A stretch of 64,000 bases of DNA. Source: Acidobacteriota bacterium (lineage in GTDB: Bacteria > Acidobacteriota > Holophagae > Holophagales > Holophagaceae). The DNA lies in contig JACPUT010000006.1 in NCBI GenBank assembly GCA_016192145.1, positions 372,001-436,000 on the forward strand. The letters run 5' to 3'. This document shows positions 1 to 64,000 of this stretch, piece by piece. Every line of letters begins with the position of its first letter. Position 1 is the first letter of the stretch. The notes under the pieces were generated by a model, which was not told where the DNA came from, did not search any database, and was given only the letters and a program-made list of their open reading frames with translations. The translations under genes and the position numbers were made by a program.

Positions 1-26
1 AGCAGGATCGTGAGGGGGGAGGCCAT
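1..26 (-). CDS. possible N-terminus of a gene running off the left edge
   Basis: An ATG on the minus strand at 24-26 opens a frame reading MASPLTIL before the window ends. It lies downstream of, and on the same strand as, the sensor kinase at 182-3289, so the start of a partner response regulator is conceivable. Only eight codons are visible, no clear ribosome binding site precedes the ATG, and nothing identifies the product. Confidence 0.25.
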
Positions 27-45
27 GGGGACAGGATAGCGGGGT

Positions 46-181
46 GGAGGTTGAAGACTGGAGGCTGGAGACTGGAGACCGGAGGCAAAGCGGATTCCGA
101 CCCACCAGGGCTGTATCCATCCATGAACCGGAGGCTGCTTGCCCTCCAGCCTCCAGTCGCCAGCCTCCGGTCTCCAGCCTC
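46..181. repeat. intergenic palindrome with GGAG/CTGGAG-type arms
   Basis: The left arm (about 46-86) is built of CTGGAG-like units and the right arm (about 142-181) is its approximate reverse complement, with a loop of about 55 bases containing GATTCCGACCCA. The right arm ends directly at the stop codon of the sensor kinase. The same architecture, with different arm sequence but a shared CGACCCA loop core, recurs at 18317-18452 and 29751-29868. It may be a hairpin or terminator at the 3' end of the kinase transcript, or a dispersed repeat; there is no T-tract typical of an intrinsic terminator. Confidence 0.6.
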
Positions 182-3100
182 CTAAAGATCCTCGGCGGGA
201 AGCGGCAGCACGATGGTGAAGGCGCTCCCCTTGCCCAATTCGCTCTCCACCTCGAGGCGGCCGCCCTGGGCCTCCAGGAGGGATCGGACGATGGACAGGC
301 CCAAGCCCCACCCTTGGGCGGAGTCGAGGGTGGAGGCCTGCTGGAAGGGCTGGAGGATGGCCTCGACGGATTCCGGAGGGATGCCCCGGCCCGTATCCCA
401 GACCGTGAGCCGCCATTCCCTGCGGGCGGGATCCAACCTGCTGCGTACGCCCACCCGGCCGCCGGGCGGGGTGAATTTGAGGCTGTTCTCGAAGAGGTTG
501 AAGAGGGCCTGCTGGAGGGCGCCGGGATCCACCCTGAGGGCTTGGAACGCGCTGACCTCGCTGGGCTCGAACACGAGGTCGAGATCCCGGGCCTCCGCCT
601 TGATGCGGAGCACGCCCTCGAGGCCGCCGAGGAGTTCCCGGGGCGTCGTGTGCTCCAGTTGGAGCGACTCGAGCATGGCCTCGCTGCGCCGCTGGTTGAG
701 GAGGCCCCTCAGCAAGCCCTCGATGCGGCGGCTCTCGTGGTCCAGGACGCCCAGGGGGGATTGGAGATCGGTACCTTCGGGCAGGCCGTCCCTCACCCGA
801 TCCGCGGCGAGCATGATGCTGGTGAGCGGCGAGCGGAGGTCGTGGGCCAGGGTATCCAGGAGACGCATGCGGCTTTCCAGCGTGCGCCGGATCTGGTCAT
901 GGGCCTGCTCCAGGGCCCGGTTCTGGCGGGCGATGGCGAGGGTGCGATCCTCCACGGCCGCTTCGAGGGCATGGGCCTCGCGGGCGAGGGCGTTGTAGCG
1001 GAGGACGAAGAAGCCCACGAGGATGCCGAGCAGGGCCAATCCGAGCAGGGCCCGGGCCGCCCACCGTTGGTGCCAGGCGGGCGTGATGCGCAGCCGGATG
1101 GGGGCCGCATCCACCCACTTGAGGCCATCGAGGGAGGCGCGCGCCTGGAGCTGGTAGCTGCCGGGCGAGATGCCCCGGAATTGGAGATGGCCGTCGCCGG
1201 GGAGTTCCTGGTACTCGGATTCGAGGCCGAGCAGCCGGGCCTGGATCCTGGGTCGCAGGGAGAGCGCGCCGTGGGGGACATCCAGGGCCACTTCGACGAA
1301 GGTGGCGCCTGGGGGGATCACGATGGCCCCCGGGCCTGTGGCATGCCCCTCGGGCCAGGTCGCCTCCACGAGCTCCGGCGGGGGAAGGACTTCCACGGGC
1401 AGGGGGGAATTCAGATCGAGGACGCTCACCCCGCTCACCATGCCGATCCAGAGCCGGTTGCGCCGGTCCAGGAAGGCCGAAGCCGTGTTGGTTTCGTTGG
1501 AGAGCAGGCCCACGGCCTCCGTGAGGTTGATTCGCCGCCCCTCCTTCAGGATGGTGACGCCGCGCCCATGGCCGATGGCGACGCCATGTTCGCGGAGGTC
1601 CCTGATGAAGCTGATGGCGTCGTCCGGGAGGCCCTCCCGGAAGCCGGCGGATTTCCAGATTCCGCCTTCGAAGACCCACAGGCCCCGGGAGGCGCCCACC
1701 CACAGGCGCCCGCGGGAGTCCTCGGCCAGGGCGCTGATGACCTGGCCGGTGAGGGGGCTTTCCGTGTGGAGGGGGATGAACTGGCCATGCTCGAAGCGGG
1801 CCAGGCCCCTGGAGAGGCCGACCAGGAGTTGGCCCTGGTGGGATAGGAGGGCCCCGATGGGATTGGAGCCCAGGTGGGTCGGCACCCGGTGGTGGCTCAG
1901 GACCCTGCCCTGGGAATCCATCTCGAAGAGGCCCCGATCCGAGCCTCCGAAGAGGTTTCCGCCATGCCAGGTCAGGGCGGTGATCCCGGACCGGCGCAGC
2001 GCGGGGCTGCTCTCGAGGGTCTTCACCCGCCCGCGGCTCCACCGGGCCAGGCCCACGTCGGTGCCGATGAAGGCCCCACCGGCGTTATCCGTGACGAGGG
2101 ACCAGGTGGAGGTGGCGGGCAGCCCCTCCCGGCGGCTCCAATGGCCCACCACGTGGTCTTCCCGCACTTCGTAAAGGCCCTGGCTGCCCGTCAGCAGGAG
2201 GTGATCCGGCCCCAACTCCAGGATCGACATGATGGCGCCGAGAGCGGTCCCGAATTTCCGCAGGTCCAAGTTCAGCACCCCCAGGTTGGGGCGGGAGAGG
2301 GCCACGAGCCCGCTGCCATCCGTCCCCACCCAGATCACGCCGCGGGGATCCTCGAGGGCCACGTTCACCTTGTCCAGGGGGAGGCTCTTTCCGGTGGCGT
2401 GCAAGCGCCCCGTGGAGCCGGGCCCCTCGACCCACAGGCCATCGTCGCCAAGGGAGAGGAGCCGTTCGCCCGAGCTGCGGAACTCGAGGTTGGTGAAGCG
2501 CGCCCCCGGGGGCAGCGGGGGCAGGGGATCCTCCACCCAGCGGCCCCGCTCCCACCGGTGGATCGCATTCGAGAAGAGGGCATGGACGCGGCCCCGGGCA
2601 TCCCTGCGCAGGAAAAGGATGTCCTCCACCCGGCGGTCCTTGGGGAGGGGGCGGGTTTCCAGCTTCTGCCCATCCCAGACGGCGAGGGTGGTGCGGCCCA
2701 TGAGCCAGAGCCGATCATGCCCCTCCAGGGTGAGGGAGTAGATGGGTTGGTCCTCCATGGGCGCGGGAAGGGGAACGCGCGCGAGGGTGCCCGCCTTCAC
2801 GATCCACAGGCCCTTCACGGAACCGACGGCCACCCCGCCCCCGGGAGCGGGTCCCAGTTCGTAGCAGCCGATGGGCCCCAGGCCCTCCTGGGTGGGGAAG
2901 TTGCTCACCCGGTTGCCCCGGATGGCGCTGAGCCCCTCATCCCGGCTGGCGATGATCATGGTGCCATCGGAATCCTCCCAGATGGAGGAGACCTGGCGGG
3001 CCATGAGGCCCTGGCCGGCCCCGAAGGCCTGGAAGCCATTGGCGCCCAGTCGCGCCACGCCGCCGGCGTTGGTCCCCACCCAGAGGAAACCCCGATGATC

Positions 3101-3289
3101 CAGGTGGAGGGCCGAGACCTGGCTCTGGGGCAGCCCCTCCCTGAGGTTGAGTTGGTGGAAGGCCGGCGAGATCTGGGCCCGGGCCGGAAGGGAGAGCCCC
3201 AGCAGGAACAGGATTCCCAGCATCCAAACGAGGACCCCGCCTCGAACCGGGTAGGGACGCGCGATGGGCTGGATGGCAGGAGACGTCAT
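182..3289 (-). CDS. two-component sensor histidine kinase with beta-propeller sensor and Y_Y_Y domain
   Basis: A 1035-residue membrane-bound sensor kinase. Residues 1-38 form a signal peptide ending LPARAQ. Next come repeated propeller blades with motifs such as WVGTNAGGVARL, IWVGTDGSGLVAL and LWVGASRGLWVF, typical of two-component regulator propellers (Reg_prop), then a Y_Y_Y-like Ig domain (about 640-735) and one membrane span near 742-762. A short coiled coil leads to a HisKA dimerisation helix with the phospho-acceptor motif LAHDLRSPLTS (His about 814). The ATPase domain has NLFENSLKFTPPGG (N box), DTGRGIP (G1) and GWGLGLSIV (G2). There is no receiver domain, so it is a classic rather than hybrid kinase of this family. 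The ligand is unknown; relatives often sense sugars or extracellular signals. A partner regulator may begin at the left window edge. It is divergent from tatD, with 59 bp between the starts. Confidence 0.93.
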   Translation of the reverse strand: MTSPAIQPIARPYPVRGGVLVWMLGILFLLGLSLPARAQISPAFHQLNLREGLPQSQVSALHLDHRGFLWVGTNAGGVARLGANGFQAFGAGQGLMARQVSSIWEDSDGTMIIASRDEGLSAIRGNRVSNFPTQEGLGPIGCYELGPAPGGGVAVGSVKGLWIVKAGTLARVPLPAPMEDQPIYSLTLEGHDRLWLMGRTTLAVWDGQKLETRPLPKDRRVEDILFLRRDARGRVHALFSNAIHRWERGRWVEDPLPPLPPGARFTNLEFRSSGERLLSLGDDGLWVEGPGSTGRLHATGKSLPLDKVNVALEDPRGVIWVGTDGSGLVALSRPNLGVLNLDLRKFGTALGAIMSILELGPDHLLLTGSQGLYEVREDHVVGHWSRREGLPATSTWSLVTDNAGGAFIGTDVGLARWSRGRVKTLESSPALRRSGITALTWHGGNLFGGSDRGLFEMDSQGRVLSHHRVPTHLGSNPIGALLSHQGQLLVGLSRGLARFEHGQFIPLHTESPLTGQVISALAEDSRGRLWVGASRGLWVFEGGIWKSAGFREGLPDDAISFIRDLREHGVAIGHGRGVTILKEGRRINLTEAVGLLSNETNTASAFLDRRNRLWIGMVSGVSVLDLNSPLPVEVLPPPELVEATWPEGHATGPGAIVIPPGATFVEVALDVPHGALSLRPRIQARLLGLESEYQELPGDGHLQFRGISPGSYQLQARASLDGLKWVDAAPIRLRITPAWHQRWAARALLGLALLGILVGFFVLRYNALAREAHALEAAVEDRTLAIARQNRALEQAHDQIRRTLESRMRLLDTLAHDLRSPLTSIMLAADRVRDGLPEGTDLQSPLGVLDHESRRIEGLLRGLLNQRRSEAMLESLQLEHTTPRELLGGLEGVLRIKAEARDLDLVFEPSEVSAFQALRVDPGALQQALFNLFENSLKFTPPGGRVGVRSRLDPARREWRLTVWDTGRGIPPESVEAILQPFQQASTLDSAQGWGLGLSIVRSLLEAQGGRLEVESELGKGSAFTIVLPLPAEDL

Positions 3290-3348
3290 CGGACTGAAGG
3301 TTTCATCGGAGCTCAGGGCCTGGCCTGTAATCTGGGAGGAGGGGAACC

Positions 3349-4116
3349 ATGCTCGTCGACGCCCACTGCCACCTCACGGGTTCCTACGCGGAAGGCGTGG
3401 AGGCCGAAGGGCTGCTCGCCCGGGCCCGGGCGGAGGGCGTGGAGGGCTTCATCGCCGTGGGCACGGATCTGGACGATAGCCGGGCCGTGCTCGCCCTCAC
3501 CCGCGCGATGCCCGGGGTGCAGGCCTCCCTGGGGGTGCATCCCCACGAGGCCCGCGCCTGGTCTTCCGAGGTGGAGACGGAGCTGGAAGGGCTCGTGGCG
3601 GACCCCAGCGTGCGCTTCGTGGGGGAGACCGGGCTGGACTTCCACTACGATCTCAGCCCCCGGGCCGAGCAGGAGGCGGCCTTCCGGGCCCAGATCCGGA
3701 TGGCCCGGCGCGCGGGCAAACCCCTGATGATCCACACGCGCGCCGCCCCGGCGGAGACCCTGCGGGTGCTGCGGGAGGAGGGCGCCTCCGCGGGCATCAT
3801 CCACTGCTTCAGCGAGGACATGGACTTCGCCCGGGGGGCCCTGGACCTGGGCTTCCACCTCAGCTTCTCGGGCATCCTCACCTTCAAGAAGGCCGAGGCC
3901 ATCCGGGAGGTGGCGGCCTGGGCCCCCCTGGACCGCATCCTCGTGGAGACGGATGCCCCCTTCCTCGCGCCCGTGCCCTACCGGGGCCGGCCCAACGAGC
4001 CCGGCTTCGTGCGCTTCACCGCCCAGGCCCTGGCGGAGCTGAGGGGGATGGATCCCCGCCGGCTGGCGGAAGCCACCACCACGAACCTGGAGGCGCTGTG
4101 CGGCTGGGCTCCCTGA
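3349..4116 (+). CDS. tatD: TatD family metal-dependent hydrolase (DNase)
   Basis: A 255-residue TIM-barrel metallohydrolase of the amidohydrolase superfamily. The metal ligands are visible in order: DAHCHL at residues 4-9, GETGLDFHYD (Glu), MIHTRAAP (His), IIHCFSED (His) and VETDAPFLAP (Asp). TatD proteins are divalent-metal 3'-5' exonucleases/DNases linked to DNA repair and RNA quality control; the length matches the family (about 255-265). The ATG is preceded by GGGAGGAGGGGAACC, a strong ribosome binding site. A TAATCT hexamer about 20 nt upstream could be a -10 element. The 3' end overlaps the next gene by 19 bp, suggesting co-transcription. Confidence 0.95.
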   Translation: MLVDAHCHLTGSYAEGVEAEGLLARARAEGVEGFIAVGTDLDDSRAVLALTRAMPGVQASLGVHPHEARAWSSEVETELEGLVADPSVRFVGETGLDFHYDLSPRAEQEAAFRAQIRMARRAGKPLMIHTRAAPAETLRVLREEGASAGIIHCFSEDMDFARGALDLGFHLSFSGILTFKKAEAIREVAAWAPLDRILVETDAPFLAPVPYRGRPNEPGFVRFTAQALAELRGMDPRRLAEATTTNLEALCGWAP

Positions 4117-4757
4117 TCCTATGCGCCTCGGCCCTCCTGGGCGGGGCCCCGGAGGCCCCGCAAGGGGGCCAGAACCGCCGCGCCCTGCCCTGGGAGCGGG
4201 TGGCCCGCCTCCCCTGGCAGCCCCTGGACCGGGTTCCGAACCTGGACCTGCCGCCCCTCACGCCCTCCTCCGGCCCCATCCGAGTGAGGCTGCAGGCGGA
4301 TGGCACGCTCTGGGTCCTGGAGGCCAAGGGGCTGCGGCGCCTCCTCACCGGCCTGCCGGGCCGGCCCGTTCGGGTGTGGCGGGATGGCGGGATTCTCCTG
4401 CCCTCGCCCACCGGGGAGTGGACCTTTCCCGAGGATTCGCCCCTCACCCTGGGGTTGGGGGGCCTGGCCTGGGAGGCGGAGGACCTTCGCCCGAGCCTCC
4501 GGGGGCTCCTCTGGATCCTGGAGGATGGAGAAAGCCACCTCACGGTGCTGCATCCCGCCACAGGGAGGCTCGCCTACCTGCCCCTGCCCCCGGGGGAAAT
4601 CCACGAGCTGACCTTTGGTCGGGATCGCCTCCAGGTGGCGACGGGGGGCCGTCCGCCCGCCTGGAGCCTGCCCTGGGTGGCCCTGCTGCCCACGTTCATC
4701 CACCTGGGCTCCCGGGAGAAGGACCCGCCCCGGGGGGGAGCGCTGACCCCCTTTTAG
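4098..4757 (+). CDS. secreted hypothetical protein
   Basis: A 219-residue protein I do not recognise. It starts with GTG inside the end of tatD (19-bp overlap, different frame) and has a short hydrophobic N-terminus (LGSLILCASALLGG) that looks like a signal peptide. The rest is rich in Leu, Pro and Trp with beta-type stretches such as IRVRLQADGTLWVLE and LTVLHPATGRLAYLPL, reminiscent of propeller or lipoprotein-like folds, but no family is assignable. The overlap with tatD and the reading direction argue that it is real. A competing ATG frame beginning at 4121 encodes only low-complexity Gly/Pro/Arg and is rejected. Confidence 0.7.
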   Translation: MRLGSLILCASALLGGAPEAPQGGQNRRALPWERVARLPWQPLDRVPNLDLPPLTPSSGPIRVRLQADGTLWVLEAKGLRRLLTGLPGRPVRVWRDGGILLPSPTGEWTFPEDSPLTLGLGGLAWEAEDLRPSLRGLLWILEDGESHLTVLHPATGRLAYLPLPPGEIHELTFGRDRLQVATGGRPPAWSLPWVALLPTFIHLGSREKDPPRGGALTPF

Positions 4758-4847
4758 GGTTGGCACGGCCATGGCTTGAAGACGGGAACGGAATCATCTT
4801 CAAGGGAGCCTTCCCACCATCGGAGGCACCCTCCCAGGGAGGAACCC

Positions 4848-6845
4848 ATGCGCGACCACTTTCGAATCCCCGCCCTCATCGCCCTCACGCTGCCCGGAGT
4901 CATCGGCTCCATGCCCCTCTCCGCCCAGGATCGGGAGGAACCCCAGGACACCGAGGATTACCAGGGCGAGGCCCCCGAGCGTTACGCCCGGGTGCGGGCG
5001 CTGGAGGGCGACGTCCGCATCCGCAAGGGGGAGCTGGATGAGGAATTGAGCCGCGGCACGCCCATCGGCGAGGGCGACGTGGTGGAGAGCAAGGGGCGGG
5101 GCGTGGTGCAGCTCCTGGATGGCACCCGCGTCGCCTTCGCCGGCGCCACCCGCTTCACCGTGGCGGCCCTCTTCAAGGACGCCAAGGGCGAGCGGCAGGT
5201 GCTGCTCCGCCTGGATTACGGCCGCCTTCGGGTCACCCTCGGCGGGGAGAGCGAGGCCAAGTTCCGCATCGACACGCCCAGCGGCCAGGTGACCTGCTTC
5301 GACAAGGGCACCTTCTCCGTGGAAGCGGAGCGCGACCACACCCTGCGGGTGAAGGTCCACGCCGGTCGCGTGACGGTGCGCAACGAGCGCGACGAGGCCC
5401 GCATCGGCGGAGGCGAACGGCTCACCGTCTACGGTTCCCAGGATCGCCTGGATCGGGTGCGCGATTTCAACACCTACGAGGAGGACGAGTTCGACCGGTG
5501 GTCGGATCGCACGGGCATCGCCCGCCGCGGTCGCAGCTGGGATCGCGTGCCCGCGGAGCTGCGGCACTACTCCGATGAGCTGGACGAGAACGGCGAGTGG
5601 GTGAACAGCCCCGAGTATGGCTGGGTGTGGCGCCCCGCCGTGACCGACCAGGAGTGGCGCCCTTACTGGCGCGGCCGCTGGGCGGCCTACCCGGGCGGCA
5701 TGACCTGGGTGAGCGATGAGCCCTGGGGCTACATGACCTACCACCACGGCCGCTGGTCCTGGGGCGTGGGCCTCGGCTGGTACTGGATCCCCGGCGTCAA
5801 CTACAGCCCCGCCTGGGTGGCCTGGCGCTATTACGACGGGAACTGTGGCTGGGCCCCCCTGAACTACTACAACGCCCCTTGCGATTGGGGCTACGGCGCC
5901 TGGCATGGCTACGGGGCCTGGAACGTGGTGAGCGTCCATTACATCGGCGTCTACAACGTGGGGCGCCACTGCTACCGCGACCGGCAGTACATCTCCGCCT
6001 TCCACCCCCGGGGCACCTCGACCTGGGCCGGGGGCCGCTCCACGGCGCCCGCCTGGACCCGATCCCCCCTCATGGCCCGGCCCGCGGAGATCCGCACTTC
6101 CGCCACCTTCCAGCGCGTCTTCCAGCGCGACGAGAGCCGGGCCCGCCTGGCGGCCTATGACCAGCACGCCCGGACGACCACGGGGCGCAGCATCATCCGC
6201 CGCGATCCCTCCCCCGCGAATCCCGCCGGCAACGGCGGCGTGGTGCCCCCCGGCCGCACCCGCACCCCCGAGGGCCGCGTGCCCTTCGAGGACCGCACCC
6301 AGCATCAGAATGTGGACCGCACCCGCGGCTGGCTGAAGCCCACCGACCGCGGCATCGAGCGGCCCGCCGATCGGACCCCCGATCGCGGCCGGGAAACCGC
6401 CCCGGGCCGCGACACCAACCCCCGGGTGGAGCGCCCCGTGGATCGGCCCCGGGATACCAATCCCCGCATGGAGCGGCCCGTGGATCGCCCCCGGGAGACG
6501 GGCCCTGATCGGGAGCCCAACCCCCGCATGGAACGCCCCGTGGATCGGCCCCGGGATACCAACCCCCGCCTCGACCGACCCGTGGATCGCCCCGTAGACC
6601 GCCCGCGGGACACCAACCCCCACATGGAGCGCCCTGTGGATCGGCCCCGGGAATCGGATCGGGACACCACCCGGGAACGCCGCCCTGAGCCCCCTCGGGA
6701 GCGCATGGAGGACCGCCCCCGCCGCGAGGAGAGCCGGCCCGCCCCCCGCGAGGATCGCCCCGCGCCCCGACAGGAGAGCCGTCCCGCTCCCGCCCCCTCC
6801 CCCCGTCCGGATCCTCCCCGGCGGGAAGGCCGCGGCCGCAACTGA
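4848..6845 (+). CDS. FecR-domain envelope protein with W/Y/G-rich (DUF6600-like) region and RPD-repeat tail
   Basis: A 665-residue exported protein. The ATG at 4848 follows AGGGAGGAACCC and begins a signal peptide (IPALIALTLPGVIGSMPLSAQ), so I prefer it to the in-frame ATG at 4776. Residues about 50-190 match a FecR-type domain (VVESKGRGVVQLLDGTRVAF, FRIDTPSGQVTC). Residues about 230-380 are very rich in Trp, Tyr and Gly (VWRPAVTDQEWRPYWRGRW, PAWVAWRYYDGNCGWAPL), the pattern of the DUF6600 family. The tail (about 500-665) is low complexity, with a repeated unit close to ERPVDRPRDTNPRM followed by charged Arg/Asp/Glu/Pro sequence. FecR domains usually sense or bind in the periplasm; the specific role here is unknown. 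A rho-independent terminator follows the stop codon. Confidence 0.85.
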   Translation: MRDHFRIPALIALTLPGVIGSMPLSAQDREEPQDTEDYQGEAPERYARVRALEGDVRIRKGELDEELSRGTPIGEGDVVESKGRGVVQLLDGTRVAFAGATRFTVAALFKDAKGERQVLLRLDYGRLRVTLGGESEAKFRIDTPSGQVTCFDKGTFSVEAERDHTLRVKVHAGRVTVRNERDEARIGGGERLTVYGSQDRLDRVRDFNTYEEDEFDRWSDRTGIARRGRSWDRVPAELRHYSDELDENGEWVNSPEYGWVWRPAVTDQEWRPYWRGRWAAYPGGMTWVSDEPWGYMTYHHGRWSWGVGLGWYWIPGVNYSPAWVAWRYYDGNCGWAPLNYYNAPCDWGYGAWHGYGAWNVVSVHYIGVYNVGRHCYRDRQYISAFHPRGTSTWAGGRSTAPAWTRSPLMARPAEIRTSATFQRVFQRDESRARLAAYDQHARTTTGRSIIRRDPSPANPAGNGGVVPPGRTRTPEGRVPFEDRTQHQNVDRTRGWLKPTDRGIERPADRTPDRGRETAPGRDTNPRVERPVDRPRDTNPRMERPVDRPRETGPDREPNPRMERPVDRPRDTNPRLDRPVDRPVDRPRDTNPHMERPVDRPRESDRDTTRERRPEPPRERMEDRPRREESRPAPREDRPAPRQESRPAPAPSPRPDPPRREGRGRN

Positions 6846-6863
6846 ACCGCCTTCGTCCGACCC

Positions 6864-6894
6864 AGGGCCCGGTTTTCACCGGGCCCTCTGTTTT
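6864..6894 (+). terminator. rho-independent terminator after the FecR gene
   Basis: AGGGCCCGG (6864-6872) and CCGGGCCCT (6879-6887) form a perfect 9-bp stem around a TTTTCA loop, followed by CTGTTTTA. It lies 18 bases after the FecR-protein stop and just before the ubiE ribosome binding site. Confidence 0.85.
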
Positions 6895-6904
6895 ACTTAG
6901 GGTT

Positions 6905-6909
6905 GGAGG
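6905..6909 (+). promoter_or_regulatory. ribosome binding site that sets the ubiE start
   Basis: GGAGG at 6905-6909 lies 5 bases before the GTG at 6915, an ideal spacing. The alternative in-frame TTG at 6903 would overlap this site, so GTG at 6915 is the better start. Confidence 0.75.
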
Positions 6910-6914
6910 TTGCC

Positions 6915-7607
6915 GTGCCCGAGGGTAAACAGGTCCAGCAGATGTTCACCGGCATCGCCGCCCGGTACGACCTGCTCAACCACGTGCTCTCCGGGGGCAT
7001 CGACTTCTACTGGTGGGCCCGCATGGCCCGCCTCAGCGGGGCCGCCCCGGGCAAGCGCATGCTGGACGTGGCCGCCGGCACGGGCGATTCCTCCGTGGCC
7101 CTGGCCAAGCGGGGCGCCGAGGTGGTGAGCACCGACTTCACCCACGCCATGTTGGCCCTGGGGCCCTCCAAGTTTCAGAAGAAGGGGCTCGGCGGCCTCA
7201 TCTGGGCCAGCTCCGATGCCGACGCCCAGAAGCTGCCCTTCAAGGACGCCACCTTCGACGGCATCACCATCTGCTACGGCATCCGCAACGTGGAAGTGCG
7301 CGCCCGGGCCTACGCCGAATTCCTGCGCGTGCTGAAGCCCGGCGGCCAGCTCACCATCCTGGAGTTCAGCACCCCCGTGCTGCCGGGGCTGCGGGGCCTC
7401 TACACCTGGTACAGCCTCAAGGTGCTCCCCCGCATCGGTGGCTGGCTCAGCGGCGACCGCAGCGCCTACGAGTACCTGCCCGAGAGCATCCGCACCTTCC
7501 CCACGCAGAGGGCCCTCGCCGCCGAGCTGGAAACCGCGGGCTTCCGGGGTGTGGCCTGGAAGAACCTCACGGGCGGCATCGTGGCCCTGCACACGGGCCG
7601 GAAGTAG
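6915..7607 (+). CDS. ubiE: demethylmenaquinone/ubiquinone methyltransferase UbiE/MenG
   Basis: A 230-residue class I SAM-dependent methyltransferase for the C-methylation step of menaquinone (and ubiquinone) synthesis. Diagnostic UbiE/COQ5 features are visible: FTGIAARYDLLNHVLSGG near the N-terminus, motif I DVAAGTGDSS, ICYGIRNV in the middle, and LKPGGQLTILEFSTP. Length matches the family (about 230-250). The organism probably uses menaquinone, judging from the respiratory genes nearby, so MenG activity is more likely than ubiquinone synthesis. The gene stands alone behind a terminator. Confidence 0.95.
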   Translation: MPEGKQVQQMFTGIAARYDLLNHVLSGGIDFYWWARMARLSGAAPGKRMLDVAAGTGDSSVALAKRGAEVVSTDFTHAMLALGPSKFQKKGLGGLIWASSDADAQKLPFKDATFDGITICYGIRNVEVRARAYAEFLRVLKPGGQLTILEFSTPVLPGLRGLYTWYSLKVLPRIGGWLSGDRSAYEYLPESIRTFPTQRALAAELETAGFRGVAWKNLTGGIVALHTGRK

Positions 7608-7670
7608 CTATTTCTTCCGGGTGGGCACCGGGGCCATTCCCCTTCCACCTGACAGGTTTTCGGGCCGGAA

Positions 7671-7706
7671 TTGGGGCTCGGAGGCCGGAGGTGCGATAGT
7701 TGAGGC
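7671..7706 (+). promoter_or_regulatory. putative promoter giving a leaderless or near-leaderless transcript
   Basis: TTGGGG (7671-7676), an 18-bp spacer and the extended -10 TGCGATAGT (GATAGT at 7695-7700) precede the ATG at 7707. The expected transcription start would fall about on the A of the ATG. The same 14 bases, GGTGCGATAGTTGA, occur at the same distance (3 nt) before the rsmI ATG at 48212. Confidence 0.45.
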
Positions 7707-7898
7707 ATGGCCAATCCCAAACTCCCCATTCCCACCGACCTGCTCAAGACCGTCTCCGCCGCCAAGCCCGCCGAGCACGAGGCCGGGCAGCCCGGGGCGA
7801 AGAACGTCTCCAAGGCCCCCGCCCCCAAGGTGAAGGCGAGCACCAAGCCCGTGAAGAGCACCATGACCCAGAGCCGCAGCACGAACCGCGGCAAATAA
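7707..7898 (+). CDS. small basic Ala/Lys/Pro-rich protein
   Basis: A 63-residue protein (MANPKLPIPTDLLKTVSAA...) with a Lys/Ser/Thr-rich C-terminus (KASTKPVKSTMTQSRST). It has no membrane segment, and I recognise no family. Support for expression comes from the promoter-like GGTGCGATAGTTGA ending 3 nt before the ATG, identical to the segment before rsmI. There is no Shine-Dalgarno sequence, in keeping with a leaderless start. It could be a nucleoid-associated or ribosome-associated basic protein, but this is speculation. Confidence 0.55.
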   Translation: MANPKLPIPTDLLKTVSAAKPAEHEAGQPGAKNVSKAPAPKVKASTKPVKSTMTQSRSTNRGK

Positions 7899-8242
7899 CT
7901 TTTCTGCGGCCAGGGCTGGCCGTTCAAGAAGAACGCGAAGGGCGCTGCGCGCCACGCGAATGCTCCTTCGAATAGTGCCCCCGGCCTGCGGCCCACGCCG
8001 CCTAGGCGGCGTGCTTTTCGAGCGGAACCCCGGGTGGCCTTCATGGGCCCCCGGGGTTCCGCTCGAAAAGGGGTGGCCGAACGATGGGGGCTACTCGGCC
8101 CCTTCGCCTCGCCAAGCAGTCCCCACCGAGGGATGAGCCCGGTTATTGATGCCCGCGAAGGAATGCTCGGGCGGCATCCCGAGCTTTTCATTCGCGCTCT
8201 TCGCGCTTTTCTTCGCGCTATTCGCGTTCCAGGCTCGTACTG
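7899..8242. repeat. intergenic palindrome cluster (degenerate CGCGAA repeat arms around two long hairpins)
   Basis: No gene is supported in these 344 bases. The outer parts carry GAACGCGAA and GCGAATGCTCCTTCG (about 7931-7970) and, inverted, CGAAGGAATGCTCGG and a run of TTCGCGCT units (about 8155-8228), resembling the CGCGAAT repeats at 9790-10268 and 37466-37536. Inside are CACGCCGCCTAGGCGGCGTG (7994-8013, a perfect 20-bp palindrome) and a 20-bp perfect stem (8015-8034 with 8050-8069, TTTTCGAGCGG... to ...CCGCTCGAAAA). A further stem GCTCGGG/CCCGAGC lies at about 8165-8184. The T-runs are on the wrong side for terminators on either strand. Confidence 0.65.
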
Positions 8243-9766
8243 CTAGAACAGGCTCACGCCCTCCATCTCCGCGGGTTGCGCGATGCCCATGAGCTTGAGC
8301 AGGGTGGGGGCCACGTCGGCGAGGGTGCCGCCGCTGCGGAGCTGTTTCTGCTCGAAGCCCGCGGCCACGATGAGGCCGGGCACGGGGTTGAGGGTGTGGG
8401 AGGTGTGGGGGTTCCCCGCCTCGTCGCGCATGCACTCGCAGTTGCCGTGGTCCGCCGTGAGCAGAAGGGCGCCGCCCTTGGCGAGCGTGGCCGCGGCGAT
8501 CTGGGCGATGCAGGCGTCCAGCACCTGGCAGGCGGTGGTGGTGGCGGCGAGATCGCCCGTGTGGCCCACCATGTCGCCGTTGGCCAGGTTGCACACGAGG
8601 AGCTGGTAGGCGCCGGAGTGGATGGCCTTCACGAGGCCGCCCGTCACTTCCGCGGCGCTCATCTCCGGCTGCAGGTCGTAGGTGGCCACCTTGGGGCTGG
8701 GCACGAGGTTGCGGTCCTCGCCGGGGAAGAGGTCCTCGCGGCCCCCGTTGAGGAAGAAGGTGACGTGGGGATACTTCTCCGTCTCCGCCGTGCGGAACTG
8801 CTTGCCGCCCTTCGCGGCCACCACCTCGCCCAGGATGTGGGTGAGGGACTGGGGTGGGAAGGCCACGGTGACGAAGGGTTCCAAGGCCGCGTCGTACTGG
8901 GTGAGGGTGACGAGCTTCACGGTGGGGCGCTGCTTCGCCTGGAAGCCGTCGAAGGCGGGGTTCACGAGGGCGTGGCTGAACTGCCGGGCCCGATCCGCCC
9001 GGAAGTTGAAGAAGAGCACGCCATCTCCGTCGGCAATGGCGTGGAAGGCGGCGAGCTTCGTGGGCTTCACGAACTCATCCGTCTCGCCGCGGTCATAAGC
9101 CGCCGAAATAGCCGCGAGGGCGTCGGTCGCCTCGAAGGGCGCGTCGCCATCCACCAGGAGCTTCCAGCCCGCCTCCACGCGCTCCCAGCGCTTGTCGCGG
9201 TCCATGGCGAAGTAGCGGCCCTGCACGCTGCCCACGGTGACGAGGGGGCAGCCGCGCAGCTGGAAGCCCAGCCACTGGAGGAAGCCGTCGGCGCACTTCT
9301 GCGCCGTGTCGCGGCCATCCAGGAGGGCGTGGATCGTCGTGGGCACGCCCATGTCCTGGGCCCATTGGCTGAGGGCCACGAGGTGGTTCTGGTGGCTGTG
9401 CACGCCGCCGTCGCTGACGAGGCCCAGCAGGTGCAGGCGCTTGCCCGAGGCCTTGAGATCCGCCAGCATGCCGCCGATGGCCAGGTTCGTGCGGAGCGTG
9501 TTCTCCCGCACCGCCTTGTCGATGCGCGTGAGGTCCTGCCACACCACGCGGCCCGCGCCCATGGTCATGTGCCCCACTTCCGAGTTGCCCATCTGCCCCG
9601 CCGGCAGCCCCACCGCCTCGCCGCTCGTCTCCAGCTGCGTGCACGCGTACTTCGCCCGCAGCTCGTTCAGGTGCGTCATCCCCGCCCGCAGCGTCGCGTC
9701 GAACGCATTGCGCGGCCCGTCGCCGAAGCCATCGAGGATGAGGAGGGTCACGGGGCCGTGGATCAT
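8243..9766 (-). CDS. gpmI: 2,3-bisphosphoglycerate-independent phosphoglycerate mutase
   Basis: A 507-residue, dimanganese-dependent phosphoglycerate mutase that interconverts 3- and 2-phosphoglycerate in glycolysis. Family signatures: LLILDGFGDGP at the N-terminus (usually DGWG; here Phe replaces Trp), QMGNSEVGHMTMGAGRVV containing the catalytic serine, HLLGLVSDGGVHSHQNH, NFRADRARQ, and the metal-binding TADHGNCECM and NPHTSHTLNPVPG near the C-terminus. Length is typical (about 510). It is a cytoplasmic enzyme. It lies downstream of pyrB on the same strand, separated by a repeat-bounded GxxExxY gene. Confidence 0.96.
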   Translation of the reverse strand: MIHGPVTLLILDGFGDGPRNAFDATLRAGMTHLNELRAKYACTQLETSGEAVGLPAGQMGNSEVGHMTMGAGRVVWQDLTRIDKAVRENTLRTNLAIGGMLADLKASGKRLHLLGLVSDGGVHSHQNHLVALSQWAQDMGVPTTIHALLDGRDTAQKCADGFLQWLGFQLRGCPLVTVGSVQGRYFAMDRDKRWERVEAGWKLLVDGDAPFEATDALAAISAAYDRGETDEFVKPTKLAAFHAIADGDGVLFFNFRADRARQFSHALVNPAFDGFQAKQRPTVKLVTLTQYDAALEPFVTVAFPPQSLTHILGEVVAAKGGKQFRTAETEKYPHVTFFLNGGREDLFPGEDRNLVPSPKVATYDLQPEMSAAEVTGGLVKAIHSGAYQLLVCNLANGDMVGHTGDLAATTTACQVLDACIAQIAAATLAKGGALLLTADHGNCECMRDEAGNPHTSHTLNPVPGLIVAAGFEQKQLRSGGTLADVAPTLLKLMGIAQPAEMEGVSLF

Positions 9767-9789
9767 GGCGGGGTCCGGGTGAAAAGCCT

Positions 9790-9829
9790 GGATCGCGAAT
9801 GACGCGAATGGGGCGAATGACGCGAATAA
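9790..9829. repeat. left inverted-repeat arm bounding the GxxExxY gene
   Basis: Bases 9790-9818 are the exact reverse complement of 10240-10268 (29 of 29), and the similarity extends with a one-base gap to about 40 bp on each side. The arm contains GCGAATGACGCGAAT and a second GGGCGAATGACGCGAAT unit. It begins 24 bp upstream of the gpmI start and ends 3 bp from the stop codon of the GxxExxY gene. Confidence 0.9.
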
Positions 9830-9832
9830 AGG

Positions 9833-10222
9833 CTACTCAGGGGCTTTGTGGACGAGTCGTTCCCATTCCATCTTGGGGTGGGTTCCAAAATTGAAGAGGA
9901 TTCCGACCATCAGGCCGGTGGCTCGCAGGTAGTTTAAGAGCTGGGCACGCTCAACGGCGGTAATGGCGGGAATGGCCTTCAGCTCCAGGATGAGCTCCCC
10001 TGCGACGATGAAGTCTGCGGTGAAACGCTTTTCCAGTACCTGGCCCCGATAGGCGATTCGAAGGGGCACTTCGCGCTCGAATGGGATACCCAGAGCCCTC
10101 AATTCGATGGCCAAGGCTTCCGCATATACGGATTCCAGAAACCCCGCCCCCAGATGGTTGTGGACCGACAAGGCCGCCCCTACGACTTTGAAGACCTCCT
10201 CACGAAGGGCGATTTCACCCAC
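9833..10222 (-). CDS. GxxExxY family protein (PD-(D/E)XK nuclease-like, PDDEXK_3)
   Basis: A 129-residue protein of the GxxExxY family, named for the motif seen here as GAGFLESVYAEAL (residues about 25-37). Other typical parts are YRGQVLEKRFTADFIV, LILELKAIPAI (a PD-(D/E)XK-like D...ELK core) and QLLNYLRATGLMVGILFNFG. The family is generally classed with the PDDEXK_3 nuclease-like proteins; its function is not established. The start is GTG at 10222, with no Shine-Dalgarno sequence. The gene is enclosed by inverted repeats lying only 3-5 bp from its start and stop, which in turn touch pyrB and the gpmI leader. The whole unit (9790-10268) looks like one insertion into the pyrB-gpmI interval. 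Confidence 0.9.
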   Translation of the reverse strand: MGEIALREEVFKVVGAALSVHNHLGAGFLESVYAEALAIELRALGIPFEREVPLRIAYRGQVLEKRFTADFIVAGELILELKAIPAITAVERAQLLNYLRATGLMVGILFNFGTHPKMEWERLVHKAPE

Positions 10223-10227
10223 GGCAC

Positions 10228-10268
10228 TTATTCGCGTCTATTCGCCCCATTCGCGTCATTCGCGATCC
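10228..10268. repeat. right inverted-repeat arm bounding the GxxExxY gene
   Basis: Partner of the arm at 9790-9829: 10240-10268 is an exact 29-bp inverted copy, extended to 10228 with one extra base. It starts 5 bp upstream of the GxxExxY GTG and ends 2 bp from the pyrB stop codon. The core CGCGAATGACGCGAAT (read on the minus strand) is shared with the palindrome at 37466-37536. Confidence 0.9.
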
Positions 10269-10270
10269 CA

Positions 10271-11230
<960 letters not shown>

Positions 11231-11251
11231 GGGATGCCTTTTAGGACCGGA

Positions 11252-11785
11252 TCAACCGCGGGTCTCGAGGAAGACGCCATCTTCCCCATCCAGTTCCTTC
11301 ACCTTCACGGAGACTCGCTGGGATCCGGTCACGGTCAGGGTCACGGCAGCGTAGTCCGCTTGGATGGGCAGCTCCCGGCCGCCCCGGTCCACCAGCACGG
11401 CCAGCCGCACGGTCTTGGGGCGGCCATGGTCGAGCAGGGCGTCCAGGGCGGCGCGGATGGTGCGGCCCGTGAAGAGCACGTCATCCACCAGGAGGATGGT
11501 GCGGTCCTTGAGCGTGAAGGGGATCTCCGTGGGGCGGACGATGGGGACGCCGACCAGCTCGGTGAGGTCGTCCCGGTAGAGGGTGATGTCCAGGGCACCC
11601 ACGGGGATCTCCCGGCCCAGGGCCTTGGAGAGGGCGGCGCCGAGGCGCTCGGCCAGGGGGAGCCCCCGGCTGCGGATGCCCAGCAACGCCAGATTTTCCG
11701 ATCCCAGGCGGGCCGCCACCTCCCCGGCCATGTGGTGGAGGGCGCCCTCCATCTGGGCAGGGTCAAGCTGGCAGGGGCCGGTCAT
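11252..11785 (-). CDS. pyrR: PyrR bifunctional pyrimidine regulator/uracil phosphoribosyltransferase
   Basis: A 177-residue member of the type I phosphoribosyltransferases. The PRPP-binding loop TILLVDDVLFTGRTIRAALD is present, together with LALLGIRSRGLPLAERLG and an N-terminal helix. PyrR proteins bind pyr mRNA to attenuate transcription and have weak uracil PRTase activity. GGAGG lies 5 nt before the ATG. The gene leads the pyrRB operon, and its 240-bp upstream region holds a GTGTCC...GGACAC hairpin, but no convincing PyrR binding loop could be read. Confidence 0.95.
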   Translation of the reverse strand: MTGPCQLDPAQMEGALHHMAGEVAARLGSENLALLGIRSRGLPLAERLGAALSKALGREIPVGALDITLYRDDLTELVGVPIVRPTEIPFTLKDRTILLVDDVLFTGRTIRAALDALLDHGRPKTVRLAVLVDRGGRELPIQADYAAVTLTVTGSQRVSVKVKELDGEDGVFLETRG

Positions 11786-11881
11786 GGAGCCTCCGGAAGG
11801 GGTACGGACGATCCCCAGTCTACCAAGCCCTCCGGGGCCCTGTCCCGCTCGGATGCTGGAATGACGGGGCTAGGAGCGTGT

Positions 11882-11924
11882 CCAAGTAACCCATGGGAGC
11901 CCCATGGGCTATAAGGACACCCTC
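11882..11924. repeat. hairpin between pyrR and the PilZ gene
   Basis: An outer stem GTGTCC/GGACAC encloses CCCATGGG and a second CCCATGGG, which is self-complementary, giving a bipartite hairpin between the divergent pyrR and PilZ genes. It could lie in the pyrR leader or be a simple operator. No T-tract is present. The remaining intergenic sequence shows only the AT-rich AAAAACACCATTTTTCAAG at about 11968-11988, a possible promoter area for the PilZ/che operon. Confidence 0.4.
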
Positions 11925-12025
11925 CCAGGGACCGGCCCGGGGGGCCCGCCCCTGGCGGAGATGGGCAAAAACACCATTTTTCAAGTCCAACCCGCTGAAG
12001 GACGATGCCCGGATCGAGGATTCGC

Positions 12026-12421
12026 ATGACCCAGAACCGTCGCAACTACCAGAGAGTCCCGCTCGACGCGTCGGTCAGCTTCCGTGAGCTCAGCTTCCAC
12101 AAGGCTGGCGAAGCCGAGATGGCCCATTACAAGGACGTATCGGGTGGGGGCCTGCTGCTGGAGAGCGCCCATGCCGTGCCCCTCGGGGTGCTCCTCAAGC
12201 TGGAGATCCGGGTTCCGGGGTGGGGAAAGCATCAGGATCGCTTCGGGACCGCCGCCGAAAATGATCTGCGCCCCCTGGTGGCCCTCGGCGAAGTCGTGCG
12301 GGTCGAGAAGATGGATTCCGGGCAATTCGAGCTCGGAGTGAAGTTCTGCAACGTGTATCCCGATGACCTTGCATCCCTGATGCGATTCGTGGACGCCCTG
12401 TCCGCCCAATCCGAAGCCTAG
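12026..12421 (+). CDS. PilZ domain c-di-GMP receptor protein
   Basis: A 131-residue single-domain PilZ protein. Both c-di-GMP binding motifs are visible: RRNYQRVPL near the N-terminus (RxxxR) and DVSGGGLLLE (D/NxSxxG) about 30 residues later. The ATG at 12026 follows GAGGA at a good distance, so it is preferred to the in-frame ATG at 12005. It is the first gene of the chemosensory operon and probably links c-di-GMP level to the motility output of the downstream CheY/CheA proteins; that link is inferred from position. Confidence 0.9.
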   Translation: MTQNRRNYQRVPLDASVSFRELSFHKAGEAEMAHYKDVSGGGLLLESAHAVPLGVLLKLEIRVPGWGKHQDRFGTAAENDLRPLVALGEVVRVEKMDSGQFELGVKFCNVYPDDLASLMRFVDALSAQSEA

Positions 12422-12445
12422 AATTAGCCTTTCCCGGAGGTTCCC

Positions 12446-12802
12446 TTGAAGATCCTGGTGGTTGACGACTCCTCGACCATGCGCCGCATCATCATCAACA
12501 CCCTGGGCCGCATCGGCTACAGCGATGTCGTCGAAGCCGAGCACGGCAAGGGCGGCCTGGAAAAGCTGGGGCAGGGCGGCGTCGAGATGATCATCACGGA
12601 CTGGAACATGCCCGAGATGGATGGGTTGGAGTTCGTGAAGACCGTGCGCGGGCAGAATCCCGGCATCCCCATCCTCATGGTGACGACCAACGCCGCGAAG
12701 GAGGACATCGTCGAAGCCCTCCAGGCCGGCGTGAACAACTACGTGGTGAAGCCGTTCACCCCCGAAACCCTCAAGGAAAAGATCGAATCCCTGCTCGGCT
12801 GA
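12446..12802 (+). CDS. cheY: CheY single-domain response regulator
   Basis: A 118-residue receiver domain with no output domain. The acidic pocket is Asp7-Asp8 (VVDDSS), the phospho-acceptor is Asp52 (ITDWNMPEMDG), the switch Thr is in VTTNA (about 80) and the invariant Lys is 102 (VKPF). The motif NMPEMDG and the overall sequence are CheY-like. The start is TTG, with CGGAGG 5 nt upstream. It is probably phosphorylated by the CheA four genes downstream and dephosphorylated by one or both CheZ-like proteins of the operon. Confidence 0.95.
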   Translation: MKILVVDDSSTMRRIIINTLGRIGYSDVVEAEHGKGGLEKLGQGGVEMIITDWNMPEMDGLEFVKTVRGQNPGIPILMVTTNAAKEDIVEALQAGVNNYVVKPFTPETLKEKIESLLG

Positions 12803-12836
12803 GCGGATTCGAATCGAACGCCTCCGGGAGGGATCC

Positions 12837-13451
12837 ATGGATCAGTCCGAGATCGACGCCCTGCTCGCCGGTGGCGGAAAGGGCCCCAAGAAGGGCAAGG
12901 CGAAAGCCGAGACGCCGGCGGTCCAGGCGGCCCCCGCTTCGACCACGCATCCCGCCCCCGTGACGCCCATCCCCGAGACCGCGCCCCAACGGGACAAGGG
13001 GGGCCACGTCATCGCGGAGATCGACACGGTCACCGCGGTCACCGAGCGCGAGAGCAACAAGGTGATGGACCAGCTGGACCAGATCGGACAGCTGGTGGGC
13101 CGGCAGCAGCAGCTCATCACCGAACTGATGAAGCACTCGGGCTCCCAGGACGAAGGGGTGCAGAAGGCCCTCCACGAGATCATGACGGCCGGCAAGGGCA
13201 TCCAGGACAAAGTCTTCGACGCCATGGACCTCATGCAGTTCCAGGACATCACCCGCCAGAAGCTCGAGCGCATCGTCAACCACCTGCGCCAGATCCACGA
13301 CTACATCATCGATCTGCTGGGCACCGGGGAGAAGAGCGAGGCCCGGCCGATGTCCCTGAGCCGGACCATCGCCACCACGGGCACCACGCCGGACGAGAAC
13401 AAGGCCCATGCCGACTCGGTCATCGAGGCCTTCAAGCAGAAAAAGGACTGA
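12837..13451 (+). CDS. CheZ-like CheY-P phosphatase with N-terminal FliM-type CheY-docking motif
   Basis: A 204-residue protein. The N-terminus MDQSEIDALLAGGG resembles the CheY-binding peptide of FliM (SQxEIDALL) and the C-terminal CheY-binding helix of CheZ. A Lys/Ala/Pro-rich linker follows (about 15-60), then long helices (VMDQLDQIGQLVGRQQQLI) leading to MQFQDITRQKLERIVNHL. There the QDxTxQ pattern with Asp and Gln four residues apart is the catalytic signature of CheZ phosphatases. It is 2 nt from the next gene, in a clear operon. The similarity is by motif only; the helical core is shorter than in enterobacterial CheZ (about 214 residues overall). GGGAGG precedes the ATG. Confidence 0.8.
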   Translation: MDQSEIDALLAGGGKGPKKGKAKAETPAVQAAPASTTHPAPVTPIPETAPQRDKGGHVIAEIDTVTAVTERESNKVMDQLDQIGQLVGRQQQLITELMKHSGSQDEGVQKALHEIMTAGKGIQDKVFDAMDLMQFQDITRQKLERIVNHLRQIHDYIIDLLGTGEKSEARPMSLSRTIATTGTTPDENKAHADSVIEAFKQKKD

Positions 13452-13453
13452 GG

Positions 13454-14971
13454 ATGTCCGTCGCCGAATCCCAAGCCAAGCTCGCCAACGATTTGGTGCC
13501 CTCGGGCCAGCTCGTCACCTTCGTGCTGGATGGCGTGGAGTTCGGGATCGACATCGACCGCGTGCAGGAGATCACGCCCCGCACCGACATCTGCCCCGTG
13601 CCCGGCGCGCCGAGCTTCATCCTGGGGGTCATCAACCTCCGTGGCATGATCATCCCCGTCATCGATAGCCGCCGGCGCTTCCACCTCCCCGAGGCGGAAC
13701 CCACGACGCGGACGCGCATCATCGTCATGAGCCTGGCCGGGGAGCCCACGGGCCTCCAGGTGGACGCCGTGAGCGAGGTGGTGAAGCTCGATGACTTCAC
13801 CCTCCGGGAGACGCCGCCCCTCGTGGCCGGCATCCAGGCCGAATACCTCGCCGGCATGGTCACCGTCGGCAAGCGGCTGATCACCCTCATCCACTTGGCC
13901 AAGCTGCTGGACAGCAGTGAATTCCAGGAACGGGACTCCCTCCGGGCGGACGCCATGGCCGCCGCCGGCGTATTCGGCATGGACATGGAGGGCCGCGAGG
14001 AGGAGATCAGTGAGGATCGCGCCTTCGTCACCTTTTCCCTGGGGGCGGAGAGCTTCGGCATCTCCCTGGAACAGGTGGAGGAGATCTTGGAGATCCCCGC
14101 CGTCACCAAAGTGCCCGACGCCCCGGACTATGTGTTGGGTGTGATCTGCCTCCGGGAGCAGGTGCTCCCCCTGGTCGACCTCACGGCCGTCCTGGCGGTG
14201 CAGGGGCTATCGGAGGCGCGAAAGCCCGAGATGGTCGTCCTCGTCTCCTTCGGGGAGACGGCCATCGGCGTCGTGGTGGATCGCATCCAGGAGATCCTGC
14301 GCGTCACGCCCGACAAGCTCCTGCCCGCGCCCCAGACCCTCAGCGAGACCGAGGCCGAACACCTGGAGGGCGTCATCCTGCGGGAGGACCGCATGGTGGG
14401 GCTCCTCAACGTCATGCGCATCATCACCGGCGATGACCAGGCCAAGATCAGCGCCCTGGGCCAGGGCCTGGGCCTGCGGGACAGCAAGGCCCTGGAGGTG
14501 GTCGATCAGGAGGACCTGGTGGTCTTCCAGCTGGGCGCCGAGCGCTACGCCATGAAGCTCCAGGAGGTCCGCGAGATCATCATGGTGGGCCAGATCACCC
14601 CCGTGCCCCGGGCGCCGCAGTTCGTGGAGGGCGTGCTGAACCTGCGGGGCGAGGTCATGCCCGTGGTGGACCTCCGCACCCGGTTCGGCCTGGAACGCAT
14701 CGAGCGCAACCGCCTTTCCCGCATCCTCATCTGCGCCATCGGCGGTGTGTACACGGGGCTCGTGGTGGATGCGGTGGATGAGGTCCGCCCCGTGGAGCGA
14801 CGGGCCTTCGAGGATCCCCCGCGCCTCTCGGCCGCCGCGGGCAACCGCTACATCGAGAAGGTGGCGCGGGTGGGCGAGGGCATGATCTTCCTCCTGCAGG
14901 TGAGGGACCTTCTCACCGACGCCGAGACCCAGTCCCTTCAGGGGCTCCAGGGCGCCTCGAGGAAGGGGTAG
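13454..14971 (+). CDS. triple CheW-domain coupling protein
   Basis: A 505-residue protein made of three consecutive CheW domains: about 20-160 (LVTFVLDGVEFGIDIDRVQEI; GVINLRGMIIPVID), 190-330 (FVTFSLGAESFGISLEQVEEI; GVICLREQVLPLVD) and 350-495 (LVVFQLGAERYAMKLQEVREI; GVLNLRGEVMPVVD). CheW domains bridge chemoreceptors and CheA. Triple fusions may organise several receptor or kinase contacts in one array. The domain strings are clearly diverged from each other, so this is not a recent duplication. It starts 2 bp after the CheZ-like gene. Its stop codon is the first base pair of a 270-bp palindromic element that separates it from cheA. Confidence 0.9.
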   Translation: MSVAESQAKLANDLVPSGQLVTFVLDGVEFGIDIDRVQEITPRTDICPVPGAPSFILGVINLRGMIIPVIDSRRRFHLPEAEPTTRTRIIVMSLAGEPTGLQVDAVSEVVKLDDFTLRETPPLVAGIQAEYLAGMVTVGKRLITLIHLAKLLDSSEFQERDSLRADAMAAAGVFGMDMEGREEEISEDRAFVTFSLGAESFGISLEQVEEILEIPAVTKVPDAPDYVLGVICLREQVLPLVDLTAVLAVQGLSEARKPEMVVLVSFGETAIGVVVDRIQEILRVTPDKLLPAPQTLSETEAEHLEGVILREDRMVGLLNVMRIITGDDQAKISALGQGLGLRDSKALEVVDQEDLVVFQLGAERYAMKLQEVREIIMVGQITPVPRAPQFVEGVLNLRGEVMPVVDLRTRFGLERIERNRLSRILICAIGGVYTGLVVDAVDEVRPVERRAFEDPPRLSAAAGNRYIEKVARVGEGMIFLLQVRDLLTDAETQSLQGLQGASRKG

Positions 14972-15240
14972 GGGCCTGTATGGGGATGACCTTGACGATT
15001 GCGAGAGGCACCGGCCGAGCCAGGCAAGGAGGCCGACCGCAGTTGTGCTGGTTGCACCCGGAGGGAGGCCGACGCAGCCTGGCGACAGCCGCTGCCTCTC
15101 GCCCTTCGGGTTGGTGCCCCTCTGCGCTCCCCCCTGCGTCAGCCGCCTTGTACGTAGAACCACTACGCCCTTCGGCGTCTTCCTTGTGGGAAGCGCAGAT
15201 GGGCACCAACAATCGTCAAGGTCATCCCCATACAGGCCCC
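14971..15240. repeat. 270-bp element with 31-bp perfect terminal inverted repeats and nested hairpins
   Basis: Bases 14971-15001 (GGGGCCTGTATGGGGATGAC...) are the exact inverted copy of 15210-15240. Inside lie two sub-structures. The first pairs GCGAGAGGCA (15001-15010) with TGCCTCTCGC (15093-15102), containing GCCAGGC/GCCTGGC (15019-15025, 15077-15083) and a GTGC/GCAC tip. The second pairs 15111-15128 with 15192-15209 (17 of 18), containing CGTAG/CTACG. The element overlaps the stop codon of the triple-CheW gene and ends 5 bp before the cheA ATG, filling the whole intercistronic gap. No credible protein is encoded. It may be a MITE-like element or a structured RNA. Confidence 0.85.
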
Positions 15241-15245
15241 CAGCC

Positions 15246-17390
15246 ATGAGCGACTTCGCCCTCGACGATCCCAGTTTCTACGAAGACTTCATCACCGAAG
15301 CCCTGGAACACTTCGAGCAGATCGAATCCAACTTCCTGGCCCTGGAGGAGGCGCCCGGGGATCTGGAACTGCTGAACGCCATCTTCCGCTCCGTGCACAC
15401 CATCAAGGGCGCCAGCGGTTTCCTGGGCCTCACGAAGGTGCAGAACCTCGCCCACATCGGCGAGAACGTGCTGGATGACCTCCGCAAGGGCCGCATGAAG
15501 CAGACGGACGAGGTCACGGAGCTGCTCTTCGAGACCACCGACGTGCTCAAGGTGCTCGTCAACGATGTGGCGGTCCGCATCCACAAGAGCGGCAAGCCCG
15601 AGGATCCCGATACCTCCGATCTGATGGTCCGGCTCGAGGCCCTGCGCAGCGGTGGTTCCACCGCGGCCGCCGCCGCCCCCGCCCAGGGGGGGGCGGCGGC
15701 CATCGCGTGGCCCCAGGCCCTCACGAACCTCTCCCCGGAGGGGAAGTCCGCCGGGGCGAAGGCGGTGGCCGCCGGCAAGCAGGCCCTGGCCATCCGCTTT
15801 GAGCTGGAGCCCTCCATCTACCGCTCCCACTTCAAGCCCTTCTCCGTGTTCCAGATGGTGGAGCTCGTGGGCAAGCTCCTCCACAGCGAGGCCCTGCTCA
15901 AGGGCCCGGTGGAACTCCACACCTTCCAGCCCGAGGAGTTCCACTTCGATCTTGTGCTCCTGATCGAACAGGCGGAACCCCTGGCGGAGGTGGAGAAGAC
16001 CTTTAAACCCCTGTCCACCCACGCCCAGGTCCACTTCTACGAGCTGGGGACCTCCAAGGAGGAGGTGCACGGCGCGCCGCCCGTGGCCGCGGGGCCCGCC
16101 GCCGAACCCGCCGTGGAAGCGGAGGCGGAGGATCGCCGGAAGACCGGCCGCAGGAACAGCGACGAAGGCGGCAAGGGGGGCGCCGAATCCACCATCCGGG
16201 TCAGCCAATCCAAGCTCGACCACTTCATGAACATCGTGGCGGAGCTGATCATCAGCAAGACGATGATCAACCACCTCATCGAGCGCCTCGGGACCTCCAC
16301 CCTGCCACCGGAGGCGGTGGAGACCACCAAGGAGCTCGCCCACGCCTCCGTCTACCTGGATCGGGTGAGCAAGGACATCCAGGCCTCGGTGCTGGGCATC
16401 CGCATGGTGCCGGTGAAGACGGTCTTTTCGAAGTTCCCCCGAATGGTGCGCGACCTCGCAAAAGCCAGTGGCAAGAAGATCGAATTGCAGATGATCGGCG
16501 AGGACACGGAGATCGACAAGAGCATCATCGAGGAGCTCGGCGACCCCATGATCCACCTCATCCGCAACTCGGCGGATCACGGCATCGAGATGCCGGATGT
16601 GCGGGCCGGGCGCGGCAAGGCCGAAAACGGCACCGTGGTGCTGCGGGCCCGCCATGAAGGCGATTCCGTCATCGTGGAGATCGAGGACGATGGCAAGGGC
16701 ATCGATCCCGCCATCATCAAGGGGAAGGCCCTGGAGAAGGGGCTCCTCACTCAGGAGCGCCATGACGCCATGACGGATGAGGAGGCCGTGGATCTCATCT
16801 TCCTTCCGGGCTTCAGCACCGCCGCCAAGATCACCGACATCAGCGGCCGCGGCGTGGGCATGGACGTGGTGCGCAGCAACGTCCGGAAGCTCAACGGAAG
16901 CGTCAGCGTTCGCAGCCACGTGGGCCGGGGCAGCATTTTCACCATCAAGCTGCCGTTGACCTTGGCCATCATCGACGCCCTGCTCGTGCGGGTGGGGCAG
17001 CAGGTCTTCGCCATCCCGGGCACCGCGGTGGAGGAGACGCTCATCATCCCACCCTCGGCCCTTTCCCACCTCACCCGGCGCAAGGCCATCAACCTGCGTG
17101 GCGAGGTGCTGGGCGTGAGCGAGCTGAAGGAACTGCTCCATTTCCAGAGCTCCGACCCCGTGTCCGAGGAAGAGGGATACAGCATCGTCGTGATCACGGC
17201 CGCGGGCCGGCGCATGGGCATCATCGTGGATGACTTCGTGCGGCGCCAGGAGGTGGTGATCAAGCCCCTGGCCCCCTACCTCGCGAGCCTGCCCGGCATC
17301 AGCGGGGCTTCCATCCTCGGCGATGGCGGCGTGGTGTTGATCCTGGATCCCCTTGAGCTGCTCCAGCTGGCGGTGCAGGAGTCCCGATGA
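15246..17390 (+). CDS. cheA: chemotaxis histidine kinase CheA
   Basis: A 714-residue cytoplasmic kinase. The N-terminal Hpt domain has the phosphorylated His51 in SVHTIKGASGFLGL. A CheY-binding-like P2 region spans about 180-290. The P3 dimerisation domain (about 316-385) starts TIRVSQSKLDHFMNIVAELI. The P4 ATPase has HLIRNSADHGIE (N box, about 437), EDDGKGID (G1), LIFLPGFST and GRGVGMDVV (G2). P5, a CheW-like domain, covers about 570-705. There is no receiver domain. The start at ATG 15246 (MSDFALDDPSF) is fixed by homology of the Hpt domain; upstream is the 270-bp palindromic element and no clear Shine-Dalgarno sequence. The stop overlaps the next gene (ATGA). Confidence 0.96.
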   Translation: MSDFALDDPSFYEDFITEALEHFEQIESNFLALEEAPGDLELLNAIFRSVHTIKGASGFLGLTKVQNLAHIGENVLDDLRKGRMKQTDEVTELLFETTDVLKVLVNDVAVRIHKSGKPEDPDTSDLMVRLEALRSGGSTAAAAAPAQGGAAAIAWPQALTNLSPEGKSAGAKAVAAGKQALAIRFELEPSIYRSHFKPFSVFQMVELVGKLLHSEALLKGPVELHTFQPEEFHFDLVLLIEQAEPLAEVEKTFKPLSTHAQVHFYELGTSKEEVHGAPPVAAGPAAEPAVEAEAEDRRKTGRRNSDEGGKGGAESTIRVSQSKLDHFMNIVAELIISKTMINHLIERLGTSTLPPEAVETTKELAHASVYLDRVSKDIQASVLGIRMVPVKTVFSKFPRMVRDLAKASGKKIELQMIGEDTEIDKSIIEELGDPMIHLIRNSADHGIEMPDVRAGRGKAENGTVVLRARHEGDSVIVEIEDDGKGIDPAIIKGKALEKGLLTQERHDAMTDEEAVDLIFLPGFSTAAKITDISGRGVGMDVVRSNVRKLNGSVSVRSHVGRGSIFTIKLPLTLAIIDALLVRVGQQVFAIPGTAVEETLIIPPSALSHLTRRKAINLRGEVLGVSELKELLHFQSSDPVSEEEGYSIVVITAAGRRMGIIVDDFVRRQEVVIKPLAPYLASLPGISGASILGDGGVVLILDPLELLQLAVQESR

Positions 17391-18331
17391 GCCTGGCCGC
17401 CGCCGCCCCGATGGGTGTGGCCCCCGGGGCCATGGGCGAAGGCCTGCCCCGAAAGTTCATCTCCTTCCTCGTGGCGGACCGCCCCTACGCGCTGCCCCTG
17501 GAGCGGGTGGCCGAGATCGTGCCCTGGCGCGAACTCAACAAGATGCCGCACATGCCCCGCGCCGTGGAGGGGATCCTGGATCTCCGGGGCCGGGTCTTCC
17601 CCGTCATCAGCCTGCGCACCCGCATGGGGCTGCCTCCGCTGGAGAGCACGAAGGGGACCTTCATCCTCATCCTCGACCTGGCGGGCCCCCCCGCGGCCAT
17701 CCTGGTGGACGCGGTGGAGAGCGTCGCCACGGTGCTTCCCGAACAGCTCATGCCCGGCAGCAGGTTGCTGGCCGGCATGGAAGGGGCCTGGGTCTGCGGG
17801 TTCATCCTGCAGGCCTCCCGGATCGTCGCCGAGCTGGATCCCGCCCTCGTGGCGGCCCTGGGCCCCGTGCGGGGCCGGGGCGCCGAGGCCCTGGCCAGCC
17901 TCAGCCTCGAGCAGCGCATGGACGAGGGGCTCAAGCACCTCCTCTCCCTCGCGCCGGCCAAGGAGAAGGGTGAGGCCGGGCGGCGGATCATTCCTCAAAT
18001 CGAGGAGAGCCTGAAGTTCACCGAGCAGGAGATGGACAAGGTCCTGGGCAAGGTGGAGGAGATGTTGGCCTTCACGGACCGCACCTTCCAGCAGCTCGTG
18101 TTCCTCAAGCAGGAGGCGGCCCTGGGCCGGCTCAAGGGGCAGGAATCCAAGATCGCGGACCTCGAAAAAACGGGCCAAGCCATCCAGGACTGCGTGTTCG
18201 AGCTCATCGGCACGGTCCAGTTCCAGGACATCTCCCGCCAGAAGCTGGAGCGGGTCCTGCACCACCTCCAGGGCATGCAGGGGCTGCTGACGGCCCGGCT
18301 GCGGGATGAGGGGCATGGCTCTGAGCTATAG
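17387..18331 (+). CDS. CheW domain fused to a CheZ-like phosphatase domain
   Basis: A 314-residue protein that overlaps the cheA stop by 4 bp (ATGA). Residues about 20-165 are a CheW domain (FISFLVADRPYALPLERVAEI; GILDLRGRVFPVIS). After a linker, residues about 200-310 are helical (FTEQEMDKVLGKVEEMLAF) and carry VQFQDISRQKLERVLHHL, nearly the same QDxSxQ site as the CheZ-like protein at 12837-13451. CheZ phosphatases need the Asp and Gln of this motif, and both are present. The fusion would place phosphatase activity in the receptor-CheA array. Its last codons run into an intergenic palindrome. Confidence 0.82.
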   Translation: MSLAAAAPMGVAPGAMGEGLPRKFISFLVADRPYALPLERVAEIVPWRELNKMPHMPRAVEGILDLRGRVFPVISLRTRMGLPPLESTKGTFILILDLAGPPAAILVDAVESVATVLPEQLMPGSRLLAGMEGAWVCGFILQASRIVAELDPALVAALGPVRGRGAEALASLSLEQRMDEGLKHLLSLAPAKEKGEAGRRIIPQIEESLKFTEQEMDKVLGKVEEMLAFTDRTFQQLVFLKQEAALGRLKGQESKIADLEKTGQAIQDCVFELIGTVQFQDISRQKLERVLHHLQGMQGLLTARLRDEGHGSEL

Positions 18332-18452
18332 GCTCTGGGCTTTAGGCTTTAGGCTTTCGCTGATTCCGACCCATTGGGTCTGAACGGATGGGTCGCGGTA
18401 GGCCAGAGCCTAAAGCCCAGAGCCTAAAGCCCAGAGCCTAAAGGCCAAAGCC
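18317..18452. repeat. intergenic palindrome with GGCTTTAGGCTCT-type arms
   Basis: The left arm (18317-18358) is made of GGCTCTGGGCTTTAGGCTTT-like units; the right arm (18401-18452) contains three 14-bp copies of CAGAGCCTAAAGCC in inverse orientation. The loop holds CTGATTCCGACCCATTGGGTC and, inverted, ATGGGTCGCG. The left arm overlaps the last codons of the CheW-CheZ-like gene, and the right arm reaches the asnS leader. The loop core (GATTCCGACCCA) is the same as in the palindrome at 46-181. Confidence 0.75.
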
Positions 18453-18485
18453 ATGTATTGGAGCCAGGGGCAAGTCCCAGGCACA

Positions 18486-19808
18486 ATGGAGGATTCCGCT
18501 GGAGTCTCTGTGGGCGCCCCCCTCGTCGAAATCCGCCATCTGAAGTCCCACCTGGGCGAGACCGTCGCCCTCCGGGGCTGGGTCCGCAATGCCCGCACCT
18601 CCAAGACCCGCTTCGTGGAGCTGCGCGATGGCAGCGGCTTCGTGCAGTGCGTGGTCGGGGCCAATGACGCGGACGAGGCCAGCTACGAGTTGGCGGGCAA
18701 GCTCACCCAGGAGTGTTCCATCACCCTGGAGGGCGAGGTCAAGGCCCACCCCAAGACGGGCGAGCCCGAGATCCTCGTGAAGAAGCTGGAGCTGATCGGC
18801 GGGAGCGTGGACTTCCCCATCACCCCCAAGGACCACGGCATCGAGTTCCTCATGGAGAACCGCACCCTCTGGCTGCGCTCCAAACGGCAGTGGGCCATCA
18901 TCCGAATCCGCCACACCATCGTGAAGGCCATCCGCGACTTCTTCGACGGCGACGGCTTCACCCTGCTCGACGCGCCCATCCTCACGCCCAGCTCCTGCGA
19001 AGGCACCTCCAACCTCTTCGAGACGGACTACTTCCACGAGGGCAGCGCCTTCCTCAGCCAGAGCGGCCAGCTATACCAGGAGCCCGGCGTGCCCGCCTTC
19101 GGCAAGGTGTACTGCTTCGGCCCCACCTTTCGGGCTGAGAAGAGCAAGACCCGTCGCCACCTCACGGAGTTCTGGATGGTGGAGCCCGAGATGGCCTTCG
19201 CCGGCCTGGATGATGTCATGGTGCTCGGCGAGCGCATGGTGAAGTTCATCCTGGAGCGCGTCCTCGCGGAGAAGCAGGAGGAACTGAAGATCCTGGAGCG
19301 CGACACGGCGCCCCTGGAACTGGCCCTTCGGGAGGGCTTCGCCAAGATGAGCTACACCGAGGCCGTGGAGAAGCTGAAGACCCTCGGCTCCGACATCAAC
19401 TGGGGCGAGGACTTCGGCAACGACGACGAGACCATCCTCATGAACGCCATGGACCGCCCCATGTGGGTGCATCGCTTCCCCAAGAGCTTCAAGGCCTTCT
19501 ACATGGAGTACGATCGGGAGAACCCGGACCTCGCCATGGGCGCGGATCTGCTGGCCCCCGAGGGCTACGGCGAAGTCATCGGCGGTGGCGAGCGCGCCAC
19601 GAGCCTCGACTACCTGCTCGAGCAGATCCAGCACCACGGCCTCGACCAGAAGGACTACGAGTGGTACCTGGATGTGCGCCGTTACGGCAACGTGCGGCAT
19701 GCGGGCTTCGGCATGGGCCTGGAGCGAGCCGTGGCGTGGATCTGCAAGCTGCCGCATGTGCGGGAGACCATCCCCTATCCGCGCATGATGGGTACGTTGA
19801 GGCCGTAG
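18486..19808 (+). CDS. asnS: asparaginyl-tRNA synthetase
   Basis: A 440-residue class IIb aminoacyl-tRNA synthetase. The N-terminal OB-fold anticodon-binding domain includes VALRGWVRNARTSK and FVELRDGSGFVQCVV. The catalytic core has FLMENRTLWLRSKRQWAIIRIRH, the motif 2 region FGPTFRAEKSKTRRHLTEFW, and motif 3 GFGMGLERAVAWICKLPHVR near the C-terminus. These identify AsnRS rather than AspRS. In-frame ATG codons occur at 18453 and 18486; the former is immediately next to a palindromic repeat, so 18486 is preferred with moderate certainty. No clear Shine-Dalgarno sequence precedes either. A strong hairpin follows the stop. Confidence 0.93.
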   Translation: MEDSAGVSVGAPLVEIRHLKSHLGETVALRGWVRNARTSKTRFVELRDGSGFVQCVVGANDADEASYELAGKLTQECSITLEGEVKAHPKTGEPEILVKKLELIGGSVDFPITPKDHGIEFLMENRTLWLRSKRQWAIIRIRHTIVKAIRDFFDGDGFTLLDAPILTPSSCEGTSNLFETDYFHEGSAFLSQSGQLYQEPGVPAFGKVYCFGPTFRAEKSKTRRHLTEFWMVEPEMAFAGLDDVMVLGERMVKFILERVLAEKQEELKILERDTAPLELALREGFAKMSYTEAVEKLKTLGSDINWGEDFGNDDETILMNAMDRPMWVHRFPKSFKAFYMEYDRENPDLAMGADLLAPEGYGEVIGGGERATSLDYLLEQIQHHGLDQKDYEWYLDVRRYGNVRHAGFGMGLERAVAWICKLPHVRETIPYPRMMGTLRP

Positions 19809-19830
19809 TTCCAACCAGCACCCAGCCCCT

Positions 19831-19924
19831 CTAAGGGCCGCCTGTGGCGGCCCTTAGCTATTAAGAAGTGCTTGTCTCACCCCGCGGAGCGGGGTGCCCC
19901 TGATGGCCGCGAAGCGGCCGTCAG
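19831..19924 (+). terminator. three consecutive perfect hairpins after asnS
   Basis: Three tightly spaced stems, all with 3-base loops: CTAAGGGCCGCC-TGT-GGCGGCCCTTAG (19831-19857), CACCCCGC-GGA-GCGGGGTG (19878-19896) and CTGATGGCCGC-GAA-GCGGCCGTCAG (19900-19924). The first, 22 bases after the asnS stop, is probably its terminator although only CTATTA follows. The other two may be REP-like repeats. The rest of the 273-bp asnS-nrfH gap (19925-20081) shows no gene; it must hold the nrfHA promoter. Confidence 0.6.
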
Positions 19925-20081
19925 GATGTGACGGGGGTCATTTGCGGATTGAATGGTCCGATTCTCGGTTCATACTGCCTTTTGTCCCAGGTCAATGTTT
20001 GAGCGCCTTGGAACACCGGCCGTTGGACGAACATGGGGGGACGCTCCCTCCGCCCCTTCCCGCTTTCCTGAGGATTCCGCC

Positions 20082-20579
20082 GTGAGAGGAAAATTCCCCC
20101 TCCTCCCCTTGAGCCTCATCGCCAGCTTGCTGGTGGGTCTCTTCGTGGGTTCCGGGCTCTTCACCTTCGTCTCGGCGAACGGGACCTCCTACCTCTCCAA
20201 CGATCCTTCGGTGTGCGTGAACTGCCACATCATGCAGGAGCAGTACGACGGGTGGCGCCACGGCTCCCATCACGCGGTGGCCACCTGCAATGACTGCCAC
20301 CTGCCCCACGAGAACGTCCTCATGAAGTTCTACGTGAAGGCGAGCAATGGTTACCATCACTCCAAGGCCTTCACCTTCCAGGATTTCCCCGAGCCCATCC
20401 GCATCAAGCCGGGCAACGCGGAGGTCCTGGAAAACAACTGCATCCGCTGCCACGCCGAATCCACCAACGAGATCACGGCGCACGGCACCCTGGGCGTCCC
20501 CACGGATCCCACCCAGAAGGCGGATCTCTTCGGCTGCGTCCGCTGCCACGGGGACGTGGGCCATGGGCCCCGCCGCTGA
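20082..20579 (+). CDS. nrfH: NrfH-type tetraheme cytochrome c, membrane quinol oxidase subunit
   Basis: A 165-residue NapC/NrfH family cytochrome. A single N-terminal membrane anchor (SLIASLLVGLFVGSGLFTFV) is followed by four CXXCH sites: CVNCH, CNDCH, CIRCH and CVRCH. The region VCVNCHIMQEQYDGW is typical of NrfH, in which Met supplies an unusual heme 1 ligand. NrfH takes electrons from menaquinol and passes them to NrfA in the periplasm. The start is GTG at 20082, 6-7 nt after TGAGGA; an in-frame ATG at 19953 would add a non-conserved 43-residue extension. nrfA follows after 59 bp. Confidence 0.93.
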   Translation: MRGKFPLLPLSLIASLLVGLFVGSGLFTFVSANGTSYLSNDPSVCVNCHIMQEQYDGWRHGSHHAVATCNDCHLPHENVLMKFYVKASNGYHHSKAFTFQDFPEPIRIKPGNAEVLENNCIRCHAESTNEITAHGTLGVPTDPTQKADLFGCVRCHGDVGHGPRR

Positions 20580-20638
20580 CCTCACCTGATCCACCTTCCG
20601 AACCCCCGACACCCGTACCCCTGCTGGAGGAGGTCCCC

Positions 20639-22144
20639 ATGACCGACAACCAAGCCCCCTTCCTCTCCCGCCCCACCGTGAGGATGGGCCTCGTGGCCGC
20701 GGGCGCGGCCCTCGCCACCATCCTCGTGATGGCGCTCTACGCCAACGTCTCCACGCGGAAGGCGGAGGCCAAGCAGACCACCGTCAACGTGGTCGGGCTG
20801 GATGAGACCACCGTGGATCCCGCCATCTGGGGGAAGAACTTCCCCCGCCAGTACGATGGCTACCTTCGCACCGCCGAGAAGTACTCCACCACCTATGGGG
20901 GCGCCGGCAGCGAGGGCATGCCCAAGAGCCGCATCCAGGAGGATCCCCGCCTGGTGAGCATCTTCGACGGCTACGCCTTCGCCATCGACTTCAACCAGCG
21001 GCAGGGCCACGCCTACATGCTGGACGACCAGCGCGTCACCAAGCGCGTCACCGAGCGCAAGCAGCCCGGCGCCTGCCTCCACTGCCACGCCTCCAACACC
21101 GTCGCCTTCCGCGAGCAGGGCCTGAAGCAGGGCGCCCCCGGCAAGCTGGATGAGCCCTTCAACTCCGCCAATGGCCAGGCCCAGCTCATGGCCGGCTTCG
21201 AGGCCGTGTGCAAGATGCCCTACGGCGAGGCCACCAAGTTAGTGCAGCACCCCGTGGCCTGCATCGATTGCCACGACCCCAAGAACATGTCCCTGCGCGT
21301 GACGAAGCCCGGCTTCATCCGCGGCATCGCCGCCCTGGCCAAGAGCGCCGAGCCCGTGCCCCACCTGCCCTCCATCGAGAAGTGGCGCAAGGGGGACAAG
21401 GCCGTGGCCTACGATGCCAACCGCGACGCCTCCCGCCAGGAGATGCGCTCCATGGTGTGCGGCCAGTGCCACGTGGAGTACTACTGCGGCCCCAAGACCA
21501 CCCTCTTCTTCCCCTGGGACAAGGGCCTGAAGGTGGAGCAGATCGAAGCCACCTACGACGAATACAAGTTCTCCGACGGCAAGCGCTTCTTCGATTGGAA
21601 GCACGCCAAGACCGGCGCCGAAGTGCTCAAGGCCCAGCATCCCGAGTTCGAGATGTGGAGCCAGGGTGTCCACGCCCGCTCCGGCGTCTCCTGCGCCGAC
21701 TGCCATATGCCCTACGTCCGGGAGGGTGCCCTCAAGATCAGCGATCACCACGTGAAGAGCCCCCTGCTGAACGTCTCCCGCGCCTGCCAGACCTGCCACC
21801 GCTTCCCCGAGGATGAACTGAAGGCCCGCGTGGCCACCATCCAGGCCCGCACCAAGGCCCTGATGGATCGCGCCGAGGATGCCGTCGTCGCCCTGATCAA
21901 CGATCTGGATGCCGCCAAGAAGGCCGGACTGGACGAGGCCAAGCTGGCGCCGATCTTCGAGTTCCAGCGCAAGGCCCAGTGGCGCGTGGATTACGTCAAC
22001 GCCGAGAATTCCATGGGCTTCCACGCGCCCCAGGAGGCCGCCCGCATCCTGGCGGAGTCCATCGACTACGGCCGCCAGGGCCAGCTGGCGCTGAAGGCCC
22101 TCACCGAAGGCGGCAAGCTCGCCTCCGCCAAGCCCAAGAAGTAG
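20639..22144 (+). CDS. nrfA: ammonia-forming cytochrome c nitrite reductase NrfA (pentaheme, CXXCH at heme 1)
   Basis: A 501-residue periplasmic nitrite reductase that reduces nitrite to ammonium with six electrons (DNRA). A hydrophobic N-terminal signal or anchor (MGLVAAGAALATILVMALYA) is followed by five heme sites: CLHCH (about 146), CIDCH, CGQCHVEYYC, CADCHMPY and CQTCHR. The sequence WSQGVHARSGVSCADCH supplies the active-site His, and CHVEYY the active-site Tyr. Canonical NrfA has CXXCK at the catalytic heme 1; here it is CXXCH, a variant known in other lineages. GGAGGAGG precedes the ATG. It forms an operon with nrfH and is followed by a GC-rich hairpin. Confidence 0.95.
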   Translation: MTDNQAPFLSRPTVRMGLVAAGAALATILVMALYANVSTRKAEAKQTTVNVVGLDETTVDPAIWGKNFPRQYDGYLRTAEKYSTTYGGAGSEGMPKSRIQEDPRLVSIFDGYAFAIDFNQRQGHAYMLDDQRVTKRVTERKQPGACLHCHASNTVAFREQGLKQGAPGKLDEPFNSANGQAQLMAGFEAVCKMPYGEATKLVQHPVACIDCHDPKNMSLRVTKPGFIRGIAALAKSAEPVPHLPSIEKWRKGDKAVAYDANRDASRQEMRSMVCGQCHVEYYCGPKTTLFFPWDKGLKVEQIEATYDEYKFSDGKRFFDWKHAKTGAEVLKAQHPEFEMWSQGVHARSGVSCADCHMPYVREGALKISDHHVKSPLLNVSRACQTCHRFPEDELKARVATIQARTKALMDRAEDAVVALINDLDAAKKAGLDEAKLAPIFEFQRKAQWRVDYVNAENSMGFHAPQEAARILAESIDYGRQGQLALKALTEGGKLASAKPKK

Positions 22145-22159
22145 GCCTTCACCGCCATT

Positions 22160-22193
22160 CCGCGGGCCCCCTCCTCCGGGATGGGGCCCGCGG
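22160..22193 (+). terminator. GC-rich hairpin after nrfA
   Basis: CCGCGGGCCCC (22160-22170) pairs perfectly with GGGGCCCGCGG (22183-22193) across a 12-base loop, 15 bases past the nrfA stop, followed by TCCGTTAT. It probably ends the nrfHA transcript. The remaining sequence to 22326 shows no gene and presumably contains the pump promoter. Confidence 0.7.
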
Positions 22194-22326
22194 TCCGTTA
22201 TGGGGCGGATGCAGGGGCCAATCCACAGGGGGGTTGAGGGCTGGAACCCCGTAAACTCGAGGGTCGAGGCCCGGTCGCGGCGGGGAAACCCTGCGCGGGC
22301 CTCCGCCCAGAAAGGTCCCGATCGCC

Positions 22327-23523
22327 ATGCAGCCCGATTCCGTGGATTCCCAGACCGCCCCCCTGGAGGGCCGCGCCGGCTCCGGCGCCAAGTGGGCCTG
22401 GGCCCTGGCGGGGGCCGCCGTGTTGTTCTTCGGCTATCGGGCCTTCAGGCCCACGGGCGGGGCGGGGGATGCCAAGGGTGGCCGGGGCATTCCCGTGACC
22501 GTGGCCACGGCACGGAAGACCGACATGCCCGTGACCCTGGAAGGCCTGGGTTCGGTGACCCCCCTCAGCACCGCCGTGGTGCGCAGCCGCGTGGATGGCC
22601 AGGTCGTGAAACTCTCCTTCCGCGAGGGGCAGGTCGTGCGGCAGGGCGAGGTGCTGGCGGAAATCGATCCGCGGCCCTTCCAGATCCAGCTCATGCAGGC
22701 CGAGGGGCAGCGCGCCAAGAACGAGGCTTCCCTGAAGAACGCCACCATGGACCTCCGCCGCATCGAATCGCTGGTGAAGCAGGGCATCCTGCCCCAGCAG
22801 CAGCTGGACGCGCAGACGGCCGTGGTGAATCAGTTCGAGGGCGCCGTGAAGAGCGACCAGGGCGCCGTGGAGAGCGCCAAGCTCAACCTCGCCTACAGCC
22901 GGGTCACCGCGCCCATCTCCGGGCGCGTGGGGCTGCGCTCCGTGGACCTGGGCAACACCGTGCGCGCCAGTGACCCGAACGGGCTCGTCACCATCACCCA
23001 GACCCAGCCCATCTCGGTGGTCTTCACCCTGCCGGCGGATCGGGTGGCCCATGTGCAGCGGGTCATGCAGGGCGGGCGGAAACTCGCGGTGGAGGCCTTC
23101 GATCGCGACATGTCCACTCGGCTGGCCGCCGGCCACCTCGAGGCCCTCGACAACCAGATCGATCCCACCACCGGCACCGTGAAGCTGCGGGCCCTCTTCC
23201 CCAACGCCGATTCGGCCCTCTTCCCCAACCAGTTCGTGAACGCCCGGCTGCTGATGGACGTGCTGAAGGAGGCCGTGGTGATCCCCACCGCCGCCCTGCA
23301 GCGGAGCCCGGACGCCCTGTACGTCTACGTGGTGAAGGCCGATGGGGTGGTGGAACTGCGCAACGTCACGGTGCAGGTCTCCGTGGGCGAGGACACCGCC
23401 CTGGCCCAGGGGGTGGTCGCAGGGGAAGTGGTGGTCATCGATGGCGTGGACAAGCTCAAGCCCGGCGCGAAGGTCATCCCGAACCCCCTGGGTGGGGGCA
23501 CCTCGAAGAAGGGCGGCGCGTGA
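22327..23523 (+). CDS. mdtA: MdtA-like RND efflux periplasmic adaptor
   Basis: A 398-residue membrane fusion protein. It has one N-terminal anchor ([18 protein letters not shown]), then the lipoyl/barrel-sandwich hybrid halves ([19 protein letters not shown] and [20 protein letters not shown]) around a coiled-coil hairpin rich in Gln, and beta-barrel and membrane-proximal domains to the C-terminus. Sequence features ([34 protein letters not shown]) are closest to MdtA. It bridges the two RND permeases encoded next to an outer-membrane channel that is not in this window. AGAAAGG lies upstream of the ATG. The stop overlaps the next start (GTGA). Confidence 0.93.
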
Positions 23524-26500
23524 ACCTTTCCCGCCCCTTCATCCTCCGGCCCATCGCCACTTCGCTATTGATGGTGGGCCTGCTGATCATGGGCATCATC
23601 GCCTTCCGGCAGCTGCCCGTGTCGGCCCTGCCCCAGGTGGACTATCCCACCATCCAGGTGCAGACCTTCTATCCCGGGGCCAATCCCGAGGTGATGGCCT
23701 CCGCCGTGACGGCCCCGCTGGAGCGGCAGTTCGGCCAGCTCCCGGGCCTCAACCAGATGTCCTCCTCCAGCTCGGACGGCAGCTCCCTCATCACGCTGCA
23801 GTTCAACCTGGACCTGAACATCGACGTGGCCGAGCAGCAGGTGCAGGCCTCCATCAACGCGGCGGGCACCTTCCTGCCGCCGGACCTGCCGAATCCGCCC
23901 ATCTACAGCAAGACGAACCCCGCCGACGCGCCCATCCTCACCCTGGCCCTCACCTCGGACACCCTCCCGCTGGCGAAGGTGAACGATCTGGCCGACACCC
24001 GCCTCGCCCAGAAGATCTCGCAGCTGCCCGGTGTGGGCCTCGTGAGCATCGGCGGCGGCCAGAAGCCCGCCGTGCGCATCCAGGCCAACCCCACGGCCCT
24101 GGCCTCCCACGGCCTCACGCTGGACGACATCCGCCTGGCCGTGGGCCAGGCCAACGTGAACCGGGCCAAGGGCAACTTCGACGGGCGCTTCCAGTCCTAC
24201 GCCATCGGCGCCAACGACCAGCTCCAGTCCGGCGAGGAGTACAAGCCCCTCATCATCGCCTACCGCGGCGGCTCCCCCATCCGGTTGTCCGAGGTGGCCA
24301 CCATCCTCGACGGCGCCGAGAACACCAAACAGGCGGCCTGGATCGGCCACTCGGAGGAGGGGGGCCCCGGCATCGTGGAACCCGCCGTGGTGCTCAACAT
24401 CCAGCGGCAGCCCGGGGCCAACATCATCGCCGTGGTGGATCGGGTGAAGGCGCTGCTGCCCCAGCTCCAGGCGAGCCTGCCCAGCGCCGTGAAACTGCAG
24501 GTGCTCACGGATCGCACCACCACCATCCGCGCCTCCGTGGAGGATGTGGAGTTCGAGCTCATCCTCACCATCGGCCTCGTGGTGATGGTGATCTTCCTTT
24601 TCCTGCGCACGCTGTCCGCCACCCTCATCCCCAGCGTGGCCGTGCCCCTGTCCCTGGTGGGCACCTTCGGGGCCATGTACCTGCTGGGCTACAGCCTCAA
24701 CAACCTCACGCTCATGGCGCTCACCATCTCCACGGGGTTCGTGGTGGATGACGCCATCGTGATGATCGAGAACATCATGCGCTACATCGAGGAGGGCGTG
24801 CCCCCCTTCGAGGCGGCGCTGAGGGGCTCGGGCCAGATCGGATTCACGATCCTCTCGCTCACGGTGTCGCTCATCGCCGTGCTGATCCCGCTGCTCTTCA
24901 TGGGCGATATCGTGGGGCGGCTCTTCCGGGAGTTCGCGGTCACGCTGAGCATCACCATCCTCGTGTCGGCCGTGGTCTCCCTCACGCTCACGCCCATGAT
25001 GTGCGCCTTCCTGCTCAAGCCTCACCTCCCCGGGAAGAAGGAGCACCACAGCCGCTTCATCCAGGCCTCCGAGCGGATCTTCGATCGGACCCTCGCCTTC
25101 TACGACCGCACCCTCCAGTGGGTGCTCCAGCGCCAGAAGGCCACCCTCTACGTGGCCGGAGCCACGCTACTGGCCACGGTGCTGCTTTACGCCTGGGTGC
25201 CCAAAGGCTTCTTCCCCGTGCAGGACACGGGCGTGCTGCTGGGCGTCTCCGAGGCGCCGGAGACGGCCTCCTTCCAGGCCATGTCCGAGCGGCAGCAGGC
25301 CCTGGCGCGGGTCATCCTCCAGGATCCCGCCGTGGCGAGCCTCAGCTCCTTCATCGGGGTGGATGGCACCAACACGACCCTCAACAGCGGGCGCATCCAG
25401 ATCAACCTCAAGCCCCTGGAGGAGCGGGGCCTCACCGCCGGGGAAGTGATCCAGCGGCTCCAGCCGGAGCTGGCCAAGGTGCCGGGCATCCAGCTCTTCC
25501 TCCAACCCGTGCAGGATCTCACGGTGGAGGACCGCGTCAGCCGCACCCAGTACCAGATGAGCCTGCAGGACGCGGATTCCAAGGAGCTGAACCTCTGGGT
25601 GCCCCGCTTCGTGGAGCGCCTCCGGACCTGCGACGAGGTGCGCGACGTGGCCAGCGACCTCCAGAACGGCGGCCTGCAGGCGAAGGTGGTCGTCGACCGG
25701 GCCTCCGCCTCGCGGCTGGGCATCACGCCCCAGATAGTGGACGACGCCCTCTACAACGCCTTCGGCCAGCGCCAGATCTCCACGATCTTCACCCAGCTGA
25801 ACCAGTACCACGTGGTGCTGGAGGTGCCGCCATCCTTCCGGCAGCATCCCGAGAACCTTCAATCCATCTACTTCAAGTCCTCCGCCGGCAAGCCCGTGCC
25901 CCTGGGCGCCTTCGCCCGCATCGAGACGGGGGCCGCGCCCCTCGTGATCAACCACCAGGGGCAGTTCCCCGCGGCGACGGTGTCCTTCAACTTGGCCCCC
26001 GGCGTGAGTCTGGGCGAGGCGGTGAAGGCCATCGACCGCGTGAAGCTGGAGATGGACATGCCCATCAGCATCCGCTCCGAGTTCATCGGCACGGCCCGGG
26101 CCTTCCAGGCCTCCCTCACCAACGCGCCCCTGCTGATCCTCGCGGCCCTCGTCACCGTCTACATCCTCCTGGGCGTGCTCTACGAGAGCACCATCCATCC
26201 CGTGACCATCCTCAGCACGCTGCCTTCGGCGGGGGTGGGGGCCATCCTGGCGCTGGTCGTGTGCCGCACGGACTTCAGCGTCATCGCCCTCATCGGCATC
26301 ATCCTGCTCATCGGCATCGTGAAGAAGAACGGCATCATGATGATCGACTTCGCCCTGGAGGCGGAGCGGCAGCACGGCAAGGGGCCCGAGGAGGCCATCT
26401 ACCAGGCCTGCCTCCTGCGCTTCCGGCCCATCATGATGACGACGATGGCGGCCCTCTTCGGCGGCATCCCCCTGGCCCTGGGCACGGGCATCGGCAGCGA

Positions 26501-26663
26501 GCTGCGGCGGCCCCTGGGCATCACCATGGTGGGCGGCCTCATCCTCAGCCAGGCCCTCACGCTCTACACCACGCCCGTGATCTACCTGGCCTTCGACCGG
26601 CTGGCGCGGCGCTGGCGGGGGAGCCGCGAGGCCCTTCCGGCGAAGGCCTCCGAGGCCCCATGA
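23520..26663 (+). CDS. mdtB: RND multidrug efflux permease, MdtB-like
   Basis: A 1047-residue hydrophobe/amphiphile efflux-1 type proton antiporter. The N-terminus [20 protein letters not shown] and the sequence [20 protein letters not shown] are characteristic of MdtB. Twelve membrane segments are expected; [16 protein letters not shown]-type TM4 sequence ([19 protein letters not shown] here) holds the proton-relay Asp residues, and the second half repeats [20 protein letters not shown]. Two large periplasmic loops are present. It starts with GTG overlapping the adaptor stop. It is paired with a second, distinct permease, as in mdtABC, where MdtB and MdtC form a heterotrimer. Confidence 0.95.
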
Positions 26664-29600
26664 GCCTCTCCGCCCCCTTCATCCGTCGCCCCGTGGCCAC
26701 CACGCTCATGGCGGTGGCCATCGCGCTGGCGGGGATGCTGGCCTACCGGTTCCTGCCCGTGTCGCCCCTGCCGCAGGTGGAGTTCCCCACCATCCAGGTG
26801 CAGGCGGGGCTTCCGGGGGCCAGCCCTGAGACCATGGCCTCTTCCGTGGCCACGCCCCTGGAGCGGCAGTTCGCACGCATCGCGGGCGTGACGGAGATGA
26901 CCTCCGTGAGCAGCCTGGGATCCACCAACGTCACGCTGCAGTTCGATCTGGATCGCAACGTGGACGCCGCGGGGCGGGATGTGCAGGCGGCCATCAACGC
27001 GGCCCGGGGCCAGCTGCCCGCGGGCCTGCCGAACAATCCCTCCTATCGGAAGGTGAACCCGGCGGACGCGCCCATCATGCTCATGGCCCTCTCCTCGGAG
27101 CTGGTGGAGCGCAGCCGGCTCTACGATCTGGCCTCCAGCCTCCTCCAGCAGAAGCTGGCCCAAGTCTCCGGCGTGGGCCAGGTGGTGGTGGGCGGCGGCG
27201 CGCTGCCCGCCGTGCGCGTGGAGGTGAACCCCGGAGACCTCAACGCCAAGGGGGTGGCCCTGGAGGACATTCGCGCGGCCCTGGCCACGGCCAACGTGAA
27301 CAAGCCCAAGGGGAGCCTGGCCGATGGCCAGCGCACCTGGAGCATCCAGGCCACGGATCAGCTCTTCAGCGCCAAGGACTACATCCCCCTCGTCGTCTCC
27401 TACAAAAAGGGCGCCGCCCTGCGCCTGGGCGACGTGGCGCGGGTGACGGATGGGCTGGAAAACGTCCAGGCCACGGGCCTCGCCAATGGCAAGCCGGCCA
27501 TCCTCCTCATCATCTTCCGCCAGCCCGGCGCCAACATCATCGAGACGGCGGATCGGGTGCAGGCCCTCCTGCCGGAGCTCAGGGCCTCCCTCCCGCCCAC
27601 CACGGATCTGCGGGTGGTGCTCAACACCACCCGCACCATCCGGGCCTCCGTTTCGGAAGTGGAGCGGACGCTGCTCATCTCCGTGGGCCTCGTGATCCTC
27701 GTGGTGTTCCTCTTCCTGCGCAGCGCCCGCACCACGCTCATCCCCAGCGTGGCCGTGCCCATCTCGCTCATCGGCACCTTCGGCGTGATGTACCTGCTGG
27801 GCTACAGCATCGACAACCTCTCCCTCATGGCCCTCACCGTGGCCACGGGCTTCGTGGTGGACGACGCCATCGTGGTGGTGGAGAACATCATGCGCCACGT
27901 GGAGGAGGGGATGCCCCCCATGGCGGCGGCTTTCCAGGGGGCGAAGGAGATCGGCTTCACGGTGGTCTCCATCTCCATCTCCCTGGTGGCGGTGTTCATC
28001 CCGATCCTGCTCATGGGCGGCATCGTGGGGCGCCTCTTCCGCGAGTTCGCCGTCACCCTCAGCGTGGCCATCGCCATGTCCATGGTGGTCTCCCTCACCC
28101 TCACGCCCATGATGAGCGCGCGGCTGCTGCGGCCCGCGGCGGAAGAGCGGCACGGGCGGGTCTTCCGGGCCACGGAACGGGCCTTCCAGGCCATCCTCGC
28201 CTTCTACGAGCGCACCCTCCACTGGGTCCTCCGGCATCCCTTCCAGACCGCCATGGCCTGGGTGCTCACCGTCATCGCCTCGGTCGTCCTCTGGGTGGCC
28301 CTGCCCAAGGGCTTCTTCCCCCAGCAGGACACGGGCCGCATCGCGGGGAGCATCCAGGCGGACCAGAGCACCTCCTTCCAGGCCATGAGGGAGCGCATGA
28401 CCCGCTTCGCGGCGATCCTGCAGGAGGATCCGGCGGTGGAGAACGTCATGGTGTTCCTGGGCGGGGGATCCGCCACCAACTCGGGGCGCTGCTTCATCGC
28501 CCTGAAGCCGTGGGAGCAGCGCAAAGGGGTGACGGCGGACATGGTGATCGCGCGGCTGCGGCCCAAGCTGGGCACGGTGCCGGGCGCGAGCCTCTTCCTC
28601 CAGGCCGTGCAGGATCTCCGCATCGGCGGCCGGCCCACGGGGGCCCAGTACCAATACACCCTGCAGGCGGACGACTCGAAGGACCTCTTCGAATGGGGCC
28701 CGAAGATGGTGCAGAAGCTGCGGTCCATGCCCCTCATCGCGGACATCAGCACCGACCAGCAGAACCAGGGCCTCCAGGCGGCCCTCGTCATCGATCGGGA
28801 TACCGCCTCGCGCTTGGGCGTGACGCCCCGGCAGGTGGACGACACCCTCTACAGCGCCTTCGGCCAGCGGCAGGTCTCCACCATCTACACGCAGATGAAC
28901 CAGTACCACGTGGTCCTCGGGGTGGAGCCGCGCTTCTGGCAGGACCCGGACACCCTCCAGTCCATCTACGTGCGCAGCGGCCGCGGGGAGCTGGTGCCCC
29001 TCAGCGCCTTCTGCCGCTACGACCGCCGCACGGCGCCCCTCTCCGTGAGCCACCAGGGCCAATCCCCGGCCGTGACCATCTCCTACAACCTGGCCCCCGG
29101 CGTGGCCCTGGGCCAGGCGGTGGATGCCATCGACCGGGCGGGCGAGGAGATCCACATGCCCTCCGCCATCCGCGGCAAGCACATGGGGAGCTCCCAGGCC
29201 TTCCAGGCCTCCCTGGCCAACATGCCCCTGCTCATCGGGGCGGCCTTCCTCGTGGTCTACATCGTGCTGGGCGTGCTCTACGAGAGCCTCATCCACCCCA
29301 TCACGATCCTCTCCACGCTGCCTTCGGCGGGCGTGGGCGCCCTGCTGGCCCTGATGCTCTTCCGCCTGGATCTGAGCGTCATCGCCGTCATCGGCATCAT
29401 CCTGCTCATCGGCATCGTGAAGAAGAACGCCATCCTCATGATCGACTTCGCCATCGACGCGGAGCGCAGCCAGGGCGTGCCGCCGGATCAGGCCATTTTC
29501 CAGGCCTGCCTCCTGCGCTTCCGCCCCATCACCATGACGACGCTGGCGGCCCTGCTGGGCGGCCTGCCCCTGGCCCTGGGCACGGGCACGGGCTCCGAGC

Positions 29601-29773
29601 TGCGGCGGCCCCTGGGCGTGGCCATCGTGGGCGGCCTGCTCTTCAGCCAGGTGCTGACCCTCTACACTACGCCCGTGATCTACCTCTACCTGGATCGGTT
29701 CCGGATCTGGTGGGCAAAGCCCGGATCTTCCCGGTGGGGTCGCCCTTCAAAGGCTTTCGGCTTTCGGCTCTAG
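26660..29773 (+). CDS. mdtC: RND multidrug efflux permease, MdtC-like
   Basis: A 1037-residue second RND permease, starting at the ATG that overlaps the mdtB stop (ATGA). The N-terminus [20 protein letters not shown] and [20 protein letters not shown] match the MdtC branch. TM4 has [19 protein letters not shown], and the C-terminal half [20 protein letters not shown]. The reading frame stays open far upstream of the start only because GC-rich sequence lacks stop codons. The last residues (AFGFRL) are encoded by the left arm of an intergenic palindrome, so the repeat seems to have replaced or extended the natural C-terminus. No TolC-type gene follows. Confidence 0.95.
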
Positions 29774-29868
29774 GCTTTTGCAGCGTTCGCCAGTGCATTG
29801 GGTCGTCCAAAAGCGGACCACCCGGGATGCCGTTCCCAGCAAGAGCCTAGAGCCGAAAGCCTACAGCC
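29751..29868. repeat. intergenic palindrome with GGCTTTCGGCTCTAGG-type arms
   Basis: The left arm (29751-29780, AGGCTTTCGGCTTTCGGCTC...) and right arm (29841-29868, AGCCTAGAGCCGAAAGCC...) are near-perfect inverse copies around a 60-base loop. On the minus strand the loop reads GACGACCCAATGC, sharing CGACCCA with the palindromes at 46-181 and 18317-18452. The left arm encodes the final residues and stop of the MdtC-like permease. Confidence 0.75.
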
Positions 29869-29878
29869 AACTTCACGA

Positions 29879-30340
29879 TCAGGGCTTCGGAAGGACGGCG
29901 ATGCGGCCCTTGAGGGAGGTGTACAGGGCGTGGGGCAGGACATCGCGAAGCACCAGGTAGGTCTTCGTGGGGTAGGGGCGCTTGGCGATGATCCGGTCGG
30001 CGTAGGCTTCCGTGATGCCGGGGAGCTTCAGGAGCTCCTCCTTGGTGGCGCTGTTGATGTCCACGGGGGGAGGCAGGGGCGCCTTCTTTTTTCCCTTGAG
30101 CGCCTTGGAGCGGACCTTGGAGCCGACGGCGACCTCGCGCTTCACCTGGGCATCGTTGCCTCCGGTGGCCTTGGGTTTGGCCTTGCCCTTCGGGGCCTTC
30201 GGCGCCGCTTTGGGGGCGGGGCTCGAGGCGGCCGGGGCCTTGGCCTCGGGCGCCGGGGCCGGGGGCGGCGGAACCTGGGCGACCAGGGAAATCGACAGCA
30301 GCAGGGAGCGCGGGATGAGGCGGATGGGATCGAACCGCAT
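29879..30340 (-). CDS. ComEA-like helix-hairpin-helix exported protein
   Basis: A 153-residue protein with an N-terminal signal segment (LIPRSLLLSISLVAQ), a long Pro/Ala/Lys-rich linker (about 25-85) and a C-terminal helix-hairpin-helix domain: VDINSATKEELLKLPGI, then TEAYADRIIAKRPYPTK. This is the ComEA/HhH1 pattern, associated with DNA binding at the cell surface or in the periplasm during DNA uptake. Length and architecture fit periplasmic ComEA-type proteins. AGGAGG lies upstream of the ATG. It is transcribed in the same direction as the cytochrome operon but separated from it by two hairpins. Confidence 0.85.
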   Translation of the reverse strand: MRFDPIRLIPRSLLLSISLVAQVPPPPAPAPEAKAPAASSPAPKAAPKAPKGKAKPKATGGNDAQVKREVAVGSKVRSKALKGKKKAPLPPPVDINSATKEELLKLPGITEAYADRIIAKRPYPTKTYLVLRDVLPHALYTSLKGRIAVLPKP

Positions 30341-30439
30341 GGGGGAACCTCCTCCTCCAGCCTAGAGGGAACCCCCGCGCGCGGGTGGGCCGGAAGTCAC
30401 AACCGCGGGGAGACCGTGATGTTCATCCCCTGAAACGAA

Positions 30440-30468
30440 ACAACCTGGGCCAAGTGCGCCCAGGTTGT
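30440..30468 (-). terminator. intrinsic terminator of the cytochrome operon
   Basis: Read on the minus strand, ACAACCTGGGC and GCCCAGGTTGT form a perfect 11-bp stem (30458-30468 with 30440-30450, 7-base loop), followed by TTCGTTTC. It lies 56 bases after the decaheme gene stop. Confidence 0.8.
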
Positions 30469-30490
30469 CCGGTGGTGCTCGATCAAGCTC

Positions 30491-30514
30491 CGGGGCCCGG
30501 CGAACCGGGCCCCG
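30491..30514 (-). terminator. GC hairpin with UUCG loop after the decaheme gene
   Basis: CGGGGCCCGG and CCGGGCCCCG form a perfect 10-bp stem with a TTCG loop on the minus strand, 9 bases after the stop codon. There is no T-tract; with the hairpin at 30440-30468 it makes a tandem termination or mRNA 3'-end protection region. Confidence 0.6.
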
Positions 30515-30523
30515 GGTGAAGCC

Positions 30524-33283
30524 TTACTTGAAGTTCATGTGCACCTTTTCCGTATCGGCGATCTTGCCGGCGGAGTGGCAAAGGAAGCACTGCTCCTGCT
30601 TGGTGTAGACGCCCGCCGTCTGCACGGAAGCGCGGGTGGCGTAGAAGGAACCGCCATTCGTCTTCATGTGTTCGAGGGCGAGGGAGCTGTCGTGGCAGTT
30701 GGAGCAGGCCGCGACGTAGGGCGAGCTGACGAGGGTGGTGCCGGCGGCCACGGTGGTGACGCCGGTGGCGGCGCTGTAACTGAAACCGGAACCGAAGGCG
30801 TAGCCCTCAGCCACGCCACCATTGGCGGCGGCGGCAGCGGCCTTGCTGAACGGCGACCAGTAGACGCCGGGAATGGTTTCGGAGCCCGTGATGATCACGT
30901 TCATGGGGTTCGGGGTGGTGCCCGTGGCGACGGTCGTCCACAGGAGGTTGGGCACGGCGGCGGCGTTGGAGGCGCGGCCGAAGTCGTAGGAACCGGGGAC
31001 GTGGCAGGCTTCGCAGTTGTTCAACACGCCGGGGTAGGTGATTTCCCAGTATTTGAAGCCGGCGTTGGATTCCCACGAGAACTTGTTGGCCCGCTTCTTG
31101 GCGCCGTGGATGGCGTGCACGAAGTCCTTGGCGTTGACGCCCCATCCGGAGTTGACGCGCTGGCCGTTGTGGCAGAACTCGCAGGTGTTGGCGTCGTTGC
31201 GCTGGCCACCGTGGTAGCTCTTGCTGGTGAACACGCCCAGGGCGGCGTGGCAGTCATTGCACTTGGCGTTGGCCACGATGGTGCGGCGGGCGGTCTGGGC
31301 CGCGAAGCCGGCGGGCAGGGTGCCGCTCACGAGCTTGCTGACGTTGGGAGCGGGAACGCTCACACCGCCTTGGCCCGTGCCGAGGACGCCGGTCACGCGG
31401 GGGATGTAGGGGTACCCGGGGACGTTGGTCTGGGTGAGGGGCTGGCTGGAGGCCAGGCTGTAGGTGTAGCCGATGCCGCCCGTGATCATGGAGGCGGTGG
31501 CGGGGATCGCCACGCCGGTCAGGGTGAGGGTGTAGTAGCCGCCGGTGGGTCCGGTGAGGGTGCCCGCGGCGGAACCGGTGGCGGTGCCGTTCCAGACGTT
31601 CTTGAGGTAGGTGCTGGTGGTGGCGTTCCAGTCGGCGGGGGTGGCGATGCCATCCTGGGGCACGGAGAAGGCCACGTACATGCTGGGGCCGCCCACGAAG
31701 TTATCCATCAGCTCGGTGACGCTGCCCGCGGCGTAGGTGTTGAAGACGACGGGGGTGCCGTTCCTGAGGAAGCGGAACTTGAACTGGGGCCGGATGGTGG
31801 TGGGCACCACGGCATCGGGAACCAGGGTCAGGCTGCTGAGGTCCCAGGTCACCACATCCGCGCCGGGGGGCAGGTTGTTGGTGAAGGCGGCGACGTAGGA
31901 GGCGTTGGTGTTGTTGCTGCCGCCGGCCACGTTCCAGCCGTTGAGCGGGTTGGGGGGCACGATGGGCAGGTGGTCCGTCTTGATCACGTCGCCCGTGTGG
32001 CAGCCGGCGCAGGCGGCATCGGAGGTCTGCACGGCGTGGGCCACGCCGCCGGGGTGGCTGTTGGCACCCGTGGCGAAGTCGATGTTGTCATGGCAGGCGC
32101 CGCAGGCGAGGCGGCTGGGCTTGGTGAACCAGTTGTCGCCCTGGGGCGTGGTGGGCGAATCGGTGTGGCACTTGGTGCAGTTCCGATGGTCCTGGGGATA
32201 GGTGACGTGGTTGAACTTCACTCCGGCGTAGTCGTAGCCGGTCTTGGACAGTTCCTCACCCATGTGGAGGCGGTGGGACAAGACGGTGAAGTTGCCTTGG
32301 GACTGGTCGGCGATGCGGTAGGTGCTGCCGGTGTAGACGCCGGCCGTATCCACGCTGTTGGCGCGGCCGTACTTGCGCTGGTCGCTGTGGCAGACCACGC
32401 AGTACTTGGAGTCCTGCCGGCCTTCGCCGTGGAACTCGAACTTGGCGTGGCAGGTGAAGCAGCTGGAGACGTCCACGATGTCGCGGCGCTCGTTGCTGGC
32501 CGTGATCGGGGCGCCCGTGGCGGGGATGAAGTCATAGGTGGTGTTGGCGGGGAACTTCACGGGCACGCTGGGCAGGCCCGTGTTGGAGCGATCGGGGGTG
32601 TTGCTGCTCGTGCCGCGGGCGGCGCCGCCCACATACACCGTGATGCGGTGCGTGAGGGAGGGGTCGTAGGCGACGTTGTCCAGATCGGCCTTCACGTTGG
32701 CGCCGGTGTAGGTGTAAGCGTCCAGCTGGGCCTGGGTCTGGCTGATGTCGCGGCGGAAGGTGTAGGTGTAGGAACCATCGCCGTGATCCACCAGGGTGCC
32801 GATGCTATCGGTGGTGGGGCGGGTGGGGGTCCAGGTGGTGGGGGCCGCCACGGTGGGGTTGCTGGTCACCATGTAGCTGACCCAACGGCTGGGCGTGGTG
32901 CCGCTGGCCGGGATGAGCTTGGCGATGGCGAAGCCCATGTTCTGGTAGGCCGGGTAGGGATCGGTGGCGGGATTCTGCCCCGTGAAGCCGAGGCCCTTGA
33001 GGGGCACGTTGTGCTGGTCGAGGACGGTGAAGTCGATGACGGGCTTGCCGGCGGTGACGGCGGCCTTGGTGACGGTGGCCTTGAGGCTGAGCTCTTCCCA
33101 CTCGGTGGTGGAAAGGGTGGTCGCGTCGAGGGCGTAAGCGCCGTTGTTGCCGTTGGTTCCGTTGGTTCCGTTCGTGCCATTGGCACCGGCCGGGCCCTGC
33201 TTGCCGTTACAGCCGACCAGCGTCAGTGCGACGATGGCGCTGGCCATCACCCCACAGAGACTGCTTAGAGGTTTGTATCGCAT
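30524..33283 (-). CDS. OmcA/MtrC-family decaheme c-type cytochrome lipoprotein
   Basis: A 919-residue outer-surface cytochrome. The N-terminus has a lipobox (LTLVGCNG, Cys about 25) followed by a collagen-like GPAGANGTNGTNGTNGNNG stretch. Ten heme sites are visible: CFTCH, CVVCH, CTKCH, CGACH, CAGCH in the first half and CNDCH, CEFCH, CEACH, CSNCH, CFLCH in the second, separated by a beta-rich domain. This two-by-five layout is that of the OmcA/MtrC family, terminal reductases for metals or other extracellular acceptors. It is the last gene of a four-gene minus-strand operon; GGGAG precedes the ATG, and 81 bp separate it from the preceding cytochrome gene. Confidence 0.93.
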   Translation of the reverse strand: MRYKPLSSLCGVMASAIVALTLVGCNGKQGPAGANGTNGTNGTNGNNGAYALDATTLSTTEWEELSLKATVTKAAVTAGKPVIDFTVLDQHNVPLKGLGFTGQNPATDPYPAYQNMGFAIAKLIPASGTTPSRWVSYMVTSNPTVAAPTTWTPTRPTTDSIGTLVDHGDGSYTYTFRRDISQTQAQLDAYTYTGANVKADLDNVAYDPSLTHRITVYVGGAARGTSSNTPDRSNTGLPSVPVKFPANTTYDFIPATGAPITASNERRDIVDVSSCFTCHAKFEFHGEGRQDSKYCVVCHSDQRKYGRANSVDTAGVYTGSTYRIADQSQGNFTVLSHRLHMGEELSKTGYDYAGVKFNHVTYPQDHRNCTKCHTDSPTTPQGDNWFTKPSRLACGACHDNIDFATGANSHPGGVAHAVQTSDAACAGCHTGDVIKTDHLPIVPPNPLNGWNVAGGSNNTNASYVAAFTNNLPPGADVVTWDLSSLTLVPDAVVPTTIRPQFKFRFLRNGTPVVFNTYAAGSVTELMDNFVGGPSMYVAFSVPQDGIATPADWNATTSTYLKNVWNGTATGSAAGTLTGPTGGYYTLTLTGVAIPATASMITGGIGYTYSLASSQPLTQTNVPGYPYIPRVTGVLGTGQGGVSVPAPNVSKLVSGTLPAGFAAQTARRTIVANAKCNDCHAALGVFTSKSYHGGQRNDANTCEFCHNGQRVNSGWGVNAKDFVHAIHGAKKRANKFSWESNAGFKYWEITYPGVLNNCEACHVPGSYDFGRASNAAAVPNLLWTTVATGTTPNPMNVIITGSETIPGVYWSPFSKAAAAAANGGVAEGYAFGSGFSYSAATGVTTVAAGTTLVSSPYVAACSNCHDSSLALEHMKTNGGSFYATRASVQTAGVYTKQEQCFLCHSAGKIADTEKVHMNFK

Positions 33284-33364
33284 GGATCGATCTCCCTTCT
33301 AGGTGTTGTACTTAAGAGGTTTAGGTTCGAGTTGTGATGCCGATGAATCGATCTGACACCTCCC

Positions 33365-33994
33365 TCAGGGATTCCGGTCGTGGCACATGGTGTTGTTGTA
33401 GCAACCGGGGGTCGCCCCAGGGGCAGGCGGCGTGGCGGGGAAACCAGCGGGGTTGTTCGGGGAGCCCGCCGCGTGGCACTTGATGCACTCGGCCGCGTTG
33501 GAGACGTCGACACCATCGTGGTTGGACAGGTTGGGGTCGAGGTTGCGCCAGGGCTTGTCGGCGTGCGGGGCCTTGGTGTGGCAGGTCTTGCAGGAGACCT
33601 TCGAGAGGCCGCCCGTGTAGTCGGAGCCGTGGCATCGGGCACAGGAGGCGAGGCCGCTCCAATCACCGGCCGCGGCCTTGGCGCCGAGGCGTCCGTGCTG
33701 GTCGCCCGCGGCCCAGCCCGTGGGGTGACCGGGGCCATTGGGATGGCAGGAGAAGCAGCTGACCTGGGACACGCCACCGGCCTTGGCGGGATCCTTGACG
33801 GAGCCGTGGCAGGTGATGCACTGGTCGGGCTGCTTGGCGTACTCGGACCAGTGGGTGTTCAGCCAGGTGGCCTTGGGGTGCTGGCCAAGCTCGTTGAACT
33901 TGGGCGCGGTGTCGGTGCTCTTGCCCGCGCAGCCCCAGAAGAGGAGGCTGATCGCGGCCGCGAGGCAGGTCCGGAAGATCCGTGGGGTGCTCAT
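33365..33994 (-). CDS. multiheme c-type cytochrome lipoprotein (5 CXXCH plus one CX5CH)
   Basis: A 209-residue periplasmic or outer-membrane-anchored cytochrome. The signal ends in a lipobox (SLLFWGCAG). Five CXXCH sites follow: CITCH, CFSCH, CARCH, CKTCH and CIKCH. A sixth possible site, CYNNTMCH at the C-terminus, has five residues between the cysteines; such expanded spacings occur in multiheme proteins, but attachment here is uncertain. The family is not recognised beyond its multiheme character. GGAGGGAGGA lies upstream of the ATG. It sits between a five-heme lipoprotein gene (13-bp gap) and the decaheme gene, so probably relays electrons between periplasm and surface. Confidence 0.88.
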   Translation of the reverse strand: MSTPRIFRTCLAAAISLLFWGCAGKSTDTAPKFNELGQHPKATWLNTHWSEYAKQPDQCITCHGSVKDPAKAGGVSQVSCFSCHPNGPGHPTGWAAGDQHGRLGAKAAAGDWSGLASCARCHGSDYTGGLSKVSCKTCHTKAPHADKPWRNLDPNLSNHDGVDVSNAAECIKCHAAGSPNNPAGFPATPPAPGATPGCYNNTMCHDRNP

Positions 33995-34007
33995 GTGATC
34001 CTCCCTC

Positions 34008-34478
34008 CTACTTGTGGCAGGTGGTGCAGAGTTGGTTGTTGGCGCGGCCGTGGCACTTGAAGCAGCCGGTCGGATCCATCTTTCCTTCCACCCGGTGCAG
34101 GGCCAGGTAGCCGCCGCGGTGCGGGGACATCCGGTCGGGCCGGTTGGCGAGTTTCATCGCGGGGCTCAAGACGCCCTTGCCCTGATGGCAATCGGCGCAG
34201 GAGGACTGGGAGTGGCAGGTGGCGCAGGTGCCGTTGTCCTGGTTCGCGGCGAACTTGTGGTCCTTCACGAAGGCGGGCGTGTGGTTGAAGGAACCGTAGA
34301 GCTTGAGGGTCCCCTTCATGGGCTCGTTCTCATGGCAATCGGTGCACATGGGGCGGCTGCCGGTCACGCCCTCGGGGTGGCTCCGGGCCACGCTGGTCTC
34401 GGGGGAGAGCAGGCTGCAGGCGAGCAGGCCCACCAGGCTGATGACGAGGGATGCGCGGAGCAGAACTTTCTTGAACAT
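34008..34478 (-). CDS. pentaheme c-type cytochrome lipoprotein
   Basis: A 156-residue exported cytochrome with lipobox LVGLLAC and five heme sites: CTDCH, CATCH, CADCH, CFKCH and CTTCH (the last two residues from the C-terminus). Several extra His residues (FNHTPAFVKDHKF, SPHRGGYLALHRV) could serve as distal ligands. The ATG overlaps the porin stop by one base (TGATG), with GGGAGG just upstream, a sign of translational coupling. Its size and position suggest the periplasmic cytochrome that feeds a porin-cytochrome conduit, analogous in role (not sequence) to MtrA or OmaB; this is inferred. Confidence 0.88.
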   Translation of the reverse strand: MFKKVLLRASLVISLVGLLACSLLSPETSVARSHPEGVTGSRPMCTDCHENEPMKGTLKLYGSFNHTPAFVKDHKFAANQDNGTCATCHSQSSCADCHQGKGVLSPAMKLANRPDRMSPHRGGYLALHRVEGKMDPTGCFKCHGRANNQLCTTCHK

Positions 34479-35863
34479 CACTTGCCTCCCTTGCTGGCCA
34501 TGCCAAAGCGGAACTCGGCGCGGAACAGGACCCGGGTCTCCTTCTCGAGGAGCGGGGTGACGCCGTAGCTGAGATCGCCTGAGATCTTGAACTGGGTCCC
34601 GGCCTGGTAGCCCACGGAGCCGACCACCTCGTAGACGGAGGACTTCCCGTAGAGGTTCGGGTTGGCCTTGTCGGTGAAGCTGTGGTGGATGGCGTCGGCG
34701 CTCGCGGTGAGCTTGCCCTTTTCGTAGGTCAGCCACGCGCGGATCTCGTTGTAGGAGATGCCATAGGTGGTGACGAACACGCCCGAGACGGGGACATCAT
34801 CCGCGGACACGCGGTGGTAGCCGAGGCCCGTCTGCATCGTCGTGCCCTTCGGACGCCAGCGGAGGTCGCCGCCGAAGCGGGTGGCCTGGCCGTAGGTTTC
34901 GCGATCCGTCTTCTTGACGTCGATGATGGCTTCCAGTGAAGCGGCGGAGCCGATCACGAAGGAGAGGCCCTGGGACTGGAACTTTCCGGGCTCGTACCGA
35001 TTGAAGAGCGAGGGCAGGTTGGTGCCGGCGTAGTAGGCGCGGAAGTTCCGCTGCGTGTAGGTGCCGTTCAGGCCGAACATGGGGGAGAAGCGGAGGCCGA
35101 TGCCGTAGTCGTGCTCGGCGATCTTCGACTTGTTGGAGTCGGTGCCCGCGGGCTCGTTGATGTGGTGGTTCACGTCGTAGACGGTGCGGCCCGTGAGGTC
35201 GAAGCCCGTGGTGGGCGTGAACCGGAGGTCCGCGGCCACTTGGCGGCGCGTGTAGTCCTGGGTGTTGGAGCCGTCCATGTACTTGGCGCTGGTGGTGCCA
35301 TCCTGCACGAAGGACACGCCGATCTCGCCATATTTGGAGAAGCGCTTGCCCAGCCGGCCGCCGAAGATCACGTCGCGCTGGAGGTCGTACTCCGTCTGGC
35401 TGGCGGGATCGATCGTCTTGTAGAGGACCGGCCGGCCGCCGAAGGCGGAGAGCGTGAAGCCCCCGATGAGATCGGCCCGGACCGAGGCACCATCCACCTG
35501 CTCGATGGCCACGCCCTGGTTCACCGTGAAGCGACCCGCCTGCATCTCAAGGTTGCCCTTGGGTGCGCGGTACTTCAGGTAGCCGAACATCAGCTCGCCA
35601 CCGCCCTTGCCCTCGAAGCGGGACTGGTCGGCCAGGTCGCTGCGCCCCCAGCCGAAGAGGTGGACGGACAGTGCCTCCATCCCCACGCCGGTCGCGTCCA
35701 CGCCCAGGAACTGGGTCGCCGGCGCGAAGGTGGCTTTGTCAAAGCCGGCCCCCTCCTGCTTCCACAACTGGACCAGGGTGGTGCCATACACATTCACATC
35801 CTGCCCCCACGCGGCGGCGGATGCGAGTGTGGCTAGCAGTACCGCACTACTACGGAACTTCAT
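34478..35863 (-). CDS. outer-membrane beta-barrel porin of the cytochrome operon
   Basis: A 461-residue protein. The ATG at 35863 begins a signal peptide (FRSSAVLLATLASAAAWGQ) and follows AGAGGAGG. The mature part consists of alternating amphipathic strands with aromatic ends (GGELMFGYLKYRAPKGNLEM, GIGLRFSPMFGLNGTYTQR) and ends in FRAEFRFGMASKGGK. It is shorter than MtrB (about 700), so direct MtrB homology is unlikely; a general gram-negative porin fold is likely. As first gene of the operon with three multiheme lipoproteins, it is a good candidate for the outer-membrane sheath of an electron conduit. Confidence 0.82.
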   Translation of the reverse strand: MKFRSSAVLLATLASAAAWGQDVNVYGTTLVQLWKQEGAGFDKATFAPATQFLGVDATGVGMEALSVHLFGWGRSDLADQSRFEGKGGGELMFGYLKYRAPKGNLEMQAGRFTVNQGVAIEQVDGASVRADLIGGFTLSAFGGRPVLYKTIDPASQTEYDLQRDVIFGGRLGKRFSKYGEIGVSFVQDGTTSAKYMDGSNTQDYTRRQVAADLRFTPTTGFDLTGRTVYDVNHHINEPAGTDSNKSKIAEHDYGIGLRFSPMFGLNGTYTQRNFRAYYAGTNLPSLFNRYEPGKFQSQGLSFVIGSAASLEAIIDVKKTDRETYGQATRFGGDLRWRPKGTTMQTGLGYHRVSADDVPVSGVFVTTYGISYNEIRAWLTYEKGKLTASADAIHHSFTDKANPNLYGKSSVYEVVGSVGYQAGTQFKISGDLSYGVTPLLEKETRVLFRAEFRFGMASKGGK

Positions 35864-36225
35864 GGGTCGCCTCCTCTGGCCATCCCCGTGAGGTACCCGC
35901 TCCGAATGGCCGGGGTCCATGGGTGTGCCATGACTTGATCGGAATAGTGGAGTTCGTCGTCCGTGAGCGTGGTCACGAACGAAACATGGTGCCGATCGGT
36001 GCGTCCGTTGGGAGTGTATATATTTGGCGGGTTTACAAGAATGATGCCGCTTTTGCACGCCTGTTTTATACAAACAGGTTTGAGGGCTGGCGGGCGCCCA
36101 ATGGATAAATGGATTTAAAAATCCGAATATATTTCTACGGACCTAAAACCTGACCCGAAGTTCCCAAATGTTCCGGGTGCCGGATTCACTGTTGATCTTC
36201 ATCACACGGGTCCCCGGCAGGGGTT
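35864..36225. promoter_or_regulatory. regulatory region of the porin-cytochrome operon, locally AT-rich
   Basis: No gene is visible in these 362 bases. They contain the lowest GC stretch of the window (about 36010-36150, with TATATATTTGG and GAATATATTTC), a hairpin CCTGTTT/AAACAGG (36060-36078), a CRP-like palindrome (35962-35977) and an FNR-like TTGATCTTCATCAC (36192-36205). The operon reads leftwards from 35863; the DUF493 gene ends at 36226, reading in the same direction. Confidence 0.5.
35962..35977. promoter_or_regulatory. CRP/FNR-family-like palindromic operator
   Basis: CGTGA-GCGTGG-TCACG, a perfect half-site palindrome with a 6-base spacer matching the CRP pattern TGTGA-N6-TCACA at the core GTGA/TCAC. 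It is centred about 107 bp upstream of the porin ATG. Confidence 0.4.
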
Positions 36226-36498
36226 TCAGAGCTGCATCACCACGCCGGGCAGCTTGTGGATGGCCTCGCGCAGGGGCCGTTCCGCGTGCTCATCCGGGAG
36301 CACCACCCAGAAGGTGAGGCTGAGGTACGCGCCCTTGCAGTTCACGCCGGCCTGGAGATCGCTTTCGGCCTGGGGCCCGAGGTGCGCCACGATCACCGAG
36401 GCGACGATCTCCGCCTTCAGCAGGTGGGCGTGCCCGATCACCTTGAGGGGAACGCGGGCGGGGTACTCCATCTGGGGCTTGCCTTCGATGACCTTCAT
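36226..36498 (-). CDS. DUF493/YbeD family protein
   Basis: A 90-residue protein of the YbeD-like DUF493 family. Typical features are YPARVPLKVIGHAH near the N-terminus, KGAYLSLTFWVVLPDEHA in the middle and IHKLPGVVMQL at the end. YbeD has an ACT-like ferredoxin fold and has been proposed to regulate lipoate attachment, without firm proof. There is no lipoate gene nearby. It is divergent from the agmatinase gene. Confidence 0.82.
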   Translation of the reverse strand: MKVIEGKPQMEYPARVPLKVIGHAHLLKAEIVASVIVAHLGPQAESDLQAGVNCKGAYLSLTFWVVLPDEHAERPLREAIHKLPGVVMQL

Positions 36499-36523
36499 CC
36501 CGCCATTGTCCCAGCTTCAAGGC

Positions 36524-36552
36524 TTGGGGGTGTCATGGGGCACCGCTAAACT
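36524..36552 (+). promoter_or_regulatory. putative sigma-70-type promoter of the agmatinase gene
   Basis: TTGGGG (36524-36529) and TAAACT (36547-36552) are separated by 17 bp and lie 20 bp before the ATG at 36572. Confidence 0.5.
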
Positions 36553-36571
36553 GGAAGGTCCGAGGTCCGCC

Positions 36572-37456
36572 ATGCACGATGCCCCCACGACGCACCCCAC
36601 CCACGAGTGGGTACCGCCCTTCTTCCTGGGCTCCTGCGAGCCCGAGGAGGCGGAGATCGCCCTCTTCGGCGTCTGCTGGGACGGCACCTCCTCCTTCAAG
36701 GCCGGCAGCCGTTTCGCGGGCTTCGCCGTGCGGGAGGCCTCCTACGGCATGGAGGAGTTCAGCTTCTACCAGCAGCGCTCGCTCATGGACATCAAGTACA
36801 CGGACATGGGCGACCTCTTCCTGGCCCCGGGCCAGAAGCAGCGCACGCTGGATGACATCGCCTCCGCCGTGCGGGAGATTCGAGCCAAGGGCCAGTTCCC
36901 CATCGCCTTCGGCGGCGAGCACCTGCTGGCGTATCCGCTGATCAAGGCGGCGCTGGTGGAGCACCCGGACCTGGCCATCATCCACTTCGACGCCCACGCC
37001 GACATCCGCCCCGATCTGTGGGGGGACGCGTGGACCCACGCCACCTTCCTGGGGCGCTTGGGCGACGAGCACGGCTACGAGCGCATCAAGCAGTTCGGCA
37101 TCCGCTCCGGCTCGAAGGAAGAGTGGGACATCGCCCAAAAACACGACACGATCCGGCCCTTCACGAAGGAGGCCATCGCCGCCCACCTGGAGAGCCTGGG
37201 CGACCGCCCCCTCTACATCACGCTCGACATGGACGTGCTGGACCCGAGCCTCTACCCCGGCACCGGCACCCCCGAGCCCGGGGGCATCGACTACGCCACG
37301 CTCATGGCCGGCCTCAAGCTCTTCCGCGGCAAGCGCCTCGTGGGCATCGACTGCTTGGAGTTGGCGCCCCACTACGATTCCACCGGCGTCAGCGCCATCA
37401 CCATGGCGAAGACCCTGCGCGAGCTGATCATCCTGGCGCACGACCGGAAGAAGTAA
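36572..37456 (+). CDS. speB: agmatinase/arginase family ureohydrolase
   Basis: A 294-residue binuclear manganese ureohydrolase. The metal ligands are all present: FGGEHLL (His), HFDAHADIR (Asp, His, Asp) and TLDMDVLDPS (two Asp). SLYPGTGTPEPGG and GIDCLELAP complete the family signature. The agmatinase-type branch (putrescine plus urea from agmatine) is more likely than arginase from the overall sequence and length. The ATG at 36572 follows a promoter-like TTGGGG-17-TAAACT; GAGG lies upstream. No other polyamine genes are adjacent. Downstream is a palindromic repeat. Confidence 0.93.
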   Translation: MHDAPTTHPTHEWVPPFFLGSCEPEEAEIALFGVCWDGTSSFKAGSRFAGFAVREASYGMEEFSFYQQRSLMDIKYTDMGDLFLAPGQKQRTLDDIASAVREIRAKGQFPIAFGGEHLLAYPLIKAALVEHPDLAIIHFDAHADIRPDLWGDAWTHATFLGRLGDEHGYERIKQFGIRSGSKEEWDIAQKHDTIRPFTKEAIAAHLESLGDRPLYITLDMDVLDPSLYPGTGTPEPGGIDYATLMAGLKLFRGKRLVGIDCLELAPHYDSTGVSAITMAKTLRELIILAHDRKK

Positions 37457-37465
37457 CCGGCCTTA

Positions 37466-37536
37466 AACCGCGAATGACGCGAATTCACGCAAATGAAGGC
37501 ACGGCTCCTTCGCGTGAATTCGCGTCATTCGCGGTT
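37466..37536. repeat. palindrome with the same core as the GxxExxY-flanking repeats, without a gene
   Basis: The left arm 37466-37493 and right arm 37509-37536 are inverse copies over 27 of 28 bases, with only a 15-base loop. The arms begin AACCGCGAATGACGCGAATT. They share CGCGAATGACGCGAAT with the arms around the GxxExxY gene. It lies 10 bp after the agmatinase stop, and its right end runs into the stop codon of an HU gene remnant. Confidence 0.9.
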
Positions 37537-37636
37537 ACTTGACTTCAATGTCCCGGAGGTCCTTCCCTGGCTTGAAGCGGATGGATTTCCCATTGGGTAT
37601 CTTCTCGCGATCCGCAAGCGGATCACGAGGCCGACC
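37535..37636 (-). pseudogene. 3' remnant of a second HU/IHF-family gene
   Basis: On the minus strand, the 66 coding bases before the TAA at 37535-37537 encode KIPNGKSIRFKPGKDLRDIE followed by VK, identical over 22 residues to the C-terminus of the intact HU gene at 37639-37914. About a dozen nucleotide differences between the copies are all synonymous. Upstream of these codons the frame reads GRPRDPLADRE, still open but unlike HU, and no start or DNA-binding arm is present. It appears to be the tail of a former tandem HU paralogue. Confidence 0.75.
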
Positions 37637-37638
37637 CA

Positions 37639-37914
37639 TCACTTCACTTCGATATCCCGGAGGTCCTTGCCGGGCTTGAACCGGATCGACTTCCCATTGG
37701 GTATTTTGACGGCGTCGCCCGTTTTGATGTTGCGGCCCATGCCCTTCTTGCGGGGGCGGGGCTCGAAGACGCCGAAGCCGCGGATCTCGATGCGGTGGCC
37801 ATCGAGGAGGGCCTGCTTCATGCGGTCCGTGAGGAGGTCCACCACCTCCAGGGCCGTCTGCCGGGAGCAGGGGTGGATCTTCATCAGGGCGTTGGCGATG
37901 TCGATCTTGATCAT
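37639..37914 (-). CDS. HU/IHF family DNA-binding protein
   Basis: A 91-residue nucleoid protein. The N-terminal helices (IANALMKIHPCSRQTALEVV) form the dimerisation body; EIRGFGVFEPRPRKKGMGRN is the conserved GFG(x)F beta-arm region, and KIPNGKSIRFKPGKDLRD the C-terminal helix. Size and sequence are typical of HU/IHF, which bend DNA non-specifically or at selected sites. GAGGAA precedes the ATG. It lies 30 bp downstream of pilT on the same strand. The downstream remnant shows that a second paralogue once stood beside it. Confidence 0.93.
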   Translation of the reverse strand: MIKIDIANALMKIHPCSRQTALEVVDLLTDRMKQALLDGHRIEIRGFGVFEPRPRKKGMGRNIKTGDAVKIPNGKSIRFKPGKDLRDIEVK

Positions 37915-37944
37915 GGGTTCCTCGGGGCGGGGGCTTCGGAGGGG

Positions 37945-39195
37945 CTAGCGGGCCAGGGTGATCTTGATATCGGGATTGGCGGCGGGGGGGACTTGGCCGG
38001 GCGGGGCCTTGGGGGCCATCGGCGGAGGCGCGGGGGGCGCGAGGCTTCCACCCGCCTCGCGGCCGCCGCCCTGGGCGATGCTCATGCCGCGCTCCATATT
38101 GGACTTGGCGGCATCGGCGCTGGACATGACCCCCTCGAGGCGGAGCTTGAATTCCCCGATGTTGGTGGCCCGGAGCATGGCCTCCTCCACGGTGATGAGG
38201 CCCTGCTTGAGGAGGAAGAAGAGGCTCTGGTCGAAGGTCTGCATGCCGTACTGGGCCGTGCCTGCGGCGATGGTGTCGCGCAGCTGCTTCGTCTTGTCCT
38301 TGTCCTCGATGCAGCTCCGCACGGTCTCCGTGGTGACCATGACCTCCACGGCGGGCACGCGGCCCATGCCATCGGCCCGGGGCACGAGGCGCTGGGAGAT
38401 GACGCCCTTGAGCACCCCCGCCAGCTGGAGGCGGATCTGCTTCTGGTGGTGGGGAGGGAACACGCTGATGATGCGGTTGATGGTCTCCGTGGCATCCAGG
38501 GTGTGGAGCGTGGAGAACACGAGGTGGCCCGTCTCGGCCGCGTGCATGGCCGTCTCGATGGTCTCCAGGTCGCGCATCTCACCCACGAGGATAACGTCGG
38601 GGTCCTGGCGCAGGGCGGCGCGCAGGGCCGTGGCGAAGCTCTTGCAATCCGCCTCCACCTCGCGCTGGTTCACGATGGACATGTTGTCCCGGTGCAGGTA
38701 CTCGATGGGATCCTCGATGGTGAGGATGTGCTCCGTCCGGGTGGCGTTGATCATGTCGATCATGGCGGCCAGCGTCGTGGACTTGCCGGAGCCGGTGGTG
38801 CCGGTGACGAGGATGAGGCCGCGTTGCTCCTCGCAGAGCTTCTTCAACGTCTTGGGCAGCATCAGATCGTCGAGGGTGAAGATCTTGCGCGGAATGACGC
38901 GGAGCACCAGGCCCACGGTGCCGCGCTGGTTGAAGATGTTGCAGCGGAAGCGGCCCAGCGCAGGCACGGAGTAGGCGATGTCGAGGTCCAGCTGCTCCTT
39001 GAACTTCGTCTTCTGCTTATCGCTGGCCATGATCGTGAAGGCCATGGCGATGGTGTCCTCCTGCACCAGCCGCTTGAACTGGGTCAGGGGGGTCAGGCGG
39101 CCCTTGATGCGGGCGATGGGGTGGTTGCCGACCTTGAGGTGAAGATCGGACCCACCCTGTTCGACGATGGCGGTGAGCAGGTCGTTGATGTGCAT
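37945..39195 (-). CDS. pilT: type IV pilus retraction ATPase PilT
   Basis: A 416-residue hexameric secretion-superfamily ATPase. The N-terminal PAS-like domain has GGSDLHLKVGNHP. Walker A is GTTGSGKST, the Asp box HILTIEDPIEYLH, Walker B LVGEMRDLETIETAM, and the His box follows as TGHLVFSTLHT. These are the PilT/PilU signatures; the C-terminal region ends in a Pro/Ala-rich tail (about 370-416) longer than in typical PilT (about 345). PilT drives pilus retraction and twitching. VRSCIEDKDK occupies the position of the AIRNLIRE motif of PilT, a divergence that would also fit PilU-like proteins. Confidence 0.92.
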   Translation of the reverse strand: MHINDLLTAIVEQGGSDLHLKVGNHPIARIKGRLTPLTQFKRLVQEDTIAMAFTIMASDKQKTKFKEQLDLDIAYSVPALGRFRCNIFNQRGTVGLVLRVIPRKIFTLDDLMLPKTLKKLCEEQRGLILVTGTTGSGKSTTLAAMIDMINATRTEHILTIEDPIEYLHRDNMSIVNQREVEADCKSFATALRAALRQDPDVILVGEMRDLETIETAMHAAETGHLVFSTLHTLDATETINRIISVFPPHHQKQIRLQLAGVLKGVISQRLVPRADGMGRVPAVEVMVTTETVRSCIEDKDKTKQLRDTIAAGTAQYGMQTFDQSLFFLLKQGLITVEEAMLRATNIGEFKLRLEGVMSSADAAKSNMERGMSIAQGGGREAGGSLAPPAPPPMAPKAPPGQVPPAANPDIKITLAR

Positions 39196-39386
39196 GCGGC
39201 GCCCCCGAGGCCTCCATCATCCATACGCCCTGGGCATACAGGTACCCGGTCTGGGGGATCGGGAATGAGAGGGAGGGTCCGCCCATCTTAGTCCCCTGTT
39301 TTCAGAAGGGAAGGGGCATATCCAGGAAATCCACCGTGAAAAGGGGGGGCTGGGGCCGAATAAGGCTCGGAATACGGGCCATCCCT

Positions 39387-39395
39387 TGGTAAAAT
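39387..39395 (+). promoter_or_regulatory. putative extended -10 element of typA
   Basis: TGGTAAAAT (39387-39395) matches an extended -10 (TGnTAAAAT). No good -35 was found 16-18 bp upstream. Confidence 0.4.
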
Positions 39396-39475
39396 CCAAG
39401 ATTCGGCCTGCCTTGGGCCCAGACCTTTGGCCAGACCCCATGAACGCAACCCTGATTCCCGCTGGGACACCCGCC

Positions 39476-41299
39476 ATGACGCCCATTCAGAAGATCCGAA
39501 ACATCGCCATCATCGCCCACGTGGATCACGGCAAGACCACGCTGGTGGATGCCCTCTTCAAGGGCGCGCACATGTTCCGGGACAACCAGAAGGTGGTCGA
39601 GCGCGCCATGGACTCCAACGATCAGGAGCGGGAGCGCGGCATCACCATCCTGGCCAAGACGACGAGCCTGCACTGGAGCGGCCACCGCTTCAACATCGTG
39701 GACACCCCCGGCCACGCCGACTTCGGCGGCGAAGTGGAGCGCGTGCTCAGCATGGTCGACTCCGTCCTCCTCGTCGTGGACGCCTTCGACGGCCCCATGC
39801 CCCAGACCAAGTTCGTGACCCGCAAGGCCCTGGCCCTGGGCCTCCGCCCCATCGTCGTCATCAACAAGGTGGATCGCCCCGGCGCGCGCCCCCACTGGAG
39901 CCAGGATCAGGTGTTCGAGCTCCTCATCGAGCTGGGCGCCAGCGATGAGCAGCTGGATTTCTGCTGCGTGTTCGCCTCCGCCAAGCAGGGCTACGCCATG
40001 CTGGACATGAACGATCCCGCCGAGAACCTGGATCCCCTCTTCGACGCCATCGTGAAGCACTGCCCCCACCCCAAGGGCAGCCCCGAGGCCGATCTGCAGA
40101 TGCTCGTCACCCTCATGGACTACAACGACTTCGTGGGCCAGATCGGCATCGGCCGCATCGTGAACGGCAAGATCAAGGTGGGTGAGCAGGTGTCGCTCGT
40201 GAAGCGCGACGGCTCCGTGCAGACCCACAAGGTCACGCAGCTCTACGGCTTCGAAGGTCTCACCCGCGTGCCCCAGACCGAGGCCCAGGCCGGCGAGATC
40301 ATCGCCATCGCGGGCATCCCCGACATCCGCGTGGGCGAGACCATCGCCTCCGCCGTGGATCCCAAGGCGCTGCCCTACGTCGAGATCGACGAGCCCACCA
40401 TCTCCATGATGTTCATGGTCAACGCGGGCCCCTTCGCCGGCCAGGACGGCAAGCACGTGCAGAGCCGCCGCATCCGCGAGCGCCTCATGAAGGAGCTGCA
40501 GCACAACGTGGCCCTGCGCGTGGAGGACACCGAGACCCCCGACTCCTTCAAGGTGTCCGGCCGTGGTGAGTTGCACCTCTCCGTGCTCATCGAGAGCATG
40601 CGCCGCGAGGGTTTCGAACTCTGCGTGAGCCGCCCCGAGGTGATCATCCACACCAACGACAAGGGCGAGAAGGAAGAGCCCTACGAGGACATCACGGTGG
40701 ACGTGCCCGACACCTACATGGGCGTCGTCATGGACAAGCTGGGCCAGCGCAAGGCCGAGATGCAGGACATGGCCAACGAGCTGGGCCGCGTGCGCCTGCA
40801 CTTCAAGATCCCCTCCCGCGGCCTGATCGGCTACCGCTCGGAGTTCATGACGGACACCCGCGGCGAGGGCATCCTCAACGCCCTGTTCAGCCACTACGGC
40901 CCCTACAAGGGCGAGCTGCCCGGCCGCAAGAACGGCGTGCTCATCTCCATGGAGCAGGCCGAGAGCGTGGGCTTCGCCCTCATGAACCTCGAGGACCGCG
41001 GCATCATCTTCATCCACCCCCAGACGAAGTGCTACGAAGGCATGATCATCGGCGAGCACGCCCGTGAGAACGACCTCGTGGTGAACATCGCCAAGGGCAA
41101 GAAGCTGACAAACATGCGCTCCTCCGGCGCCGACGAGGCCACCCGCCTCACGCCCCCCCGGGAGCACACCCTGGAGCAGGCCCTCGAGTACATCGAGGAC
41201 GACGAGCTCGTCGAGGTGACCCCCAACTTCATCCGCATGCGCAAGCGCATCCTCGCGGAAAGCGAGCGCAAGAAGGCCGAGAAGCGGGCGAGCGTCTAA
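39476..41299 (+). CDS. typA: ribosome-associated GTPase TypA/BipA
   Basis: A 607-residue translational GTPase. The G domain has [16 protein letters not shown] (G1), the switch region RERGITI (G2), [12 protein letters not shown] (G3) and [12 protein letters not shown] (G4). Domains II, III and V and the BipA-specific C-terminus follow ([39 protein letters not shown]). BipA acts in ribosome assembly and stress responses. The start at ATG 39476 ([15 protein letters not shown]) matches the family N-terminus; an in-frame ATG at 39440 would add 12 residues and cannot be excluded. Confidence 0.96.
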
Positions 41300-41316
41300 C
41301 GCCAATCGCCTGACGG

Positions 41317-42015
41317 ATGGAACCCGAGTCCACGCCCTACGTCGCCCCCGCGCGGTCCAGCTTCTGGCAGAAGCTGGGCCCCGGGGGCTTCGCGTCCTTG
41401 GGCCTCGCCCTGTTCTCGGGGCTGACCCTCATCCCCGTGCTCTACCGGCTCCGGCAGGTGCTGGACCGCGCCGAAGGCGACGCGCCCCATGCGGCCGACG
41501 CGATCCTCGTGCTGGGGCGCAAGCTGGAGGGCGATGCCCCCACGGCCGTCTTCGAGGCGCGGCTGGCCCACGCCGAGGAACTCTGGCATGCCGGGCTCGC
41601 GCCACGGATCATCGTGGCGGGCGGGCTCACGGGCGCGGCCTCCCGGACCGAGGCCGAGGCGGGCGTGGCCTGGCTCCTGGATCGGGGGCTGGACACCGGC
41701 CTGCTCCACGCCGAGGGTAAAAGCCAGCACACGTTGGAGAACCTTTTTTACGTTCGCGACCTGATGAACGCCCAGGGGTGGCGCGAACTGATCCTCGTCT
41801 CGGACCCGCTGCACCTCGCCCGGGCCGGTGCCATGGCCCGGGGCCTGAACCTCCACGTGCGCTGCAGCCCGGCCACCCAGGCGCCCCCGGCGCGGGGCAC
41901 CCGGGGCTGGGTGGGACGGGCCCTCTTCGAGGCCTTCTACCTGCACTGGTACCACCTCGGGGTGGCCTACAGCCGCTTCATCGGGTCGCGGCGGCAGCTC
42001 CAGCGGGTGAGCTGA
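41317..42015 (+). CDS. YdcF/ElyC-SanA family (DUF218) membrane protein
   Basis: A 232-residue protein with one N-terminal membrane helix (FASLGLALFSGLTLIPVLY) and a DUF218 domain: ADAILVLGRKLEG, RIIVAGGLTG, EGKSQHTLENLFYVRDLM, ILVSDPLHLARAGAMARGL. DUF218 proteins such as SanA, ElyC and YdcF have been linked to envelope integrity; biochemical activity is poorly defined. The conserved acidic and Ser/Thr positions of the fold are present. It starts 17 bp after typA on the same strand and may be co-transcribed. Confidence 0.87.
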   Translation: MEPESTPYVAPARSSFWQKLGPGGFASLGLALFSGLTLIPVLYRLRQVLDRAEGDAPHAADAILVLGRKLEGDAPTAVFEARLAHAEELWHAGLAPRIIVAGGLTGAASRTEAEAGVAWLLDRGLDTGLLHAEGKSQHTLENLFYVRDLMNAQGWRELILVSDPLHLARAGAMARGLNLHVRCSPATQAPPARGTRGWVGRALFEAFYLHWYHLGVAYSRFIGSRRQLQRVS

Positions 42016-42018
42016 GGG

Positions 42019-42216
42019 TCAGGGCTTGCCGGTGCCATCACCGGGATCGGGGTCGATGGCCATGTTGGAGGAGCCGCCTGCGACTTCAGGTACGGTGCCC
42101 GCGTAGGTCATGGTGACGACGGTGCCCGTGGCATCCACGGTGGCCGTCCATCCCCCACTCAGGGTCATCGTGTAGGGGGAGTCCTTGGACTTGAGGTTCC
42201 ACTCGCGTTTGGACAT
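42019..42216 (-). CDS. small hypothetical protein
   Basis: A 65-residue protein beginning MSKREWNLKSKDSPYTMTLS. The middle (GGWTATVDATGTVVTMTYAG) looks like a beta hairpin, and the end is Gly/Asp/Pro-rich. No family is recognised, and there is no signal peptide. TGGAG lies 6 nt before the ATG on the minus strand, and the coding sequence is compact between the convergent YdcF-like gene (3-bp gap) and the Ser/Thr kinase gene (52 bp upstream), which supports a real gene. Confidence 0.6.
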   Translation of the reverse strand: MSKREWNLKSKDSPYTMTLSGGWTATVDATGTVVTMTYAGTVPEVAGGSSNMAIDPDPGDGTGKP

Positions 42217-42268
42217 TGAGGCTCCAGAAAAGGGATTGGGGTTGCCCTAGAAACGTATCCCAACGCGG

Positions 42269-45049
42269 TCATTCCGCGGGAGATTTTCGGCTGGGCCGGA
42301 ATCGATCCCGCAATGCCTTCATCTCGCCTTGGAACTCCGGGGCAAGGTGATCGGGATCCCGGAGGGCCGCCTCAAGATCCTCCAGGGCCTCGTCGGACTT
42401 GCCCTGGAGGTGTCGGATCCACGCCCGGGCCTTGAGGACTTGGGGGCGGCCGGGGGCCAGGCTGAGGGCCTTATCCATGGCGGCCTCGGCCGCCTTCCGA
42501 TCGGGGCGAGGCTTGCGGGCCAGGCACTCGGCGATGCCGGCCAGGTCATCGGCTTGGTGGTTCTTCGCTTCGGCGCGAGTGTGGGCCTCAAGGGCCAGGC
42601 GGTAGTTCCCGAGGCTGTCCTCCCAGCGGCCCTCCAGGCGATCCAGTTCTCCCAGCCGGTATCGGGCGCTGGCTTCCTGGCTTCCTAGGTTGGCCTGGCG
42701 TGCGATGGCGAGAGAAGTTTCGATTCGGAGGCGGGCTGCGGGCAGATCCCCCTTCATGGTTTCGAGGATGCCCAGATTGCGCTGAGTGCTGGCTTCGCCG
42801 AAGTGGTCCCCGAGTATCTTGCGGATCTCCATGGCTCTGGCCAGATGGCGGCGGGCCTCTTCCAGCCGTTGCTGGCTGAGGTACACCACGCCGAGGTTGT
42901 TCTCGGCGACGGCCTCCGATTTCCGATCGGTGATCTCGATGGCAGTAGCGAGGATTTGCCGGTACTGGCGCTCGGCATCCTGAAAGTCGCCATGGGCCAA
43001 GGCGAAATTCGCGAGGTTCGTGTGCACGGAAATGGCCATCTGCTGGTTTCCCGTCCGCTCGAGGATGGCCATGGCCTGATCGTAGTAGCCCCGGGCCTGG
43101 GCCTCCTGCCCCCGGCCCTGGGCGAGGCGGCCGAGGCTGTCCAGGGCGCTGCTTTCCCGGTCCTCGTCCCGCATGGTCCGCGTCATCTCCAGGGCCTGGA
43201 GGAAGAGGGACTCCGCCCGTGGGGGATCGCCTGACCTCTCGGCCCAGAAGGCCTGCATCTGGAGGCTGGTCAGCTCGGAGCTCCGGTCGCCGCTGGCCCG
43301 CCCCGCGAAGCGCGTCCACTCGGATACCGCGGGCATCTTGTCGCTGCCCAGGCGCATGAGGCAGATGGCGTATTGCCCCACGAGGAGGCCGAACTGGGGC
43401 GAGCGGTGGGCGGCTTCCCGCAGGAGCGGCTCCGCCTGCTTGTACTCGCCCCGCTCCATGAAGGCCCGTCCCTGGGCGTAGGCGCTCAGGATCTCCGGGC
43501 TGAGTTGCGGGGCTGAGCGCTTCGGTGCGCCGCCGGGGTCGACGGCCTTCAGGATGGCGGTGCTGGCCTCATCGAGGTACACCTGACCCACGAACTCGGG
43601 CTGAATGGGCTGGCGGATTTCGTGGCGCAGGCGCTCCAGGCCCGTGGCATCCCGCAGGCTGAGCACGAGCACCTCGCCACCCTGCTCGCGGCGGAGAGAG
43701 CCCTGGAGCATCAGCTGCGCGCCCATGGCCTTGCAGAGGAGGGGCACGCCGGGATCGGAGGCGGCGCCCGGCTCGGCCAGCCGGGCCATCACCTTGCGGG
43801 CTTCGCCCGCATCCAGGATGGCCAGCTTGGGGGAATCTCGCAGGGCGGAGGCCAGGAGTTCCGGCAGGCCGAAGCCCACCTGGGCATCCAGGCTCCGATC
43901 CCCGGTCTCGTTCTTCATGGGAAGGATCGCCAACCGGGCGGGCCGGTTCCGCACGAGGTCCGCGATGATGCTCCGGGAGGAGAGCCAATAGAGCCCTGAG
44001 GTGATGACGAGCGTGACGCCCGCGGCGATGCCGGCCCAGCCCTTGGGGCCAAGGGGGCGCTGGAGGGCCTCGAGGGCGGCATGCACCTGGGCTGCCCGGG
44101 GGCGCGCGGAGGGGTCGGGATCCAACATGCGCTCCAGGAGCTTCCACAGCTTCGCCGGGCCCGGGCGCTCCCGGATCACGGTGCGGCGGTTGGCGGCCAC
44201 GGCCGCCTGCAGCTCCTGACCCGCGCCCCCGAAGGGCCGCTGGCCCACGAGCATCTCGTGGAGGACGATGCCCAGGGCGAAGACGTCCGAAGGGGGGCCC
44301 ACCGGCCACAGGATCACCTGCTCGGGGCTCATGTACCCCGGGGTGCCCATGACGAAGCCCGCGGCGGTGAGGGCGCCGGAGGGGCGGGATTCGGAAGGCT
44401 CCTTGGGCGTGGGCGAGGGTGGAAGCGCCGTCTGGGTGCGGAGGCCCGCGGGGGAGGGCGCGCCCGGATTGGCCTGGGTCTCGGCGAGGCCCGGCGGAGC
44501 GGGGATCGGCTCGGCGGTCGCGCTGACGGGGAGGCTGCCGGAGTTCTCATCCAGGCGCTTGGCGAGGCCGAAATCCAGCACCTTCACCGTGCCATCCGCC
44601 GCGATGATCACGTTTCCCGGTTTCAGATCCCGATGGATGATCTCCTTGGCGTGGGCCGCCGCGAGGGCGGAGGCGATGGCCTGGGCGATGCCCATGGCCC
44701 GCTTGGGAGCCAGGGGGCCGAAGGTCGCTTCGAGGATCGCCGAGAGGGTGGAGCCCTCCACCCACTCCATGGCCATGTAGGTGGCGCCCTCGGCCTCCAC
44801 CCAGTCGTAGACCTGGCAGATGTTCGGGTGGTTGAGCTGGGCGAGCACCTGGGCTTCCCGCTGGAAGCGGGCCAGCACGGCGGCATCCCGCCGGTGCTTC
44901 GATCGGAGGGCCTTGAGGGCCACGGGGCGATCCAGCTTGGTGTCGTGGGCCCTGTAGACGGCCCCCATTCCTCCCTCGTCCACGAAGGCCTCCACCCGGT
45001 AGCGGCCGAGCTGGGTCCCTTCGGGGAGGTGGGAGGGGGTCGTGGCCAT
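42269..45049 (-). CDS. Ser/Thr protein kinase with TolB-like and TPR domains
   Basis: A 926-residue membrane-spanning PknB-type kinase. The catalytic domain (about 14-310) has GGMGAVYRAHD (Gly-rich loop), RPVALKALR (Lys), IHRDLKPGNVI (catalytic loop), DFGLAK and GTPGYMSPEQ. A Pro/Ser-rich insert of about 70 residues lies between DFGLAK and the activation segment. One membrane helix (WAGIAAGVTLVITSGLYWL, about 336-355) separates the kinase from a TolB/adenylate-cyclase-like domain (RLAILPMKNETGDRSLDAQV) and a TPR-rich C-terminus (about 505-880, with typical A-x-x-NLG helices). It lies 13 bp downstream of pqiB and probably shares its transcript. Confidence 0.9.
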   Translation of the reverse strand: MATTPSHLPEGTQLGRYRVEAFVDEGGMGAVYRAHDTKLDRPVALKALRSKHRRDAAVLARFQREAQVLAQLNHPNICQVYDWVEAEGATYMAMEWVEGSTLSAILEATFGPLAPKRAMGIAQAIASALAAAHAKEIIHRDLKPGNVIIAADGTVKVLDFGLAKRLDENSGSLPVSATAEPIPAPPGLAETQANPGAPSPAGLRTQTALPPSPTPKEPSESRPSGALTAAGFVMGTPGYMSPEQVILWPVGPPSDVFALGIVLHEMLVGQRPFGGAGQELQAAVAANRRTVIRERPGPAKLWKLLERMLDPDPSARPRAAQVHAALEALQRPLGPKGWAGIAAGVTLVITSGLYWLSSRSIIADLVRNRPARLAILPMKNETGDRSLDAQVGFGLPELLASALRDSPKLAILDAGEARKVMARLAEPGAASDPGVPLLCKAMGAQLMLQGSLRREQGGEVLVLSLRDATGLERLRHEIRQPIQPEFVGQVYLDEASTAILKAVDPGGAPKRSAPQLSPEILSAYAQGRAFMERGEYKQAEPLLREAAHRSPQFGLLVGQYAICLMRLGSDKMPAVSEWTRFAGRASGDRSSELTSLQMQAFWAERSGDPPRAESLFLQALEMTRTMRDEDRESSALDSLGRLAQGRGQEAQARGYYDQAMAILERTGNQQMAISVHTNLANFALAHGDFQDAERQYRQILATAIEITDRKSEAVAENNLGVVYLSQQRLEEARRHLARAMEIRKILGDHFGEASTQRNLGILETMKGDLPAARLRIETSLAIARQANLGSQEASARYRLGELDRLEGRWEDSLGNYRLALEAHTRAEAKNHQADDLAGIAECLARKPRPDRKAAEAAMDKALSLAPGRPQVLKARAWIRHLQGKSDEALEDLEAALRDPDHLAPEFQGEMKALRDRFRPSRKSPAE

Positions 45050-45062
45050 GGCGGATGCCGAC

Positions 45063-46694
45063 TCAGTTCTTCTTCGCTTTGGCCTTGCCCTTGCCCCACA
45101 CGAGGGATTGGGGCCGCTCGTTGAGGAGCTCCCCCAGCTCCCGGAGGGATTTCGCGGCCTTGGCGAATTCCTCCAGGGCTTGGTGGAGGTCCTTCTGGAC
45201 GGGGGAATCGGCGCGGAGGGCCCCTTCGAGCGTGGCGAGGGTGGATTGGGCCTGGGCGAGAGTGGCCTGGGCCTGGGGTGCCGTCTCCCGGTCGAGGCGG
45301 GAGGCCAGGGCCCGGGTCTGATCGAGCGTCTCCCGCAGGGCCGGAAGGCTGGCCCGCAGCTCCCCGAGCAGTTCCTCCATGGGGAGTTTCTGGAGGCGCT
45401 CCACGAAGCTCGTGAGGTTCTCCACGAGGGCCGTGTTGGTGGCGCGCAGGGTGGGGATCTCCAGGAACCCGTTCCGGGCGGAGAGGGGCACGGCCTTGCC
45501 GCCGGGGTGGAAGGCGAGGTTGACGACGAGGCCGCCCGTGAGCAGGGAGGCGGGCTGAAGCTGGGCGCGCAGCCCCCGCGCGACGAGGCCCTTCAACATC
45601 GCTTTGGGATCGCTCGCGCCCCGTTTACCGAAGAACCGCTCGGGGTCCAGGGCGATGAGCACCGGGACGCTGCCCTGCAGGGATCGGGCGTCGAACTCCA
45701 AGCGCAGATCCTCCACCTGGCCCACTTTGATCCCCTGGTACTCCACGGGGTTTCCCCGGGAGAGGCCCCGCACGGATTCCTTGAATCGGAGGAGGAAGTA
45801 GAGCCGGTCCTCGGAGGTCTGCTCGAAAATGGCATCGCGATTGGGGAAGAGGGGGAAGACGTGCCCCTTGGGCACGGGCCCGCTGGCCTGGAGGCTCACG
45901 GGATTCTCCAGCACCACGGAGCCCAGGAGGAGGTCGAGCATGGATTCGGAGTGGAAGCGGAGCCCTCCCCCATCCACGGACACATCGACGGAACCCGACT
46001 GCCAGAAGCGGGAATCCCGGCGCACCAGTTCGTGGTAGGGAGCTCGGAGGAAGATCTTCACGGAGACGGATCTGCCGTCGGGGGCGAGGTTCACCGCGGC
46101 CACCTCGCCGACCCTCACCTGCCGGAACTGCACGGGGGACCCCAAGTTCAGGTAGCCGAGTTTGTCCGTCTTCAGTTCAAAGAGGGCGCCGGGTTCGCGG
46201 ATGGATTCCAGGGAGGGGGCCTCCTGGCCCTGGAAGGCTCGAGCCGCCCTGGCGCCCTCCGGGGGCGACCCCGGGTCCATGCCGATGTAGGCGCCGGAGA
46301 GGAGCGTGGAGAGGCCCGAGATGCCCGTGGCGCTGACGCGGGCCCGCACCACCCAGAACCGGGCCTGGTCCGTGAGGAGCGGGGCGGCCTCGCGCTTGAT
46401 CTCGGCGGTGACCACCACCTGGGCGTGGTCGGGGGTGAAGCCGAGGGCCGTCACCTTCCCGATCTCCACGTCCTTGTGCTTGATGCGGGTCTGACCCGGC
46501 TCGATGCCCTCCCCCGAGGGGAAGGTGATGGCGATGGTGGGACCCGTGGCCCGGTAGGCCTTGAGCACGAGCCAGCCCCCCAGGATCACGATCACCATGG
46601 GCAGGAGCCACACGAGCGTGGGGCCCCGGTATTTCTGGATCCTCGGCTCGGCCAGCGAGTCGGCGGGGTCGGGCGCGGGTCGGGACTCATCCAT
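45063..46694 (-). CDS. pqiB: PqiB-like MCE-domain lipid transport protein
   Basis: A 543-residue inner-membrane-anchored protein. A single N-terminal helix (LVWLLPMVIVILGGWLVLKA) is followed by three MCE (MlaD-like) repeats, marked by GISGLSTLLSGAYIGMDPG, the strand GNPVEYQGIKVGQVEDLRL, and the GLRAQLQPASLLTGGLVVNL region. The C-terminus is a long coiled coil. PqiB forms a periplasmic tunnel for lipids between the membranes with PqiA; no pqiC is seen. The ATG at 46694 overlaps the pqiA stop (ATGGATGA); an in-frame ATG nine codons upstream is less likely. Confidence 0.93.
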   Translation of the reverse strand: MDESRPAPDPADSLAEPRIQKYRGPTLVWLLPMVIVILGGWLVLKAYRATGPTIAITFPSGEGIEPGQTRIKHKDVEIGKVTALGFTPDHAQVVVTAEIKREAAPLLTDQARFWVVRARVSATGISGLSTLLSGAYIGMDPGSPPEGARAARAFQGQEAPSLESIREPGALFELKTDKLGYLNLGSPVQFRQVRVGEVAAVNLAPDGRSVSVKIFLRAPYHELVRRDSRFWQSGSVDVSVDGGGLRFHSESMLDLLLGSVVLENPVSLQASGPVPKGHVFPLFPNRDAIFEQTSEDRLYFLLRFKESVRGLSRGNPVEYQGIKVGQVEDLRLEFDARSLQGSVPVLIALDPERFFGKRGASDPKAMLKGLVARGLRAQLQPASLLTGGLVVNLAFHPGGKAVPLSARNGFLEIPTLRATNTALVENLTSFVERLQKLPMEELLGELRASLPALRETLDQTRALASRLDRETAPQAQATLAQAQSTLATLEGALRADSPVQKDLHQALEEFAKAAKSLRELGELLNERPQSLVWGKGKAKAKKN

Positions 46695-47940
46695 GGGAGG
46701 GCTCCAGGGGGGTGGGTTCAAGGCTGTCCCACAGGAGGCGGGGGTCGAACACGTTCACGGCCAGCATGGTGGCCACCACCATCATGGCGAAGGCCATGGC
46801 TCCGGGGCCAGGGGCCACGCTCGCCACGTTGCCCATCTCCACCATGGCCACCATGAGGGTGATGACGAAGATGTCCACCATGGACCAGCGTCCGATGGCC
46901 TCCGTCACCCGGTAGAGCCAGGCCCGGTGGGCATGGCTCCATGTCCACCGGCCCCGCTCGGAAAGGAGCAGGAGGCTGAGGGCCACGAGCTTCACGAGGG
47001 GCACCAGCACGCTCGCCACGAAAATGAGGAGGGCCAGGGACCAGGAGCCCTCCTGGAGGAAGTAGAGGATGCCGCTCAGGATCGTGTCGGATTTGGCGCG
47101 GCCCATCTGCACGATGCGCATCACGGGCAGGGCGTTGGCTGGGATGTAGAGGAGGGCCGCCGTGGCCAGCAGGGCCCAGGTGCGGCCCCGGCTCCGGGGC
47201 TTGCGGCTGTGCAGCGAGGAGCCGCAGCGGGAACAGAAACGGCGCTGCCCGAGCGCCTCGAGCCGCCCGCAGGCCCCACAGGCCACGAGGCCCGCGCCCC
47301 GGGCGGTGGTGGCCGCGGGGGGCAGGGCCGGAGCAGGGCCGTCGCCGAGGTCCTCCCAGACCTGGTGGACGTTCAGGGAGGAGACGGCCGCGGCGGCGGC
47401 GAGGACGAAGAGCAGGAGGGCGACGAGGGAGGGGCCCGGCAGCACGGTGGAGGTCTTGGAGAGCTTCACGTAGGACACGAGGATGCCCAGCACGAAGACC
47501 TCGGCCATCTCCCAGGCCCGGAACTGCCCGATGAGGCGGAAGACGACGGCCGTGGCCTTCGTCCCCCCGCCCCGCTTGAGCTCGAAAAGGACGTAGGCCA
47601 CCCCGGCGAAGTGGACGAGGGGCGCGAGGATCACCGTCGTGATGAGGATGGCGGAGAGCCAGGGCCAGCCCTGGGCGGCCAGGATCCGGGCGCAGCTGCC
47701 CAGGGTGGCCTCCTGCACCACGCCATGGAGGTGCAGCTTCAGGAGGGGGGATGCATTGGCCAGGAGGAACAGGACGAGGGCCACCAGGTAGAGGGCGAAG
47801 GCCCGGTCGTGGTTCGTGGGCCCCCCGCGCCTCAGGCCGGTGCCGCAGCGCGCGCAGGTGGCCCGCTCCCCCTTGGCCAACGGGCGTAACCGATGCAGCA
47901 GATCGCATTCGGGGCAGGCGAGGAGGGTGGCGGTGGGCAT
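46687..47940 (-). CDS. pqiA: PqiA-like integral membrane protein
   Basis: A 417-residue protein, the same length as typical PqiA. It has two repeats of a membrane domain, each preceded by a zinc-ribbon-like motif: CPECDLLHRLRPLAKGERAT with CARCG near the N-terminus, and CGACGRLEALGQRRFCSRCG in the middle. Eight transmembrane segments are expected, with sequence such as ALYLVALVLFLLANASPLL. PqiA is the membrane partner of the MCE protein PqiB in envelope lipid handling. The start at ATG 47940 (MPTATLLACPEC) fits the family; longer in-frame starts exist. Confidence 0.92.
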   Translation of the reverse strand: MPTATLLACPECDLLHRLRPLAKGERATCARCGTGLRRGGPTNHDRAFALYLVALVLFLLANASPLLKLHLHGVVQEATLGSCARILAAQGWPWLSAILITTVILAPLVHFAGVAYVLFELKRGGGTKATAVVFRLIGQFRAWEMAEVFVLGILVSYVKLSKTSTVLPGPSLVALLLFVLAAAAAVSSLNVHQVWEDLGDGPAPALPPAATTARGAGLVACGACGRLEALGQRRFCSRCGSSLHSRKPRSRGRTWALLATAALLYIPANALPVMRIVQMGRAKSDTILSGILYFLQEGSWSLALLIFVASVLVPLVKLVALSLLLLSERGRWTWSHAHRAWLYRVTEAIGRWSMVDIFVITLMVAMVEMGNVASVAPGPGAMAFAMMVVATMLAVNVFDPRLLWDSLEPTPLEPSHG

Positions 47941-48211
47941 CGGGTCGCAGGGGGTTGCGAGGAGGATACCGACCTTCGGCCCGATCGCGGGCGCCCGATG
48001 GGCCCTCTGCGGTCTCCGCGTTCCTTCTTTCGACCATGGCCCGGAGTGAAGCATTCAAGGCCCGCTGGATTGATGACGTGGCAATCCGCGGAGCAGAAGG
48101 GCTACTCCCGGAAATTCGTGAAGAACCATTTTTTAGCCTGGATGGAGGGGATGGAGGGGAGGGTCGCTGATCCGGTGATCCGACGGCAGGGCAGGGTGCG
48201 ATAGTTGAAGG
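47941..48211. other. intergenic region between divergent pqiA and rsmI
   Basis: 271 bases with no supported gene. A frame reading MARSEAFKARWIDD opens at 48036 but ends within about 45 codons in low-complexity Gly/Asp sequence and lacks a ribosome binding site. There is a short direct repeat GGATGGAGGGGATGGAGGGG at about 48140-48159 and a CATTTTTTAG run (48129). The end holds the promoter-like element of rsmI. Confidence 0.5.
48195..48211 (+). promoter_or_regulatory. promoter-like GGTGCGATAGTTGA before rsmI
   Basis: The 14 bases 48195-48208 are identical to 7690-7703 and stand the same 3 nt before an ATGGCC start. The extended -10 TGCGATAGT would place the transcript start close to the ATG, suggesting a leaderless or near-leaderless message. 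Confidence 0.45.
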
Positions 48212-49060
48212 ATGGCCGGCCATCTGATCCTCGTCCCCACCCCCATCGGCAACCTCGGCGATCTCACCGAAAGGGCCAGGGAGGCGCTGGAGGGGGCGCA
48301 CCTCGTGGCCTGCGAGGACACCCGCCGCACGGGGGGCCTCCTCAAGCACCTGGGCATCGACAAGCCCCTGCAGCGCTTCGATGACCACGCGGGCGTCGAG
48401 GCCTTCGAGCGCGTGGCCGCGGCCCTGGTGAACGGGCAGACCGTGGCCTACTGCAGCGACGCGGGCATGCCCGGCATCAACGATCCCGGCTTCGAGATCG
48501 CCCGCATCGCCCGGGAGGGCGGCGCGAAGGTGACGGTGCTGCCCGGCGCCTCCGCCGTGCTGCTGGCCGTGGTGGCCTCGGGCCTGCCCTGCCACGTGTT
48601 CAGCTTCATGGGCTACCTGCCGTCGCGCTCCGAGCCCCGCCGCACCTTCATCAAGAAGCTGGGCGGCCGGGAGGAGACGACGGTGGTCTTCGAGACGCCG
48701 CACCGCATCCACGAGGCCCTCGATGAGCTGGAGGAGCTGCTGCCCGATCGCGAGATCGCCCTGGGCCGGGAGCTCACCAAGCTGCATGAGAGCTGGTACC
48801 GCGGCACCCCGGCCGAGGTGAAGGTCCAGCTGCGCGGCGAGAGCCGGGGCGAGATGGTGCTCGTGATCGCCGGGGCCGACGCCAAGCGCATCGTCACCGA
48901 GGCGGGCGCCGAGTTCGCGGGCGAGCTGCCCCAGTGGGCCCAGGCCTACCTGGCCGCCGCGCGGGAAGGCGGGATGACCCTGCGGGAAGCCGTGAAGCCC
49001 CTGGCCAAGCACCTGGGCGTGAGCGCGTCGGAGCTCTACAAGATCGCCGCCGAGGGATGA
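48212..49060 (+). CDS. rsmI: 16S rRNA 2'-O-ribose C1402 methyltransferase RsmI
   Basis: A 282-residue SPOUT-like (tetrapyrrole-methylase fold) methyltransferase. Signatures: LILVPTPIGNLGDLTERA at the N-terminus, ACEDTRRTGGLL, YCSDAGMPGINDPG, VLPGASAVLLAVVASGLP and FETPHRIHEALDEL. RsmI with RsmH modifies C1402 in the 16S rRNA decoding centre. The C-terminal part (about 235-282) resembles the RsmI extra helical domain (AVKPLAKHLGVSASELYKIA). The promoter-like GGTGCGATAGTTGA ends 3 nt upstream of the ATG, without a clear Shine-Dalgarno sequence. Confidence 0.95.
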   Translation: MAGHLILVPTPIGNLGDLTERAREALEGAHLVACEDTRRTGGLLKHLGIDKPLQRFDDHAGVEAFERVAAALVNGQTVAYCSDAGMPGINDPGFEIARIAREGGAKVTVLPGASAVLLAVVASGLPCHVFSFMGYLPSRSEPRRTFIKKLGGREETTVVFETPHRIHEALDELEELLPDREIALGRELTKLHESWYRGTPAEVKVQLRGESRGEMVLVIAGADAKRIVTEAGAEFAGELPQWAQAYLAAAREGGMTLREAVKPLAKHLGVSASELYKIAAEG

Positions 49061-49085
49061 TAGCCTCGGGTCCTTCGGAGCCCGC

Positions 49086-49616
49086 ATGCGCACCCTGTTG
49101 AAGATCGTTCTCGGCCTCATGGCGGCCCCGCTGGTGCTGGCCCTCCTGGTGGTGCTGGCGGGAGCCTTCCTGCCCCGGGAACACCGGGTGAGCCGGGTGC
49201 TGCATCTGAAGGCCGCGCCGGATCAGGTCTGGGCCCTCCTCACCGACCACGCGAAGGATCCCACCTGGCGCGCGGGCCTCGCGGAGACGGTGCGCCTGCC
49301 GGATCGCGAGGGCCGGCCCGTGTGGGAGGATCGCGGTTCCCGCGGCCAGCGCATGGCCTACATGACGCTGGAATCGACGGCGCCCAAGCGGCTCGTGCGC
49401 CGCATCGTGGATCAGGAACGCTTCGGCGGCACCTGGATCTACGAACTGGCCCCCGAAGGCACCGGCACCCGCCTCCGCATCACCGAGGAGGGGTGGGTGG
49501 GCATGCCCTTTCGGGTGCTGGCGAAGGTGGTGATTGGCGAAGCCACCGTCCTGGAGCTCTACGAGGGGGATGTGGCCAAGCACTTCGGCGAGTCCGCGAA
49601 GCCCGTGGCGGAGTGA
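49086..49616 (+). CDS. SRPBCC (START-like) family protein with N-terminal membrane anchor
   Basis: A 176-residue protein. Residues about 5-28 form a hydrophobic helix (LKIVLGLMAAPLVLALLVVL). The remainder fits a SRPBCC/polyketide-cyclase fold: VSRVLHLKAAPDQVWALLTD, LESTAPKRLVRRIVD, GTWIYELAPEGTGTRLRITE. Such domains bind hydrophobic ligands; the ligand is unknown. It begins 25 bp after rsmI and may be co-transcribed. The 3' end is convergent and immediately adjacent to the next gene. Confidence 0.82.
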   Translation: MRTLLKIVLGLMAAPLVLALLVVLAGAFLPREHRVSRVLHLKAAPDQVWALLTDHAKDPTWRAGLAETVRLPDREGRPVWEDRGSRGQRMAYMTLESTAPKRLVRRIVDQERFGGTWIYELAPEGTGTRLRITEEGWVGMPFRVLAKVVIGEATVLELYEGDVAKHFGESAKPVAE

Positions 49617-50204
49617 TCAGAACCGCCAGCGGATTCCGAGGCTGACCACGGCCGGATCCAGGGGAGGGGTGTAGAAGATGGTGAGGATGCTTGTGGGCAA
49701 GGCATCCCAGCGAAGCTCCACCTCCCAGGTGCGTTGGAACTGGTACCCCAATCCTCCCGTGAGGGTGAGGTAGCCGCCCTGTTCCGAATCCCCCTCCACC
49801 ACGGGGCCCGCCGGGGGATTCCGAGTGGTGGTTTCATAGCTCACGTCGTAGCGGTGGATCCCCGCGCCCAGCACGAGGTAGGGCCCCATGCGACCTTTCA
49901 CGCGGAAGATCCAATCACAGGAGACCCCGAGGCTGTCCATGTCCGCGCGGGTTGTGACCCCGGGCATCCACTCCCGCCCCGAGCCGAGGCCCATGTGCAG
50001 GTAGGTGGCCCGGAGGCGCCCTTGGATCCAATGCTCGCGCAGGAACTGCCAGCTCCCCTCGACGCCCAGGGCCGTTCCGTAGGGGGACTTCGAATGCGCA
50101 TGATCCTCCCCGATGCGCAGGCCCACGCCCCAGGGCGGAGCCTCCTGCGCCCAGAGCAGGGCCGGGGAGAGAAGGGCCACCTGGAACCACGTCGGAACGT
50201 GCAT
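49617..50204 (-). CDS. outer-membrane beta-barrel protein (OmpW/OmpA-barrel type)
   Basis: A 195-residue exported protein. The ATG at 50204 follows GGAGGT and starts a signal peptide (VPTWFQVALLSPALLWAQ); the in-frame upstream Met is less likely. The mature protein alternates amphipathic strands (GRLRATYLHMGLGSG, MGPYLVLGAGIHRYDVSY, GGYLTLTGGLGYQF) and ends with aromatic RWRF, as expected for an eight-stranded barrel that terminates in Phe. The function is unknown; related small barrels include OmpW-like and surface-antigen proteins. Confidence 0.78.
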   Translation of the reverse strand: MHVPTWFQVALLSPALLWAQEAPPWGVGLRIGEDHAHSKSPYGTALGVEGSWQFLREHWIQGRLRATYLHMGLGSGREWMPGVTTRADMDSLGVSCDWIFRVKGRMGPYLVLGAGIHRYDVSYETTTRNPPAGPVVEGDSEQGGYLTLTGGLGYQFQRTWEVELRWDALPTSILTIFYTPPLDPAVVSLGIRWRF

Positions 50205-50332
50205 GGGACCTCCAGGGATTCCAGCCCAAGTGTGGCTCGGGGATCGGGCCCCGGAAGGGGCTTCATGTGCGAAGTCACAAGGAGACCTTGCGGTTTCCAT
50301 CCGATGTCGTATGTTTACCCATTCGTGATCGT

Positions 50333-50884
50333 ATGGAACGCCGACTCGCCTCCCTCCTCCTGCTCGTAGTCCTCGGGGCCCACGCCCTGGTGAAGGTCCG
50401 GCTCGGCACGCTGCCGGAATTGCTTTGGGCTTGCAACGTGAGCAGCCTCATCCTCGTGGCGGCGCTGTGGTTCGACTGGGCCCCGGGCATGGGCCTCGCG
50501 CTCGTGTGGCACCTCTGCGTGGGGGAACCCGGGTGGATCGCGGGCATCGCCGCCCGGGGCTGGGCCTTCCCGGGGTGGACCTCCGTGGCGGTGCACACCC
50601 TCCCGGCCGCCTTCGCCTTCCTGGCCCTGCGGGGGCGGGGGATGCCCCGGATTTCCGCCTTCTTGGCCCTGGCCATGTTCGTGGCCCTGGTGCCCCCCAG
50701 CCACTACCTCACGCCAGCCCTGTTAAACGTCAACCTCGCCCACCAGCGCCTGGGGTTTCTGGCTTCCCGGTGCTCGGGGAACTGGGATTACCGGCTGGCT
50801 TTCTGTGGGGGGCTGCTGGGCTTCCTTCTGCTGGGGCAGGCCCTGCTCCGCAGGGCGCTGCCCGAGGGCCGAGAGCCCGCCTGA
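50333..50884 (+). CDS. hypothetical integral membrane protein
   Basis: A 183-residue protein (from the ATG at 50333) with about five hydrophobic segments, for example LASLLLLVVLGAHALVKV, VSSLILVAALWFDW, SVAVHTLPAAFAFLAL, ISAFLALAMFVALVP and FCGGLLGFLLLGQALL. The pattern LLWACNVSSL at the second helix recalls small intra-membrane proteins, but I recognise no family. Very short spacing to the divergent barrel gene (50204) implies a compact shared promoter area. Confidence 0.7.
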   Translation: MERRLASLLLLVVLGAHALVKVRLGTLPELLWACNVSSLILVAALWFDWAPGMGLALVWHLCVGEPGWIAGIAARGWAFPGWTSVAVHTLPAAFAFLALRGRGMPRISAFLALAMFVALVPPSHYLTPALLNVNLAHQRLGFLASRCSGNWDYRLAFCGGLLGFLLLGQALLRRALPEGREPA

Positions 50885-50892
50885 AGGGGGGT

Positions 50893-50920
50893 GGCCCACC
50901 CACCTTCTGGAAAGCGGGCC
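50893..50920 (+). promoter_or_regulatory. 28-nt lipoprotein-leader motif, copy 1
   Basis: GGCCCAC (50893-50899), 14 bases including CCA...TGG and AAA, then GCGGGCC (50914-50920), 53 nt before the ATG at 50974. A second hairpin TGCCTCC-GAG-GAGGGGCA follows. Copies with identical total length precede the NHL (60577-60604) and RCC1 (60620-60647) lipoprotein genes. Confidence 0.6.
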
Positions 50921-50973
50921 TGCCTCCGAGGAGGGGCAGGAGGGAGTCTTGGGGATCCACTCCGGAGGATCCC

Positions 50974-52878
50974 ATGTCGCGCCCCGAGCCCCTTCCCCTT
51001 TCCCTCCGCATCACCCGGGCCTGCACCCTCTCGGCGGCCCTGATCCTGGCCGCCTGCGGCGGGGGCGGAGGCGGCAGCAGCCCGGCGCCGCAGCCCGTGC
51101 CGACGCCCACGAAGGTGCTCCAGTCCATCGCCGTCGCTCCGGCGGCCCCCAGCCTCAACATCGGCATGACCTCGGATCTCACCGCCACCGCCAGTTACTC
51201 GGATGGCACCAGCAGCGCCATCGACAATTCCTCGGTCTGGGTGTCGAGCGCGCCCGCCGTGGCGACGGTAAACGACATGGGCATCGTGACGGCGCTGACG
51301 GCGGGGAGCAGCACCATCACCGTGACGAAGGAGGGCATCTCCGGGACCGCCGCGGTTACGGTCAACGCCTCCGCCGTGAGCCTCACCGGCCTGAGCCTCA
51401 ACGCCACCACCCTGCTTCTCTTTCAGGGGGGTGCCACCTATGACCTGACCGCCACGGCGAACTGGTCCAACGGCACCTCCACGGTGCCCTACGACAGCAA
51501 CGTGACCTGGACCTCCACCAATCCTTCGGTGGCCTCCGTCAACGCGAGCGGCGTCGTGGTGCCCGTGGCCCCGGGCACCGCCAACGTCACCGCCTCCGCC
51601 AGCGGCCACTCCGCCACCTGCAATGTGACGGTGCAGGGCTCCGCCCCGACGCTGAGCTCCCTCTCCCTGAGCCCCGCCACGGGTTCTATCACCGTGGGCC
51701 AGACCTTGGATCTCACCGCCACGGCCAACTGGTCCAACGGCACCTCCACCGTGCCCTACGACTCCAACTGCGTCTGGGCCTCCAGCAGCACGGGCGTAGC
51801 CACGGTGAACTCGAGCGGCGTCGTCACGGCCCTGGCCGCGGGCAGCACCACCATCACGGCCAGCGCCGGCGGTCGCACCGCCACCTGCGCCGTGACCGTG
51901 CAATCCCCCGCCGTGACGCTGAGCTCCCTCTCCCTCAGCCCCGCCACCGGAACCCTCACCGGGGGGCAGACCCTGGACATCACCGCCACGGCCAACTGGT
52001 CCAACGGCACTTCCACGGTGCCCTACGACTCCAGCTGCACCTGGACTTCCAGCAGCCCGGCCGTGGCCACGGTGAACGCGGGGGGCGTCGTCACCGCCCT
52101 GGCCGCAGGCAGTACCACCATCACGGCCAGCGCCAGCGGCCGCAGCGCCACCTGCGCCGTGACCGTGCAGGCCCCGGCGGTGTCCCTCAGCTCCCTCACC
52201 TTGAACCCCACCAGCGGAGCCCTCACCGTGGGTCAGACCCTGGATATCACCGCCACGGCCAACTGGTCCAATGGCACCGCCACGTCGCCCTACGACTCCA
52301 GCTGCGCGTGGACCTCCAGCAACCCGGGCGTGGCCTCGGTAAACGCCGGCGGTGTCGTCTCGGCGGTGGCCGCAGGCACGGCCACCATCACCGCCAGCGC
52401 CGGGGGCCGGTCGGCCACTTGCGCCATCACGGTGACCGCCCCCGCGCCCACCTTTGATTCGCGCCTCGTGGGCCGCTGGCAGTGGGTCGGCATGATCAAC
52501 GCCAGCACCTCCGTGGGGAGTTTCTACACCTTCAACGCGAACGGGACCTTCACCTATTCCCTCATCCAGCAGACTTCCTCCGGCTGCATCGCCTACAGCC
52601 AGGTGGTGGCCTACCACGAGGGCACCTTCAGCAGCGTAGGCTCCCTGGACAATCCCTCCTCCGCGGGGCAGATCGTGATGACGTGCAGCACCCACCATGT
52701 GGATTGGACCAACTGCGCCGGCACCTCCACCACCCGCACCACCGCGGTGGATCCCAACGGCAACGCCACGCCCAACCCCCACTTCCACTGGGCCGCCTTC
52801 ATCAACGCGAACACGCTCGCCACCAACCATGGCGATGACTATATGGCGACCGGCACCCTGAACCACGCACGGCAGTAA
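50974..52878 (+). CDS. lipoprotein with five bacterial Ig-like (BIG2) repeats
   Basis: A 634-residue surface lipoprotein. The signal ends in lipobox ALILAACGGGGGG. Five BIG2-type Ig-like repeats of about 85-90 residues follow (about 47 to 490), marked by LDLTATANWSNGTSTVPYDS, VATVNAGGVVTALAAGSTT and ITASA-GR-ATC. The middle three are very similar to each other in DNA as well as protein, indicating recent unit duplication. The C-terminal 140 residues (LVGRWQWVGMINASTS ... GTLNHARQ) form a separate lipocalin-like or adhesin-like domain of unknown function. The ATG follows CCGGAGGATCCC, and the 28-nt leader motif lies 53 nt upstream. Likely an adhesin or matrix protein. Confidence 0.88.
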   Translation: MSRPEPLPLSLRITRACTLSAALILAACGGGGGGSSPAPQPVPTPTKVLQSIAVAPAAPSLNIGMTSDLTATASYSDGTSSAIDNSSVWVSSAPAVATVNDMGIVTALTAGSSTITVTKEGISGTAAVTVNASAVSLTGLSLNATTLLLFQGGATYDLTATANWSNGTSTVPYDSNVTWTSTNPSVASVNASGVVVPVAPGTANVTASASGHSATCNVTVQGSAPTLSSLSLSPATGSITVGQTLDLTATANWSNGTSTVPYDSNCVWASSSTGVATVNSSGVVTALAAGSTTITASAGGRTATCAVTVQSPAVTLSSLSLSPATGTLTGGQTLDITATANWSNGTSTVPYDSSCTWTSSSPAVATVNAGGVVTALAAGSTTITASASGRSATCAVTVQAPAVSLSSLTLNPTSGALTVGQTLDITATANWSNGTATSPYDSSCAWTSSNPGVASVNAGGVVSAVAAGTATITASAGGRSATCAITVTAPAPTFDSRLVGRWQWVGMINASTSVGSFYTFNANGTFTYSLIQQTSSGCIAYSQVVAYHEGTFSSVGSLDNPSSAGQIVMTCSTHHVDWTNCAGTSTTRTTAVDPNGNATPNPHFHWAAFINANTLATNHGDDYMATGTLNHARQ

Positions 52879-52920
52879 TCCATGGAGCTGATCTTGCTCC
52901 AGGGCTGAAGCAGATCGGCA

Positions 52921-52946
52921 GGGCGGGGGCCTTCAGGCCCTCGCCC
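52921..52946 (+). terminator. hairpin after the BIG2 lipoprotein
   Basis: GGGCGGGGGCC and GGCCCTCGCCC form an 11-bp stem (one G-T pair) around TTCA, 42 bases after the stop; the following sequence is CCATTC, so the terminator lacks a strong T-tract. The rest of the gap to 53102 shows nothing else. Confidence 0.55.
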
Positions 52947-53102
52947 CATTCACGGGCGGGAATGGGTTTCCGGCTACCCTGGGACCCACTCCCCAGGCCG
53001 CGACATGCCCTCCCCTCCAGGTAACGATTCCCCTATCCCGGGTTCAGAACCGACATGGCCATGCACCGCAAGCACGCCTGCGAGCCTGAGGGGCCGGCAG
53101 TC

Positions 53103-54554
53103 ATGAGCGTCTGGAAACCCACGCTCTTCCTGGATCCGAGCCGTTCCGAGCCCGTCTACCTCCAGATCGCCCACGCGCTCATGCGGGAGATCAGCCGGGG
53201 GCGCCTGAACCCGGGCGATGCCCTGCCGGGCTACCGCACCCTGGGCGAACAGCTGGGCATCAGCCGCAATACCGTGATGTCCGCCTACCGGGAGCTGCAG
53301 GCGGAGGGGTGGGTGATCTCCACGCCCGGTGAGGGCAGCGTGGTGGCACCGGATCCACCCATCCGCGTCTCCGCGGATCCCAAACAATCCGCACCGGCCA
53401 TGGGTTTCGACCTTCCGGGTGCCGCCGATCCCGAGTCCGTGACGACCCCCGGGAGCCTGCTCAAGGTGGCCAGCGGCCTGCCGGATCCCCGCCTCCTGCC
53501 CGGCGCGGAGCTGGCCCGGGCCTACCGCCGGGCGCTCACGTTGAACGCCCAGGCGAACCTCCTCATCGAGGATCCGCAGGGCCATCCCAAGCTGCGGGAA
53601 TCCCTGGCGCGCATGCTCGCATCCACGCGGGGCATCCCGGCCCAGCCCGAGCAGATCCTCATCACCCGGGGGAGCCAGATGGCCCACTTCCTCGCGGCCC
53701 AGGCGCTCATGAGCCCCGGCGATGGCGTGGGCGTGGAGGCCCTCGGGCACCGCGGCGCCTGGGAGGCCTTCGCCCAGGCGGGCGCGCGCAACCTCCCGAT
53801 CCCCGTGGATGCCCAGGGGATGCGCGTGGAAGCCCTGGCGGAGCTGCTGCGGTTTGAACCCATCCGCGCCGTCTTCGTCACGCCGGACCGCCACTACCCC
53901 ACGCTGGTCCCCCTCTCGCCCGAGCGCCGCGCACGCCTCATGGCCCTCGCCCGGGAGCACCGCTTCGCCGTGCTGGAGAACGCCCAGGACACCGAGTTCC
54001 AGTTCGAGGGGCGGGCCCTGGCGCCGCTGGCGGCGGAGGATCCCGGGGGCGTCGTCGTCCATGTGGGCACGCTCAGCAAGATCTTCAGCCCCAACCTCCG
54101 GCTGGGCTTCGTGCATGGGCCCCTGCCGCTGGTGAAGCGCATGACCGCGCTGCGCCAGGCGCTGGATCGCCAGGGCGACATGGTGCTGGAGCGGGCCTTC
54201 GCGGAGCTCATCGACGATGGCGAGATCCTGCGCCACCTGAACCGGATGCACCAGTCCTACCGCAAGCGGCGGGACGCCCTCTGCGAATCGCTGCGCAAGC
54301 ACCTGGGCGACGTGCTCACCTTCAAGGTGCCCGTGGGGGGCCTCGCCCTCTGGGCGGAGGTGGCGGAAGGCATCGATGTGGATCGCTGGGCGGCGCGGGC
54401 CCTGGAGGGCGGCGTGGCCTTCCGTTCCGGCCGCCACTTCTCCTTCGATGGCAGCGCCGTGCAGGGCCTCCGCATCGGCTTCTCCAACTATTCGGAACCG
54501 GAACTCGAAGAGGTGGCCATCCGCATGGCCGCCGCCCTGAAGGAATCCCCATGA
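53103..54554 (+). CDS. MocR/GntR-type transcription regulator with aminotransferase fold
   Basis: A 483-residue regulator. The N-terminal winged helix (about 10-80) is GntR type: PVYLQIAHALMREISRGRL, GYRTLGEQLGISRNTVMSAY, LQAEGWVIST. The remaining 380 residues form a fold-type I aminotransferase domain with the PLP-lysine region VGTLSKIFSPNLRLGF. MocR proteins use PLP or amino-acid-related ligands to control nearby genes, for example in vitamin B6 or amine metabolism. The start at ATG 53103 is favoured by GAGGGG upstream; an ATG at 53055 is in frame. The stop overlaps the start of a Ser/Thr kinase gene (ATGA), an unusual pairing. Confidence 0.92.
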   Translation: MSVWKPTLFLDPSRSEPVYLQIAHALMREISRGRLNPGDALPGYRTLGEQLGISRNTVMSAYRELQAEGWVISTPGEGSVVAPDPPIRVSADPKQSAPAMGFDLPGAADPESVTTPGSLLKVASGLPDPRLLPGAELARAYRRALTLNAQANLLIEDPQGHPKLRESLARMLASTRGIPAQPEQILITRGSQMAHFLAAQALMSPGDGVGVEALGHRGAWEAFAQAGARNLPIPVDAQGMRVEALAELLRFEPIRAVFVTPDRHYPTLVPLSPERRARLMALAREHRFAVLENAQDTEFQFEGRALAPLAAEDPGGVVVHVGTLSKIFSPNLRLGFVHGPLPLVKRMTALRQALDRQGDMVLERAFAELIDDGEILRHLNRMHQSYRKRRDALCESLRKHLGDVLTFKVPVGGLALWAEVAEGIDVDRWAARALEGGVAFRSGRHFSFDGSAVQGLRIGFSNYSEPELEEVAIRMAAALKESP

Positions 54555-57500
54555 GCCTTCCCCTCGCCCCCCTCGACGGCCGCATCACGCTAAAGGGCCC
54601 CCTCGGGGCCGGAGGGATGGGCGAGGTGCACCGGGCCTGGGACTCCGCCCTGGAGCGCCCCGTGGCCGTGAAGTTCGTGCGGGGCAGCGATCCGAAGGAG
54701 GCGGACCGGCTGTTGCTGGAGGCCCGCCTCCAGGCCCGGGTGGAGCATCCCCACGTGGTGCGGGTGCACGACACCGGCACCTTGGAGGGTCGGCCCTGCA
54801 TCGTGATGCAGCTGGTGGAGGGCCGCACCTTCGCCGAGCTGGGTCCGACCTCCGAATGGCAAGTGAAGGTGGCCCTCGCCGCCCAGGCGGCCCGGGGCCT
54901 GGGCGCGGCCCACCGCACGGGCCTCGTGCATCGGGATGTGAAGCCCGCCAACATCCTCGTGGAGGATGCGGAAGCAGGTCCCGAGGCGCGCCTCTCGGAC
55001 TTCGGCCTGGCGCGGGATGACGAGGGCGGCCTCACGCGCTCGGGCCTGCTGGTGGGCACCGTGGATTTCATGGCGCCGGAACAGGTCACCGGCTCGGCGC
55101 CCGTGGATTTCCGCGCGGATATCTACGGCCTCGGCGCCACGCTCTACGCGGTGCTCACGGGGCGCCCCCCCTTCCGCGCTTCCCAGGGCCTCACGGCGGC
55201 GGCTCCCGACACCCGGGATCTCCAGGGGGACACGCCGGCGGGGGAACTGCATCCCGGCGACTTCCTGCGGCGGATCCTGGAGGAGGAACCCAGGCCCCTC
55301 ACCGGGCTCGCGCCGGACTTGCCGAAGGATCTCGCGGTGGTGGTGGCCAAGGCCATGGAGAAGGATCCCGCCCGGCGCTACGGCACCGCCGAGGCCTTCG
55401 CGGAGGACCTGGATCGGGTGCTCCGGGGGGAACCCGTGCTGGCCCGGGCCATCGGCCTGCTGGAGCGGGGCGGGCGCTGGGCGCGCCGCTATCCCATCCC
55501 CGCGCGCACCCTCGGCACCGTGGCGGCCTTGGCGTTGGCTGCCCTGGCTTTCGCAGGCTGGACCTCCTTCCGCTCCCGCACCCAGTCCCTGGAGGCCGCG
55601 CGCATGGGCTCCCTGGCGGAGGGCATGGTCAACTCCCTGCGCATGGCTTACCTCTCCCCGGCCTTCGATCAAAAGCCCGTGCTCGCGGGCATCCGCGCCC
55701 AGGTGGATCACCTGCGCGCCCGGCCCATGGGCGAGGTTTCGCCGGCGGGCCTCTTCGTGGTGGGCAAGGGCCTGGAGGCGCTCGGCGACGACGACGGTGC
55801 GCGACCCTACCTCGAGGCCGCGTGGGCCCAGGGCTTCCGCACGCCGGAAGCCGCGGAGAGCCTGGGCTTCCTTCTGGGCCGCCTCTACTTCAAGGCCATG
55901 GATCGAGCCCGGGAATCCCTCGCGCCGAAGGCGCGGGAGCGTCGCGAGGCCGAAGCCAAGGCCACCTTCCTCCAACCGGCGACGGAACTCCTCCAGCAGG
56001 CCGCGGGCTCGGGCTGGCAGCGCGCCTACCGGGAGGCCTACCTCCTCTACCTCCAGGGGCGCTTCGAGGAGAGCCGCGCCAAGGCGGCGCTCGTGCTGCA
56101 GGAGGATCCCTCCCGCTACGAGGCCCTCCGCCTCCAGGCCACCACCGATGAGCGGGAGATCAGCACCGCGTTCCAGACGGGGAAGACGGAAGGCGTGCAG
56201 GCCCGCATCGATGCCATGGGGAGCCGGGTGGACGAGGCCCTCCGCTGGGGGCGCAGCGACCCGGCCCTGCTCAAGCTGAAGGCCCGGAATCTGCACTTCC
56301 AGGCGGTGCTCCTGCGGCTCGCGGGGAAGGATGGCGCCGAGCTGCTCGCCCGGGAGGAGGGCATCATCCAGCACCTCCAGGCGCTGGAGGGCGACAGCTT
56401 CGGATCCCTCGTCAGCCAGGGGAACGTGTGCTGGGAGCGCTCCAATGCCGCCCGGGACAGCCACCGGGAGCGGATGCCCGGTTTCCTGCGCAGCGCCGCC
56501 GGGTTCTACCGCCGCGCCGCGGACCTCGCGCCTGGCGATGTGGGCGTCCGCAATACCCTGGCCCTGCTCTGCGTGGATTGGATGCTGCTGCTCAAGATGC
56601 AGGGACAGCCCCGCGAAGAGCCCCTGCGCATCGGGCTCAAGGCCACCGAGGAGGGAGAGAAGCTGGGCCCGAACATGGCCCGCTCCCGCTTCGTGGCCAT
56701 GCAGTTGAACCGGGGGGAAGGCGAGGCCCTGGATGATGAGGGCGGGGATGCGGAAGCCGTTTACCGCCGCGGCATCCAAAAGGCCGGGTCGCTCAAGGTC
56801 ACGGAGGGGCCCGATGCCCTTCAGCTGGACTCGCACCTGGCCTACCTCCATGGCCAGCTGAGCCGCGTCGTGTTCCGCAAGGGCGGGGATCCCGATCCCG
56901 AGATCGCCCAGGCCGCCGAGGCGGCGCGGCGCATGCGCGAACACCTCGATCTGAAGAGCGTCGAGGCCGTGTTGAACTGGAACGAGGTCGTCACCAACGT
57001 GGCCGACGCCATGGTGGAGTTCGGCGGAGACCCCAAGGCGCTGCTCGATCTGGCCCGGGCGACCTCGGATGAAGCCATCAAGCTCCGGCCGGATGCCATC
57101 GTCCTGGTGATCGCGAAGGTGCCGCTGCTCTCGGTGGAAGCCTCCCGGTGCGTCCAGGCGGGAGTGGATCCCGCGCCGATCCTCGCGGAGATGGCCGCGC
57201 GCCTGGAGCAAACCAAGGGGCCCTTCGGCAGCACCATCGTCTTTTGGCAGACCCGGGCCCTCCACGCCGTCATCGAGGGCGAGGCCCTGGCCCGGCAAGG
57301 CAGGGACCCGGCCAAGGGGTACCAGCGGGCGAGGCCGATCCTCGAGGAGATGGTGCGCAAGTTCCCGGGCTTCCCCTGGTCCGCGGCCTACCTCGTGCAT
57401 CTGCCGGTGCTGGAGGCCCGGTGGCGGCACGGCCAAAAGCTGCCCTACGCCCACCTCGCCCAACCCAGCCTCCGGTCGGCCGAGCAGATCGTGGTGAAGT

Positions 57501-57691
57501 TCCCCCGGGGCATCCAGACCTGGGTGGATCTCGCGGCCCTGAGGGCCATGGCCGGCAACCCCAAGGGGGCCAAGGAGGCCTGGGACAAGGCCCTCGCCCT
57601 GAACCCCCGGGCGCCGGACCTGCCGGACTACAGGGGCGTCCGTGAGCTCGTCTTCGCGGAGGAACCCATGGCCACGCGGGCCTCCAGGTAG
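54551..57691 (+). CDS. Ser/Thr protein kinase with large helical C-terminal domain
   Basis: A 1046-residue membrane-anchored PknB-type kinase. The catalytic domain (about 10-285) has GAGGMGEVHRAWD, PVAVKFVRGSD (Lys), VHRDVKPANILV, DFGLARDDEG and MAPEQVTGSAPVDFRADIYG. A membrane helix at about 318-338 (TLGTVAALALAALAFAGW) precedes roughly 700 residues of alpha-helical repeats, TPR-like (for example GLEALGDDDGARPYLEAAW and YLLYLQGRFEESRAKAAL). The ATG overlaps the stop of the MocR regulator. The kinase is distinct in sequence from the one at 42269-45049. It converges with the NHL lipoprotein gene, 47 bp between stops. Confidence 0.91.
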   Translation: MSLPLAPLDGRITLKGPLGAGGMGEVHRAWDSALERPVAVKFVRGSDPKEADRLLLEARLQARVEHPHVVRVHDTGTLEGRPCIVMQLVEGRTFAELGPTSEWQVKVALAAQAARGLGAAHRTGLVHRDVKPANILVEDAEAGPEARLSDFGLARDDEGGLTRSGLLVGTVDFMAPEQVTGSAPVDFRADIYGLGATLYAVLTGRPPFRASQGLTAAAPDTRDLQGDTPAGELHPGDFLRRILEEEPRPLTGLAPDLPKDLAVVVAKAMEKDPARRYGTAEAFAEDLDRVLRGEPVLARAIGLLERGGRWARRYPIPARTLGTVAALALAALAFAGWTSFRSRTQSLEAARMGSLAEGMVNSLRMAYLSPAFDQKPVLAGIRAQVDHLRARPMGEVSPAGLFVVGKGLEALGDDDGARPYLEAAWAQGFRTPEAAESLGFLLGRLYFKAMDRARESLAPKARERREAEAKATFLQPATELLQQAAGSGWQRAYREAYLLYLQGRFEESRAKAALVLQEDPSRYEALRLQATTDEREISTAFQTGKTEGVQARIDAMGSRVDEALRWGRSDPALLKLKARNLHFQAVLLRLAGKDGAELLAREEGIIQHLQALEGDSFGSLVSQGNVCWERSNAARDSHRERMPGFLRSAAGFYRRAADLAPGDVGVRNTLALLCVDWMLLLKMQGQPREEPLRIGLKATEEGEKLGPNMARSRFVAMQLNRGEGEALDDEGGDAEAVYRRGIQKAGSLKVTEGPDALQLDSHLAYLHGQLSRVVFRKGGDPDPEIAQAAEAARRMREHLDLKSVEAVLNWNEVVTNVADAMVEFGGDPKALLDLARATSDEAIKLRPDAIVLVIAKVPLLSVEASRCVQAGVDPAPILAEMAARLEQTKGPFGSTIVFWQTRALHAVIEGEALARQGRDPAKGYQRARPILEEMVRKFPGFPWSAAYLVHLPVLEARWRHGQKLPYAHLAQPSLRSAEQIVVKFPRGIQTWVDLAALRAMAGNPKGAKEAWDKALALNPRAPDLPDYRGVRELVFAEEPMATRASR

Positions 57692-57738
57692 CGAAGGTCA
57701 CCCGCCCCGGCGGCGGTGTCCGCCTGCTTGGGTGCCTC

Positions 57739-60522
57739 CTACGGCGCCGTGGCCAGCATCAGCCCGTTGAGGGTGGTGACGAGGAGGTCTCCTTGGGGCG
57801 TGAAGGCGAGGCCCGTGGGGGAGTTCAGCCCGGCGGGGAAGGGGCCGGTGAAGGCGCCGGGGAGGGAGGGGGTTCCCAGGAGGAGGGCCGTGTTGCCGGT
57901 GGCCGTATCGACGGTAAATACCGCATGGCCCCAGGCATCGGCCACATGGAGCGTGCCTGCGCCGTCGAAGGCCAGGGCCGCGGGCCCGTAGATGAAGGTG
58001 CTGAGCGCCAGCGTGGTCACCTCGCCGCTGGGCGTGACCTTGCGGATCCGGTTGTTGTTCAGATCCCCCACGAAGAGGTTGCCCAAGCCGTCGACGGCGA
58101 TGCCGCTGGGCATGTTGAAGCGGGCGGTGGCGCCATTGCCATCCGCCAGCCCCGCGTTGCCCGCGGATCCGGCGAGGGTCGTCACCACGCCCGCGGGCGT
58201 GACCTTCCGGATCGTCTGGTTGCCGGAATCGGTGACGTAGAGGTTGCCCGTGCCATCCGCGGCGACTTTGGAGGGGTAGTAGAAGCGGGCTGCGGATCCC
58301 GTGCCGTCGGCGCTGCCGGAGACTCCCGAAAGACCGGCGAGGGTGGAGACGACGCCCGCGGGCGTGACCTTCAACAGGGTCTGGTTGGGGCCGTCGGTGA
58401 CGTAGAGGTTTCCGGCCGCGTCCAGGGCCAATCCCGTGGGGCCGGCGAGGCCCGCAGGGCCGGCGAAGGTGGTGGTCTGCCCCGTGGGCGTGATCCTGCG
58501 GATGCAGCTGTTCCCATAGTCCGCCACGAAGGCGTCGCCGCTGGCGGCCACCACCACGGAGTTGAGATCCGCGAAGCGCGCCGAGGTGCCGAAGCCATCC
58601 GTGAGGCCCGCCCGGGGAGGGGCCCCGGCGAAGGTGCTGAGCCCCAGGGCCATGTCCAGGAGGCGCACGGCGTGGTTCCCCTCATCCGCGATGGCGAGCT
58701 TTCCCGAGGGGAGGAAGGCCAGGCCCGAGGGAGCATAGAATCTCGCCGAGGCGGCGGGACCATCCACCCAGCCGATGCTGGGGGCTCCGGCGGCGGTGGT
58801 GACGACCCCCGCCGGAGTCACCTTGCGGAGCATCGCGTTGGCATCGGAGACCCAGAGATCCCCGGCCCCGTCCACGGTGAGGCCGCGGGGCACGTAGAAC
58901 CGGGCGGAGGCTCCCGTGCCATCCGTCGTGGCAGCTAGACCCGCGCTTCCGGCCAGGGTGGTGACCACGCCTCCTGAGGTCACCTTCCGGAGGGTGTGGT
59001 TCAGGTAATCGGTCACGTAGAAATCGCCATCGGGATGGGCCACGACGGCGCTGGGATAGTTGAAGCGGGCGGCGGCGCCGATGCCATCGGCCGAGCCGCT
59101 GAGGCCCGCGCCGCCGGCGAGGGTGGTGACCCCGCCCGCGGGCGTCACCTTCCGGAGCAGGTGGTTGCCGAAATCCGCGACGATCAGATCCCCCGCCGGC
59201 GTCACCGCGAGGGCGATGGGGCGGCGGAAGCGGGCCGCCGGGCCGGTGCCATCGACGGAGCCCTGGGAACCGGCGGACCCGGCCAGGGTGGAGACCACGC
59301 CCGCGGGCGTCACCTTGCGGAGGGTCTGGTTGTTGGCGTCGGCCACGTAGACGTTGCCCGCGCCGTCGATGGCGAGGCCGGCGGGATTCCGGAAGCCGCC
59401 CGGCGCGCCATCGGAGCTGCCTGATTCGCCCGGGCGGCCCGCGAAGGTGGTGACGATTCCGGCCGGGGTGATCTTCCGGATCGTGTGGTTGGCGCTATCG
59501 CTGATGTAGAGGTTGCCCGCGGCATCGGCCACCGCGCCCTGGGGCTGGTTGAACCGCGCCGCGGAGCCGGTGCCATCCCGCCAGCCGGGCCCATCCACGT
59601 TGCCCGCGAGGAGGTCCAGCCCCCGGGCGGCCACGGAGAGGGAGGCCTGGCTGGCGCCCTTGAGGTTGGTGGCCGTGAAGGTGTAGTTCGTCCGGCGCAG
59701 GGGCCAGGCCTGGGAGGTGCCGGATTGGCTCAGGGGGAGCCCCGCGCCATTGATGTCCAGGGCGGAAGCGGGATCCCCGGAGGTAGCCCAGGTCAAGGTG
59801 ACGGGATCGCCCATGGTCACCCCGGCAGGCGCCGCGAAGGTGGCGATCACGGGGGCCGCGCCGATGACGGTGAGGTTCAGCTGCTTGCCCAGGGTACCGC
59901 CGCTGTTGGTGGCGGTCACCGTGTAGGCCTGGGGCGCGGCGGCGGCCGTGGGCGTGCCGCTCAGGACGCCGGTGGCGGGGTTCAGGGCCAGGCCCGCGGG
60001 CAGGGCGGGGGTGATGCTCCATGCCACCACGGCGCCGCCGGTGCTCGTGGGGGTGAGGGGCGGGAGCGCGGCGTCCTTGCCGATGACGAGGTCGGTGCTG
60101 GCGTAGTCGAAGGCCGGGGCCACGTCGTTGACGGTGAGGGCCAGGTTCGCCGTCACGCTGCCTCCGGCGTTGGTGGCCCGCACGGCGTAGGTGGCCGTGG
60201 CGCTTACCGCCGTGGGCGTGCCCGTGAGGGCGCCCGTCGCGGGGCTCAGCGTGAGCCCCGGAGGCAGGGGAGGGGTCACCGTGAAGCTGACGGGGCTCGC
60301 GGAGGCCACGGTGGGCGTGTTCGCGGCGATGGCCGACCCCTTCACGTAAACGGCGGGGTTGAGGGGATAGGCGAGGCCCGTGGGGGCGGGGGCCGCCGGG
60401 CTCGCGGCGGAACCGCCGCCGCCCCCGCAGCCGGGAACCATCATCCCCAGCGAGAGGGCCAGGGCGGCCTGTCGGAGGCCGGCGGAGGGAATGCGGGGTG
60501 AGGGGAACACGGGCGTGGTCAT
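57739..60522 (-). CDS. lipoprotein with putative Ig-like domains and NHL repeat propeller
   Basis: A 927-residue surface lipoprotein. The signal has a lipobox-like LSLGMMVPGCGGGGG. Residues about 45-330 contain putative Ig domains (LPPGLTLSPATGALTGTPTA and LPAGLALNPATGVLSGTPT, He_PIG-like). From about 340 to 900 come around ten NHL-type repeats (FNQPQGAVADAAGNLYISDS, NHTIRKITPAGIVTTFAG and similar), each near 56 residues, as in six-bladed or larger NHL propellers. NHL proteins often mediate binding; the ligand is unknown. The ATG at 60522 follows GGAGG, with the 28-nt leader motif 55 nt upstream. It is divergent from the RCC1 lipoprotein gene. Confidence 0.88.
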   Translation of the reverse strand: MTTPVFPSPRIPSAGLRQAALALSLGMMVPGCGGGGGSAASPAAPAPTGLAYPLNPAVYVKGSAIAANTPTVASASPVSFTVTPPLPPGLTLSPATGALTGTPTAVSATATYAVRATNAGGSVTANLALTVNDVAPAFDYASTDLVIGKDAALPPLTPTSTGGAVVAWSITPALPAGLALNPATGVLSGTPTAAAAPQAYTVTATNSGGTLGKQLNLTVIGAAPVIATFAAPAGVTMGDPVTLTWATSGDPASALDINGAGLPLSQSGTSQAWPLRRTNYTFTATNLKGASQASLSVAARGLDLLAGNVDGPGWRDGTGSAARFNQPQGAVADAAGNLYISDSANHTIRKITPAGIVTTFAGRPGESGSSDGAPGGFRNPAGLAIDGAGNVYVADANNQTLRKVTPAGVVSTLAGSAGSQGSVDGTGPAARFRRPIALAVTPAGDLIVADFGNHLLRKVTPAGGVTTLAGGAGLSGSADGIGAAARFNYPSAVVAHPDGDFYVTDYLNHTLRKVTSGGVVTTLAGSAGLAATTDGTGASARFYVPRGLTVDGAGDLWVSDANAMLRKVTPAGVVTTAAGAPSIGWVDGPAASARFYAPSGLAFLPSGKLAIADEGNHAVRLLDMALGLSTFAGAPPRAGLTDGFGTSARFADLNSVVVAASGDAFVADYGNSCIRRITPTGQTTTFAGPAGLAGPTGLALDAAGNLYVTDGPNQTLLKVTPAGVVSTLAGLSGVSGSADGTGSAARFYYPSKVAADGTGNLYVTDSGNQTIRKVTPAGVVTTLAGSAGNAGLADGNGATARFNMPSGIAVDGLGNLFVGDLNNNRIRKVTPSGEVTTLALSTFIYGPAALAFDGAGTLHVADAWGHAVFTVDTATGNTALLLGTPSLPGAFTGPFPAGLNSPTGLAFTPQGDLLVTTLNGLMLATAP

Positions 60523-60576
60523 GGCGCCTCCAGGGGTTGGAAGCTCCAACCTACGGCGCATCCCCTCGGGGCCATG

Positions 60577-60604
60577 GGCCCGCTTTCCCGAAAGGAGGTG
60601 GGCC
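60577..60604 (-). promoter_or_regulatory. 28-nt lipoprotein-leader motif, copy 2
   Basis: Minus strand: GGCCCAC (60604-60598), a 14-base middle with TCC...GGG and AAA, then GCGGGCC (60583-60577), ending 54 nt before the NHL lipoprotein ATG. A second small stem CCCCGAGGGG follows. Confidence 0.6.
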
Positions 60605-60619
60605 GGATGCGGCCGGGGT

Positions 60620-60647
60620 GGCCCACGCCGTTTCGCGGAAGCGCACC
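60620..60647 (+). promoter_or_regulatory. 28-nt lipoprotein-leader motif, copy 3
   Basis: GGCCCAC (60620-60626), a 14-base middle with CCG...CGG and AA, then GCGCACC (60641-60647), ending 59 nt before the RCC1 lipoprotein ATG. It is the most divergent copy at its 3' end but keeps the length and inner hairpin. Confidence 0.55.
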
Positions 60648-60706
60648 TGGGGGCCGGGCCGGCCGCGTTCGATGCTGAACCCAATCCACCCCACCCCGGA
60701 GTTCCC

Positions 60707-62233
60707 ATGCCGCGACGATCCCTTCCCATTCGCTCCTCCCTGGCGTCCGCCTTCGTCCTTACCTTCCTGGCCTGCGGCGGGGGCGGAGGCGATACCAAAA
60801 CCACCCCGCCCCCGGTGCCGGGCCCGCACCTCAGCAGCTCGCCCGCGGCCCAGGCCGGCTATGTGGGGGATCAGGTCACCTACCGCGTGGTGGCCGATGG
60901 CAGCGGCCTCAGCTACCAGTGGCTGAAGAACGGCACCGCGATCCCCTCGGCCACCACGGACTCCCTGGTGGTGACGGTGGCCGGGGCCGATGACCAGGCC
61001 CGCTTCAGCGTCCGGGTCACGGCTTCGGCAGGGGGCCTCACCACGAGCCCCGAGGCGATCCTCGACGTGCTCTGGGCCGATCCCGCCGTAATGGCGGGCC
61101 ACGATCATGCCCTGGCCATCACGACGAAGGGCCGGGTCTACGCCTGGGGCGTGGGAGGGAATGGGCAGCTGGGCTTGGGGGATTGGCAGGCCCGCACGAC
61201 GCCCACCCTCGTGAACCTCCCGGCCCCCGCCGTGCGGGTGGCCGCGGGCTGGGGCCACTCCATGGCCCTGCTCAACGATGGCCGCGTCTTCACCTGGGGG
61301 GCGAACACCAAGGGCCAGCTGGGCCATGGCACCACCACGCCGAGCAATGCCCCCGCCGCGGTGAGCGGACTCACCAACGTGGTCTACATCCTCGCCGGCT
61401 ACGACCACAACCTGGCCGTGAAGGGGGATAACAGCGTGTGGTTCTGGGGCTACAACTCCCATGGGCAGCTGGGGCTCGGCGACAAGGTGGACCGCCTCAG
61501 CCCCACCTTGTCCGCCCTCAACGCGGCGGCGCTCACCGATGCGGCCCTGGGGGCCCTGCATTCGCTGGTCCTCGGCGGTGGCACCGTCTATGGCTGTGGG
61601 GACAACGGCTATGGGCAGCTGGGCCTGACCTACTCGCCCTCCACGGAGTATCTCTCGTGGACGAATCTGGGGGTGAACGCCCAATCCATCCGCACCTTCT
61701 CGCTGTACTCGACCCTCATTGGAACCAACGGCCTCCCCTACGGCACGGGCGAAAACGTCTACGGCCCCCTCGGGGATGGCAGCCAGACCACGCGCTACGG
61801 GTGGGTGCCCATGAGCACGGCGGGCCTGGGCGGGAACCTCGCGGCCGTGGTGCCCGGTCAGTACCACACGCTCCTGCTCGGCGACGCGGGCACCGCCTCG
61901 GTGGGCTACAACTGGTACGGCCAGCTCGGGCTGGGAGCGGCGTCCACCACCTCCAGCACCAGCTCCCAGGCCATCCCGAGCCTCACCGCCATCCAGGCCA
62001 GCGCGGGCTACTGCTCCTCCTACGCCGTGCTGGCGAACCTCACCGTGAAGGCGTGGGGCTACAACGGCAATGGCCGCCTGGGGGATGGCACCGCCACGGA
62101 CCACGCGACCCCCACCCTCGTGCCCGGGCTCTTCCTGGGCCCCCTCCCCACGGGGGTGACGCCTCCGGCACCGGTGACCCCGGGCCTCGTCAAGGCGAGC
62201 CGCCTCAGCCCAGCAGCCGCCGCCAACCCCTGA
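60707..62233 (+). CDS. lipoprotein with Ig-like domain and RCC1 repeats
   Basis: A 508-residue surface lipoprotein with lipobox VLTFLACGGGGG, an Ig-like domain (about 35-120, VADGSGLSYQWLKNGTAIPS) and six or so RCC1 repeats (about 125-480): HALAITTKGRVYAWGVGGNG, HSMALLNDGRVFTWGANTKG, HNLAVKGDNSVWFWGYNSHG, HSLVLGGGTVYGCGDNGYG and later copies. RCC1 propellers are common in secreted bacterial proteins of unknown ligand. GGAG lies 5 nt before the ATG at 60707, and the 28-nt motif is about 60 nt upstream. Its last 29 bp overlap the 3' end of the convergent anti-sigma gene. Confidence 0.88.
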   Translation: MPRRSLPIRSSLASAFVLTFLACGGGGGDTKTTPPPVPGPHLSSSPAAQAGYVGDQVTYRVVADGSGLSYQWLKNGTAIPSATTDSLVVTVAGADDQARFSVRVTASAGGLTTSPEAILDVLWADPAVMAGHDHALAITTKGRVYAWGVGGNGQLGLGDWQARTTPTLVNLPAPAVRVAAGWGHSMALLNDGRVFTWGANTKGQLGHGTTTPSNAPAAVSGLTNVVYILAGYDHNLAVKGDNSVWFWGYNSHGQLGLGDKVDRLSPTLSALNAAALTDAALGALHSLVLGGGTVYGCGDNGYGQLGLTYSPSTEYLSWTNLGVNAQSIRTFSLYSTLIGTNGLPYGTGENVYGPLGDGSQTTRYGWVPMSTAGLGGNLAAVVPGQYHTLLLGDAGTASVGYNWYGQLGLGAASTTSSTSSQAIPSLTAIQASAGYCSSYAVLANLTVKAWGYNGNGRLGDGTATDHATPTLVPGLFLGPLPTGVTPPAPVTPGLVKASRLSPAAAANP

Positions 62234-62972
62234 ACCGGGGCGGGCCTTCGCTCCACACCAGCACGAGGCAGTCGCCGGGCCCAGCCCCCACGGGGGCGTG
62301 GGCCTGGCCCGGCGCGTAGGCGCGGAGGTCGCCGGAGGCCACCAGATCGGGGCCGTCGAAGGTGCGCCCCTCCAGCACCAGGGCCACCTCGGCACCCCCG
62401 TGGCGGTGCTCCGGGAAGCGCCTGCCCTCGGGCAGCACCAGCAGGCTCAGGGCCCGGTTCCCGATGCGCAGCACCTCGGCCACCCGGCTGCCGCTCAGCC
62501 CGAGGCTGTGCCAGGCCCAGCGGGCTTCGGGATCCAGGCGGGCCCGGAGGGCGGCTCCCAGCGCATCGCCGGCTACGGGTTGGAAGGGGGTGGCGCTGCC
62601 CCGGGCGGCGCGGCAGCTTTCGCAGCGGCCCAGGTGGGCCCCCAGGAGCAGGGCGAGGCTGGGATCCTGGGCGGCCTGGCTCCAGAGCGCCTCGGCGGGA
62701 TGGAAGGTGGGCTGGAGGCCTTCCTTGGCCTGGATGCGCCCAAGGGCCCCCTGAAGCAGATCCTCCAGGCCCTCCGGAGCCACGGGTTCCCGCAGCGTGA
62801 GCCCCGAGAGCGCCTTGGGCAGGGCCCGCAAGCTGGCCAGGAAGGCCCGGCAGGGGGGGCACATGGCCAGGTGCGCCTTCATCCGGAACCTCAAGCCCGG
62901 GCGCAGGGCGCCCTCCTCGAACTCGGTGAGGAGCCCGATGGCGTCTCGGCAGGTGAGGAACAGGGCGGTCAT
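62205..62972 (-). CDS. ChrR-like cupin anti-sigma factor
   Basis: A 255-residue zinc-binding anti-sigma factor. Two HxxxCxxC zinc motifs are visible, HLAMCPPCR (about 35) and HLGRCESCR (about 120), the first matching a zf-HC2/anti-sigma domain. The C-terminal cupin (about 170-245) has FPEHRHGGAEVALVLEG and GDLRAYAPGQAHAPVG with the metal-binding His and Glu residues. ChrR-type proteins inhibit their ECF sigma until singlet oxygen or related stress acts. The ATG overlaps the sigma stop (ATGA). The 3' end overlaps the convergent RCC1 gene by 29 bp. Confidence 0.88.
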   Translation of the reverse strand: MTALFLTCRDAIGLLTEFEEGALRPGLRFRMKAHLAMCPPCRAFLASLRALPKALSGLTLREPVAPEGLEDLLQGALGRIQAKEGLQPTFHPAEALWSQAAQDPSLALLLGAHLGRCESCRAARGSATPFQPVAGDALGAALRARLDPEARWAWHSLGLSGSRVAEVLRIGNRALSLLVLPEGRRFPEHRHGGAEVALVLEGRTFDGPDLVASGDLRAYAPGQAHAPVGAGPGDCLVLVWSEGPPRFRGWRRLLG

Positions 62973-63571
62973 GGTCGATTTCCGGGGGCGAGGTCCTGCA
63001 GGAAGGTCCTCATGGCGAGGCGGGCGCGGTGGAGGCGCTGGCGGACGAGATCCCGGGTGATCCCCAGTTTCGCCGCGATCTCGTCCGTGTCCCACCCTTC
63101 GAGGTCCTTTAGGACGAAGGCCGCGCGCTGGTCGTCGGTGAGGCGATCCAGGGCGGCCCGGACCCTCCCCCGGATCTGGGCCGCCTCCACCCGGTCGAGG
63201 GCTTCGGGGGCTTCGCTCCAGGCGAGGACCTTGTCCTGATCCATGTGATGCCCGCCGTCGTCGAACTGTGGCTGGAAATCTTCCACGGCGTCCTCGCGGC
63301 GACGGATGCGCTTGCGCCGGGCCATCAATGCCTGGTTCACGCAAACCCGGTAGGCCCAGGTGCTGAACTGGCTCTGGCCCTGGAAGGCGGGCAGTTCCCG
63401 GTGCAGCGCCACGAGGGCGTCCTGCAGCGCGTCCTGGCTCTCGGCCTCGTTGCCGAGGATGCGGTCGATGGCCCGGAAAAACATGGGCAGATGGGGCCGC
63501 ACGAGCTCCCCGAAGGCCTCCGGATCCCCGGTGCGGGCCCTGACGAGCGGTGCCTCGGGGGCGAGGGTCAT
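62969..63571 (-). CDS. ECF sigma-70 family RNA polymerase sigma factor
   Basis: A 200-residue extracytoplasmic function sigma factor. Region 2 (about 25-95): FFRAIDRILGNEAESQDALQ, FSTWAYRVCVNQALMARRKR. Region 4 (about 135-190): LDRLTDDQRAAFVLKDLEG, AAKLGITRDLVRQRLHRARL. An acidic linker with DDGGHHMDQ lies between them. It is coupled by 4-bp overlaps to the upstream sensor kinase and to the downstream ChrR-like anti-sigma factor, which probably controls it; singlet-oxygen or oxidative stress is a plausible signal by analogy with RpoE-ChrR. Confidence 0.94.
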   Translation of the reverse strand: MTLAPEAPLVRARTGDPEAFGELVRPHLPMFFRAIDRILGNEAESQDALQDALVALHRELPAFQGQSQFSTWAYRVCVNQALMARRKRIRRREDAVEDFQPQFDDGGHHMDQDKVLAWSEAPEALDRVEAAQIRGRVRAALDRLTDDQRAAFVLKDLEGWDTDEIAAKLGITRDLVRQRLHRARLAMRTFLQDLAPGNRP

Positions 63572-64000
63572 CGGGGGAGGCCCTCCAGGGAGGGGGCCGG
63601 GGCCTCGCCGGGCTGGGGGGCCGGGATGCGGGGCAGGCGCAAGGTGAAGGTGGAGCCCAGGCCCGGGCCCCGGGAGGCGACCCGGATCTCGCCGGAGTGG
63701 CGCTCCACGATCTCCCGGGTGAGGAAGAGGCCGATGCCCGTGCCCGGCACCTGGCGCGTCATCTCATCGCCCACCCGATAGAAGCGCTGGAAGAGGCGGG
63801 GCAGCTCCTTGGCGGGGATGCCGACGCCCTGATCCTGGACGACGATGATCACCTCTTCCGCGGAGCTCCCCAGGGTGACGGTGGTGGTGCGGGGCGGGTG
63901 GGCGTACTTGAAGGCGTTGGTGAGCAGGTTCTCCACCACGGTGGCGAGCTGCTTGGCATCGGCCATCACCCAGAGGCCCTGGCCCAGGTTCAACTGCATC
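63568..64000 (-). CDS. sensor histidine kinase, C-terminal part (cut by window edge)
   Basis: The last 144 residues of a histidine kinase whose N-terminus lies beyond 64000. The ATPase domain shows the N box ENLLTNAFKYAHPP, G1 DQGVGIP, F box FQRFYRVGDE and G2 GTGIGLFLTREIVERHSG. The Met at 63999 is internal, not a start. It ends in a Pro-rich tail (APQPGEAPAPSLEGLPR). Its stop overlaps the ECF sigma ATG (ATGA), so kinase, sigma and anti-sigma form one tightly coupled operon. Confidence 0.88.
   Translation of the reverse strand, partial: MQLNLGQGLWVMADAKQLATVVENLLTNAFKYAHPPRTTTVTLGSSAEEVIIVVQDQGVGIPAKELPRLFQRFYRVGDEMTRQVPGTGIGLFLTREIVERHSGEIRVASRGPGLGSTFTLRLPRIPAPQPGEAPAPSLEGLPR

Follow-up and report, generated by a model that had tools for sequence, protein, structure and literature searches.

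The window examined here, a 64,000-nucleotide stretch of an Acidobacteriota genome of the family Holophagaceae (contig JACPUT010000006.1), contains a 71-bp palindrome at positions 37466-37536 that encodes no protein. A preliminary description of the sequence had noted that its arms carry the same 16-bp core as the inverted arms around a GxxExxY gene in the same window, and had proposed that the palindrome is the non-coding, MITE-like form of the same element or, alternatively, an excision scar. The locus raises the question of what such a gene-free palindrome is and how it relates to the gene-bearing elements.

Structure and genomic context of the palindrome

The palindrome was confirmed in the window as AACCGCGAATGACGCGAATTCACGCAAA-[15 nt]-TTCGCGTGAATTCGCGTCATTCGCGGTT, with 27 of 28 arm positions complementary and a 15-nt loop; a repeat search on the same palindrome returned 31-nt arms (94%). 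The left arm (37466-37494, plus strand) reads AACCGCGAAT-GA-CGCGAAT-TCA-CGCAAAT and consists of three units, with one departure in the third, while the right arm (37508-37536), read on the minus strand, is AACCGCGAAT-GA-CGCGAAT-TCA-CGCGAAG. Based on sequence reading and RNA folding, the whole feature was assigned, without a strand, to the gene-less palindromes of the AACC/CGCGAAT family. Folded as RNA, it has a free energy of -51.8 kcal/mol (z -9.2 versus shuffles). No T-run is present on its 3' side, so it is not a standard intrinsic terminator; the sole terminator-like match in the terminator scan was a different 5-bp stem at 37458-37470, and a search against Rfam over 37300-37700 gave two sub-threshold matches, both to eukaryotic families and clearly due to chance.

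The palindrome is preceded by an arginase/agmatinase-family gene (36254-37456, plus strand, Pfam PF00491), the stop codon of which lies 9 bp before it, and followed by a convergent gene for an HU-family DNA-binding protein (37639-37914, minus strand, PF00216). Between this intact gene and the palindrome lies a 34-codon frame (37535-37639, minus strand) that repeats in translation the C-terminus of the HU-like gene and is a remnant of a partial duplicate of the HU 3' end; its TAA stop codon overlaps the right end of the palindrome by two bases.

Gene-less and gene-bearing copies in the genome

Four exact matches of the core, CGCGAATGACGCGAAT, were found in the window, two in the palindrome and two in the arms of the gene-bearing element at 9790-10268 (no strand assigned), which belongs to a GGATC-ended subfamily and encloses a GxxExxY gene between 29-nt arms that are 100% complementary. 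The core reported earlier is thus identical in both. When up to three mismatches were allowed, the window had 9 copies, whereas 0.54 would be expected by chance; this number was not reached in any of 100 shuffled sequences. The 3,800,023-base assembly contains 64 exact copies, and the reversed control none. By hand count among the matches listed, these 64 copies fall into 38 sites, all of them inverted and all with the plus-strand core first. The proposed genome-wide search therefore separates 36 single, gene-less palindromes from two gene-containing pairs enclosing GxxExxY (hand count of 38), and the possibility raised at the outset, that the core is a ubiquitous short sequence without palindromic context, is contradicted by inverted arms at 38 of 38 sites. 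The counts cover copies with at most one mismatch to the core pattern, and one of the match sets behind them comprises about 100 of 140 places.

Two main end types, GGATC and AACC, were distinguished among the core elements. The GGATC type includes the gene element of the window and several gene-less copies. The AACC type is represented by 34 extracted elements, 33 gene-less and one gene-bearing (C1:19816-20252), and the AACC arms around the GxxExxY gene of the latter match the gene-less arms; AACC/GGTT ends are present in 33 of the 34, and one right end is GGTC. Since the palindrome is of the AACC type, its closest gene-bearing relative is the element at C1:19816-20252 and not the one in the window. 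The idea that the palindrome and the gene element of the window are one and the same element is thus borne out for the common core and not for the outer ends, which are AACC in the former and GGATC in the latter.

Other repeats were also observed in the window. Positions 8140-8235 hold a copy of yet another subfamily, the third, in which the repeat is lopsided, ends in GGAAC, and is built of CGCGAAT/CGCGAAG units; it occurs also at C5:128182, 129263, and 132727, with similar ones on C1. Three more gene-less palindromes with arms of 7-bp units are located at 46-182, 18314-18455, and 29752-29868; the GGCTGGA-type unit of the one at 46-182 is common to the arms around a gene of the four-helix, 23S-IVP family PF05635 (L069) elsewhere in the genome.

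Arms, loops, and placement

In an arm of the AACC type, AACC-GCGAAT is separated by two bases from a CGCGAAT unit, which is followed after three more bases by another CGCGAAT. Among the 33 gene-less copies (66 arms), identity reaches 97-100% in most unit columns and is lowest (88-91%) in the third unit; because the 34 elements were picked by core and end patterns, the search is biased towards conserved columns in the first two units and at the ends, while the third unit is outside the pattern. The three-base second spacer is variable and is matched between the two arms at 40 of 99 positions, versus 38.3 expected by shuffling, and it is therefore the unit sequence, not pairing, that is held there. 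Compensating pair changes in the hairpin were considered, and none were found at the second spacer. The first spacer has a small pairing excess (57 of 66 versus 53.6 expected).

The loops vary from 2 to 53 nt and are essentially unrelated: the mean score of 378 pairs was 5.30 versus 4.60 for shuffled loops, with three pairs versus none scoring at least 10. An exact direct repeat of 3-12 bp that could represent a target-site duplication was found in 0 of 34 elements, and the identities were near the shuffled mean. The lack of target-site duplication together with the unrelated interiors means that no classical transposition is seen. Some palindrome families in other genomes do have common loops. 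In genome G057, gene-less palindromes of one dialect on several contigs have a common interior and apparently constitute a copied family. A similar loop around AAGCAG was also observed in the CACCAAG-dialect palindromes of G175, G021, G027, G034, G036, and G199, species of one genus, with four copies in G175 alone.

The AACC elements are placed at gene ends. By a codon-bias score, at least one stop codon is faced by 33 of the 34, and in 30 of the 34 the facing stop codon is -3 to +20 bp away, with a median of 7. The adjacent genes are in tandem at 25 elements, convergent at 8, and divergent at 1, as judged from the same score and not from a gene finder; a rougher score gave 26, 7, and 1, respectively.

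The enclosed GxxExxY gene

The GxxExxY (PDDEXK_3) coding region of the window is located at 9833-10219 on the minus strand, stop codon included and with a provisional start, and matches Pfam PF13366 (5.7e-39) and TIGR04256 (5.5e-40). According to these two models, the gene-bearing elements enclose unambiguous members of the family, and the palindrome itself encodes nothing. The AF2 model of the protein has a mean pLDDT of 93.9, and among solved structures its fold is closest to that of the Cas4 protein SSO0001 (Foldseek E 3e-4; Z 9.8, rmsd 3.7, 102 aligned); lower fold matches include restriction enzymes, Holliday junction resolvases, and lambda-type exonucleases. An active PD-(D/E)XK nuclease needs a set of E-D-ExK residues, and none of the 38 aligned GxxExxY sequences departs from E29, D69, E79, and K81. 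The modelled PD-(D/E)XK fold and these residues identify the product of the enclosed gene as a predicted nuclease. A sequence search of solved structures revealed nothing credible, PADLOC gave no match, and PHROGs only two weak ones (E 0.033 and 0.49). Among the passages returned by a literature search, no paper was found that ties the GxxExxY/PF13366 family to repeats or gives its role; the passage of PMC8934634 in which GxxExxY is named does not concern repeats.

Association between arms and GxxExxY genes

Five GxxExxY genes are present in the same genome, four of them within inverted tandem-unit arms that differ from gene to gene in unit sequence or end type; no flanking arms were found at the locus L031. 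In a wider comparison, inverted flanks were scored at a Smith-Waterman threshold of at least 15. The phylum was represented by 35 GxxExxY loci (those five and the 30 best-scoring among the matches listed), 30 of which had such flanks, versus 1 of 29 agmatinase control loci, and 33 of 272 cross-pairs reached 15. A set of 80 loci from named genomes of many phyla, 4 of which were too short, left 76 testable ones: 54 passed and 22 were below the threshold, whereas none of the 380 shuffles passed; among cross-pairs, 34 of 357 reached 15. The cross-pair controls are raised because one arm consensus, (A/C)ACC and then three CRCNRAK-like units, is common to different elements.

A generic gene-less palindrome was found in 45 of 199 genomes of the phylum, and in the reversed control in none of them. 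GxxExxY is present in 73 of the 199 genomes overall and in 41 of the 45 palindrome-bearing ones (odds ratio 39, p 5e-18), versus an odds ratio of 2.9 for PF05635; the Fisher p-values assume more independence than these 199 related genomes have. Palindromes without a GxxExxY match occur in G021 (100% complete), G036 (98%), G069, and G197. Matches to a gene-length arm-to-arm pattern were obtained in 15 of the 199 genomes and correspond to 18 distinct sites (hand count), with a single match, in G155, in the reversed control. Ten of these 18 sites have a true two-unit right arm, and nine of the ten enclose GxxExxY, one only a fragment; the two-armed site without GxxExxY is L337. The other eight contain GxxExxY in one case. 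Tandem-unit inverted arms were also found at 30 of 32 loci of PF05635 genes. Phage records gave no match and plasmid records 8 among 72,556, and thus no indication that either phages or plasmids are frequent carriers of the family.

Turnover and age at orthologous sites

The preliminary description had suggested checking neighbouring strains for presence or absence at this site. Behind the agmatinase gene, the only same-genus genome (G001) has a CGCGAAG palindrome, G003 and G013, which are congeneric with each other, have a CGCGAAT and a CACGAAT palindrome, respectively, and G011 has heptamer repeats, while the site is empty in the genus g8 relatives L076, L077, L078, and others. A second site was followed through the genus of G199 at loci with a left flank match. 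It carries a CGCAGAT palindrome with a different loop in G260, a CACCGAT palindrome in G207, and other repeats in G175 and G222, and is empty in G166, G253, G027, G184, G264, and others. At the G175 locus (L216), heptamer repeats and a CACGAAG element are stacked, as if the place were a hot spot. The finding of empty sites in some relatives and other unit dialects in others indicates that the insertions come and go. The empty sites contain no palindrome at all, and the loops of 2-53 nt are unrelated to each other; the explanation of the palindrome as an excision scar was rejected on these two grounds.

Some copies are old. The gene-bearing C1 element is present at the same site in G003, where its protein is 66% identical (dN 0.26, dS saturated), and the gene in this shared element is under purifying selection. 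Two gene-less C6 sites are shared with G003 and G036; their loops are unrelated, while the first two units differ at 2 of the 204 positions compared (hand count); at two orthologous sites the arms have thus remained intact across three genera while the loops have diverged. Nineteen core regions were taken from relatives; five of them (in L192, L195, L196, and, twice, L210) corresponded to three G000 sites, and the remaining ones to none. No clean insertion boundaries were obtained from the species comparison, the flanks being too diverged.

Nature of the palindrome and alternative explanations

Altogether, these data support an element family that exists with and without a gene and in which it is the sequence of the arms that is maintained. 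The palindrome looks like the version without a gene in a family of mobile elements that occurs in many bacterial phyla and has been little described. The initial suggestion of a non-coding form of the same element agrees with the match of its arms to the gene-bearing AACC element and with the association found in the 199 genomes and across phyla. We consider it reasonably probable that the 71-bp palindrome belongs, as a copy lacking the gene, to the GxxExxY-bearing inverted-repeat elements, which would spread through the action of the nuclease. In such a process GxxExxY, as a predicted PD-(D/E)XK nuclease, would bind the tripled units, either as double-stranded DNA or as an extruded hairpin, and might cut at the arm units, leading to the copying or repair of elements with matching arms into new intergenic places; the gene-less palindromes would be served by it in trans. 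The insertions just behind stop codons could be the ones that survive, and the hairpin may then act for the host as an mRNA 3' end. A broader proposal can be offered only tentatively, as we hold it to be somewhat less probable than its opposite: GxxExxY with three-unit inverted arms may constitute a cross-phylum class of transposase-free elements, in which a single PD-(D/E)XK nuclease would copy or convert elements via the arm units with no target duplication, keeping the arms uniform within each dialect while the loops drift and gene-less palindromes spread behind stop codons.

The main result against the nuclease mechanism is the state of the arms in G036, which are intact in a genome with no GxxExxY match and may therefore be held by something else. 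This favours a role of the hairpin in the host, and both could be true. Also counting against the mechanism are the missing target-site duplications and unrelated interiors, the three other palindrome-bearing genomes with no GxxExxY match, the armless gene at L031, the 22 named loci below the threshold, the raised cross-pair controls, and the two-armed site L337. One could thus hypothesise that the palindromes are REP-like 3'-end hairpins that serve the host by blocking transcription from either side or by protecting mRNA, with GxxExxY as a passenger. The position of most copies within -3 to +20 bp of a stop codon, the prevalence of tandem and convergent over divergent neighbours, the very high stability of the fold, and the conservation of arms at two sites in three genera, G036 included, while loops diverged are all in line with this explanation. 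However, no T-run follows the palindrome, opposite spacer positions are not kept paired, and the sites are empty in several relatives; moreover, a passenger gene leaves unexplained both the co-occurrence with GxxExxY in 41 of 45 genomes and the arms in many phyla. We regard a purely host-serving hairpin as unlikely.

Sequence-specific units with free spacers would also suit protein binding, and by analogy with Geobacter metallireducens, for which the same anatomy has been printed as class 2 sites (PMC2700814), the arms might be sites for a global IHF/HU-like DNA-binding protein. This appears improbable, since the elements are placed behind stop codons and not at promoters, many unit dialects exist, several of them within one genome, and the enclosed GxxExxY gene is left unexplained. 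Still less credit can be given to a classical MITE derived from some ordinary insertion sequence that ends in AACC...GGTT, with GxxExxY as chance cargo. Many intergenic copies with terminal inverted repeats, their presence or absence between relatives, and the G057 copies with a common interior are as expected for a MITE, but none of the 34 elements has a target-site duplication, the interiors are unrelated within the genome studied here, and exact core matches occur only in tight palindromes or around GxxExxY, none being found at insertion-sequence length (hand reading). The term MITE-like, used in the preliminary description, is thus apt in a loose sense: the terminal inverted repeats are there, and are common to the gene-bearing C1 element as a candidate autonomous form, while target-site duplication and an interior common to the copies are absent.

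Comparison with known systems

PF05635 genes, like GxxExxY genes, are mostly located inside tandem-unit arms. The arms of the intervening sequences (IVS) of rRNA genes pair with each other. The Coxiella 23S rRNA IVS with its S23/four-helix protein has been described as a selfish element in helix 45 (PMC4990558); as far as that description goes, it resembles the elements studied here in being small, bounded by inverted arms, and optionally carrying a single small gene, and differs from them with respect to the heptamer units and the gene family.

The anatomy of the arms has a precedent in Geobacter. Non-random palindromic multicopy sequences have been reported in G. bemidjiensis, where 12% of intergenic regions contain multicopy sequences of one kind or another (PMC2996986). 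The class 2 sites of G. metallireducens, published in 2009 as predicted binding sites of a global regulator of the IHF/HU type, consist of three tandem repeats TCTCCGTS[Y] in opposite-strand pairs at variable distance (PMC2700814). The three tandem units, opposite-strand pairs, and variable distance are the same here, and the reverse complement of the Geobacter unit fits the CRCNRAK unit. The passages on class 2 sites in that paper make no tie to GxxExxY, mobility, or empty sites. With the anatomy in print for Geobacter and no paper found on GxxExxY and repeats, the anatomy is known, while the link to GxxExxY and the reading given to it are apparently new.

The palindromes are also reminiscent of the REPIN/RAYT (TnpA-REP) system, for which the proposal is that a small repeat-linked protein mobilises many short intergenic palindromes in trans (PMC3116915, PMC8266576). 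Both systems, as far as these sources describe the former, combine short multicopy intergenic palindromes with a small-protein gene linked to the repeats. However, REPINs carry GTAG or CGTC tags (PMC3733652) versus the AACC/GGTT ends observed here, and the linked gene here encodes a protein of the PD-(D/E)XK fold inside the repeat pair. The Y1 (HUH) transposase PF01797, found in 5 of 14 control genomes, had no match in the genome studied here (97.97% complete). Tying GxxExxY to the palindromes makes the role of a widespread protein family testable, and through this link a whole class of intergenic palindromes in different bacterial phyla would be explained as a single family of elements. Its nuclease-based way of spreading might be a new one, alongside that of REPIN/RAYT.

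Follow-up and report, generated by a model that had tools for sequence, protein, structure and literature searches.

A conserved 28-bp promoter element upstream of surface lipoprotein genes in Holophagaceae, probably an operator of a linked MocR-type regulator

Three surface lipoprotein genes in a Holophagaceae genome are each preceded by the same 28-nt motif, which raises two questions: is the motif an RNA structure or a DNA site, and what reads it? The locus lies in a 64,000-nucleotide stretch of the genome, referred to as the window. The initial annotation favoured a cis-acting RNA in the 5' UTR with a compensating inner hairpin and named a paired operator as the alternative. The features of the locus are as follows.

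50893 to 50920, plus strand: candidate 28-bp operator, copy 1, from the genome pattern search and the 44-site alignment
50944 to 50949, plus strand: -10-like element of copy 1, GAGTCT, with the conserved A at 50945 and T at 50949
50974 to 52878, plus strand: lipoprotein gene, 634 aa, LAACGGGGGG lipobox, Big_2 Ig-like domains
53055 to 54554, plus strand: MocR-type regulator, 499 aa, GntR winged helix-turn-helix (wHTH) and class I/II aminotransferase domain
54551 to 57691, plus strand: Ser/Thr protein kinase, 1046 aa, C-terminal TPR
57739 to 60522, minus strand: lipoprotein gene, 927 aa, GCGGGGG, NHL repeats and He_PIG domains
60548 to 60553, minus strand: -10-like element of copy 2, TAGGTT, from the conserved A/T columns of the 44 sites
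60577 to 60604, minus strand: candidate 28-bp operator, copy 2, divergent partner of copy 3
60620 to 60647, plus strand: candidate 28-bp operator, copy 3, from the genome pattern search and the 44-site alignment
60671 to 60676, plus strand: -10-like element of copy 3, GATGCT, from the conserved A/T columns of the 44 sites
60707 to 62233, plus strand: lipoprotein gene, 508 aa, LACGGGGG, RCC1 repeats

The motif consists of GGCCCACCCACCTTCTGGAAAGCGGGCC at 50893-50920 (+), 53 nt from the ATG at 50974, GGCCCACCTCCTTTCGGGAAAGCGGGCC at 60604-60577 (-), 54 nt from the ATG at 60522, and GGCCCACGCCGTTTCGCGGAAGCGCACC at 60620-60647 (+), 59 nt from the ATG at 60707. All three copies are thus present with the positions and strands first assigned to them, and the measured distances agree with the claimed range of about 53-59 nt. 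Copies 2 and 3 are divergent and separated by 15 bp. The flanks of copy 1 also match conserved letters, a T at 50892 and CTG at 50920-50922. Each of the three downstream products carries a signal peptide ending in (A/G)C-GGGGG. Between copies 1 and 2 sit the MocR and kinase genes, which are placed in one operon because the kinase start overlaps the MocR stop; the MocR gene is not divergent from a site in the window. Near the RCC1 lipoprotein gene, an ECF-sigma-like gene (62969-63571, -) and a histidine-kinase-like gene (63568-63999, -) were named by eye from sequence.

The genome-wide pattern search proposed in the initial annotation gave a divided result. As written, GGCCCAC-N14-GCGSRCC has further exact matches on contigs C4, C6 and C10 of the 3.8-Mb genome, and with two mismatches it yields more than 1,000 matches, little above the reversed control, so that the loose form is useless by itself. 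The tightened pattern GGCCCACNNNNNTTCNNGRAAGCGSRCC, which adds the inner letters that all three copies share, returns exactly the three window copies from the whole 3.8-Mb genome at 0-2 mismatches; at three mismatches, 2 additional matches appear vs 3 in the reversed-pattern control. When the -10 element described below is included in the pattern, one unlinked site is added in the same genome, at C6:174540-174597 (-), upstream of a gene for a secreted protein of 349 aa. This site was at first a weak match of the site model in the window's own genome (G000) and proved to be a full site. A Pfam search with the 349-aa protein gave no match, and the protein partly resembles the product of a secreted-protein gene adjoining the site cluster of a related genome (G027). 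All four sites of the genome precede lipoprotein or secreted-protein genes.

The absence of the motif from relatives would have counted against the initial annotation; instead, it is conserved. With the tightened pattern, clusters were located in two genomes of the same family, G021 and G027; they lie upstream of ACGGGGG lipoprotein genes and include a divergent pair like 60577/60620. An ungapped alignment of eight sites covers the 28-mer and extends to an A and a T, four bases apart, that are likewise invariant. A profile built from these eight sites, using the 28-mer and the downstream A/T part, located a site beside the orthologous genes in G031 and additional sites in the first genomes. 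It then gave 35 sites in 25 Geothrix/Holophagaceae loci (one of the 25 repeats the G031 locus), with 0 in reversed sequence. A scan with the 28-mer part alone gives 44 distinct sites. Of these, 32 precede a CGG-lipoprotein gene, with an ATG distance of 51-54 nt in 25 of the 32, and 11 of the remaining 12 stand before genes whose products have signal-like or membrane segments of other kinds, as judged by a crude hydrophobicity rule. The motif is therefore a real, conserved regulatory element, and the regulon claim is upheld, the same element preceding lipoprotein genes across Geothrix/Holophagaceae. Matches with 2-3 mismatches in G005, G008, G011, G016, G018, G038 and G048, which lack lipoprotein context, were rejected as chance, as were weak model matches in G013 and G054 on reading them. 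In three genomes, a site divergent to another site (L114 7887, +; L127 15242, -; L135 14435, -) precedes the gene of a small, conserved membrane protein (M[VI]V[VI]I[VI]LVVLAALVLPFIGGHITQSNRTP) rather than that of a lipoprotein.

The 44 sites share the consensus gGTGGCCCAgsCccTTTC-n3-rAAGCGtrCCTgg, followed by mostly unconserved sequence up to +51 and then by gANcCTg. The A at +53 is found in 41/44 sites and the T at +57 in 40/44; neither position played a part in the 28-mer scan, and 8 of the 44 are the sites where the A/T columns were first noticed. The spacer between the 28-mer and this element is nearly random, at about 0.11 bit per column. A-N3-T corresponds to the two most conserved positions of the bacterial -10 element, and its fixed spacing 3' of the 28-mer points to a -10-like element. 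The start of transcription would then fall downstream of the motif, at a predicted position of about +64, some 36 nt 3' of the 28-mer (about 50956 for copy 1, 60541 for copy 2 and 60683 for copy 3), and the 28-mer itself would be promoter DNA spanning roughly -63 to -36. The predicted leaders of the window genes are about 18-24 nt long and contain a ribosome-binding site. A scan of 50600-61000 with the sigma-70 consensus found no promoter, so the -10 assignment rests on conservation and not on consensus.

This geometry bears directly on the RNA reading, in which the 5' UTR would carry a riboswitch or a leader hairpin that binds a protein. The ends of the window copies can indeed pair (GGCCC/GGGCC), and the motif keeps a fixed distance to the start codon; the latter is accounted for by the stereotyped promoter geometry. 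Against it, the predicted start lies 3' of the motif, which is half of what the initial annotation had named as its refutation, and the proposed pairing does not rise above shuffles over the 44 sites: 56.6% of cells are paired vs a shuffled mean of 57.6%, and the covariation score is 0.056 vs 0.063. Outer-stem pairs 3, 4 and 6 (columns 7/30, 8/29 and 11/26) fail to form in 23, 33 and 34 of the 44 sites, and the inner stem is paired in just 37.9% of cells. The inner-stem pairs that had been named for the three copies are in different registers, and their apparent compensation results from chance and register shifts. An Rfam search of the window returned no family at the gathering threshold. The hairpin interpretation is thus very improbable, and it is the alternative of the same annotation, the paired operator, that gains support. 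A dyad-like DNA operator can look like an RNA hairpin if just three copies are seen.

The conservation pattern also weighs against a repeat or promoter cassette without function, spread by recent duplication of lipoprotein genes. Such an origin would suit the clustering of these genes and their common lipobox style, but conservation across the 44 divergent sites is confined to the 28-mer, the bases next to it and the -10, with a nearly random spacer between, and the downstream proteins of the window have unrelated folds (Big_2, NHL, RCC1). It is dismissed here as highly unlikely.

If the 28-mer is a DNA operator, its distribution suggests the reader. Of 60 related genomes, the own one included, 4 (G000, G021, G027 and G031) encode a MocR orthologue of at least 68% identity, and in 4/4 a kinase orthologue adjoins the MocR gene, with sites beside both. 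A sequence-only model of the 44 sites has strong matches (E <= 7e-8) in exactly these four genomes, an overlap expected from chance placement at 1/C(60,4), about 2e-6. In the 56 genomes that lack a MocR orthologue, among them four congeners of G021, G027 and G031, this model gave no strong match, the best being 2.4e-4; as it includes sites of the four genomes, the model tests absence elsewhere rather than presence. In a search of eight genomes, the pattern extended by the -10 has 0-1 mismatch matches just in the same four, and none in four congeners of G021, G027 and G031 without a MocR orthologue. Many of the sites in the Geothrix/Holophagaceae loci are divergent from a MocR gene, the usual MocR divergon (PMC5320631), and the operator lies in the promoter of the putative target or divergent gene, as expected for a MocR operator. 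Four orthologue loci (L136, L142, L145 and L149) contain no site; several of them end at contig ends. A MocR operator is expected to contain repeated boxes in direct or inverted orientation. Such symmetry is at most suggestive in this one: 40/300 column permutations were as good for the inverted and 141/300 for the direct form, neither of which is significant.

Almost every site is no more than about 10 kb away from a MocR gene, and the co-presence of sites and MocR could partly reflect the inheritance of one gene island. The unlinked C6 site and the related sites beside paralogues argue against the island as a full explanation. Diverged versions of the site (GGTCYA...GGAYC) directly adjoin paralogous MocR genes: in the own genome, an untargeted pattern search gave weaker matches at C5:165499, upstream of a gene divergent from a kinase-MocR pair, and at C1:461169, about 90 bp from a MocR gene, and related sites are found beside MocR paralogues in G001, G013, G023 and G029. 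These paralogue sites point to MocR proteins as the readers of this motif class. As a separate observation, the site at G000:C1:461169-461226 (L116) runs on into an inverted TAGACCA box (TGGTCTAT...GGATCTTTTGAATAGACCA), as does its G001 homologue, a layout that resembles the two-direct-plus-one-inverted arrangement common for MocR.

The same evidence limits the reading in which the operator belongs to another transcription factor, an unlinked response regulator or a sigma factor, with MocR as a passenger of the island. This reading draws on the concentration of most sites in one island, on the nearby ECF-sigma-like gene at 62969-63571, and on the fact that we infer the binding of MocR from sequence. 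It is nevertheless unlikely: MocR is the DNA-binding gene adjoining the sites in every genome with strong matches, related sites stand immediately beside MocR paralogues in the same genome and in other genera, and inspection by eye of the surroundings of the L113 and L114 clusters revealed no ECF-like gene.

The preferred explanation, to which a probability of roughly 0.83 is given, is that the motif is a 28-bp DNA operator in a stereotyped promoter, with the MocR protein encoded at 53055-54554 as its most likely binder and probably as an activator of surface lipoprotein genes. The promoter would be ordered as operator, about 23 bp, -10 (consensus gANcCT), a leader of about 18-24 nt with the ribosome-binding site, and ATG. 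A MocR dimer would occupy the DNA that leads up to the -35 region and help RNA polymerase at a weak promoter, probably as an activator. Activation would occur when the aminotransferase-like domain is in the right ligand state, and the surface lipoprotein genes would be turned on as a set. Possible targets of the kinase are the regulator itself or functions of the envelope.

By domain make-up the regulator is a MocR protein, one of four encoded in the own genome. It has a GntR wHTH (Pfam PF00392, 1.4e-17, residues 35-97) and an aminotransferase domain (PF00155, 1.4e-20), and residues 23-435 match GabR (4n0b, 1.5e-34). The PLP Schiff-base lysine, K342 in GTLSK, aligns with GTFSK of 1x0m and is invariant in the 4 orthologues. 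The Glu-Asp-Asp PLP-contact motif, present in most MocR aminotransferase domains, is not universal in the family, since YczR has its Glu replaced (PMC4944035). It has no match in the window regulator, which reads Glu-Asn-Ala (residues 308-312), and the orthologues carry Glu-Asn-Asp or Glu-Leu-Asp instead; the sensing site may therefore differ from that of the usual MocR.

Activation is considered probable because the operator stops where the -35 region is predicted and both promoter elements, -35 and -10, fit the sigma-70 consensus poorly. The same operator could instead serve chiefly for repression, with induction by PLP or an amino-acid adduct, as for EnuR. EnuR operators overlap the promoter core (PMC8739950), and here the operator reaches the predicted -35 region; it lies, however, upstream of the -10 without covering it, and a promoter so far from consensus suits an activator such as GabR, PdxR or TauR, all characterised as activators (PMC5320631). 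Repression is thus possible but rather doubtful. It differs from the activator reading in the sign of control alone, and the confidences of the two overlap.

Elsewhere, and in other genera too, paralogues of MocR and of the Ser/Thr kinase again stand side by side, in either order: in G000:C5 (L115 9003-13312), G005:C12 (L121) and G023:C85 (L122). They form a recurring two-gene module in Holophagaceae. In L149 (8986-14104) and L136 (11467-14970), the MocR gene is followed by a tandem pair of such kinase genes. A broader proposal is offered tentatively, as one that may well prove wrong: a MocR whose PLP site has changed would form a two-gene sensory module with the Ser/Thr kinase transcribed along with it. 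After many rounds of duplication and re-targeting in Holophagaceae, every copy would have its own operator variant and a fast-changing set of surface or secreted targets. If true, kinase signalling would here meet an aminotransferase-like sensor in one system for remodelling the cell surface.

To our knowledge, the operator sequence matches no MocR operator. Searches of the open-access literature found no MocR-kinase operon controlling surface lipoproteins and nothing relevant on MocR with Acidobacteria, protein kinases or lipoproteins; a MocR regulon of surface lipoproteins with a linked kinase thus appears to be undescribed. Transcriptional regulation in Geothrix and its relatives, which include iron reducers, is little studied, and for these bacteria the analysis provides a candidate operator, a promoter geometry, a putative regulator and a target list. 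It would extend MocR regulation from metabolism to surface lipoproteins, and the connection it suggests between a Ser/Thr kinase and a transcription factor with an aminotransferase-like domain can be tested directly.

Among known systems, the MocR/GabR subfamily (GabR, PdxR, TauR, EnuR; Suvorova & Rodionov 2016, PMC5320631) has in common with the window regulator the GntR wHTH with an aminotransferase-like domain and PLP lysine, a promoter-proximal operator with a conserved TGG group, a regulator often divergent from its target, and few targets. Most MocR regulons with an assigned role are metabolic, and the same source mentions neither Acidobacteria nor lipoproteins (PMC5320631). The subfamily targets belong to PLP, GABA, taurine or ectoine metabolism, whereas the predicted targets here are surface lipoproteins, and the regulator, unlike those of the subfamily, is co-transcribed with a Ser/Thr kinase. 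For PdxR, the window regulator is barely above the family cut-off (NCBIfam NF052282; 323.9 vs 320, a margin of 4 bits). PdxR controls genes of PLP biosynthesis and salvage, and the predicted targets are not pyridoxine genes; the genes that follow the four own-genome sites do not fit a PdxR. YczR-YczE (PMC4944035) is similar in that a MocR protein is proposed to control membrane or envelope proteins of unknown function from an adjacent operator. YczE, however, is an integral membrane family, whereas the system described here would combine diverse lipoproteins with a kinase partner.
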